A stretch of DNA of 36,840 nucleotides, from positions 1 through 36,840 of the forward strand of contig NZ_CAMZCS010000031.1 in the NCBI RefSeq assembly GCF_947305105.1. The letters are read 5' to 3'. The DNA is from an uncultured Fibrobacter sp. Its GTDB lineage: Bacteria > Fibrobacterota > Fibrobacteria > Fibrobacterales > Fibrobacteraceae. The position numbers and the translations under genes were made by a program. Shown piece by piece: positions 1 through 36,840 of the stretch. The notes beneath the pieces are model-generated. The model saw only the letters and a list, made by a program, of their open reading frames with translations. It searched no databases and was not told the DNA's origin. Within the stretch, counting starts at the first letter, position 1. Each line of letters begins with the position of its first letter.

Positions 1-1
1 C

Positions 2-400
2 AACGAATTCGAAAAAGGCAATGCCGGCGGATTCAAGACAAAAGAAATCAAAGCACAACACGATGCCGAAATCGCCGATACCGATATCTCTTGGGGTAAA
101 TTCTGGCATTGGATAAACACGAAAATCACGCAGACTCTCAAGGGGCTCACCAGCACCGAAGACAAGCGCATTGGAGTTTGGTTCGTGAGCAACCACAATG
201 GGAAAATAGGCGAAAAGGTGTTTGCCGAGAAAGTCCTTAAATATTTGTGGGACGACATTTTCAAATTCAAACGCCCGCAAGTATTTGCAGATGGTATCGA
301 CACCTTGGAAAAGTTAATTGAACATTTTGAAAAATCAACAAAGGTCTCACGTTTCGACGTATTCAGGGACAAAACGGGACTTGTAAACGACACTCTCTGA
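2..400 (+). CDS. McrB-like AAA+ restriction ATPase, C-terminal part (5' end outside window)
   Basis: The frame is open from base 2 to the TGA at 398-400, so this is the last 132 residues of a gene that begins before the window. A GTG at 185 is internal, not a start. The segment contains KRIGVWFVSNHNG followed by a KVLKYLWDDIFKFKR stretch, which matches what I know of the C-terminal end of McrB-type GTPase/ATPase subunits. In McrBC and LlaJI-type systems this subunit powers translocation and partners a nuclease subunit. The nuclease gene follows after 26 bases, which supports the assignment. Walker motifs lie outside the window, so activity cannot be judged. The family call is from a partial sequence and could be another AAA+ restriction subunit. 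Confidence 0.7.
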   Translation, partial: NEFEKGNAGGFKTKEIKAQHDAEIADTDISWGKFWHWINTKITQTLKGLTSTEDKRIGVWFVSNHNGKIGEKVFAEKVLKYLWDDIFKFKRPQVFADGIDTLEKLIEHFEKSTKVSRFDVFRDKTGLVNDTL

Positions 401-426
401 GATTTGTTCCATAATGACTTTTTCGG

Positions 427-1785
427 ATGTATAAATTAAACGAAATCTGCACCTGCGAAGCCAAGGCGAATTCAAAAGATGAATTCGTCGGAATCCGCTG
501 CGAAAAGAATGCAGAAGGCAAACTAGAAACCCATATCTTTTTCCCATTGGGCTATTTTGCAGACGACAAAACCTTGAGCGAAACACCCGAAGAAGAACTC
601 CGCGAATGTATCGCAAATCTATTTTCGGTTCTCTCCGACGAATCCTTACAAGACCCCCACCAAGATTCACGTTTCTCTTCGGCACCCGCAGAACCCGAAG
701 AAGCCCAATTCCCCATGACGGCTTATTTAAACGTCATTCGTCATTATCTTGATTTTGGATACATGACAGAAAAAGAATTTTTCCATAAAAAAGGGGCTCA
801 TGGGAAAGTGAATTGGAACCGTACAATCAAAGAAACAAATCCCATCGTCACAGACGAAAACAACCTCGTCTATCTTGACCTGATTTCTCGAAAAATCAAT
901 TACAACGAAGATACGCTTATCACACTCGTCCACAAGTTTTGCGTTCACGACGCCTTCTGTCGGCTTGGATTCTTATTCGGCATAGAACCCACCGAAAAGC
1001 CGTTACTTGATTTTGACTACGACTTGTTCTGTAGCGTAATCCATTCCAAGTTGGCAAAAACATTCAACGACCGCGATTTGCGCCTGCTTTCCGATTTGGC
1101 CCGGATTATTGAATTCCTTGCCCAAAAACAGACACATGATGGCGAGACCGCAAAAGATTTTTACTTTGGCATAAACAAGTTTGCATCTGTTTGGGAGGCC
1201 ATGGTCAATAAAATTTTCGGGACCGTTTCTCTTGAAGATAAACGCAACTATTATAATCCGCACTGTATGTGGATAGACGAAACAACAAACAAGCCCGAAA
1301 AATACGAAGAAGATGCCGAAGGCGATCCCAACGAAAAGAAGCGTTCCACATTGCGCCCCGACACCATCATGATAAACGAATCCGGTGTTTTCATTCTTGA
1401 TTCCAAATATTACAAGTTCGGGCACACCCAAAACAAGCAACACCTACCTGGTGCCGATTCCGTATGCAAACAAATGGCCTATGCCGAATACATAATCAAC
1501 AAAAAAGAAGCGGAGCCCTTCTCGGACGACACATACAATGCCTTTATAATGCCATATTGCGCAAAAGCCAACCGGTGGAAAGGCCCTGACGAAGGAGCCG
1601 AGATGCACCACATGCGGCGTGTTGGGCATATTCTCGGGGACTGGAAAAACGGGCAGCAGAATTACCACAAAATCGTTTGCATTCTCCTAGACACACAATC
1701 GGTTATGCGTAACTATTCTGCATCCATCAGGGCACAGAAAAAACTGGCGAACCTGATTACTTCAGGAACAGCGAAAGCTTGCTGA
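427..1785 (+). CDS. LlaJI-family (McrC-like) restriction endonuclease subunit
   Basis: A 452-residue protein that resembles the LlaJI-type restriction endonuclease family, the nuclease partner of an McrB-like ATPase. The C-terminal half carries a PD-(D/E)XK-type signature: PD at residues 311-312 and D-S-K at 325-327 (RPDTIMI then FILDSKYY). The N-terminal half is probably the DNA-recognition part, but I see no diagnostic motif there. The ATG at 427 is the first possible start because an in-frame TGA lies at 415-417; no strong Shine-Dalgarno sequence precedes it. The gene is AT-richer than the downstream genes, which suggests acquisition. Its last 29 bases overlap the tail of the convergent rseP gene. 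No methyltransferase gene is visible, so a methylation-dependent or a classical modification system cannot be told apart here. Confidence 0.75.
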   Translation: MYKLNEICTCEAKANSKDEFVGIRCEKNAEGKLETHIFFPLGYFADDKTLSETPEEELRECIANLFSVLSDESLQDPHQDSRFSSAPAEPEEAQFPMTAYLNVIRHYLDFGYMTEKEFFHKKGAHGKVNWNRTIKETNPIVTDENNLVYLDLISRKINYNEDTLITLVHKFCVHDAFCRLGFLFGIEPTEKPLLDFDYDLFCSVIHSKLAKTFNDRDLRLLSDLARIIEFLAQKQTHDGETAKDFYFGINKFASVWEAMVNKIFGTVSLEDKRNYYNPHCMWIDETTNKPEKYEEDAEGDPNEKKRSTLRPDTIMINESGVFILDSKYYKFGHTQNKQHLPGADSVCKQMAYAEYIINKKEAEPFSDDTYNAFIMPYCAKANRWKGPDEGAEMHHMRRVGHILGDWKNGQQNYHKIVCILLDTQSVMRNYSASIRAQKKLANLITSGTAKAC

Positions 1786-3139
1786 AGTCAAGTATCGTGA
1801 TAAACACGAAGAAGCTGATAAAGAATACCGCAGCGACATTCTGGATAATGCTCTGCGTCTTGGTAGAAAGCGGTTTGCCGCGCAACTTCTCGATCCCGAG
1901 GAACATCAGGAGGCCACCATCGGTAATCGCAAGCGGGAGTAAGTTCATTACGCCCAGGTTGATGCTGATGAGAGCAAGCAACATCAAAAATTCTTGGAAG
2001 CCGCTCATCCACACGTTACCCATCACAGCGACAATGGAGACCGGGCCAGAGAACGCATCGACCTTCACTTGCCCCTGGAACATACGCTTGAAATAGCGGA
2101 AGATGCTCGTGGTCATTTTCCAGCTGGTGGCGCACGTCTTGGTGAACGCCTCGACGGGGCCACGGCGCACGACTTTTGTCTCGCGGAATAGCACATAACC
2201 CATCTGGATGCCGACCATGTAACGCTTGTGTTCTTCGTTATACACAGCGCTGAGCGTCTTGGTGAGCGTATCGCCCGCACGGATGACGGTAATGTTCACG
2301 GGTTCGCCCTTGCTGCCGTCGATAATGCGAACAACGTCTTCGTAGCGGGAAATGTGTTCGCCGTTGATTTCAAAAATCGTATCGTTCAAAAGGATTCCGG
2401 CCTTCTCCGCAGCGGAACCTGCCACAGGCGGGAGACGCACCATCACGCGGTTCCTAGGATAGATACCGATATCGCCGATACCCATCTTGATTTCGGAACC
2501 GGCGGAATCTTGCGAGGGAATCACAAGCTCTTCGGGAATAACCGTCAAGGTCAGCGGTTCGCCGCCACGATGTACCGTCAGGGGAACTTCGGCCCCAAGG
2601 CTCACGCCAATCTGTTCGCGGAAATCGTCCCAACCCTGGGTGGCCTTGCCGTTGATTTCGGTGATGGTATCGCCAGGGACAATGCCAGCCACAGCAGCCG
2701 GAGAATCCTTGCCCACAAAACCCACGATGAGTTCATTTGTCGCTGGTTCCTGCACACCCACCATGTAAAGCAGCATCAGCAAGACAAACGCAAATGCAAT
2801 GTTAATGAACGGGCCCGCAAAAGCAATCGCCGCGCGCGCGCCCACGGACTTGGCCACAAAATCGCGCTCGTCGGGAAGTTCGCCATCCTTGATTTTGTCA
2901 GGGTTCTCCCCCGCCATCGCGACGTAGCCCCCGAACGGGATGGCCGAAAGGCAGTATTCAGTCTCTCCATGGCGATAACGGAGCAGTTTCTTGCCGAACC
3001 CGATGCTGAAGGTATTCACCTTGACATTGTTCCACTTGGCCACCATAAAATGCCCAAGTTCATGAATCGTCACCAAAAAACTCAACCCCACCAGGCCGAG
3101 GACAAACATCAAGACGTTGCTAAAGACAGATTCCATCAT
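1757..3139 (-). CDS. rseP: RseP-type site-2 zinc metalloprotease
   Basis: A 460-residue inner-membrane intramembrane protease of the RseP/S2P family, which cuts transmembrane segments such as those of anti-sigma factors or remnant signal peptides. The zinc motif HELGH is at residues 26-30 in the first membrane helix. Two PDZ-like regions follow (about 115-200 and 210-300), then the helix with the third metal ligand. There the usual NxxPxPxLDGG motif reads LLPLAITDGG (Asp407), with Pro-to-Ala and Leu-to-Thr changes but the aspartate kept. Length is normal for the family. There is an immediate second Met, so the start could be 3 bases later; no strong ribosome binding site is visible. The 3' end overlaps the convergent restriction gene, and the preceding cellulase gene ends with its own terminator. 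Confidence 0.93.
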   Translation of the reverse strand: MMESVFSNVLMFVLGLVGLSFLVTIHELGHFMVAKWNNVKVNTFSIGFGKKLLRYRHGETEYCLSAIPFGGYVAMAGENPDKIKDGELPDERDFVAKSVGARAAIAFAGPFINIAFAFVLLMLLYMVGVQEPATNELIVGFVGKDSPAAVAGIVPGDTITEINGKATQGWDDFREQIGVSLGAEVPLTVHRGGEPLTLTVIPEELVIPSQDSAGSEIKMGIGDIGIYPRNRVMVRLPPVAGSAAEKAGILLNDTIFEINGEHISRYEDVVRIIDGSKGEPVNITVIRAGDTLTKTLSAVYNEEHKRYMVGIQMGYVLFRETKVVRRGPVEAFTKTCATSWKMTTSIFRYFKRMFQGQVKVDAFSGPVSIVAVMGNVWMSGFQEFLMLLALISINLGVMNLLPLAITDGGLLMFLGIEKLRGKPLSTKTQSIIQNVAAVFFISFFVFITILDFSKLSLFLK

Positions 3140-3164
3140 AATTCAATTTAGTAAAATAGAGCCA

Positions 3165-3196
3165 ACAAAAAAGAGCCGGGGGTTTCCCCCCGACTC
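3165..3196 (-). terminator. Rho-independent terminator of the GH9 cellulase gene
   Basis: Read on the minus strand, a 10-bp stem (3187-3196 with 3173-3182, one mismatch) around a short AAA-centred loop is followed by TTTTTTGT. It lies 29 bases after the cellulase stop codon and before the rseP start. Confidence 0.85.
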
Positions 3197-3224
3197 CTCT
3201 GTATACACCAAACTTGATTAAACA

Positions 3225-5138
3225 CTAGCGGATCCTGTTACCCATGAGGTCGAAACGGAGGCCGCCTTTTTCCACGAACAGCTTGCTGCCATTCTTGCGC
3301 ACAACCGCAGGGGTGTCGAGTACCTTTGCGGTTGGAGCGACAACCACAGAGCCATTGGTGCTACTCGAAACCGGCATCGCAGACGAACTGGACCGTTCTC
3401 CCGAAGCACTCGATTCCGGAGCCTTCCCCGAATTCCGTGATACACCTTCAGCAGCAAACTCTGGCGCATATCCGGCATTGAGCGCCTCGAGCGCCCCCGC
3501 AAGGTAGGCCAGCGGAGCATTCCAATTGATGGCCACCTCGTTCGTCGCATAGCTGCAACGCTGGTCGGTATAGGCTGTCGCGGCAAAACCGGTCCTGTAG
3601 TCAGCACACTTCCATTCGGCAGCAGAGCCCACGTCTTCGCCGCCAGGCTGCGGGCCACCCACAAGCATGCCGGGCACGGGTTCTGTCACTCCATCCGCCG
3701 TACTCGGGCGATGGTGCGGCATCATCGGGGATTTTGTCCCGAACCCCGTCACGAACGACATGTCTAGCGGGTTTTTGCCCAGAAGGTAGTTGAGAGCTTG
3801 GACCGCAGCGGTATAATACTTCTGGTCGCCAGTCAAGTAATAAGCGTGCAGAAGCCAAATGCCCTGGTTCGAGGCCGCAGCGTTGGAACCCCAGACAAAG
3901 TCTTCTTTGCTCATGACCACACCGAACCCACTCTGGGTGCGTTCGACAAACTTATCGGCCGTAGAGAGCAATTTCTGCTTTGCCTCCGCAGCATCGCTGA
4001 ACACAGAAGCGTGTGTCGCCTTGCCGTAAGTCGCAATGCCCGACATGTCGCCCCAATAAGATATGTTGGCCGAAGAGCCCGACTGCTTGTAAGAGGCATC
4101 CCCTGTCGTTATCGCGAGTTCTACCCCGGCGAAAAGCTTTTCGTCGCTGGCATCGCTCCCCTCGTAGGTACCCGTCGACACTCCGGCAGGATTCGCCGTG
4201 AAATGCACATTCATGTTCGCAGAAGCCCACGTGTATGCCTTCTTGGCCGCCTCTAGGCACGTGGTGGCATAGCTTGCATCGAACGGTTTGTAGACGCGTG
4301 AAGCAAGCGCCATCACTCCTGCAAAATCAAGTGCCGCCTCGGCGCTCTTCCCGATAACATAACGAGCATCGGAATCTTGCGCCGGCATCACATCGCCAGG
4401 GAAACCGAGTGCGGTCAGCTTGTGATAGACCGTACCGTCGCTCGCCTGCATGGTAAGCATCCAGTCCAGGTTCCACTTGATTTCGGCAAGGAGATCCGGG
4501 AGTTGCCCGTCTGCAGGGATATTCCATTTGAGCCCTTTGAAATATTCCGGGAAATGTTCATACAAAGAGAGAAGCGTGTAGGTGGTGATTCCAGAGTTCA
4601 CAATGTACTTGCCGTAATCGCCGGCATCGTACCAGCCCTTCGGGCTTTTGATGGAACCATTCGCCCCCGTGGAATTGTGGAACGGCACATTCTCGTCCAA
4701 GTGTCCTGCAGCACGTTTCCACTGCCCCGCGTACTGTTCTTCGAGGGCCAAAGACGCACGCTGGTAGTAGAACCACTTGGCAGCAGCCTTGAATACATCC
4801 TTGTAGGTTTCCTCTTTCACGACGAGGTCCTCGCGGAGTACGTTCCCGCCCACCTTCACGCTATATTTACCGGGTTCCTTGAGCTCGGAAAAATCGACAA
4901 GCTGCACGTTCTGGCCACTAGCATCCCATACCGATGCGGCCTTCGGAGTTGCCGTGAGCACCGTTTTCCCGGAAGCGTCTTGGATAACAACGTCACCGGA
5001 ACCTTCGACTAAGGAAAGTTCCTTCGGGTCAGCGGGGCGATAACCGACCTGATTTATATAGGCTGTGGCCGCAAAGGCAGCCGGTACGCAAGTTGCGACT
5101 GCCGAAGCCATAACCAGAATGACATTCTTGCTATCCAA
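3225..5138 (-). CDS. Secreted GH9 endoglucanase (CelD_N + GH9 + basic tail)
   Basis: A 637-residue exported cellulase that hydrolyses beta-1,4-glucan with inversion. Order: signal peptide to about residue 23 (ends AAFA), an Ig-like CelD_N domain (about 25-105, beginning YINQVGYRP), a GH9 (alpha/alpha)6 catalytic domain (about 110-555), a Ser-rich linker (573-595), and a short C-terminal tail ending RFDLMGNRIR that recalls basic terminal domains of Fibrobacter cellulases. Catalytic motifs are intact: DAGD at 171-174, HHRPS at 475-479 and NEVAINWNAPL with the acid Glu534. The start appears to be a TTG at 5136-5138, preceded at suitable distance by GAGAGG on the minus strand; an ATG at 5141-5143 is out of frame. 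The gene is monocistronic between two terminators. Confidence 0.9.
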   Translation of the reverse strand: MDSKNVILVMASAVATCVPAAFAATAYINQVGYRPADPKELSLVEGSGDVVIQDASGKTVLTATPKAASVWDASGQNVQLVDFSELKEPGKYSVKVGGNVLREDLVVKEETYKDVFKAAAKWFYYQRASLALEEQYAGQWKRAAGHLDENVPFHNSTGANGSIKSPKGWYDAGDYGKYIVNSGITTYTLLSLYEHFPEYFKGLKWNIPADGQLPDLLAEIKWNLDWMLTMQASDGTVYHKLTALGFPGDVMPAQDSDARYVIGKSAEAALDFAGVMALASRVYKPFDASYATTCLEAAKKAYTWASANMNVHFTANPAGVSTGTYEGSDASDEKLFAGVELAITTGDASYKQSGSSANISYWGDMSGIATYGKATHASVFSDAAEAKQKLLSTADKFVERTQSGFGVVMSKEDFVWGSNAAASNQGIWLLHAYYLTGDQKYYTAAVQALNYLLGKNPLDMSFVTGFGTKSPMMPHHRPSTADGVTEPVPGMLVGGPQPGGEDVGSAAEWKCADYRTGFAATAYTDQRCSYATNEVAINWNAPLAYLAGALEALNAGYAPEFAAEGVSRNSGKAPESSASGERSSSSAMPVSSSTNGSVVVAPTAKVLDTPAVVRKNGSKLFVEKGGLRFDLMGNRIR

Positions 5139-5193
5139 AACATCCTCTCTCTCGTAACAGATACGACCATTCGCATCTAAGAGAGAATATAAA

Positions 5194-5230
5194 GAAAAAA
5201 TGCTCCCCGCCGTTGAGGCATAGGGAGCAT
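5194..5230 (-). terminator. Rho-independent terminator of the esterase gene
   Basis: On the minus strand ATGCTCCC (5223-5230) pairs with GGGAGCAT (5200-5207), followed by a TTTTTT run at 5195-5200. It lies about 50 bases after the esterase stop codon. Confidence 0.85.
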
Positions 5231-5281
5231 ACGCTCTTTCACTGTATCAAGTGTATCAACGCAGTGTAATCCGCGTCACAC

Positions 5282-6637
5282 TTACGGCTTCGCAATGCGG
5301 AACACCTGACGCGCTCCGGCACGAGTCGCCACGACGTAGTAAACGCCGGGATTCAAGCGCGAAAGATTGAGCGTGGAGGATTTCATCACGAGCGTTCCGT
5401 CAAGCGAGAATACTTTGTACGTAGTCGGACCGGAAACGACAGAGCGCATGGCGGGGAGTGCAGCAGCAGAATCGCCCGTTGCAGGAGGAGCCGTCACCGT
5501 AGAATCGCCCGTTGCTGGCGGCGTTGTCGTCGGCGGAGTCGTCGTAGAATCACCCGTCGCAGGAGGCGTTGTCGTGGGCGGAGTCGTCGTGGAATCACCT
5601 GTTGCAGGAGGCGTTGTCGTGGAATCACCTGTTGCCGGCGGAGTCGTCGTAGAGTCACCCGTTGCAGGAGGAGCCACCGTCGCGGCAGCAGCCTTGGCTT
5701 CGCGGGCCTTGTCCAGGAAGGCAACAGCCTTGCTCAAATTCTCGGACGAGTTCATCACGTTGCCGCCATGGGAGCCCCCCGAGACCTTGACAAATTCCGT
5801 TACCACATTGTGCTTCTTGAGGGAATCGTAGAGTTCCTGGCTCTGTTCGATGTTGACGATGTTATCGGACGTACCGTGGAACATAATTACCGGAGGATCG
5901 TCGTCGCTTGCGTAGTAAGGCGAACTGGCGACCATCCACTTGTCCTTGTTGCCTTCGCGTTCCACGCCGATAAAGGCACCTTCCATTGTTCCAGAGCCGC
6001 CCATACTGATGGGATTCATCGTGTAGATGTCGGTCGGAGGAGACCAGAGCACTGCACCGTCAACGCAGCTGCTAAGCGAAGTGAACTCGCCGAGGTCACC
6101 GACCAGGTCAACCGTCACCGAGCCGGACTTACCTTCCTTCAGGCCGCAGGTCGTCGCAGTAAGGCTAGAAAGGTGACCGCCCGAAGAGAACCCGGACACG
6201 GCCACAAAATTCGTGTCAAACTTGTACTTGGCCGCATTGCCGCGGACGAAGCGCACCACGGCCTTGATGTCGTGCAGTTGCGCCGGATACTTGGCATCGC
6301 TTGCCGAACGATGGTTCGGAGTCACCACAGCGTAGCCCGCCTTGGCATAAGCCGCACAGATGGTGCTCAAGTCCGCGGAGCCTTTCATGTTATTGCTGCT
6401 CCAAGCACTGCCGTATGTGTGGATGACCACCGGATACGATTCCTTAGCCTGCTTGGGAATATAAATGTCCAGCGTATGATAGGTTTTTCCGTCACCCACG
6501 TAGTTCACGTCGGCAGTCTTGTCGGCATCTGGAACACTGCCGCCACCCTGAGGGCCTCCGAAACCGCCAAATTGGGCGAATGCGGAAACCTGGAAAAATA
6601 AGGATAGAGCCACCGCCCCGATAATTTTCTTTTTCAT
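5282..6637 (-). CDS. Secreted alpha/beta-hydrolase carbohydrate esterase with Thr/Pro linker and sorting-like C-terminus
   Basis: A 451-residue exported esterase, most like BD-FAE/acetyl-xylan-type alpha/beta hydrolases that remove acyl groups from plant polysaccharides. Signal peptide residues 1-21 (ends AFAQ). The catalytic domain spans about 45-312: an oxyanion region at HTYGSAW (73-79), nucleophile Ser151 in GFSSG, Asp257 in HGTSD and His289 in GGSHGG. Residues 320-390 are a linker with six copies of PPATGDS. The last about 45 residues (YKVFSLDGTLV ... GVYYVVATRAG) resemble type IX secretion type A sorting domains, suggesting surface delivery; that is an inference. The start ATG at 6635-6637 opens an MKKK signal sequence. 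The exact substrate cannot be told from sequence. Confidence 0.8.
   Translation of the reverse strand: MKKKIIGAVALSLFFQVSAFAQFGGFGGPQGGGSVPDADKTADVNYVGDGKTYHTLDIYIPKQAKESYPVVIHTYGSAWSSNNMKGSADLSTICAAYAKAGYAVVTPNHRSASDAKYPAQLHDIKAVVRFVRGNAAKYKFDTNFVAVSGFSSGGHLSSLTATTCGLKEGKSGSVTVDLVGDLGEFTSLSSCVDGAVLWSPPTDIYTMNPISMGGSGTMEGAFIGVEREGNKDKWMVASSPYYASDDDPPVIMFHGTSDNIVNIEQSQELYDSLKKHNVVTEFVKVSGGSHGGNVMNSSENLSKAVAFLDKAREAKAAAATVAPPATGDSTTTPPATGDSTTTPPATGDSTTTPPTTTPPATGDSTTTPPTTTPPATGDSTVTAPPATGDSAAALPAMRSVVSGPTTYKVFSLDGTLVMKSSTLNLSRLNPGVYYVVATRAGARQVFRIAKP
5468..5680 (-). repeat. In-frame tandem repeat coding the esterase linker
   Basis: About 210 bases encoding six PPATGDS units spaced by 10, 10, 15, 15 and 11 residues, with Thr/Pro spacers. 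Individual copies differ by synonymous changes (gttgcagga, gttgccggc, gtcgcagga), so the array is not a very recent duplication. Repeat number is likely to vary between strains. Confidence 0.85.
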
Positions 6638-6919
6638 TTTTGTCTCAACCCATTTTTTTATTTAAAAACTGGCCAGAAACACGTGTTTCTACAGAGAAAC
6701 CAGTTTTTCCCTATAATAAATTAATGCAAGACCCCTTTTTTATCTCAAATAAAGCCCATTTATTGTTGTAACACAACACAACAAAGGCGATATAACGGCA
6801 AATTTCGCATTTTTGGCAACAACATATAAAAAAATGTTTACAAGCGTTTTTTCCATCCAACATTTCTAACCATACATAAAAAAATTATATTCCGCTTATC
6901 ATAAAAAGAGGTTTTCTCC
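6638..6919. promoter_or_regulatory. AT-rich divergent control region with several inverted repeats
   Basis: 282 bases between the divergent esterase and lipoprotein genes, so it must hold both promoters. It contains a 9-bp inverted repeat AAAAACTGG/CCAGTTTTT (6664-6672 and 6700-6708) enclosing a perfect 16-bp palindrome AGAAACACGTGTTTCT (6675-6690), and a TGTTGT/ACAACA repeat (6764-6769 and 6773-6778). A TATAAT is at 6712-6717. The first two lie in the leader or promoter of the esterase. They could be operators or RNA stem-loops; no regulator is identified. Confidence 0.5.
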
Positions 6920-7453
6920 ATGAAAAAAATAATCCTATTCGGACTTTTCTCCCTAATTGCCATGCTCGCCACCGGATGTACGGCATCGTACCAAAATGGG
7001 TTCATGCAAAATACAAGCCATCAATACGTTCCTTCAAGAATCCTCTTGATTACCCCGGCAAACGGCACCTTCGAAGGCACCGAATACCCGACTTCCGGTA
7101 ACGACGTCATCACAATCCTCTCCAAGGAACTGAGCAGGTACACCCAAACCACTTCGGTTATCCCGACCCCTGTCCCGGTACAGAATCTCGATGACAACAC
7201 CCTGCAACAATTCGACTACATCATTGCTCCGCAGATCTTACACTGGGAAGACCGCTTCACGGGATGGTCGTTTAAGCCGGACCGCATCGAAATTCGATTC
7301 GACATATACGATAACCAGCGCCAACTCATCGATTCTTACTGGGTCAAGGCCCGCAGCGCATACATCGTTTGGTTTAGCAAGCAGCCCAAATCCCTGTTGC
7401 CAGTTCCAATCAGGACCATGCTGAAGAAAATGTTCAGCAATGCAAAAAAATAG
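6920..7453 (+). CDS. DUF4823-like lipoprotein
   Basis: A 177-residue predicted lipoprotein. The signal peptide ends in LATGC, with lipidated Cys20. The body includes ILLITPANGTFEGTEYP and an ILHWEDR...WSFKPDRIEIRFDIYD stretch, which fits the DUF4823 family as I remember it; no biochemical function is known to me. A ribosome binding site AAGAGG precedes the ATG. It is followed after 33 bases by a secreted protein gene on the same strand and probably heads a three-gene unit (6920-10303) of envelope proteins. Dependence of the three genes on one another is inferred only from spacing. Confidence 0.72.
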   Translation: MKKIILFGLFSLIAMLATGCTASYQNGFMQNTSHQYVPSRILLITPANGTFEGTEYPTSGNDVITILSKELSRYTQTTSVIPTPVPVQNLDDNTLQQFDYIIAPQILHWEDRFTGWSFKPDRIEIRFDIYDNQRQLIDSYWVKARSAYIVWFSKQPKSLLPVPIRTMLKKMFSNAKK

Positions 7454-7486
7454 CTTTGCTAAAATAATTGAAATCTAGAGGAAAAA

Positions 7487-9250
7487 ATGGTACGCGGCGC
7501 ACCTGTTCTACATACAGTTATTGCACTTGTCGCGACCTTTTTTCTTTTGGGCACCCCATTCGCCCACTCGGCGACCGAACAAATTACCGTAGATCTTATT
7601 GAAGATCCTCACTTCGGCTTCCTAAATATCCGTCCCGACTCCCTCCAGGTTCCTATACACGAAAAACTTTCAAAAGACACTTCATTTGTTTTTTGGGGAA
7701 CCCTGAATCAAGTCGACACACTGGCCCGTGCTTACCCGGCAGAGAAAGACATCTGGTTTCACGAGTCCTTTCAAGAAGACCAACGCGACGCTTTCACCGC
7801 GTGGTACAACAATCAACAACAACTAAGAGAGCGCCAGCTCGATTCCGTTCCTTCCGACTTGAAGGAAAACTTCCTCGAAGAAGACAAGACATCTTCGTAC
7901 CTAGCAATTAAGGCCAGTTTTTCAATCCAAAAAATATACAATCGAGATTCGCGCCAATGGGAAGACGCTCCACAAGACAAGAAACACATCTCCGGATACT
8001 TTTCCATCACCAACGCGCCTTCAATCCAAACTACTCCACCAAAACTCATAAAGAATTTCTTTTCATTCGAGAACAACAATAGGTTTCTCTCCTATACGCC
8101 AAGGATATTCTTCGAGGACGGGTTCTCCACAGCAATAACCGAGAACCAGCTGGATTCCCTTGATTTGCAGAACCACATTTTCTTGCCCTATGAACACTCC
8201 ATAGAAATCAACAAGAACATGACCCGAGTTTTCAAGGCAAGGATCGGCAAGGCGTTGGCAAGGGGCGACAAGGATGCCATAAAGAAAAGCATGGCCGACC
8301 TAGATTCGTTCACGACACCACCGGCCTGGAAATATTATACAAACCCCGTGACCGGGCTCAGATGCGAAACAAAACGCCTACTGAGCATCTACCTGGAAAC
8401 ATTTGAATACGAAAGAGATTGCTATGGCAACAAGATAAACAGCGAGCCGGAAGAGCGCGCCTTATACGTGATGTTGGAAGATTCCGTGAAAGCCATCTGG
8501 CAATCCGGCAGATACAAGGCGGCAATCGAAAAACTACCTCCCGACGACAGGGCCTTCTGGCAGATTGTTATAGAGGCGCGCCATTTGACCGACCAGGACA
8601 CAATCAATGCGCTAATAGAAGAAAACATCAACCGCATCGAGAATCCTGATCAACAAAAAGAAGTCAAAAAGCGATTCTATCACAAGACATACATCACAAG
8701 AATCGTCGTCGACGCAGGCATAGGCTATGGATACTACAAGCCAATCGGCAAGACCCGCGACCTTTTCCCATCCGATCATGTCATTGACTTTTCAGCAGAT
8801 GTTTTTGGCAGAAGAATCGGCATTTCCACACATATCCACTACATCGAAAGCAAAAAAATTACAGATTCAACCTATTACCACACCCTTTTCCTGGACATTC
8901 CCCTCGGATTAAGGACATTTATCCTACCCCATCTTGAAAACAAGGTTTTCGCAGGCCCTGCATTAACATTAACCGACCTCAAGAATAAAAACCTAAAGGA
9001 AAACAATACCGTAAAAGAGGAGATTACCTGTGGCATCAGCGTTTTAACCGCATTTGATTTTTTCTTCACCGCCCCCAACATGCAGCACAATCACAACTAT
9101 CCAAACGCACAAATAAAAGGGCGGCTTGGTTTACGATTGCTGGCCGGATACACGCTCTACAAGCCCCATATGATAGATGCGGACGGCGGTGTAATCCATT
9201 TCTCGCTGATTCCCATTTATCAAGGATATGGTATCAATACCATAAAGTAG
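7487..9250 (+). CDS. Secreted protein of unknown function, possible C-terminal barrel
   Basis: I do not recognise this 587-residue protein. It has an N-terminal hydrophobic segment and an AHSA cleavage region near residue 28, so it is exported. A strong ribosome binding site (AGAGG) precedes the ATG. The middle is charged and probably helical; from about residue 400 alternating beta-like segments appear (IVVDAGIGYGYYKPIG, FLDIPLGLRTF, GRLGLRLLAGYTLY), as in outer-membrane barrels. A motif LPPDDRAFWQIVI at about 350 resembles LTPEEAAFVRIVV in the next gene, hinting at distant homology between the two. The stop is 9 bases before the next start, so they are probably co-transcribed. Confidence 0.7.
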   Translation: MVRGAPVLHTVIALVATFFLLGTPFAHSATEQITVDLIEDPHFGFLNIRPDSLQVPIHEKLSKDTSFVFWGTLNQVDTLARAYPAEKDIWFHESFQEDQRDAFTAWYNNQQQLRERQLDSVPSDLKENFLEEDKTSSYLAIKASFSIQKIYNRDSRQWEDAPQDKKHISGYFSITNAPSIQTTPPKLIKNFFSFENNNRFLSYTPRIFFEDGFSTAITENQLDSLDLQNHIFLPYEHSIEINKNMTRVFKARIGKALARGDKDAIKKSMADLDSFTTPPAWKYYTNPVTGLRCETKRLLSIYLETFEYERDCYGNKINSEPEERALYVMLEDSVKAIWQSGRYKAAIEKLPPDDRAFWQIVIEARHLTDQDTINALIEENINRIENPDQQKEVKKRFYHKTYITRIVVDAGIGYGYYKPIGKTRDLFPSDHVIDFSADVFGRRIGISTHIHYIESKKITDSTYYHTLFLDIPLGLRTFILPHLENKVFAGPALTLTDLKNKNLKENNTVKEEITCGISVLTAFDFFFTAPNMQHNHNYPNAQIKGRLGLRLLAGYTLYKPHMIDADGGVIHFSLIPIYQGYGINTIK

Positions 9251-9259
9251 GGTAACAAG

Positions 9260-10303
9260 ATGGTCTTACGCACAATACGCACAGCCCTGATTGCCCTTGC
9301 CTTGGCAGCACTCCAGACATTTGCCTCTGAATATACCTGGAACAACTCTTTCAACGACGAACTCAATACGGCGATAAAAATACCCTATTTCTACGAGGTT
9401 ATCGCAAAACACCTTCTCGATGGAGACATTAAATTTGTTGCAAATCCAGATTCTGTCGGCTTCTATCTGAGAAGGTCCCATATCGCAAACACACACGATT
9501 ACGCAACGGAGAACGATTCCCTACCCACATCGCCGGAGTTGCAAAAGGTCTACACCTATTTAAATAGCGAAGCCTGGGACAACGACTTGAACAAACTCAC
9601 CCCTGAAGAAGCCGCTTTCGTGCGCATCGTCGTCTATACCTGTTTCTTCGATAGGGGTTTCAATAATTATTCTCGAAAGATACACCGCAGGCAGATCGTC
9701 GACAAGAAAAAGCATGAGCAAGCAAACAAATTGCTCGGAACGGACCTCAGGCTCCATCGCCTCCGCAGGGATTACCTTTACTTCCTTTTAGGATTCGGTG
9801 CCGACGCGTTCTCAAATGGAGCCGATGAAAAGGTAGGGCCTGGACCAACGATCGGTTTTGGAATCGGATACTGCATCAGCATGCTCTGCGCAGAAGCCCG
9901 AATTTCAATGATTCTCACGAACCCATACAAGGAGAACGTCGTCCAATCAGGCATACTCTACCCCAAAGAAGACATCAACGTCACCCCCGTCGAATTGCTA
10001 TTCAAAGGGAAACTATTCTCATCCTTTGACTACGATTTTGCCGTTTTTGGGGGATTGAGAATGCTGGCATTTGAATTCGACTCCGACCTAGGCGAGGAAT
10101 ACGAGGAAAAATACGGGAAAGACATGGCCAACGGCTACTCCTACGGCGCTACCACGGGAATCATGGGAACAAAGCATTTCGCCGAGGAACTTATGGATAT
10201 CAGCTTCCGGATCGGTGTTGCGAGCGTCAAGGAGACCTCACTCGACATTCACGGTCTCAACTGGTACGCGACAATCGATTTTTCCCTTAATTACGAACCA
10301 TAG
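9260..10303 (+). CDS. Secreted protein of unknown function, possible paralogue of the preceding gene product
   Basis: An unrecognised 347-residue protein with a signal peptide (hydrophobic to about residue 22, ending TFASEY). Its first half is helical and charged. From about residue 170 it shows barrel-like alternation (YFLLGFGADAF, TIGFGIGYCIS, YATIDFSLNYEP), and the polypeptide ends in a beta-like strand, as outer-membrane proteins often do. The segment LTPEEAAFVRIVV and the order helical part, basic stretch, glycine-rich beta part match the preceding gene product. It starts 9 bases after that gene. No terminator follows before the carboxyltransferase gene, but a 117-base spacer separates them. 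Confidence 0.68.
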   Translation: MVLRTIRTALIALALAALQTFASEYTWNNSFNDELNTAIKIPYFYEVIAKHLLDGDIKFVANPDSVGFYLRRSHIANTHDYATENDSLPTSPELQKVYTYLNSEAWDNDLNKLTPEEAAFVRIVVYTCFFDRGFNNYSRKIHRRQIVDKKKHEQANKLLGTDLRLHRLRRDYLYFLLGFGADAFSNGADEKVGPGPTIGFGIGYCISMLCAEARISMILTNPYKENVVQSGILYPKEDINVTPVELLFKGKLFSSFDYDFAVFGGLRMLAFEFDSDLGEEYEEKYGKDMANGYSYGATTGIMGTKHFAEELMDISFRIGVASVKETSLDIHGLNWYATIDFSLNYEP

Positions 10304-10420
10304 GGATTTCCCACCTCCTTTTCCCAGCAGCCGGCCTCCAGCGCATTTCTACTTTTACTATCTTTTGCCCCGTATTTTATTGTACAGTAAAACAAGGGAT
10401 TTATCCCACAGGAAAACACT

Positions 10421-11998
10421 ATGAAAAAGATCAAGTTCCAGGATACCTCGTTCCGCGATGGTTTCCAGTCTATTTTCGGTGCCCGTGTCTTCGCGAAGGA
10501 CTTCATGCCCGCCGTCGAAGCTGCCTGCAAGGCCGGCATCACCCACTTTGAAGCTGGTGGTGGCGCCCGTTTCCAGGCCCTGTACCAGAACTGCGGCGAA
10601 GACGCCTTCGACATGATGGACGAATTCCGTCGCGTTGTAGGCCCGAACATCCGCCTGCAGACCCTCGCCCGCGGTATTAACGTGGTGGCCCTCGCTCCGC
10701 AGCCGCGCGACATGATCAAGCTCCATGCCGACATGTTCAAGAAGCACGGCATGACTCGTATCCGTAACTTCGACGCCCTCAACGACGTGAACAACCTGAT
10801 CTACTCCGGCAAGTGCATCACCGATGCCGGTCTGGAACACGAAGTCGTGGTGACCATGATGGAACTGCCTCCGGGATGCGACCTCAACGCCGCCCACAAC
10901 CCGGAATTCTACGAACGCATCCTCCGCAACATTTTGGACGCCGGTGTTCCGTTCGCCTCTGTGTGCTTCAAGGACGCTTCCGGCACCACGAACCCGAACA
11001 AGGTGTACGAAACCTTCAAGCGCGCCCGCAAGCTCCTCGGCGACGATGTGGAACTCCGCATCCACAGCCATGACACCTGCGGTACCGGTGTGGCCCAGTA
11101 CAAGGCCGCTATCGAAGGTGGCGCCGATGGCGTCGACCTCGGCCGCAAGCCGCTTTCCGGCGGTACGGCTCAGCCCGACCTGTTCTCCATGTTCCACGCC
11201 CTCAAGGGTACGGAATACAAGCTCGCCCTCGGTGAAGACAGCATCGTCGACGATCACATTCCGGAACTCATGGAAGCCAACAACGTCGCTGTTGAATGCC
11301 TCAAGGACTACAACTTCCCGCCTGAAGCACGTCAGATTACGACCGACGTGATCTTCAGCCCCATGCCGGGTGGCGCTCTTACCGCCAACACCCTCATGAT
11401 GCGCGAAACCAAGACCTTCCACCTGTTCCCGAAGGTTATCGAGAACATGAGCGAATGCGTGCGCCGCGGTGGCTTTGCCTCTTCCGTGACGCCGGTTTCC
11501 CAGTTCTACTTCCAGCAGGCCTACATGAACACCCTGAACCAGGCCGCGGGCCGCGGTACGTGGTTCAAGATGACGGAAGGCTACGGCAAGATGCTCCTCG
11601 GCTACCAGGGCAAGACCCCGTGCGAACCGGATCCGGAGCTCGTGAAGATTGCCGCCGACCAGTTCAATATGAAGCCGTTCAAGGAAGCCTATCCGGGCAT
11701 CCAGTGCGCCGAAGAAATCCTTCCGCCGGGCATCCCGGCTGCCAAGAAGCTCCTCGAAGAAAATGGCCTGCCGGTTACCGACGAGACCATCTTCATCACG
11801 GGCTGCCTCCAGACGAAGGCTGGCAACAAGGGTATCGAGTTCCTCAAGGGCAACCGCCACATTGGCGTGCCGAAGAAGGACCCGAACGCCGCTCCGGCCG
11901 TGGACACCAAGAACATGAAGGCCGGTGCCGCAAGCACCTACCGCATTGCCCTTGGCAACCAGAGCTGGGACGTGCAGGTTCAGACGCTCAGCAAGTAA
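10421..11998 (+). CDS. oadA: Biotin-dependent carboxyltransferase subunit (oxaloacetate decarboxylase alpha / pyruvate carboxylase B type)
   Basis: A 525-residue cytoplasmic carboxyltransferase that moves carboxyl groups between carboxybiotin and a 2-oxoacid (pyruvate/oxaloacetate) or a related acceptor. The TIM-barrel signatures are present: FQDTSFRDGFQS (residues 6-17) with the metal-binding Asp, SVCFKDASG with the carboxylated-type Lys, and IHSHDTCG with two metal-binding His. The C-terminal part is the conserved PYC/OADA region. There is no MKM biotin-attachment motif: the protein stops at WDVQVQTLSK, so the biotin carrier must be a separate polypeptide. Codon use is strongly biased (AAG, CTC, GGC, CCG), as in very highly expressed genes. 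The leader has AGGAAAA before the ATG, and a strong terminator follows. The exact acceptor substrate is uncertain. Confidence 0.82.
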   Translation: MKKIKFQDTSFRDGFQSIFGARVFAKDFMPAVEAACKAGITHFEAGGGARFQALYQNCGEDAFDMMDEFRRVVGPNIRLQTLARGINVVALAPQPRDMIKLHADMFKKHGMTRIRNFDALNDVNNLIYSGKCITDAGLEHEVVVTMMELPPGCDLNAAHNPEFYERILRNILDAGVPFASVCFKDASGTTNPNKVYETFKRARKLLGDDVELRIHSHDTCGTGVAQYKAAIEGGADGVDLGRKPLSGGTAQPDLFSMFHALKGTEYKLALGEDSIVDDHIPELMEANNVAVECLKDYNFPPEARQITTDVIFSPMPGGALTANTLMMRETKTFHLFPKVIENMSECVRRGGFASSVTPVSQFYFQQAYMNTLNQAAGRGTWFKMTEGYGKMLLGYQGKTPCEPDPELVKIAADQFNMKPFKEAYPGIQCAEEILPPGIPAAKKLLEENGLPVTDETIFITGCLQTKAGNKGIEFLKGNRHIGVPKKDPNAAPAVDTKNMKAGAASTYRIALGNQSWDVQVQTLSK

Positions 11999-12020
11999 GC
12001 GCAAACCAAATCGTTTATGC

Positions 12021-12055
12021 GAAAAAACTCCGATATTTTATATCGGAGTTTTTTT
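12021..12055. terminator. Bidirectional rho-independent terminator
   Basis: AACTCCGATA (12026-12035) pairs perfectly with TATCGGAGTT (12041-12050), flanked by a T run on the plus side and an A run on the other. It serves both the carboxyltransferase gene (plus) and the convergent UDP-xylose synthase gene (minus). Confidence 0.93.
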
Positions 12056-12094
12056 GTACCCTTGGCGGGTAGAGAAATTCTCGTTGAAGCGATT

Positions 12095-13033
12095 TTACTT
12101 TTCGCCTTTGAGCAATTCTTCGAAGAACACGATTGTCTTTTCGAGCCCCTGGCGCAGCGGGATTGTCGGTTCCCAGCCGAGGGCCGACTTGGCGAGGTCG
12201 ATATTCGGGCGGCGCATCTTGGGATCGTCACCGGGGAGCGGCTTGTACACAATCTTGCTCTTGGAACCCGTCAGGTCAAGGACTTCTTTCGCGAGTTCGA
12301 GCATCGTGAATTCGCCAGGGTTACCGATATTCACCGGGCCGATTATCTTGTCCTGATCCATCATGCGCACGAAACCTTCGATAAGGTCGTCCACGTAGCA
12401 GAAACTGCGCGTCTGGCTACCGTCACCATAAATCGTGAGGTCTTCGCCTTTGAGCGCCTGCACAATGAAGTTGCTCACTACGCGGCCGTCGTTCATGAGC
12501 ATACGCGGGCCGTAGGTATTGAAAATACGCACGATGCGGATATCGACATTATTTTGTCTATGATAATCCATGAAAAGCGTCTCGGCAACGCGCTTGCCTT
12601 CGTCGTAGCAGCTGCGGATGCCGATGGGGTTCACGTTTCCCCAGTAGTCTTCGGTTTGCGGGTGTACTGCCGGGTCACCGTAAACTTCGCTTGTACTGGC
12701 TTGCAAAATTCGGGCCTTCACGCGTTTGGCCATGCCGAGCATGTTGATAGCGCCCATCACGCTTGTCTTGATTGTCTTTACCGGGTTGAACTGGTAATGG
12801 ATGGGGCTCGCGGGGCATGCGAGGTTGAAAATGCGGTCCACTTCCAAGAGGATGGGTTCCGTAACGTCGTGGCGGATGAGCTCGAAGCAGCGGTTATCGC
12901 GCAGGTGGGCGACATTCGCCATACGGCCCGTAAAGTAGTTGTCAAGGCAAATCACCTCGTGCCCGTCGTTCAGCAGACGTTCGCACAAGTGACTCCCCAG
13001 GAATCCTGCACCACCAGTAACTAAGCAACGCAT
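12095..13033 (-). CDS. uxs: UDP-glucuronate decarboxylase (UDP-xylose synthase), extended SDR
   Basis: A 312-residue NAD-dependent short-chain dehydrogenase that most likely converts UDP-glucuronate to UDP-xylose for surface polysaccharide. It shows the NAD-binding GGAGFLG (residues 7-13), STSEVYGD (113-120), the catalytic Y143xxxK147 pair in CYDEGKR and [10 protein letters not shown], all typical of the UXS subfamily. A GTG at 13037-13039 would add two residues, but the ribosome binding site AAGGAG sits directly against that codon and is correctly spaced for the ATG at 13031-13033, so I choose the ATG. Upstream, a spacer of 51 bases filled by heptad repeats separates it from coaX, read in the same direction. 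A closely related epimerase activity cannot be excluded. Confidence 0.87.
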
Positions 13034-13045
13034 AAGCACTCCTTG

Positions 13046-13080
13046 CAGTAGGAAGTAGGAAGTAGACAGTAGACAGTGGT
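13046..13080. repeat. Heptad repeat array A (five units)
   Basis: Exactly five contiguous 7-base units of the type [AC]AGTAG[GA] (CAGTAGG, AAGTAGA and similar; the last is CAGTGGT). It occupies almost the whole spacer between the coaX stop (13085-13087) and the ribosome binding site of the UDP-xylose synthase gene. The same units recur at 17322-17447, 20250-20284 and after 36608. Confidence 0.9.
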
Positions 13081-13084
13081 AAAA

Positions 13085-13912
13085 CTAGTCATCGGAATCA
13101 CGCTCTAATTCAGCGGCGCCGTTGCCGCGGAGCGCCACGAGCCGGACACCATTCAATGTCAAATAAGGGTCGTATGTGTCGATGACCTTGCTGTGGCCCA
13201 TGACCATGCGGCCCCAACCACCCGTCGCAAACACGGGGACCTTCTTCCGGCCCATCTCGGCCTTAATCTTTTCGACTAACGTTTCGAGCTCCGCCATGAA
13301 TCCGTACAAAAGGCCCGCACGGATAGCATCATCCGTATTGTTCGCAATCACGTGGTCCGGCCACTCGATGCTCACAGGCATCAAGCGCGCGGCCTTCTCG
13401 GTCAACACGTCCAAACTGGCACTGATTCCGGGGATGATGATACCGCCCGCAAATCCGCCGTCCTTCATCACATCGAAAGTCGTCGCCGTGCCCATGTCCA
13501 CAACAATGGCATCCTTGTAGCCGCGGTCGCGCAGCGCAATCACGTTGCAAAGGCGGTCGGAGCCGAGGGTCGCCGGATTCGGGTAAGCAATCGGGCAATC
13601 CAGGCAGTTCTTGGAACTCACCACCTGTACCGGGCGCTTGAGGAGCGTCTGCAAAGCCTTGATCCATGGGCGTTCAAGTACCGGCACCACCGTCGAAAGG
13701 CCCACATGTGTAATCACCGAGGGTTTGATTTCGGAGAAACGGATGAGGCCGCCAATGCGGTTCATCACTTCGTCGCTTGTGGTTTCTTTGCGGGTGGTAA
13801 GCCTCCAATGGTCCACCACCTTGTCGCCCTTGAAAATACCCAAAACGGTGTGGGAGTTGCCCACATCTACTACAAAAGAAAACTTTTCTGAATTTTTTGA
13901 ACTTTTCTTCAT
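13085..13912 (-). CDS. coaX: Type III pantothenate kinase
   Basis: A 275-residue kinase performing the first step of coenzyme A synthesis. It belongs to the ASKHA-fold type III class: DVGNSHTVLG near residue 16 (phosphate-binding), PATLGSDRLCN, and IVVDMGTATTFDV followed by GGIIIPG are all present. Length is normal. An in-frame TTG six bases upstream could add two residues, but the ATG at 13910-13912 is more likely. The gene starts only 66 bases from the divergent DMT permease gene, so promoters overlap in that gap. Downstream it leads into the heptad-filled spacer and the UDP-xylose synthase gene. Confidence 0.93.
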   Translation of the reverse strand: MKKSSKNSEKFSFVVDVGNSHTVLGIFKGDKVVDHWRLTTRKETTSDEVMNRIGGLIRFSEIKPSVITHVGLSTVVPVLERPWIKALQTLLKRPVQVVSSKNCLDCPIAYPNPATLGSDRLCNVIALRDRGYKDAIVVDMGTATTFDVMKDGGFAGGIIIPGISASLDVLTEKAARLMPVSIEWPDHVIANNTDDAIRAGLLYGFMAELETLVEKIKAEMGRKKVPVFATGGWGRMVMGHSKVIDTYDPYLTLNGVRLVALRGNGAAELERDSDD

Positions 13913-13978
13913 CTGCAAATCACTATTTGCTAAAAAAATAGCAATTTAGGGGCATCCACGATTGCTATATATGCAACC

Positions 13979-14899
13979 ATGGCTAATTTAGGCTATACAT
14001 TCCTGCTCATCCTGACAGCCGCAATCTGGGGTTCGGGCTTTGTCGCCCAAATCGAAGGGAACGCCTTTGGGCCATTTGCATTCTCGTGCATCCGTTGCTT
14101 TATCGCCGCAGGTTTCCTAGCCCTAATCTTCAAGATTCTCGATGCGTTCGGCAAGAGCCCCCGTAGGCCGCGCAACCGCAAAGAAACGCTACTCCACTGG
14201 AAGGCTGGATTCTTTTGCGGGCTTGCACTCTGCACCGCAATGAACTTGCAACAACTCGGAATGTACCTCGGCACCCCTGCCGGAAAATCTGGGTTCCTCA
14301 CCGCCTGCTACATCGTGCTTGTACCGGTCGCTAGTTTATTCTTAGGCAAGCGCACCTCATTGAAAACTTGGATTTGCATTGCCATTACGACAGCGGGGCT
14401 TTACCTGCTCTGCGTCAAGGACGGTTTCTCCATCGAACTTTCAGACAGCGTTTCGCTCCTATGCGCACTGGCCTTTTCATTCCACATCCTCGTCATCGAC
14501 AAGTTCGTCAACCACGTGGACCCAATTCGCGTCTCGGCAATCCAGTTCTTGACTATCGGCGTTTTGACCGCGCCCCTGATGATTGTATTCGACCTGAGAT
14601 TCCCGGCAATGGACTTTGGCACTGTCATTGCCGCATTTGGCAACCCGTATGCAATAGCAGGCCTTGCGTTTGCCGCCCTATGTTCCAGCGGTATTGCCTA
14701 CACGTTGCAAATTGTCGCTCAAGATAAAATCAATCCCACCATCGCCTCACTCACGATGAGTTTGGAATCGGTATTCGCCGTCCTTGCGGGTTGGGCCATT
14801 CTAGGGGAACAGCTTTCAGCCTGCGAGATTTGCGGTTGTGCAATTATGATGGTCGCCATCGTGATGGCGCAAATTAAGATTTCGCCTGCTTCTTCTTGA
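13979..14899 (+). CDS. EamA/DMT-superfamily permease
   Basis: A 306-residue inner-membrane protein with about ten hydrophobic helices in two EamA-type halves (first begins TAAIWGSGFVAQ; the second ends at SLESVFAVLAGWAILGE, the typical end motif of these transporters). Such permeases usually export amino acids or metabolites; the substrate cannot be told from sequence. The ATG at 13979 is preceded by TATATATGC rather than a clear ribosome binding site. The 3' end overlaps the convergent nhaC gene by 26 bases. Confidence 0.85.
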   Translation: MANLGYTFLLILTAAIWGSGFVAQIEGNAFGPFAFSCIRCFIAAGFLALIFKILDAFGKSPRRPRNRKETLLHWKAGFFCGLALCTAMNLQQLGMYLGTPAGKSGFLTACYIVLVPVASLFLGKRTSLKTWICIAITTAGLYLLCVKDGFSIELSDSVSLLCALAFSFHILVIDKFVNHVDPIRVSAIQFLTIGVLTAPLMIVFDLRFPAMDFGTVIAAFGNPYAIAGLAFAALCSSGIAYTLQIVAQDKINPTIASLTMSLESVFAVLAGWAILGEQLSACEICGCAIMMVAIVMAQIKISPASS

Positions 14900-16394
14900 T
14901 AAGCAAAGCTCCACCGACAATCAGTGCAAGGCCAAGCACAAACGAAAGAAGTGCGCTCCTCGTGAATCCCGCCACGATATAGCAGACAAAGCTCACTCCC
15001 GCAACAGAAAGAGCATAGGGCAACTGCGTATTCACGTGGTTCACATGGTTACAGTCCGCACCGGCACTCGCCATAATCGTCGTATCGGAAATCGGGGATA
15101 TATGGTCGCCACAAACGGCACCCGCCATGCACGCCGAAATAGAAATAATCATCAAATCCGGATCGATGTTCGAGAACGCCGCCACCACAATCGGGATCAA
15201 GATGCCGAACGTCCCCCACGAGGTTCCCGTCGAGAAGGCCAGCCCCACACCGACTAAGAAGATTATCGCCGGCATCAAGTTCATAAAGCCCACAGCGCTC
15301 CCCGAAATGAGACTTGCCACAAAGACCTTCGCGCCAAGCGTATCGGTAACGCCCTTCAAACTCCAGGCCAGCACAAGAATCAGTATCGCCGGGACCATCG
15401 CCTTGAAACCTTCAGGCAAACATTCCAGGCACTTGCGCAACTTCAAGACACGGCGCCCCATATACCAAATCACCGTCACAGCAAGCGTACAGAAACTACC
15501 AATGACAAGCCCCACCGAAGCATCGCTTGCACCAAAGGCATCGACAAAGCCCTTGTGTGCCTCGCCACTCGAGAAGAATCCGCCCGTATAAACTAAACCC
15601 GCCACGCAGAACACAATCAAGGAAACAATCGGGAAAACAAGATCGGCGACAGTCCCTCGGGAATCTTCACGCTTCAAAGACTGAGTCTGCGCATCCAGTT
15701 TTTCGGCCGCAGTCTCGTATTTTTTCATCGGGCCAAAATCCACCTTCAAAAGAATAATCGTAAAGAGAGCCACGATAGTCAGCAAGGCGTAAAAATTAAA
15801 AGGAATCGATTTCACAAATAGGCCCAGGCCATCTTCCCCTTCGACAAAGCCGGTCACTGCCGCCGCCCACGAACTAATCGGCGCAATAATGCATATCGGA
15901 GCTGCAGTAGCATCAATCAGGTACGCCAGTTTTTCGCGACTCAACTTGAATTTCCCCGTAACAGGGCGCATCACAGAGCCCACCGTGAGACAGTTGAAAT
16001 AATCATCAACAAAAATCAAGATGCCCAAGATGACGGTCGCCAGTTGCACACCCACTTTGGACTTGATACGACGCCCCGCCCATTCACCGAAAGCCGCCGC
16101 CCCGCCGGACTTGTTCATCAAGGCGACCATCGTCCCCAAGAACACAAGGAAAAACAAGATGCCCACATTCCACGGGTCCGACACCTGCTTGACCATGCCA
16201 TCCTTGAACACGGCATCCAAGAAATGCGGGAAATTACCCTCGCTAATGAGCAGTGCGCCCATCAATATGCCCACAAAAAGGGACGAGTAAGCCTCCTTGG
16301 TAATGAGGGCAAGGACAATGGCCACAATCGAGGGCACCAAGGCCCAGAACGTTCCATGAAAATAGGATACAACTTCAGCAGCTTGTTGTTCCAT
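14874..16394 (-). CDS. nhaC: NhaC-family Na+/H+ antiporter
   Basis: A 506-residue polytopic membrane protein exchanging sodium for protons. Features of the NhaC family include ILIFVDDYFNCLTVG near residue 130, APICIIAPISSWAAA, and a glycine/threonine-rich late helix FSTGTSWGTFGILIP with CGDHISPISDTTI. The frame extends upstream to 16436, but the ATG at 16392-16394 has a correctly spaced AAGGAG on the minus strand and gives the natural N-terminus MEQQAAEVV, so I use it. The binding site lies inside a small hairpin (16405-16421). The gene follows nadC at 63 bases and may share its transcript. Other ion specificities occur in the family. Confidence 0.85.
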   Translation of the reverse strand: MEQQAAEVVSYFHGTFWALVPSIVAIVLALITKEAYSSLFVGILMGALLISEGNFPHFLDAVFKDGMVKQVSDPWNVGILFFLVFLGTMVALMNKSGGAAAFGEWAGRRIKSKVGVQLATVILGILIFVDDYFNCLTVGSVMRPVTGKFKLSREKLAYLIDATAAPICIIAPISSWAAAVTGFVEGEDGLGLFVKSIPFNFYALLTIVALFTIILLKVDFGPMKKYETAAEKLDAQTQSLKREDSRGTVADLVFPIVSLIVFCVAGLVYTGGFFSSGEAHKGFVDAFGASDASVGLVIGSFCTLAVTVIWYMGRRVLKLRKCLECLPEGFKAMVPAILILVLAWSLKGVTDTLGAKVFVASLISGSAVGFMNLMPAIIFLVGVGLAFSTGTSWGTFGILIPIVVAAFSNIDPDLMIISISACMAGAVCGDHISPISDTTIMASAGADCNHVNHVNTQLPYALSVAGVSFVCYIVAGFTRSALLSFVLGLALIVGGALLIKKKQAKS

Positions 16395-16402
16395 AAAAAA
16401 TA

Positions 16403-16421
16403 CTCCTTGGGGTTTCCAAGG
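16403..16421 (-). promoter_or_regulatory. Hairpin overlapping the nhaC ribosome binding site
   Basis: On the minus strand CCTTGG (16416-16421) and CCAAGG (16405-16410) form a perfect 6-bp stem with a 5-base loop. The second arm contains four of the six bases of the AAGGAG ribosome binding site (16403-16408), eight bases before the ATG. Confidence 0.5.
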
Positions 16422-16457
16422 AATATAAAAAAACAAATCTTTTGTGGTTTTACCTTA

Positions 16458-17321
16458 CTAGATTCGCATCGAAATATCGAGTGCTTTCACGCTATGCGTA
16501 AGCGCACCGACAGAGATGTAGTCAAGGCCGAGCGTCGCGATTTCCTTCGCACGTTCAAGCGTCATGTTGCCGGAACCTTCCACCAGGCACTTGTCGCCGC
16601 TTTCCTTGATAATCTTGAGAGCCTCGGCCATCATCTCGTTGCTCATGTTGTCGAGCATGATGACGTCCACGCCCTTGTTCAAAAGTGCGCGCAACTGGTC
16701 GAAGTTTTCGACTTCCATTTCGACCATCAGGTTCTGCGTGTTGTTCTTCTTCACCACTTCGAGCGCCTGGAGCACACCACCCGCAGCAGCGATGTGGTTA
16801 TCCTTCACGAGCACCATGTCGAAAAGGCCCATGCGATGGTTGGAACCGCCACCCACCCGCACCGCATACTTCTGCAGCGTACGGAAACCGGGAACCGTCT
16901 TGCGCGTATCGAGCACCTTCGTCTTGCCACCCTTCAAAGCTTCCTGGAAGGTATGTGCAACCGTTGCCACGCCGGAGAGTTGCTGGATGAAGTTCAAGAG
17001 AGTGCGTTCACCCGTCAAAAGTTCGTGCGTCGTGCCGTCCATTTCGGCAATCAGGTCACCCTTCTTCACCACGTCACCGTCTTTCTTGTGGAGTGTCACC
17101 TTCACATTCGCCTTGAGTTCCTGGAACACGAGTTCAATCACCGGGAGGCCGGCAAGCACACCGTCTTCCTTGGCAATCAGGCGGGCATGCTGCTTTTGGT
17201 CGGCAGGGATGGTCCACTCGCTCGTGACATCACCCGTGCGAACATCTTCCGCCAAGGCAAGGCGGATCATAGTCAAAGCATCTTCGGTAGGGAATTTGGG
17301 AGTTGAGTTATCGCCGTACAT
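16458..17321 (-). CDS. nadC: Nicotinate-nucleotide pyrophosphorylase (quinolinate phosphoribosyltransferase)
   Basis: A 287-residue enzyme that makes nicotinate mononucleotide from quinolinate and PRPP in NAD synthesis. Family hallmarks: EDVRTGDVTSEW near residue 25, GERTLLNFIQQLSG, LDTRKTVPGFR, KYAVRVGGGSNHRMGL, LVKDNHI, MLDNMS and SVGALTHS. Length is standard. The ATG at 17319-17321 is followed upstream by a heptad-repeat array that begins at the very next base, so there is no recognisable ribosome binding site; how translation starts is unclear. No nadA or nadB is near. Confidence 0.94.
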   Translation of the reverse strand: MYGDNSTPKFPTEDALTMIRLALAEDVRTGDVTSEWTIPADQKQHARLIAKEDGVLAGLPVIELVFQELKANVKVTLHKKDGDVVKKGDLIAEMDGTTHELLTGERTLLNFIQQLSGVATVAHTFQEALKGGKTKVLDTRKTVPGFRTLQKYAVRVGGGSNHRMGLFDMVLVKDNHIAAAGGVLQALEVVKKNNTQNLMVEMEVENFDQLRALLNKGVDVIMLDNMSNEMMAEALKIIKESGDKCLVEGSGNMTLERAKEIATLGLDYISVGALTHSVKALDISMRI

Positions 17322-17447
17322 GGTTAGTGATTGGTGGTTGGTGGTTGGTGGTTAGTGGTTAGTGGTTAGTAGGAAGTTGGAAGTTGGATGTAGGAAGTTG
17401 GAAGTTACTGTCTACTGCCTACTGTCTACTGCCTACTGTTTTCTGTT
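17322..17447. repeat. Heptad repeat array B (18 units, orientation switch)
   Basis: Eighteen contiguous 7-base units with no phase slip. Seven are GGTTAGT or GGTTGGT type (17322-17370), five are AGGAAGT or TGGAAGT type (17371-17405), and six are TACTGTC or TACTGCC type (17406-17447). The last group is the reverse complement of the GACAGTA units seen in array A, so the array changes orientation at 17405/17406. It fills the whole gap from the base after the nadC ATG to the TAA of the sugar transferase gene. Confidence 0.93.
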
Positions 17448-18897
17448 ACTGCGCTCCTTTTCCGGTCAGCACCACATATACGGTTCGAACCAGAATCTGG
17501 AAATCAAGCAGCAGGCTCATATTCTCGTAGTAATACATGTCGTACTGCAACTTGATTTGCACATCCTCGATGCTCGTATCGTAATGGTGACGCACCTGAG
17601 CCCAGCCCGTGAGGCCCGGCTTCATCTTGAGGCGGCTGATGTAGAACGGAATCTTTTCGCGGAGCTTGCCAATGAACACGGCACGTTCGGGGCGCGGGCC
17701 GACCATGCTCATGTCGCCCTTGAGCACACAGAAAATCTGCGGGAGCTCGTCGATGCGGGTTTTACGCAATAACTTGCCCACCTTCGTGATGCGCGGGTCG
17801 TCTTTGGTGGCCCACTGCGCACCAAACTTTTCGGCATCGGTACGCATGGTGCGGAATTTATAAACCGTAAAGGGCTTGCCGTACAAGCCGATACGTTCCT
17901 GCGAATAGAACACTGGGCCACGGTCCTCGAGCTTGATGGCGATGGCCGCCAAAATGCAAACCGGCAGCGAGCACAATCCCAAAAATGCACCAAATAAAAT
18001 ATCGATAATGCGCTTGACCTGCACTTGCCAAGGCGGCATCGTAAAGGCAAACAGTTCCTGCAATTCAAAGCCATAAACAAGATTCGCCTTGAACTGGCCA
18101 TTCACCACACCATAAAGTTCCGGGACAATGTAAATATGGAGAGGCAGTTCACAAATCCACACGAGCACGCGCATGATTTCTTGCGGAGAGGCACTATCGT
18201 GAGCGATGATGATGCCACTGACCTTGTACTTTTTGACTAAAGCCGGCAAATCCGAATACTTGCCCAATACAGGATAACCCGCAAATTCGTGGTCCATCAC
18301 TTGGAAGCGTTCATCGACAAAACCAATGACCCGCTGGCCACGCGCCGGAGTCTTGGCAAGAGACTGTGCAATCTTTTGCCCCGCTTCCGTCGCGCCAAGA
18401 ACCAGAATGTTATTCGCACCATAACCTAGGCGCAAAAAACCGCGCAGGCACCAGTAGATAACCATGCGGAATCCGGCAACCAACGTAAGGGCAAGGCCGC
18501 CATAAATAAATATCCACGGGAATCGCGAACCGTAAAGATAGCCCTCGCTCAATGGAGAATTGGCAAAGACCTTCCCGACAAATTCCGCACCAAACAGCCC
18601 GACAATGACAAGCACAATACCCAGAGCGACGGCGCGAAGCACCCTCAGAATCTGGTGGGTACGGGACATCAAAAGCCAGGAACGGTACAAGCCCGCACAA
18701 GTAAAGAGCAGGAGCCAGCCCAAGTTGAGGACAAGGCCCATGAACCAATATTCAGCAAACGTCTTGCTCGGATCAAACTTATCCGCAATCCAACCACTAT
18801 GAAACTGCACCCAAAAGGCCAAGGCGAAACAAATCGACAAGGCTGCAAAGTCCGAAAGGACTAAGAGGATTCGTTCCAATGTGGTCGCGCGGATCAT
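17446..18897 (-). CDS. Polyprenyl glycosylphosphotransferase (WbaP/EpsE-like sugar transferase)
   Basis: A 483-residue inner-membrane enzyme that transfers a sugar phosphate to undecaprenyl phosphate to start polysaccharide assembly. About four to five N-terminal membrane helices (residues 8-165) are followed by a nucleotide-binding-like region (ILVLGATEAGQKIA near 178) and a further helix with the catalytic bacterial sugar transferase domain (from about 290): FYSQERIGLYGKPF, VYKFRTMRTDAE, RKTRIDELPQ and GDMSMVGPRPE are all present. The domain order is that of full-length WbaP-type enzymes. It follows hom by only 20 bases, an unrelated neighbour but probably the same transcript. The TAA stop is built into a heptad repeat unit. 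Confidence 0.9.
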   Translation of the reverse strand: MIRATTLERILLVLSDFAALSICFALAFWVQFHSGWIADKFDPSKTFAEYWFMGLVLNLGWLLLFTCAGLYRSWLLMSRTHQILRVLRAVALGIVLVIVGLFGAEFVGKVFANSPLSEGYLYGSRFPWIFIYGGLALTLVAGFRMVIYWCLRGFLRLGYGANNILVLGATEAGQKIAQSLAKTPARGQRVIGFVDERFQVMDHEFAGYPVLGKYSDLPALVKKYKVSGIIIAHDSASPQEIMRVLVWICELPLHIYIVPELYGVVNGQFKANLVYGFELQELFAFTMPPWQVQVKRIIDILFGAFLGLCSLPVCILAAIAIKLEDRGPVFYSQERIGLYGKPFTVYKFRTMRTDAEKFGAQWATKDDPRITKVGKLLRKTRIDELPQIFCVLKGDMSMVGPRPERAVFIGKLREKIPFYISRLKMKPGLTGWAQVRHHYDTSIEDVQIKLQYDMYYYENMSLLLDFQILVRTVYVVLTGKGAQ

Positions 18898-18917
18898 TCA
18901 AAACCCTTAGCAAGCAA

Positions 18918-20207
18918 CTAGGCGAGGAAACGGATAACCTGGCTCTTCTCGACGATTTCGGGCAGGGCATCAATGGCGTCCACCGCCTTCGAGGCCTTGC
19001 AGTCCTGTGTCTTTTCGGTGATGACCACGATGGAAACCTTACCCGGGTCGTTCACGTTCTTCTGGATAATCGTCTCGATGGAGATGTTGTTCTCGGCCAA
19101 GACACTCGTAATCTTCGCAAGCACACCACAAGCGTCACGAGAGGTGAAGCGCAGATAGTAGCGGGCCGAAGTTTCCGAAATCGGAACAAGCGTCGCAGAA
19201 TTGTCGACGTTGAACCAGCCCATCGGGAGCGCCTTGCGGCTACCACTGTCAGTAGAACGGGCCAAGGAAACAAGGTCGGCGACCACGGCAGAGGCGGTCG
19301 GGAGGCGGCCAGCACCGGCACCGGTCTGGACCGTTTCGCCCAAGTTGTCGCACTTGAGGTAAACCGCATTGATTACGCCGTTCACGTTCGAAAGCAAGTT
19401 CTCGTTCGAGACAAAGCACGGATGGACGCGGGCATCCACGCGGTCGCCGTCGCGGTGGTAAATGCCGAGGAGCTTCACGCAGCAGCCAAGTTCCTTCGCA
19501 AAGGCGATATCCTGGGCGGTAATCTTCGAAATGCCGGTCACGTGAATCTTCTCGAAGTCCACACGCTTGCCGCTGCAGAGACTTGCGAGCAAAGCCGTCT
19601 TGTGTGCGGAGTCGATACCTTCGATATCGAACGTCGGGTCGGCTTCGGCAAAACCGAGCTTCTGGGCATCCTTCAGGACCACATCGAAATCGAGGCCTTC
19701 GTCGGCCATGCGGCTGAGGATATAGTTACAAGTACCATTGATGATGCAGCTCAGGTGTTCGACCGTCGAGCCGAGCAAGCCTTCCTGGAGGCTACGGATG
19801 ATAGGAATGCCACCACCCACAGCGGCTTCGAACAGCACATGCAGGCCCTTTTCGGCAGCAAGCGGGAAAATTTCGTGACCGTACTTGGCAAGGAGAGCCT
19901 TGTTCGCAGTCACCACATGCTTACCCGAATTGAGGGCGGCCAAAATCCACTTGCGCGGCATGTTGTAGCCACCGGCCAGTTCAACGAGCACGTCGATGTC
20001 GTCACCGGCAATCATCTCGTCGGCATTAGTCGAAACCTTGTAGCCCTTTGCCTTGTACGGGGCGACTTCCTCTTCGGACTTTGCGCAAATGCAAGCAAGT
20101 TCCAGTTCGACACCCAGCTTTTCCTTATATTCGGCAATTTTCTGTTCAAGAATCTGAATAACACCGCCACCGACGGTTCCAGTACCAATGAGTCCAATAC
20201 GCAACAT
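18918..20207 (-). CDS. hom: Homoserine dehydrogenase with C-terminal ACT domain
   Basis: A 429-residue enzyme reducing aspartate semialdehyde to homoserine for threonine and methionine synthesis. The N-terminal Rossmann motif is GTGTVGGG (residues 8-15). HVVTANKALLAKYG and ALVGGG-like AAVGGGIPIIRSL follow, then the catalytic-domain signature INGTCNYILSRM and GFAEADPTFDIEG. An ACT regulatory domain covers about 350-429 (YYLRFTSRDACGVLAKI), suggesting feedback control, probably by threonine. GGAG lies 9 bases before the ATG. It faces the second sugar transferase gene across 150 bases that hold heptad array C. Confidence 0.95.
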   Translation of the reverse strand: MLRIGLIGTGTVGGGVIQILEQKIAEYKEKLGVELELACICAKSEEEVAPYKAKGYKVSTNADEMIAGDDIDVLVELAGGYNMPRKWILAALNSGKHVVTANKALLAKYGHEIFPLAAEKGLHVLFEAAVGGGIPIIRSLQEGLLGSTVEHLSCIINGTCNYILSRMADEGLDFDVVLKDAQKLGFAEADPTFDIEGIDSAHKTALLASLCSGKRVDFEKIHVTGISKITAQDIAFAKELGCCVKLLGIYHRDGDRVDARVHPCFVSNENLLSNVNGVINAVYLKCDNLGETVQTGAGAGRLPTASAVVADLVSLARSTDSGSRKALPMGWFNVDNSATLVPISETSARYYLRFTSRDACGVLAKITSVLAENNISIETIIQKNVNDPGKVSIVVITEKTQDCKASKAVDAIDALPEIVEKSQVIRFLA

Positions 20208-20249
20208 ATCGCGTCTCCATTTTTAAATTTTTTCGGGAGAAAAGATAGA

Positions 20250-20339
20250 AATTAGTCGTTAGTGGTCGGTGGTTGGTGGTTTGTAATAACGACAAAAAAA
20301 GCAACTATCCTGTTTGCTGACCACTGCATATCAACCACT
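20250..20339. repeat. Heptad repeat array C with inverted remnants
   Basis: Five contiguous heptads of the GGTTGGT type occupy 20250-20284 (for example CGTTAGT, GGTCGGT, GGTTTGT). After 34 bases come GACCACT (20319-20325) and AACCACT (20333-20339), reverse complements of such units and spaced by exactly one heptad. The region lies between the divergent hom and sugar transferase genes. Confidence 0.8.
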
Positions 20340-20357
20340 TTTTCTACATTTCCCGCT

Positions 20358-21530
20358 ATGGAACAGGAATCCGTCAATCTAGATATCGGCTCTATCCTCG
20401 ACGAGCAGAAACTCAAGAACATTGTCTACCCGGCAAGGCTCTTCCGTGCACGCCTAAACGAGGAGTTCCAGCGTTCCAACCGTACCCGCAAGCCGTTTCT
20501 CTTCATCAAGATTTACGCGCACCAGTTCGACATTCTCGGTTGGTCCAGGCCTAACGAAATCATCACGAAGACCTGGAAAATCAGCGTGCTGACCATGTTC
20601 TCGCACCTTCGGTTCATCGACGTTCTCGGATACCTTCCCGACAGCAACGGGCTCGGTATCATCATGTTGAATTCAGACCTGACAAAGCTCGAGAACATCC
20701 GCAAAGACATGCTCCACAGGCTCAACGACGCAGGCCTTATCCAAGCATTGCGTCACAGCCCGAAAAAACCGATATTCAAGGCTTACCTCTACTCAGGTCT
20801 CCAAGAAAAGGAGAACCAAGAGATGAGCATCCGCATGGACGAATTCAACAGCATGGGCGGCAGTTTCTTCTCGTTGACTCGCCTTACCTTGTCGGAAATC
20901 TGGCAGCATCCGAACAAAATTCGCTACAGGCATTTCATCAAGCGTACATTTGATTTGGTCGGCGCATCCTGCGGCATTATCCTGCTTTCCCCGCTGCTCC
21001 TGTTCTGCGCATTGGCGGTCAAAATCAGCGACCCGAAAGGCCCTGTCATATTCAAGCAGACCCGAGTCGGCAAGAACGGCAAAGAATTTACGATGTACAA
21101 ATTCCGCAGCATGTATATCGATGCCGAAGAGCGTAAAAAAGAGCTCATGGCCCTGAACGAAACTGGCGGCAAGACATTCAAGATGAAGAACGACCCGCGC
21201 ATCTACCCGTTCGGGAAAATCTTGCGCAAGTTCAGCCTCGACGAACTGCCGCAGTTGTTCAACATCATCCAAGGTTCGATGTCTATAGTAGGGCCGCGCC
21301 CGCCGCTGCCCTCCGAGGTAGAAGAATACGAGCCGTGGCACCAGGTCAGGTTGTCTGTAACCCCAGGCCTTACTTGCATCTGGCAGGTGAGCGGTCGCAG
21401 CAACATTCCGTTCGAAGGGCAAATGCGCCTCGACAACAACTATATCCGTCGCGACGGCAAAATTGCCGAAGACATCAAGTTAATCCTAAAGACCTTCAAG
21501 GTTGTATTCAAAGGCGACGGAGCCTATTAA
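20358..21530 (+). CDS. Sugar transferase (WcaJ-type catalytic domain) with degenerate GGDEF-like N-terminal domain
   Basis: A 390-residue protein. The C-terminal 200 residues form a bacterial sugar transferase domain: one membrane helix (FDLVGASCGIILLSPLLLF), then FKQTRVGKNGKEF, MYKFRSMYIDAEE, SLDELPQLFN and SIVGPRPPLP, so it should prime polysaccharide synthesis on undecaprenyl phosphate. Unlike WcaJ or WbaP it has no N-terminal membrane helices; instead residues about 35-165 look like a worn GGDEF fold (FLFIKIYAHQFD, then FIDVLGYLPDSNGLGIIML where RxGGDEFxxxxP would be). The ORF extends upstream to a GTG at 20262, but that reads through heptad repeats, so I choose the ATG at 20358 although no ribosome binding site is clear. 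The stop overlaps the convergent truA by 4 bases. Confidence 0.8.
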   Translation: MEQESVNLDIGSILDEQKLKNIVYPARLFRARLNEEFQRSNRTRKPFLFIKIYAHQFDILGWSRPNEIITKTWKISVLTMFSHLRFIDVLGYLPDSNGLGIIMLNSDLTKLENIRKDMLHRLNDAGLIQALRHSPKKPIFKAYLYSGLQEKENQEMSIRMDEFNSMGGSFFSLTRLTLSEIWQHPNKIRYRHFIKRTFDLVGASCGIILLSPLLLFCALAVKISDPKGPVIFKQTRVGKNGKEFTMYKFRSMYIDAEERKKELMALNETGGKTFKMKNDPRIYPFGKILRKFSLDELPQLFNIIQGSMSIVGPRPPLPSEVEEYEPWHQVRLSVTPGLTCIWQVSGRSNIPFEGQMRLDNNYIRRDGKIAEDIKLILKTFKVVFKGDGAY

Positions 21531-22279
21531 TAGTCTTTATAGATAACGTCGTGCAAGACCAAGCCCTGCGGGGGAGCCCAAGTGCGTTCCCCTTTGAAGT
21601 TTTTCTCGAATATGGTCTTGACCGTCCCTTCGGGGTACCGGCCTCGCCCCACATCGAACAACGTTCCTACCATCGCACGGACCTGCCGGTGCAAGAACCG
21701 GTTCCCCTTGATATGGAAAACAGCGCTCCATTCGTTCAGCCGTTCCAGTCGGAATTCGCTTAACGTGCAAAGCGTAGACTTTCCGTCGTTGCGTGGAATG
21801 CAGAAGTCGATAAAGTCGTGCTCCCCCAAGAATGCGGCAGCCTCGCGTTCCATTGCATCCAAATTCAAATGCAGTGAACCGCATTCCCAGCCGAATTCGC
21901 GCATCAGCGCAACAGGGCGCGTAAAAATCGTGTACTGGTAATAGCGCATCACGGCATCGTAACGCGCATTGAAATCGTCTGCGCAGCGTTCCAGGTCGCG
22001 GATGCGGATAAGCCGCTTTGTCAGGCCGTTTATAGAACGGACCGTCTTCTGCGGGTCCAATTCCCCGTCGTAGTCGAAATGGCAACACTGGCCGCGCGCA
22101 TGCACGCCCGTATCGGTACGGCCCGAACCTACAATGCGGACTGGCGACCGAAGCGCGATAGAAAACGCTTCTTCAAGCGACGACTGCACTGTGACAAATT
22201 TGGTCTTGCCCGCCTCGTTCTGCTCCTGCCAGCCGTAAAACGCGCTGCCAAGGTACTCGCAACGGAAGCGGTAACGCAT
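21527..22279 (-). CDS. truA: tRNA pseudouridine synthase A
   Basis: A 250-residue enzyme that makes pseudouridine at positions 38-40 of tRNA anticodon arms. The catalytic motif GRTDTGVHA is at residues 53-61 (nucleophile Asp56), and the later signatures FIDFCIPRND, RFLHRQVRAMVGTL and APPQGLVL are present. Length is normal. Its ATG overlaps the stop codon of the upstream membrane-protein gene by one base (TGATG), so translation is probably coupled. Its own stop overlaps that of the convergent sugar transferase gene. Confidence 0.94.
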   Translation of the reverse strand: MRYRFRCEYLGSAFYGWQEQNEAGKTKFVTVQSSLEEAFSIALRSPVRIVGSGRTDTGVHARGQCCHFDYDGELDPQKTVRSINGLTKRLIRIRDLERCADDFNARYDAVMRYYQYTIFTRPVALMREFGWECGSLHLNLDAMEREAAAFLGEHDFIDFCIPRNDGKSTLCTLSEFRLERLNEWSAVFHIKGNRFLHRQVRAMVGTLFDVGRGRYPEGTVKTIFEKNFKGERTWAPPQGLVLHDVIYKDY

Positions 22280-23295
22280 CAGTTCCCCGTTTCCTGGGAT
22301 TCCTTGATAACCGTCTCGACGTGTTCCTGCGGGATTCTCAACTGCGAAGCGATTGCCGATGCAGGGAAACCACGGCGAGTCATCTGCAAAATCTTGGCCT
22401 TCTCGGTAAATTCGCGGTCAAAACGACTCGTAGAGAGCGGCGTACGCGGAGCAGGCGTACCCTGCGGGCCACCTGTAATATTGTGGCTCTGCGCACGAAT
22501 CTTCATGGTCTGTTCCCTAGTCATGCCACGCGGTGAGCGCAGCACATCGGAAAGTGACTGCATCGCCGACGTAATACGTTCCTTCGCCGTCGGGCGGAGA
22601 TGCGGCCTTTCGAGGTCACTCGTCAAAATCTTGTTCTCGGGGATACCGTTCTCGTCTTCGAAGGCGACCTTCGAGACAGGCGCCGGTTCGAGGTCCGGTT
22701 CAGCCACTGCCGGTTCGGACGGAGCGGATTCGCCCGGTACACCGGGGAGCTTCACTTCTGCGACGCGCTTCTGCCTTTCCGCAAACTCGGTAGCGTCGTC
22801 TATAATCGAACGCCTCTGGGGGCGCGGGCGCGGCGGGACAAGCGTCGGGTCGTTCTCGAACCCATTCTTGGGTTCCTTGAAACGGTGCCGGCCCGTAATG
22901 GCCGCTAATTTCTGTGTAAGTTCCTTCTTGCCATGCCCAAGGACAAAGACTAGGACAAAGAAAATAATCCCTACGGCAGCGACACCGCCCACAATCCAAA
23001 TCCATGCGCTGTTGGACAGCCCACTCTCTTCTTCGGTGCTTTCCGGCGCAGACGGCGTCTGCATTTCGGAGAGGGCGTTCCAGCTCACCTCAAGTTCTTC
23101 ACGAATCTTTATCTGCAAGTCGGGCCTCTGCGACGACTCCCAAAGCGCCATCTCCAGGGAATCAATCCTGGCTCGGGCGACCAAATAGGCTTCGGCATCA
23201 AAGTTGGCCACCCCCATAGAGGTATCCAACTTCAAATAAATGATGATGACAAGCGCCAGGACAAAAAGCACGGCGGGAGCAGTAAACTTCTTCAT
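22279..23295 (-). CDS. Membrane protein with C-terminal HTH-like (DUF6115-like) segment
   Basis: I do not recognise a named function. The 338-residue protein has two hydrophobic segments (about residues 5-20 and 97-118, WIWIVGGVAAVGIIFF), with a short charged, probably helical region between them. A long Pro/Arg/Glu-rich, probably disordered cytoplasmic part follows. The last about 40 residues (AKILQMTRRGFPASAIASQLRIPQEHVETVI) read as a helix-turn-helix like the DUF6115 tail. The ATG at 23293-23295 gives MKKFTAPAVLFVLALV, a good signal-anchor; an in-frame extension to 23373 is less plausible. It is translationally coupled to truA. It may link envelope and cytoplasm, but that is a guess. Confidence 0.7.
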   Translation of the reverse strand: MKKFTAPAVLFVLALVIIIYLKLDTSMGVANFDAEAYLVARARIDSLEMALWESSQRPDLQIKIREELEVSWNALSEMQTPSAPESTEEESGLSNSAWIWIVGGVAAVGIIFFVLVFVLGHGKKELTQKLAAITGRHRFKEPKNGFENDPTLVPPRPRPQRRSIIDDATEFAERQKRVAEVKLPGVPGESAPSEPAVAEPDLEPAPVSKVAFEDENGIPENKILTSDLERPHLRPTAKERITSAMQSLSDVLRSPRGMTREQTMKIRAQSHNITGGPQGTPAPRTPLSTSRFDREFTEKAKILQMTRRGFPASAIASQLRIPQEHVETVIKESQETGN

Positions 23296-23497
23296 GTTGA
23301 AAAATGTAGAAAAAATACAACGTTGTAGAGCCCAACAGGGGCAAAAGTAGGCTAAATCGTGAAAAAAAGCCATTTTGGGGCAATTGAGAAGCCCTCAACA
23401 CCTTTTTTTGAAAACTTACAAAAAGATGCCCAACGTCTTTGGGGATACGTATATTAATGTACAAGAACTCTTTGTTCTCCTCCTAACCCCAAAAATC

Positions 23498-23526
23498 AAA
23501 TACCCCGATTCTGTCGGGGTATTTTT
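23498..23526. terminator. Rho-independent terminator, probably of the GGDEF-protein gene
   Basis: TACCCCGA (23501-23508) pairs with TCGGGGTA (23514-23521). On the minus strand it is followed by TTTGATTTTT and lies 34 bases after the stop of the GGDEF-like gene. On the plus strand it is followed by TTTTT as well, so it can act in both directions. Confidence 0.75.
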
Positions 23527-23559
23527 CGTTAGTTTCTTTAACGTAAAAAACTGGCGCTA

Positions 23560-24951
23560 TTAACCGCCCTGCATGCTTTCGTCAATCACGACCCTGTTCA
23601 TGCCAGCGTTCACGGCGAAGTTCATGGCTTCCTCGACACGGGAAAGCAATGCTTCGGCGCTGTTTTCTGCACCGGGCAAAGCAACCGTCACGCCAATGCT
23701 GAGCGTCGTCGCCAAGATGGCGTCGCCATAGGCAATCTGCAACTGGGAAATCTCGTAGCGGATTTTCTCGGCGCGGGCACGGGTAATCTTGAAATCGGCA
23801 CCGGGCATGATGATGCAAATGGCATCGCCATCGCAACGGCACGGGATATCCTCGTAGCGAATGAACCCCGGGATGCGCTGGCCGAGTTCCCACAGCATTT
23901 GTTCCACGGCATGGCGGCCACGAGTTTTCTGGATGCTGGAAACTGCGTCCGGATACATCATGATGACGCCAATCGGAGCCTTGCGGCGGCGTGCAGCCGC
24001 AATTTCGCGGCGCAGGGATTCTTCCATATAACGTTTGTTGAAAAGGCCGGTCAGGGAATCGCGGATGCTGTGCTGCTGGAACCGGATGCTCATGTTCTGG
24101 TTCGCCACGTACAGCCCGAACACGGCAGCAATGACGCTCACCTTCGACTTCCACAGGTCCACAGTTTCGCCTTCGGGCAATACATCCGTCTGGACAGAGA
24201 GGATACCGAAATGTTCCTCGAAGCCTTCGATCGGGGCGCAGAAGGAAACACCGTGCGGATGGTGGTGCAGGTGAGTGCAGCCACCCGAAAGCGACGGCTT
24301 GGCAAAGTCGGTCACGACAATTTCACCCTTGTTGAAGCTGGCACATTCTGCCGGCATGATGGTATCGTCGCTAATCGTGTAATCACCAAAAGAAAGAATC
24401 TTGTGGAGTTCCGTCTGGGTACCGCCATACATATAAAGTATTCCGCTAGATTTCGGGAAGAACTTAGGCAGCACGTTTCCAAACGAGGAGACCACCTCCG
24501 AGAACGGACGGTTCTTGAGAATATCTTTGCAGAACGGGCTCCAGGCTTCGAGCGGGAAAAGAACCGGCGGTTTTTTCGGGTTGAGCGCAGCAAGAGCGTC
24601 TTTGGCCGGAATAGCTCCTGGAGGCAAGTTCCTCTGGACCGGGGCTTCCGGGAATTTTTGAACAGGGGGCTTGGGAGGGAATTCCGGATTGCCGGGATTC
24701 ACGACAGGCAAATACTGGGTACGCGGGCTCTGGGACTGTCTCAGGGAATTCAAAGCAGAAGAAAAATCAGCCTCGGCATTGGTAAGCTTCTTCTTGCAGA
24801 TGCAGAAGAGCACGACGCCCAGCACGGAACCCCATGCACCGATGAATACGAATTTCAGGTCCATCGAAAGGACATTTACCGGGACAAAATAGGCAGCAAG
24901 CACACCGCCAATAAAGGCCACCAGCCAGAGGATGAAAATGACTACGCTCAT
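23560..24951 (-). CDS. Membrane-bound GAF-like protein with degenerate GGDEF domain
   Basis: A 463-residue protein from the ATG at 24949-24951 (a longer frame reaches 24999). Two N-terminal membrane helices (about 4-24 and 32-52) are followed by a Pro-rich linker (about 75-130), a GAF-like sensor region (about 135-300, with an HLHHHPHG stretch near 235) and a GGDEF-fold domain (about 310-460). The fold is recognisable from RDSLTGLFNKRYMEESLRRE, but the signature RxGGDEFxxxxP reads RCDGDAICIIMP, and the metal-binding LDIDxFK segment reads MMYPDAVSS. It is therefore unlikely to make cyclic di-GMP and may act as a receptor or scaffold. A hairpin terminator follows. No strong ribosome binding site is seen. 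Confidence 0.82.
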   Translation of the reverse strand: MSVVIFILWLVAFIGGVLAAYFVPVNVLSMDLKFVFIGAWGSVLGVVLFCICKKKLTNAEADFSSALNSLRQSQSPRTQYLPVVNPGNPEFPPKPPVQKFPEAPVQRNLPPGAIPAKDALAALNPKKPPVLFPLEAWSPFCKDILKNRPFSEVVSSFGNVLPKFFPKSSGILYMYGGTQTELHKILSFGDYTISDDTIMPAECASFNKGEIVVTDFAKPSLSGGCTHLHHHPHGVSFCAPIEGFEEHFGILSVQTDVLPEGETVDLWKSKVSVIAAVFGLYVANQNMSIRFQQHSIRDSLTGLFNKRYMEESLRREIAAARRRKAPIGVIMMYPDAVSSIQKTRGRHAVEQMLWELGQRIPGFIRYEDIPCRCDGDAICIIMPGADFKITRARAEKIRYEISQLQIAYGDAILATTLSIGVTVALPGAENSAEALLSRVEEAMNFAVNAGMNRVVIDESMQGG

Positions 24952-25070
24952 GTCAATAAATTTACTTTTTCTAAAAAGAAAAATAGCGTTTACTTGCAAA
25001 ATTTGAATAAAAAAAGGAAAAAAGCCCTCCTTTTTTATAAAAAAGCCCCTTTTTAGCTAAATTTACACCT

Positions 25071-27644
25071 ATGACCCTCCTCGAAAAGATTGCCCTCGCC
25101 CTCCCCGCCGTGGAATCCCCTGCAAGGTACATGGGCGGCGAAGCGAACAGCGTGGTAAAAGACCATAGCCAGATGCTCGCCCGCATGGCGTTCGTCTTCC
25201 CGGACACCTACGAAATCGGCATGAGCAACAACGGCATCCGCATCCTGTACCACGTCATCAACCGCGAGCCCGACCTTTTGTGCGAAGTCTCGTTCGCACC
25301 GTGGGACGACATGGCCGCCGAGATGAGGAAGTACGACATTCCGCTGTACAGCTACGCGACCTATACGCCGGTACGCGATTTCGAGGTGATGGGCATGACG
25401 CTTCAAACGGAGCTCAACTTCACGAACGTCCCCTACGTACTGGAACTCGCACGCGTTCCAGTGTGGCAAAAAGACCGCCAGGAAAACGACCCGATCGTTG
25501 TCGCAGGTGGACCTGCGATGGCAAACCCAGAACCCGTCGTCGACTTTTTTGACGCATTCATGATTGGCGATGGCGAAAAAGTGATGATCGAGTTTCTGCG
25601 GTGCGTAGGCGAGGGCCGCAAAGCGGGCCTCAAACGCGCCGAAATCCTTACAAACTTGTCCAAAATCGACGGTGTGTATGTGCCGAGCCTCCGCCCGGTC
25701 GTCAAGAACAAATTCGGCGCGATTGTGCCGGCGGAACCCGCCGCCGGCGCCTACGCCACCACGAACGGGGTGCGCCGCCTGTTCATCCCCGTGATGGACC
25801 CGAAGGACTACCCTATCAAGAACCTGATTGCGAACATGCAACTTGTTCACAACCGCTTCAGCGTCGAGGTCATGCGCGGTTGCGCCCAAGGTTGCCGCTT
25901 CTGCCAAGCCGGCATCTGGTACAGGCCGTGCCGCGAACTGGATCCGGACGATGTTCTGGACATCGCCAAAGCGGGCATCCAGGCGACCGGCGAACGCGAA
26001 CTCGGACTCCTCTCGCTTTCGACCGCCGACTACAAGCCGGTCGAAGCCCTCACCGACTCCATCATCGACGACCCGTTTTTCGACACCGTCGACGTGAGCC
26101 TCCCGAGCATCCGCGTAAACAGTTTCGGCCAGACCCTCGCTGGCAAGATTGCCGCCCTGAAGGGCGGCCGCAGCGCCACGTTTGCCCCCGAAACAGGCTC
26201 CGAGCGCATCCGCAAGATGATCAACAAGACCATCAGCGACCAAGACATGTACGACGCCGCCGAACACGCGTTCTCCAGCGGTTTCAACAAAATTAAGCTA
26301 TATACGATGATTGGCTTCCCGACCGAGAACGAAGCCGACATGCAAGCCTTCTGCGACCTCATTTTCAACCTCGTGAAAATCGGGCGCAAGTACAACCGCG
26401 GCATCCAGATTGCCGTTTCCATCGGCATCCTCATCCCCAAGTCGTTCACGGGGCTCCAATGGGCGCCCTTCATGGACAAGGATACCGCACTCAAGCATAT
26501 CCGCTACGTGCGCGAGAAGTTCTTCAAGCACCCGAACGTAAAAATCAACTGGGCCAGCTGGGAAACAAGTTTCCTCGAAGCCATCTACAGCCGCGGCGAC
26601 AGGAGCCTCGGCCCCGTCATCTACGCCGCATACAAGAAAGGCATCATCTTCGAGAGCGACGCCTACCGCTTTGACTACAACAAGTGGCTAGAAGTATGGG
26701 AAGAATGCGGTTACGACACAAGCTGGGTGTACCGCGAACGCGAAAAAGACGAAGTGTTCCCGTGGGATTTCATTCATGCGGGCACCACCAAGCAGTACCT
26801 GCGCCGCGAGTGGGAAAAGGCGTTCGACCCGAACAGCGCCCCCGTGCCGAACTGCAAATGGGGCGACTGCCAAAAATGCGGCATTCCCGGATTCGGTGCC
26901 GAAATCAAGCTCGCCGACAACCCCGTACGCCACAAGGCCCCGAGCCGCACCCCCGAAGAAATCAAGAAGCTCGTCGAGGAACGCCGCCCCAAAAAGACGG
27001 AAAGTTTCAGCTACAAGATTACCTTCAAAAAGACGGGCATCAGCCGGTTCTTGCCGCACCAGAACATGCTCAGTTTCTTTGAGCGTACGTTTATTTGCGC
27101 AGGCATCCCTGTCAAGTTCAGTGAAGGATTCAGCCCCAAGCCCCGCATATCGAACATGGGCGCACTCCCGCTAGGTGTTGAGACCTACTGCGAACTCATC
27201 AGCGTCGACCTGCTCCAGGAACTGGACCTTTCGCCCGAAGGGAAACAGAAAACTATCCAAATGCTAAGCGCCCCGTTCCCGCGCGGCATGGAAATTGTGG
27301 ACATAGAACCGCTCAAGGAAAAGCTCTCCAAGCACTTCCCCAAGGCGATGGTTTACTCCTACACGCCCGAAGCCGTCCCCGAAGGCATCATGGAAGGCTT
27401 CCGCGCAAAGACACTCCCCACTGTATGCAACCACCGTGGCCAAGAAATCAACCTGAACGAGCACATCCTTGATCTCGATGTCCAGAACAAAACGATATTC
27501 GCCAAAATCAAGTGCAACAACCAAGGCGCGACAGCAAGCCCCTTCAGCATTTTCTCGGCTCTCATGGGAGAATCCTACGATCCGACCAAGCTCAACGAAG
27601 CCTCCCGCCGCTACTTGATACGCAAACTCTCCATCGAATTCTAA
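25071..27644 (+). CDS. Radical SAM protein with C-terminal DUF2344 (TIGR03960/TIGR03936 fusion)
   Basis: An 857-residue protein combining two modules often found together. The first part (residues 1-620) has a B12-binding-like N-terminus (FVFPDTYEIGMSNNGIRILY, IVVAGGPAMANPEPV) and a radical SAM core with the cluster motif CAQGCRFC (Cys271, Cys275, Cys278). A Cys-rich CKWGDCQKCG (near 608-617) could hold a second metal site. From about residue 645 (YKITFKKTGISRFLPHQNM, FSPKPRISNMGALPLG) it is a DUF2344 domain. The family is conserved but its reaction is unknown to me. Codon use is strongly biased. The ATG at 25071 has no good ribosome binding site and follows an A/T-run-rich spacer shared with the divergent GGDEF gene. 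Confidence 0.88.
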   Translation: MTLLEKIALALPAVESPARYMGGEANSVVKDHSQMLARMAFVFPDTYEIGMSNNGIRILYHVINREPDLLCEVSFAPWDDMAAEMRKYDIPLYSYATYTPVRDFEVMGMTLQTELNFTNVPYVLELARVPVWQKDRQENDPIVVAGGPAMANPEPVVDFFDAFMIGDGEKVMIEFLRCVGEGRKAGLKRAEILTNLSKIDGVYVPSLRPVVKNKFGAIVPAEPAAGAYATTNGVRRLFIPVMDPKDYPIKNLIANMQLVHNRFSVEVMRGCAQGCRFCQAGIWYRPCRELDPDDVLDIAKAGIQATGERELGLLSLSTADYKPVEALTDSIIDDPFFDTVDVSLPSIRVNSFGQTLAGKIAALKGGRSATFAPETGSERIRKMINKTISDQDMYDAAEHAFSSGFNKIKLYTMIGFPTENEADMQAFCDLIFNLVKIGRKYNRGIQIAVSIGILIPKSFTGLQWAPFMDKDTALKHIRYVREKFFKHPNVKINWASWETSFLEAIYSRGDRSLGPVIYAAYKKGIIFESDAYRFDYNKWLEVWEECGYDTSWVYREREKDEVFPWDFIHAGTTKQYLRREWEKAFDPNSAPVPNCKWGDCQKCGIPGFGAEIKLADNPVRHKAPSRTPEEIKKLVEERRPKKTESFSYKITFKKTGISRFLPHQNMLSFFERTFICAGIPVKFSEGFSPKPRISNMGALPLGVETYCELISVDLLQELDLSPEGKQKTIQMLSAPFPRGMEIVDIEPLKEKLSKHFPKAMVYSYTPEAVPEGIMEGFRAKTLPTVCNHRGQEINLNEHILDLDVQNKTIFAKIKCNNQGATASPFSIFSALMGESYDPTKLNEASRRYLIRKLSIEF

Positions 27645-27736
27645 AAAAACTCGTTTTTTTTCCAAATTTCCCCACTTTACCTTTTTTTACCTTCCCCCAT
27701 TTATCTATTCCCAAGGAATTATCTATATTCATAACC

Positions 27737-27755
27737 ATTAATAGTTCCTATTAAT
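27737..27755 (+). promoter_or_regulatory. Stem-loop in the leader of the small barrel-like protein gene
   Basis: ATTAATAG (27737-27744) and CTATTAAT (27748-27755) form a perfect 8-bp inverted repeat with a TTC loop, ending a few bases before the AAGGAG ribosome binding site. It may be an operator or an mRNA 5' stabiliser. Confidence 0.4.
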
Positions 27756-27775
27756 ATTTTTTATAAGGAGTCACT

Positions 27776-28423
27776 ATGAAGAAAATTTTCCTTGCAGCCG
27801 TAATGGCTATGTCTCTCTGCAGCTACAGCTTCGCTCAGGACGACGACGACGAATACGAAGAAGACAGCCCGCGTGCCGCGGCAGTAGAAACCACAACTTC
27901 GTCGTATTCTGCCCCTGCCAAAGCCAAGGCTGAAAAGAAGTCCGACGATGGCGAAGAAGCCTTCATGGGCGTAAGCCTTGAACTTCTCGGCCTCCTCAAC
28001 GGGGACCTCCAGCGTATGGGTCTCGTATTCAGACTCGCTGAGAACATGGAATTGACCGCACACCTGGGTCTCGCTATCATTGGCGACACCGATGGTGAAA
28101 CCCAAGACGGCCACAAGATTGACGGAGACGATGGCTATACGCAGGTTTCTATCGGCGCTGGCTTTGACTTCTTCTTCAATACTGGTGTGCTCCCGATTTC
28201 TATCGGCGGCGACCTCATCTTCACCCACATTGGAGAAGACAACAACCAGATCGATATCGCCCCCATGTTCGGTATGCGCGCGGAAATCATCAAGAACTTC
28301 ACCATCAACGGCAAGGTCGGTTTCGACATCGCCTATCACTGGTGGTCTGATGGAACCAACGACTACAACAAGCTCAACTTTGGGATTGCTTCCCGCGTCA
28401 ACTTCATCTGGTTCTTCCTCTAA
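27776..28423 (+). CDS. Small secreted outer-membrane beta-barrel-like protein
   Basis: A 215-residue protein with a clean signal peptide (residues 1-20, ending YSFAQ), a strongly acidic and Ala/Ser-rich stretch (21-62), and an eight-strand-like C-terminal part of alternating hydrophobic residues (MGVSLELLGLL, LTAHLGLAII, VSIGAGFDFFF, GKVGFDIAYHW) ending in NFIWFFL. This is the look of small OmpA/OmpW-size barrels, but I recognise no named family. AAGGAG precedes the ATG at the normal distance. It has its own leader and a strong terminator, so it is monocistronic, and codon use suggests good expression. Confidence 0.75.
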   Translation: MKKIFLAAVMAMSLCSYSFAQDDDDEYEEDSPRAAAVETTTSSYSAPAKAKAEKKSDDGEEAFMGVSLELLGLLNGDLQRMGLVFRLAENMELTAHLGLAIIGDTDGETQDGHKIDGDDGYTQVSIGAGFDFFFNTGVLPISIGGDLIFTHIGEDNNQIDIAPMFGMRAEIIKNFTINGKVGFDIAYHWWSDGTNDYNKLNFGIASRVNFIWFFL

Positions 28424-28443
28424 TCCAGACGAACAGCGAGTTT

Positions 28444-28472
28444 AAAAACACCGGCCCCGCCGGTGTTTTTTT
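28444..28472 (+). terminator. Rho-independent terminator of the barrel-like protein gene
   Basis: ACACCGGC (28448-28455) and GCCGGTGT (28459-28466) form a perfect 8-bp stem with a CCC loop, followed by TTTTTT; an A run precedes it. Confidence 0.93.
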
Positions 28473-28750
28473 ATTCCCCTCCCGCTCAATAAAATAATCC
28501 TCAATTCACAAAAAAGCATAAACAACCAAGCATACCTTACTCTACATAAAGCAAGATATCCATTCAGTCATTGAGAATAGTATCCACTGTGACGAGAATG
28601 GAAGCGTCGGCCGGGGAAGGGGAGGGTGCAGGGAGGGGACCGGGCGGCCTTCGCAACTCTGAGCGTGGTCCCCTCCCGCTCAGCCACTCAAATAAGTATC
28701 AAGAAAAAAAACGAATTCCGCCTAGCAAGCCATTATTCAGCTAACAAACC
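28473..28750. other. Non-coding spacer with G-run motif, long inverted repeat and 13-base direct repeat
   Basis: No convincing gene is seen between the terminator and the prepilin peptidase stop. It holds five closely spaced G runs at 28613-28638 (lengths 4, 4, 3, 3, 4), an 11-bp perfect inverted repeat GGGAGGGGACC/GGTCCCCTCCC (28631-28641 and 28667-28677), and two copies of CCCCTCCCGCTCA (28476-28488 and 28670-28682). Confidence 0.7.
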
Positions 28751-29575
28751 TTATTCCGCAATAAATACCTTTACATAAAGCGCCAGCAAATCCGCTCCCC
28801 ACAGGTACATGGCCGGAGCCGCCACCGCAAGGAACGGACCGAACGGAATCTGGCCGCTGCCGTCATCCTTGCCTTTATGCAGGCGCCCCCAGGGGACCAT
28901 CACGACAATCCCGAGCACCGCAGCAACGACAAGCACCTCCACAGCACCCGTAAACCCCATGAATGCACCATACCCCGCCAAGAGTTTCACGTCGCCAAAA
29001 CCCATCGCCTCTTTCTTCAAGACCTTCGTTGCGCCCTTGCCCAGCAGATAAAGGCCACCACCGGCACCCACCGCGCCAATCAAGCTTTCAAGCGGAGTCA
29101 CCCCGCCCGGGAACAACGAAATGAGCAAACCTGCCACAATCCCGCCCACCGAGATTGTATCGGGAATTAATTTGTACTTAAAATCCACTGCACAGACGGG
29201 ATAAATTCCGAGAAGGAGCCAGAACATCGCGAGTGCAGAAGCCCAGTCTGCAACGTTACCCGTCATACCGACGGAATAGTTCGTCGAAAACAAAGCGAGC
29301 GCTCCCAGGAGCCCGCACAGGGCTTCGCCAATCGGGTATATGGGACTGATTGGCTGTTTGCAACATGCACTCTTGCCCCGGAGAAGCAGCCAACCCACGA
29401 TAGGGAGGTTCAAATAGAGGGGAATGCGCTTCTTGCACAACGGGCAATGCGACGGCGGATTGATAAGGGAAATTCCCCGCGGCATGCGATAAACCACCAC
29501 ATTGTAGAAACTTCCGACACAGGCCCCTATGACGAAGAACACAGTCAGCCCATACCAAAGTGGGAATATTTCCAT
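28751..29575 (-). CDS. pilD: Prepilin peptidase (type IV leader peptidase, A24 family)
   Basis: A 274-residue inner-membrane aspartic protease that trims and usually N-methylates prepilins of type IV pili or type II-like secretion systems. The N-terminal methylase-type domain has ACVGSFYNVVVYRMPRG and a CPLC zinc half-site. The two catalytic aspartates are in VDFKYKLIPD and GFGDVKLLAGYG. Seven to eight hydrophobic helices fit the family. The second zinc half-site, normally CxxC, reads SACCKQ, with the cysteines adjacent. The start ATG at 29573-29575 has no close upstream alternative. No pilin gene is in the window. Confidence 0.9.
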   Translation of the reverse strand: MEIFPLWYGLTVFFVIGACVGSFYNVVVYRMPRGISLINPPSHCPLCKKRIPLYLNLPIVGWLLLRGKSACCKQPISPIYPIGEALCGLLGALALFSTNYSVGMTGNVADWASALAMFWLLLGIYPVCAVDFKYKLIPDTISVGGIVAGLLISLFPGGVTPLESLIGAVGAGGGLYLLGKGATKVLKKEAMGFGDVKLLAGYGAFMGFTGAVEVLVVAAVLGIVVMVPWGRLHKGKDDGSGQIPFGPFLAVAAPAMYLWGADLLALYVKVFIAE

Positions 29576-29702
29576 AAAAACCTCATTTTTTGCCAGTTTT
29601 CAACTTTTTAGGCCAAAAACTGTTTCTTTCCGGCCTCAAAAAAGATAAATTATATTTACGAAAATGTATGTCCCAAAAAAGAGCATCGCGAGGTTTATCG
29701 AT

Positions 29703-32700
29703 ATGCGTTTAAGAGTGTTCCTGGCCTTTGCCATCTGCCTACTTGCCCTGAGCGGTTGCTCCAGGGAATCTTCCATCAGCGAAAACGTAAACCTGCGAAA
29801 CAACCATTCCGTCGTCTTCGTATCCCGGACTCCGTTCAAGGACCCGCAAGCCTTTGCAGATTCCATCATGAACCTGCCTAATCCGGATTCCGTCATCGCC
29901 CACGACACGCTCACGGTAACTATCAACGACACCATCTACCTGATGGGCTTCCTCAAATACAACGCCGACAAGATTTACCGCTACGCTTGGTCCTTCAAGA
30001 ACCCCGACTCCACCATCGTCAGCAAGAATGCGACGCAAGAAATGTGGGTATTCACCAAGACCAGCAAAAAAGGGAAAAACTGCCCCGTCAACAAGAGCAG
30101 TCTCTTCTGCCCCCTATTTATCGCCGTCGACGGCAACAACGCACGCGACACCGCCGGCAAAGACCAGTTTATCCGCGTCATCGACACTCCTCCGTACCTG
30201 AGCGTACCCAAAGACACTTTGTGGACACGCGCCAAGGGCGAGATTACCTTCCCCATCGTGGCTTTGGACTCATTCGGGACAATCAAGGACATCAAAGTTG
30301 ACCGCGACGCCAGCGGGAAGTCCAAGCCAAAGTCCTGGAAAGTCAAGTCCGTCGAGGGCACCGATTCGATGCTCGTCACCATTAAATATGACTCGTCCTA
30401 CGTCAAATCGAACGGAAACCAAAAAATCTATATCATCGTCACCGACGACGATGACAACGAAACCATCGACAGCGTGAACCTGCACTTCAACATCCCGCCG
30501 ACAATTGAACTGCTCGACCCCAAGGATGACGGAAGGTACGGGACCGACGAACGCTTCGCCTTCTTCTACAAAGCCAATGACGCCGACAACCCGGCATCGC
30601 TGCGATACTTCATCCGCGTTGCAAAAAGCAGGGACAATTACGGCACGCCGCCAGTCCTCACCGACAACGACCTCGTCGCCAAGAACATCAAGGATAAGAG
30701 TTTTGAACCCAAGGCCAAGGAACTCAACGACAGCAACGTCATCGTCACCTTGAAAAATCCCAAAACCATCCTCAGTGGCAAACTCTACTGGGATGTGTGG
30801 GTCACCGACGGCTACGACACCGTCTACTCGGAGAAAATCAAAGAAAAAGACGGCACGAAACGCCCGTGGAAGTTCTTCTACGGCAACCTCAAGGACACGG
30901 CAGGGACATTCATGGGCTACGTGAACTACGAGGGTTGGTCGCACCACGAAGGCATCCGCATCGTATTCCAGGATTCCCTCGGCAACCGCTATTACACGCA
31001 CACCGCCGACAACGGGCAGTTCTCCATCTCGGTCAAGTCCGGCACGTACGACATGCTCGCCATGGACACGACCGGATACGGATTCAAGGACACTATCCTC
31101 ACCAAGCTGTTCGTGGATGTTTCTAGCGACAAGAACCTCGGCACGCTCATCCTCAGGGACACGGCCGATCCGGTTATCGTATTCAGCGACATTCCTTCCG
31201 ACACAATCAGCTCTCCGGACATCACGCTGAAAGGCAAGTTCTACGACCACGGTTCCCAAGTCAAGTCCGCAGTCGCAACGCTCGACGGAGATACGCTCAA
31301 GTTCAGTTCGTTCAGCCAGAACACCTGGGTTGTCGACCTCAAAAAGATGACCGATGGGCCTCACAGTTTCTACATCTCCGCAACAGACAGCGCTGGCAGG
31401 CATTCCGACTCCACAATAACGTTCTACCTACACGCGACCTCCATTCACATCATGGTCAACGGGCAGGCAACCAGCGTCCAGGAAAATTCGAAGCCGTTCA
31501 AATTCACAGCGGAATTGAGCAAAACAAGCATCGCAGATAGCCTCATCTGGGAATCGAACGCTCCGAAATTCAAGAAGGTCGGCCACAAAATCAGCAACTT
31601 CGCCGACACCTTATCTTACAGCAAGGCATCGGACATTGGCGATTTGGAAAGCGGGAAAATGTACGAAATGTACGCCGTGACACCGAACGGCATCAAATCG
31701 AACGTCGTACGTTTCGGCATTCTCGGCAAGGACCCTGTCATCTTCTTCGAAAAGCCCTCGAACGATACCATCATCACCATCGACGATAGAATCCTGTTCT
31801 CCATATTCTTCTATCCGGGCGAAGGCGAGAGCGGCACACCTTCCATCAAGACCATTGGCGAAGGCTGCAACCGCAGTTTCAACAGCGGCGTCAAAATCCA
31901 GGAAGACGAATCCATCCATTGGAGCAAGCCCGGTGACAAGCAAGTCATCGTCTACTTCGAGAAGAATGGAAAGAAGGCTGCCGACACGTTGCGCGTCAAG
32001 GTTATCGAAGATCCTCCCACCATCAAGATCTTGAACAAGCAGAGCAATACGAAGAAAAAGATCAAGACGACAGAAACAGTCGATATCAAGGCCTTCGACA
32101 AGTTCGGCACGGTAAAGGAAATCAAGTGGACGTGTTCCAACAACCCGATCACGTTCGACAATGACGTCACCATCACCGAAGACGACACCGTCACGGCACA
32201 AATCACATTCACCATGCCCGGCACGGCCACGAGCAATTACAAGTGCGTTGTCCGCGCTACCGACGACGACAACATGTACGGCTATGACACCATCACTTAT
32301 AATATTATCGAAGACAAACCGTACTTGTTACTGAACACGCACAATGCAACCGTAAAGATCAACACAAGTGTCTCGCTCAACGGCATCGCCATAGACACCT
32401 TGGGTTCGATTGTAGACTACATGTTCTACTGCGACAGCATCAAGAGCCACTTTGCAAACATCGACGAAAACGACTGGACGCACATGTCCAAGCTCGACAC
32501 GAACATCAAGGTTCCCAGTGTCCCCTGCACTTGGACCTGCCTTGTCCATATCGTTGACGACGACAGCCTCGTGGCAGCAGATTCGGCCACCTACACCGTC
32601 TTACTCGACCCGCCCTGGGTGAGCGTAAGTGAAGACTACAAGTCCGTCACTATCAAGGATACCGTCGGTCTCGATGCAAGGTCCGGTGACGGCATGGGTC

Positions 32701-34994
32701 GAATCGTCAAATACGAATGGGGATGCGCGCCCAAGGGCAGCACAATCAACTACTCTTGGTCTTCCAAGTCCTCGCCTCGCTATAACGCAGTAATGCCTTC
32801 CTCCGCCGAAACCGATTTCCGTTGCGTCATCCGCGTGACCGACGACGATGGACTCACAGCCACCGACACGACACACATCGATGTCGCCCTCGCTCCGCCG
32901 ACTGTCACCGTCAAGCATAAAGAAATCACCACCCGTGCGAAATTCAAAATCAATTTGGATGCCGATGCGAAGGATGCCGACAATTACGACGGCGAAATCG
33001 TCAAGCGCGAATGGAGTTGCGGCGAAGCTTATGAAATTCCGAACAAATGGAAGAAGGTCAGTTCTTTCGACACTTCGTGGAAAGCACCGGATAACGCTGT
33101 TCCTAACTACATTTGCGTAGCCCGAGTCACGGACGACGATGGCAACACCGCTATGGACACGACCATCGTCAAGTTCACCACAGACGTACCGATTCTCAAA
33201 GCGAATGTCCCGATTATCTACGTGAACCTCGGCGATGTGTTTGATTTGAACGCCTCCATCAACGACGCCTGGCAAGGAGTCAACTGGTACAGTTGGCAAT
33301 GCTTCGATACCAAGGGCAAAGCCATGGAAAGCGAAAAGAGGTGGGCCTACAAAGGAAACCTCTACGATATCCGTACCGATACGGTTTCCTACATCAAAGA
33401 CCCGGACAAACTGAACGGCATTGACTCGCTGCTCTGCGTCATCAGCGCCGAAGAATCGTCCAGCGACATGGTCCTCCAAGACACGACCGTCATCAAGATT
33501 ATGCGTCAGTATCCAGAAGGCAAGATTTCCGCCGCAGACACGGTGTACCTGTGGAGTGGAGACAACACGGTCGATAACGACGCGAAGTACTTCTATACAA
33601 GCGAATGGGGCGGTTTCCACTCCGTTCCGGGCGAACTGGCCGACCCGAGCGGCAACTTTGAATACCGTTGGAATTTCAGCAATGTAAACAGCGCATACTA
33701 CATCGGCGAAAGCGATGGAAGCCTCGACACATCCAGCTACGAATTCAACACGGCATTCAAGCGGCCGACAAGCGAAGGCGACATGACCATTTCGCTCGAC
33801 TTCCGCGACAGTATCCCGCCGGGAAGCGCAACACAAGCCTTCTTCACACGCCATAGCGGCCCCATCAAGACCAGAACCGTCTATTTCCGCAAGGCCTGGA
33901 AGAACCTCGCACCGAGTGGCGACACGGTCCTCGCACAAAGCAACGTAACCGTGGCCCCTGCGCTCACCACATTGAACGACAAACCTTATGTGGCCTATCT
34001 CAAGAGCGCCACCAGTGTCCAGGCGGCCTACTACAGTGGTTCCTGGAAAAACCTCGGTGGAGCCGTGAGCACATCGGCAAATATCGCCAAGATACAGCTT
34101 GCAAGCAACGACAACAACGTGTACCTGGCCATCATGACTGTAGACAAGAAGCTCTCCATATACAGTTCTAGCGGTACAAGCGGATGGAGCATGATAGGCA
34201 GCGCACTCAGCGCCGACACCACCTCATTCCACTTGTTGGCCAAGAGTAGCGGACCGTTTGTCTTGTACCTGAACGCTTCGAACAAAAAGCCCTCTTACGC
34301 TTCGTACTCCAGCAGTTGGAATTCCACAACCATTAGCGAAATGGGTTGCCGCAATATCACAGGCGCATTCACCAGCAATGGTAGCTGGGTTGTCGCATAC
34401 GTCGACACATCGAAGACGTATTCCGGATACTACGCCTTGTACGACAACGGAAACAACAGGAAGGCAAGAGACCTGTCTATTGCCGACAGCATCAATAAAG
34501 TCAACCTCACCATCGACAAGTCCAACAACACAGTTTACGTCGCCTTCCTGAGCCGCAAGGTGGAAAAATACGGGCCCTACGTGTACAGGGGCACCATAAA
34601 CAGCAACGATGTGAGCTGGAAGAGAGATGGAGTGTTCGGCAACCCGATTGTCAACCGATTCGCCTACAGAATCCAGGTTACGGCAAAGAACGGCAAGACA
34701 TTTGTCACCTTCGACGATGCAGACCGCCATTCCGCAGCACAGTCCCATGTCTACCAGTTGGCATCGTCTTCTTGGAAACTGTACGGTGAAAACGAACTTC
34801 CCTACTTCAAGATTGAATTCTTCAACAGGAACGGTTACTACCTGCGCGGGTCACATCCGAATATTTCCATTGATGAAAATGGAGATGTGTACATCTCGAT
34901 GCTCGCCTGGGAAAATGGCAACGGCGGTGGCAACAACTACGGCCCCATTGCCATGAAATACGTAGCCAAGAATTGGGTCGTCAACGACAAATAA
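29703..34994 (+). CDS. Giant surface lipoprotein with tandem Ig-like repeats and propeller-like C-terminus
   Basis: A 1,763-residue predicted lipoprotein: signal peptide with lipobox LSGC, lipidated Cys19. The frame extends to an ATG at 29664, but the ATG at 29703 gives a normal signal sequence. Residues about 30-765 are beta-rich, with an Ig-like stretch ending VTDDDDNETIDS near 260 and a carboxypeptidase-regulatory-like segment (FMGYVNYEGWSHHEGIRI). Residues about 769-1269 hold five tandem Ig-like repeats of about 95-110 residues. Each has a WxC or YC early, a C[VL]x[RH] late (CVI in the fifth) and, in four of them, a DDD turn. From about 1396 to the end come propeller-like blades (PYVAYLKSATSVQAAYYSGSW, NVYLAIMTVDKKLSIY). 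It is probably an adhesive or scaffold surface protein; no enzyme motif is seen. Confidence 0.78.
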   Translation: MRLRVFLAFAICLLALSGCSRESSISENVNLRNNHSVVFVSRTPFKDPQAFADSIMNLPNPDSVIAHDTLTVTINDTIYLMGFLKYNADKIYRYAWSFKNPDSTIVSKNATQEMWVFTKTSKKGKNCPVNKSSLFCPLFIAVDGNNARDTAGKDQFIRVIDTPPYLSVPKDTLWTRAKGEITFPIVALDSFGTIKDIKVDRDASGKSKPKSWKVKSVEGTDSMLVTIKYDSSYVKSNGNQKIYIIVTDDDDNETIDSVNLHFNIPPTIELLDPKDDGRYGTDERFAFFYKANDADNPASLRYFIRVAKSRDNYGTPPVLTDNDLVAKNIKDKSFEPKAKELNDSNVIVTLKNPKTILSGKLYWDVWVTDGYDTVYSEKIKEKDGTKRPWKFFYGNLKDTAGTFMGYVNYEGWSHHEGIRIVFQDSLGNRYYTHTADNGQFSISVKSGTYDMLAMDTTGYGFKDTILTKLFVDVSSDKNLGTLILRDTADPVIVFSDIPSDTISSPDITLKGKFYDHGSQVKSAVATLDGDTLKFSSFSQNTWVVDLKKMTDGPHSFYISATDSAGRHSDSTITFYLHATSIHIMVNGQATSVQENSKPFKFTAELSKTSIADSLIWESNAPKFKKVGHKISNFADTLSYSKASDIGDLESGKMYEMYAVTPNGIKSNVVRFGILGKDPVIFFEKPSNDTIITIDDRILFSIFFYPGEGESGTPSIKTIGEGCNRSFNSGVKIQEDESIHWSKPGDKQVIVYFEKNGKKAADTLRVKVIEDPPTIKILNKQSNTKKKIKTTETVDIKAFDKFGTVKEIKWTCSNNPITFDNDVTITEDDTVTAQITFTMPGTATSNYKCVVRATDDDNMYGYDTITYNIIEDKPYLLLNTHNATVKINTSVSLNGIAIDTLGSIVDYMFYCDSIKSHFANIDENDWTHMSKLDTNIKVPSVPCTWTCLVHIVDDDSLVAADSATYTVLLDPPWVSVSEDYKSVTIKDTVGLDARSGDGMGRIVKYEWGCAPKGSTINYSWSSKSSPRYNAVMPSSAETDFRCVIRVTDDDGLTATDTTHIDVALAPPTVTVKHKEITTRAKFKINLDADAKDADNYDGEIVKREWSCGEAYEIPNKWKKVSSFDTSWKAPDNAVPNYICVARVTDDDGNTAMDTTIVKFTTDVPILKANVPIIYVNLGDVFDLNASINDAWQGVNWYSWQCFDTKGKAMESEKRWAYKGNLYDIRTDTVSYIKDPDKLNGIDSLLCVISAEESSSDMVLQDTTVIKIMRQYPEGKISAADTVYLWSGDNTVDNDAKYFYTSEWGGFHSVPGELADPSGNFEYRWNFSNVNSAYYIGESDGSLDTSSYEFNTAFKRPTSEGDMTISLDFRDSIPPGSATQAFFTRHSGPIKTRTVYFRKAWKNLAPSGDTVLAQSNVTVAPALTTLNDKPYVAYLKSATSVQAAYYSGSWKNLGGAVSTSANIAKIQLASNDNNVYLAIMTVDKKLSIYSSSGTSGWSMIGSALSADTTSFHLLAKSSGPFVLYLNASNKKPSYASYSSSWNSTTISEMGCRNITGAFTSNGSWVVAYVDTSKTYSGYYALYDNGNNRKARDLSIADSINKVNLTIDKSNNTVYVAFLSRKVEKYGPYVYRGTINSNDVSWKRDGVFGNPIVNRFAYRIQVTAKNGKTFVTFDDADRHSAAQSHVYQLASSSWKLYGENELPYFKIEFFNRNGYYLRGSHPNISIDENGDVYISMLAWENGNGGGNNYGPIAMKYVAKNWVVNDK

Positions 34995-35005
34995 AAAGGA
35001 TACAA

Positions 35006-35449
35006 ATGAATATTGAAATTGCAGCTATTTGCGATGCCGCCACGGCCAATGGCGTTGGCGGTCGCTTGAACATTCTGGGTGCATTTGACAGAATCTTTTC
35101 GAAATTTCCGCTAGTCATTCCACAGTGCTCCGCCGTGTTCCGGCTTCGCTATCAACGTTCCGAAGCCGGCATGCACAAGGTGCGCCTTTCCATCGAAGAC
35201 GTTTGCGGCAAGCCCATCGTCCCCACCATGGAATCGAACCTCCCGCTAGACAATGTCGTTACCGGATTCGATACGGCGGCAGTCAACATGATTCTCAACA
35301 TGCAGAGACTCAAGATAGACAGGCCCGACAAGTACATGGTCCGTTTTTTCATTGACGACGAAGAACTCGCCGTACTCCCGCTGTACATCCTGGAACCGCC
35401 GCAATCCAAGGTCCAGGAGCCAGAATCGAACGAAGAAAAAATCAGCTAG
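35006..35449 (+). CDS. Small conserved protein, DUF6941-like
   Basis: A 147-residue soluble protein beginning MNIEIAAICDAATANGVGGRLNILGAFDR, a pattern I associate with the DUF6941 family (roughly 130-150 residues, function unknown). AAAAGGA precedes the ATG at 35006 and decides the start against an in-frame extension to 34973 that would lie within the previous gene. It begins 11 bases after the giant lipoprotein, so they are probably co-transcribed. The last about 15 residues are polar and variable-looking. Its stop overlaps that of the convergent phosphopantetheinyl transferase gene by 4 bases. Confidence 0.72.
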   Translation: MNIEIAAICDAATANGVGGRLNILGAFDRIFSKFPLVIPQCSAVFRLRYQRSEAGMHKVRLSIEDVCGKPIVPTMESNLPLDNVVTGFDTAAVNMILNMQRLKIDRPDKYMVRFFIDDEELAVLPLYILEPPQSKVQEPESNEEKIS

Positions 35450-36003
35450 GCCAGTTCAACAGCCAGGCACATTGCGACATCCCTCGCACCGATCAAGTTC
35501 GGAGCGAGGCTTTTTGCGTCGAGATCGACCAAGTGGACGCCATCAACGACATCGGACAACATGGAGCAGCGGAGCGTTCCCGCAAAAAAGTCCCCGCCGT
35601 GGCACTTGTAATAAGCCTCCTTACGGCACCATAGGCGGAAGAATTCGCTGTCGAAATGTTGGGTTCCGAGCAAGTAGGAGACTTCTTCTTCACTGAAGAA
35701 CCTTTCGGCGAGCGACTGCCTGTTTTTACGGAAGAATTCAAGGTCCAGGCCAACCATGGCGTCAAACGAATAGGCCAGTGCGCACACATCGCCAGAATGA
35801 GTCCAGTTGGCATCAAAATCCTGCTCCGGGAAAAACGGGCGCGGAGAATCAGGATTCACGACCATGTCCGCTTGCGAGACCTTCTTGCCGCAAGCAGCCG
35901 AGAGAATTTCAAAAATACGTTCGCGATGACCACGACGCCCCTCCGTCGGAAACACTGTAACAAAAACATCCCCACAGGGCGTGAGTATTTTAGTTGACTT
36001 CAT
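35446..36003 (-). CDS. 4'-phosphopantetheinyl transferase (Sfp-type)
   Basis: A 185-residue enzyme that loads coenzyme A-derived phosphopantetheine onto carrier proteins of fatty-acid, polyketide or peptide synthases. The signatures are intact: VGLDLEFF (metal-binding GxDxE), RFFSEEEVSYL and LWCRKEAYYK (WxxKEAxxK). It is short for Sfp proteins (about 220), nearer the compact members. Two ATGs six bases apart are possible; AGGGA on the minus strand is well spaced for the one at 36001-36003 and too close for 36007-36009. The carrier-protein partner is not in the window. It diverges from a small lipoprotein gene with only 29 bases between the starts. Confidence 0.88.
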   Translation of the reverse strand: MKSTKILTPCGDVFVTVFPTEGRRGHRERIFEILSAACGKKVSQADMVVNPDSPRPFFPEQDFDANWTHSGDVCALAYSFDAMVGLDLEFFRKNRQSLAERFFSEEEVSYLLGTQHFDSEFFRLWCRKEAYYKCHGGDFFAGTLRCSMLSDVVDGVHLVDLDAKSLAPNLIGARDVAMCLAVELA

Positions 36004-36032
36004 CTCCATTCCCTAAAGATAATTTCTACTTT

Positions 36033-36539
36033 ATGGATATGCACCGCCTAGTCCGAAATTTATCCGCCATATCCACCCTTTTTTTTCTCCTTGGCTGTAC
36101 CGATATCAACGACAGCTGGGAAGTCAAGGGAGGCGGCTACTTCAAGTACACCGTTAACGGCGGGAAATCATACACTATTGAGCTTGATGCAGATGACGTT
36201 ATCCGCCCCGACTACGGGCGCAGCTATTTCCAAGTGCAAACCCGGATGGACGAAAGCAGCCGAGGGGACCAGTTTTCCATCGTCGTAAACCGCCCCGTCC
36301 TTGGGTACAACGATGCCGACCCCAACTACAGCTGGATGATTGCCGAAAGGTCTGAAAAAGGCTACCTTGTCGGTGACAGCAACATTGTCCACTTTGACCA
36401 AAAAGACAACGACTCCACGTGGACAGCCAATATAGATCTCTATTTCCAAGATTGCCGGAACGGAGACTGCGAAAGCGATCGCAAGCCCCTACACATTGAA
36501 GGGAGACTGCGCTACTGGATTGCGGAGGATGATAGATGA
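36033..36539 (+). CDS. Small lipoprotein of unknown function
   Basis: A 168-residue predicted lipoprotein: hydrophobic segment 9-20 and lipobox LLGC with Cys22. The rest is a polar, beta-rich domain (YFKYTVNGGKSYTIELDADDV, SYFQVQTRMDESSRG, WTANIDLYFQDC) with a second cysteine pair (FQDCRNGDCES). I recognise no family. The ATG at 36033 or one 6 bases later could be the start; an in-frame extension to 35994 would overlap the divergent transferase gene and is unlikely. The stop at 36537-36539 is followed at once by the repeat-rich region. Confidence 0.68.
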   Translation: MDMHRLVRNLSAISTLFFLLGCTDINDSWEVKGGGYFKYTVNGGKSYTIELDADDVIRPDYGRSYFQVQTRMDESSRGDQFSIVVNRPVLGYNDADPNYSWMIAERSEKGYLVGDSNIVHFDQKDNDSTWTANIDLYFQDCRNGDCESDRKPLHIEGRLRYWIAEDDR

Positions 36540-36686
36540 GGTCGCTGAGCTTTGAGGTCGCTCCCTTCGGGAGCTTCGAGGTACGAGGTCGGTCGCTACG
36601 CTCCCTTCGAGGTGTGAGGTAGATAGTGGTTAGTAAACAGTGGTTGGTGGTTAGGGAATATAGACGAGAGAAAGTAGGAAGTAGGA
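36539..36686. repeat. Repeat region D: GAGGT-type units and heptads
   Basis: Starting at the stop codon of the small lipoprotein gene, GAGGTCGCT occurs twice, CTCCCTTCG twice and TTCGAGGT twice, with a perfect hairpin GCTCCC-TTC-GGGAGC at 36560-36574. From 36608 to 36656 seven heptads run in phase (CGAGGTG, TGAGGTA, GATAGTG, GTTGGTG and others), turning from GAGGT units into the heptads seen elsewhere. Further AGTAGGA units lie at 36672-36685. Confidence 0.85.
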
Positions 36687-36808
36687 CAAATGCGTAAGGC
36701 GAGCGCCGCGGTCAAGCTTGCTTGAACATGGCCGAGCCGAGCATTTGGTACTTGAGCTATACGAAACTTGGCAATTTATTGCCTTAGTTGAGTTATCCTC
36801 TATGAGGA
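36687..36808. other. Structured intergenic element with cloverleaf-like fold and two further hairpins
   Basis: CAAATGC (36687-36693) pairs with GCATTTG (36741-36747). Inside are three self-complementary pieces: GGCG/CGCC (36698-36707), TCAAGC/GCTTGA (36712-36725) and GGC/GCC (36730-36738). Outside follow GGCAA/TTGCC (36770-36783) and TCCTC/GAGGA (36796-36808). Loops are too small and wrongly sized for a tRNA. It is embedded in the repeat region and could be a mobile palindromic element or an RNA. Confidence 0.5.
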
Positions 36809-36821
36809 GTAGCGAGAGTAC

Positions 36822-36840
36822 AAGTAGACAGTAGGAAGTG
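36822..36840. repeat. Start of a further heptad array, cut by the window end
   Basis: AAGTAGA and CAGTAGG units in phase, identical to units of array A, continuing to the last base of the window. Confidence 0.75.

Follow-up and report, generated by a model that had tools for sequence, protein, structure and literature searches.

A composite seven-base repeat array at a stop codon of an uncultured Fibrobacter genome is an ordinary copy within a genus-wide intergenic class

The repeats at positions 36537-36657 of the window (the whole stretch of DNA analysed, 36,840 nucleotides, which is all of contig C31 in a rumen Fibrobacter genome of 3.57 Mb and 72 contigs, here called the own genome) form the left end of a composite array that is intergenic and noncoding, and this array is an ordinary copy within a class of 7-bp repeats found across the genus. 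The reading preferred for the class as a whole, and judged moderately probable, is that arrays arise or lodge at stop codons, change length in steps of 7 bp, have their blocks shuffled between sites, and persist as tolerated filler. The original prediction had seen here GAGGT-type repeats that pass without a phase break into GATAGTG/GTTGGTG heptads, directly after the stop codon of a putative lipoprotein gene, and had proposed for the two types a shared origin and growth outward from stop codons. That the repeats are real can be read in the sequence itself. Genes were called with a script of our own, and start positions are unsure; the small open reading frame that ends at the repeats gave no Pfam match, and an Rfam scan of the window at gathering thresholds returned zero matches. 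The parts of the region are the following.

35994-36539, plus strand: small open reading frame (the putative lipoprotein gene), whose TGA stop codon at 36537-36539 opens the first GAGGT unit, TGAGGT
36537-36608, plus strand: GAGGT block, with GAGG at 36538, 36554, 36578 and 36585 and hairpin-like inserts between
36560-36574, plus strand: mini-hairpin GCTCCCTTCGGGAGC (GCTCCC-TTC-GGGAGC) within the GAGGT block, read from the sequence, with related inserts in other copies
36585-36613, plus strand: module GAGGTCGGTCGCTACGCTCCCTTCGAGGT, one of the 47 own-genome matches to the pattern GAGGTCGG-N7-16-TTYGAGG
36609-36657, plus strand: seven units in one 7-bp register, GAGGTGT GAGGTAG ATAGTGG TTAGTAA ACAGTGG TTGGTGG TTAGGGA
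36629-36650, plus strand: dispersed core of fixed unit order, GTTAGTAAACAGTGGTTGGTGG, with 26 own-genome copies at up to two mismatches
36658-36840, plus strand: rest of the composite to the contig end, with blocks of CGAGAGA and of AGTAGGA among other dispersed sequence

The motif GAGG starts at 36538, 36554, 36578, 36585, 36609 and 36616, and with spacings of 16, 24, 7, 24 and 7 the GAGGT part is not a single regular array. Identity at lag 7 was 0.42 over the whole of 36537-36656 (47 of 113 positions against 31.1 in shuffles, with none of 2000 shuffles as high) and 0.56 over 36609-36656 (23 of 41 against 13.7 expected from shuffles; P about 0.001), whereas the stretch 36537-36608 taken by itself gave a non-significant 0.35 (23 of 65 against 17.4; P 0.08). 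The passage into heptads without a phase break is thus limited to the last GAGGT units and the heptads from 36609 on, and does not extend to 36537-36608. In the module at 36585-36613 the insert belongs to the GGTCGCTACGCTCCC type, in which stem bases 3-5 do not pair. In relatives the composite stops before a tRNA-Val(gac) gene, and here the contig ends short of that gene. Contigs C11, C35, C39, C51, C52, C57 and C63, together with the window at 36690-36840, end in matches to the composite or at most a few hundred bases from one, so that arrays at such ends are shortened and copy counts may be lower bounds.

What follows the stop codon of the small open reading frame varies among relatives. The tRNA-Val(gac) gene lies within roughly 60 to 85 bp of the end of the reading frame in G018, G064 and G068, and several hundred bases further downstream in G013 and G047. 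In G013 the stop is followed by a GAGGT block and then CGAGAGA units, in G047 by a GAGGT variant, then AGTAGGA units, then GTGATTAG units, and by our own reading the register breaks where the blocks of these two genomes join. A different array, of CTAGGAT type, runs from the same stop codon in G008. The stop is TGA where GAGGT arrays follow and TAG where the CTAGGAT array follows, and the protein end is identical or nearly so in relatives, whether an array is present or absent.

Both parts of the composite are dispersed. The 151 bp around 36537-36657 found 62 matches in the own genome at E values up to 10, 53 of them below 0.01. The core GTTAGTAAACAGTGGTTGGTGG, at up to two mismatches, is present in 20 copies in G013, 18 in G047 and 31 in G006, besides those of the own genome, and in 0 to 5 copies in the remaining nine of the 13 genomes searched, with its reversed control absent from all 13; at many places its non-identical heptads recur in the same order. 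The pattern GAGGTCGG-N7-16-TTYGAGG reaches 61 matches in G047 and has at least one in each of the 13 genomes, while the reversed controls gave none in the own genome and 0 or 1 per genome over the 13. Between GAGGTC and TTTGAGG many copies carry a mini-hairpin as insert, and the stems of these vary. After 8 of 64 copies lacking a CC end had been excluded, stem bases 3-5, a range picked once the stems had been seen, were complementary in 35 of 56 copies and in 6 of 12 distinct arm pairs, against a shuffled mean of 1.1; since the best of 2000 shuffles also reached 6 arm pairs, these paired changes amount to support and fall short of proof. With stem bases 3-6 as the range, complementarity was found in 7 of 52 copies and, among distinct arm pairs, in 2 of 15, where shuffles averaged 0.97.

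The two repeat types do occur together elsewhere, as had been expected: GAGG lay within 25 bp upstream of the core at 10 of 30 cores whose loci had been fetched by the core pattern alone, compared with 6.1% of 53,220 intergenic 25-mers, and at 1 of 4 cores in the C1 to C3 sample. Loci fetched with the composite itself gave 12 of 20, a biased set, and a pooled count of 20 of 48 mixes these sources, composite-query loci included. The proposal that the two types share an origin is nevertheless not supported, for the modules are separable, other blocks are joined to GAGGT in G013 and G047, and the core has a fixed order. The sequences fit GAGGT and GTTGGTG blocks acting as joined modules, not one unit drifting into the other, and the GTTGGTG core looks as if it had been copied in ready-made, which would make it an exception to growth in place. 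The seven-base units carry too little signal for a meaningful unit tree. A second dispersed palindrome type, TTGTCATTGCGAAGGGCGAAGCCCTGAAGCAATCTC, adjoins several heptad arrays (loci L002, L008, L011, L012 and L018); sequences similar to it also occur in other phyla. A third dispersed unit type, AAATATCACGGCTTCGCCGTCTTATATTGACGCACGAAGTGCGTGATTCTTTT, follows CTAGGAT-type heptads and contains small hairpins (L016, L021 and L022).

The class to which the composite belongs was surveyed in two samples, one of 713,611 bp from contigs C1 to C3 of the own genome, with the window excluded, and one of 680,000 bp from genome G049. Intergenic arrays of period 7 numbered 64 in the former and 39 in the latter, against 0 to 4 and 0 to 5 for each other period (12 periods between 4 and 17, with 14 excluded because it is twice 7); four of the own-genome arrays, for which no gap could be assigned, were removed, leaving 60. 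Tandem units, over-representation and intergenic position, the marks of heptameric simple sequence repeats, were accordingly found in both samples. The arrays comprised 29 consensus units in the own sample and 22 in G049, with just AATGTGT common to both, and in a search of 41 genomes the pattern GTTGGTGGTTAGTGG, at up to one mismatch, ranged within the genus from 0 to 118 matches per genome, which indicates that single unit families rise and fall quickly.

The arrays have a polarity. Adjacent pairs within one gap, read on the plus strand of the own sample, ran G-rich then C-rich in ten cases, C-rich then G-rich in one, both G-rich in two and both C-rich in one, and all six pairs in G049 ran G-rich then C-rich. 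Within 60 bp of a stop, 24 arrays were G-rich and 8 C-rich on the coding strand in the own sample, with a weak 12 against 8 in G049, so that the exceptions with a C-rich coding strand make up 8 of 32 and 8 of 20 arrays, respectively; within 60 bp of a start, 23 were C-rich and 1 G-rich in the own sample, and 23 and 5 in G049. The placement published for other heptamers, G-rich coding strand near stops and G-rich antisense strand near starts, is thus found here as well, weakly on the stop side of G049. A palindrome of G-rich then C-rich arms is the same on both strands, and this single rule also yields the published strand pattern at stops and starts.

An excess of arrays next to stop codons, on which growth outward from stops depended, is present. 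In the own sample 20 of 68 stop-facing sides had the array edge within 5 bp of the stop (5.0 under the null), and in G049 13 of 32 did (4.4); in neither case was any of 2000 random placements as high. Start-facing sides gave 6 of 52 in the own sample (3.6 under the null, P 0.11) and 8 of 46 in G049 (4.9 under the null, P 0.04). Because a tolerant edge window could favour matching stops, the test was repeated with sites selected by the bases from +3 onward only. Of 1004 gene ends in the two samples, 39 then had an array directly behind the stop; periods 5, 6, 8, 9 and 10 gave 0 or 1 each. At lags 7 and 14 the stop codon itself had identities of 0.53 and 0.54, compared with 0.20-0.35 at lags 4-6 and 8-10. 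The last sense codon showed no peak, with 0.30 and 0.32 at these two lags and 0.25-0.34 elsewhere, and the two codons before it gave 0.38 and 0.30 at lag 7. At that lag the first stop base matched at 12 of the 39 sites, the second at 22 and the third at 28. At least two of the three stop bases matched at lag 7 in 23 sites and at lag 14 in 22, with counts of 0 to 11 for every other lag between 4 and 17, and dealing the stops to other arrays among the 39 sites gave P 0.0005. In the remaining 16 sites fewer than two stop bases match, which indicates that lodging after a pre-existing stop also occurs. For start codons with upstream arrays the sites were too few, 9 of 859 ATG starts, with an ATG identity of 0.52 at lag 7. 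At four sites compared, each with array-less relatives, the protein end is kept or nearly so, and the notion that arrays truncate genes by bringing their own stop is ruled out at these four. Growth outward from stops is therefore supported with respect to place, to register and, at one site, to growth, with the GTTGGTG core exempt; as the GAGGT block next to the stop at 36537 is not significantly 7-periodic, the evidence for growth comes from other sites and not from that one.

The site at which array length differs by whole units, and a second that bears on the origin of a unit, are these.

C1:126281-127417, minus strand: TGT gene (Pfam), with an array of [CG]AGTT[AG]T units downstream
C3:103299: junction at a Y-family polymerase gene (Pfam)

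The array at the TGT gene opens with the stop TAG in five genomes and ends at a shared right flank. From stop to flank it holds 23, 19, 15, 6 and 6 units, in lengths of 161, 133, 105, 42 and 42 nt. The array is missing from genomes G064, G018, G049, G076, G061 and G042, whose protein ends match or nearly match those of the carriers. The C3:103299 junction holds a GTGGTTA palindrome in G000 and G013 and TTGATGA arrays in G049, G068 and G018. The TTGATGA-type arrays (L348, L350, L352, L353 and L355) sit at the position of TGATTGATAATTAT or ATGATTGACGATTAC in array-less relatives, sequences that span a stop/start junction there. It is suggestive that the TTGATGA unit appears as if it had been copied from the native junction sequence; G042, which has TTGATAA and no array, speaks for such an origin in place, and the presence of the unit family elsewhere in G049 speaks against it.

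Turnover could be followed at the second site named by the original prediction, where a sugar transferase gene ends. This junction and two further arrays of the window are listed below.

16458-17321, minus strand: quinolinate phosphoribosyltransferase gene, called NadC-type (Pfam)
17322-17445, minus strand: 124-bp heptad element, which fills the gap from the sugar transferase stop to the NadC-type start
17446-18897, minus strand: Bac_transf sugar transferase gene (Pfam), stop codon at 17446-17448
13043-13082, plus strand: AGTAGGA/AGTAGAC heptad array, 2 bp off the stop of a minus-strand gene
20251-20285, plus strand: heptad array of GTTAGTG/GTTGGTG type, with divergent genes on either side

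The sugar transferase stop lies inside a repeat unit, as had been read: the sequence runs T-AACAGAA-AACAGTA-GGCAGTA, with the last two stop bases in the first unit. The element is made up of an AGTAGGC/AGTAGAC arm followed by a CTTCCTA/CTAACCA arm. Relatives of the sugar transferase were found at 77 loci, 61 of them in Fibrobacter, Fibrobacteraceae, Fibrobacterales or Fibrobacteria records, the closest with 99% identity over 483 residues. The junction was compared in 62 genomes. In 19 of them stop and start overlap (18 TAATG, 1 TGATG), 38 carry inserts, and 5 outgroup-like genomes, classed as short by eye, have only a few bases. The 38 inserts fall into 16 clusters at 72% identity, some of which are visibly related, such as E11 and E15, and the insert state requires 33 changes on the gene tree, where the least possible is 17. 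In the sister genomes L191 and L192 the gene is 97.5% alike and the inserts differ. Over the 37 distinct inserts, with near-identical ones counted separately, mean identity was 0.48 at lag 7 and 0.25 to 0.27 at lags 5, 6, 8 and 9. Homologous transfer alone is rejected as an account of the elements that recur here, since between the E04 carriers L192 and L209 the flanks show no unusual likeness. In the E00 carriers L183, L201, L202 and L220 the 150 bp immediately downstream are 0.91-0.97 alike compared with 0.76-0.90 for the genes, and homologous transfer may thus explain some cases only.

On the preferred reading, short 7-bp repeats would lodge, or presumably arise in place, where the last sense codon meets the stop codon, and the stop would often serve as the first triplet of the first unit with the protein unchanged, as the register and the kept ends in the sequences indicate. 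Arrays would lengthen and shorten in whole 7-bp steps, a step size seen at the TGT gene, with replication slippage as the probable means. Ready-made blocks with inverted partners, G-rich arm first and C-rich arm last, would be shuffled between sites and between related species; dispersal and turnover are observed, and the shuffling presumably proceeds via recombination. The most likely role of the arrays would be none of their own, that of filler tolerated where it is harmless near a gene. It can be rationalized that gene ends tolerate such filler because the arrays carry stop triplets and their paired arms can fold between cistrons.

It is unlikely, although the best of the alternatives, that a transposase moved the arrays as nonautonomous insertion elements (MITE- or REP-like palindromes) which target gene ends and whose internal structure is made of the heptads. 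The dispersed copies of fixed unit order would be expected of such elements, as would the 19 overlapping junctions where other genomes hold an insert, the inverted arms with their mostly constant polarity, and the many insert clusters at one junction that differ even between the L191/L192 sisters. However, neither a common terminal sequence nor a target duplication was seen by eye among the nadC-junction inserts, inverted arms being present, and at the TGT gene the copy changes are whole 7-bp units counted from the stop. REP/BIME and MITE palindromes are dispersed, intergenic, self-complementary and situated near gene ends. The Fibrobacter arrays differ from them in a 7-bp tandem structure and in that no constant ends were seen by eye at the nadC junction. 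Mobilisation of the REP type, which combines a constant palindrome with a REP-associated Y1 transposase, is rejected, as PF01797 has no match in the own genome in a search that covered the Y1 family only and in which 5 of 14 control genomes matched.

The folding of the arrays bears on a further alternative, to which a rather low probability is given, namely that they have been selected as RNA elements, either hairpins or protein-binding repeats, through which the expression of neighbouring genes is coupled, insulated or terminated. Among the 37 distinct nadC-junction inserts, 28 fold at z <= -2 relative to dinucleotide shuffles, related inserts being counted repeatedly, and the two halves of an insert pair with each other at 0.21 compared with 0.146 for halves of other inserts, with 0 of 5000 permutations as high (14 cluster representatives, two clusters under 60 bp being excluded). 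Per 7 nt, the arrays hold more stop triplets than column-permuted units do, with 0.74 compared with 0.54 on one strand and 0.44 compared with 0.19 on the other (63 arrays), and the paired changes of the mini-hairpins, with the shuffle maximum noted above, point the same way. Complementarity between the arms of a pair exceeded that of other pairs when both genomes were pooled (16 pairs, P 0.001), and was non-significant within each genome alone (P 0.12 and 0.08). Against selected RNA elements stand the overlapping junctions, the further five with a few bases only, and inserts that differ between sisters; moreover, 9 of the 37 inserts, E03 and L199 included, miss a z of -2, and whole gaps in the own genome show no folding excess, the median z being -1.42 for 26 tandem gaps with heptads and -1.43 for 132 without. 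This equality also weakens the fold part of the preferred reading. The gap-folding and stop-triplet counts include the window and were made on an earlier gene set than the period, edge and register counts.

Similarly doubtful is a further reading in which arrays are started at the stop codon by a translation-linked process, for example from an mRNA or single-strand end at a paused ribosome, and the same start point would be reused across lineages with whichever heptad is currently favoured. Such a start would explain the repeats at the stop boundary, the kept protein ends at four sites and the 16 clusters at one junction. Plain microsatellite slippage in neutral intergenic DNA, with a polymerase that favours 7 bp and no link to stop codons, is very improbable: a survey cited in the available part of PMC4679880 has heptanucleotides as the top long repeats in most genomes, with polymerase slippage proposed, and the whole-unit length differences at the TGT gene agree with this, but slippage predicts neither the stop-codon register nor the G-then-C polarity, nor an edge excess at stops compared with a weak excess at starts.

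Heptamer repeats are known from Xanthomonas, Nostoc and Beggiatoaceae; what is new and testable here is the stop-codon register and the rapid turnover. Rehm et al. (2015, PMC4692102) described G-rich heptamers, GGGAATC in Xanthomonas and GGGGAYT in Nostoc PCC 7120, and in the available part of their account these resemble the Fibrobacter repeats as 7-bp intergenic arrays with a G-rich coding strand near stops and a G-rich antisense strand near starts. Some of them overlap the stop codon, inverted pairs occur in Xanthomonas, and few lie between divergent genes. On the other hand, that part of the account presents one G-tract unit type per organism, for which G-quadruplexes were argued, in contrast to the 29 and 22 units found here, and loci more stable than controls, in contrast to the quick turnover of the Fibrobacter nadC junction; the stop-codon register found in Fibrobacter is absent from it. 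Four G-tracts of three or more G were present in 1 of 60 own-genome arrays and in none of 39 in G049, which sets the Fibrobacter arrays apart from the G-quadruplex heptamers, and with almost no arrays carrying these G-tracts, the G-quadruplexes argued for would not be the general reason for the placement rule.

TAACTGA was reported as direct repeats in marine Beggiatoaceae, Cyanobacteria and Bacteroidetes (MacGregor 2015, PMC4679880). As far as the available part of that account goes, these share with the Fibrobacter repeats an intergenic heptamer unit, stops in three frames of one strand and an overlap with the end of the upstream gene, and also 7-nt indels between close strains and relatives without obvious repeats. 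Those of the main Beggiatoaceae genome lie mostly just upstream of starts and have one unit, whereas Fibrobacter has a stop excess and many units. Tandem TAACTGA occurs in 1 of 60 own-genome arrays, the stop-anchored array C1:126119-126277, and in 0 of 39 in G049, and by unit and start position the arrays fall outside the TAACTGA class.

Several intergenic heptamer families per genome are also found among the cyanobacterial STRR repeats. For Fibrobacter, no heptad arrays appeared in the titles and abstract openings among the literature matches listed, which lay mostly outside subscription journals and are weak evidence of absence. The available parts of PMC4692102 and PMC4679880 leave standing the questions of why the unit has seven bases and why gene ends are preferred. 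With many unit families, a second species whose units are nearly disjoint, junctions both empty and filled, and an array that varies by whole units, origin, growth and loss become testable by comparison. If arrays truly start at stop codons, the end of translation would be linked to the birth of repeats. We know of no previous link of this kind.

A coding tandem repeat was also observed in the window, at 5498-5673 within the minus-strand open reading frame 5282-6637, with units of 15, 30 and 45 bp (GGAGTCGTCGTGGAATCACC and so on).
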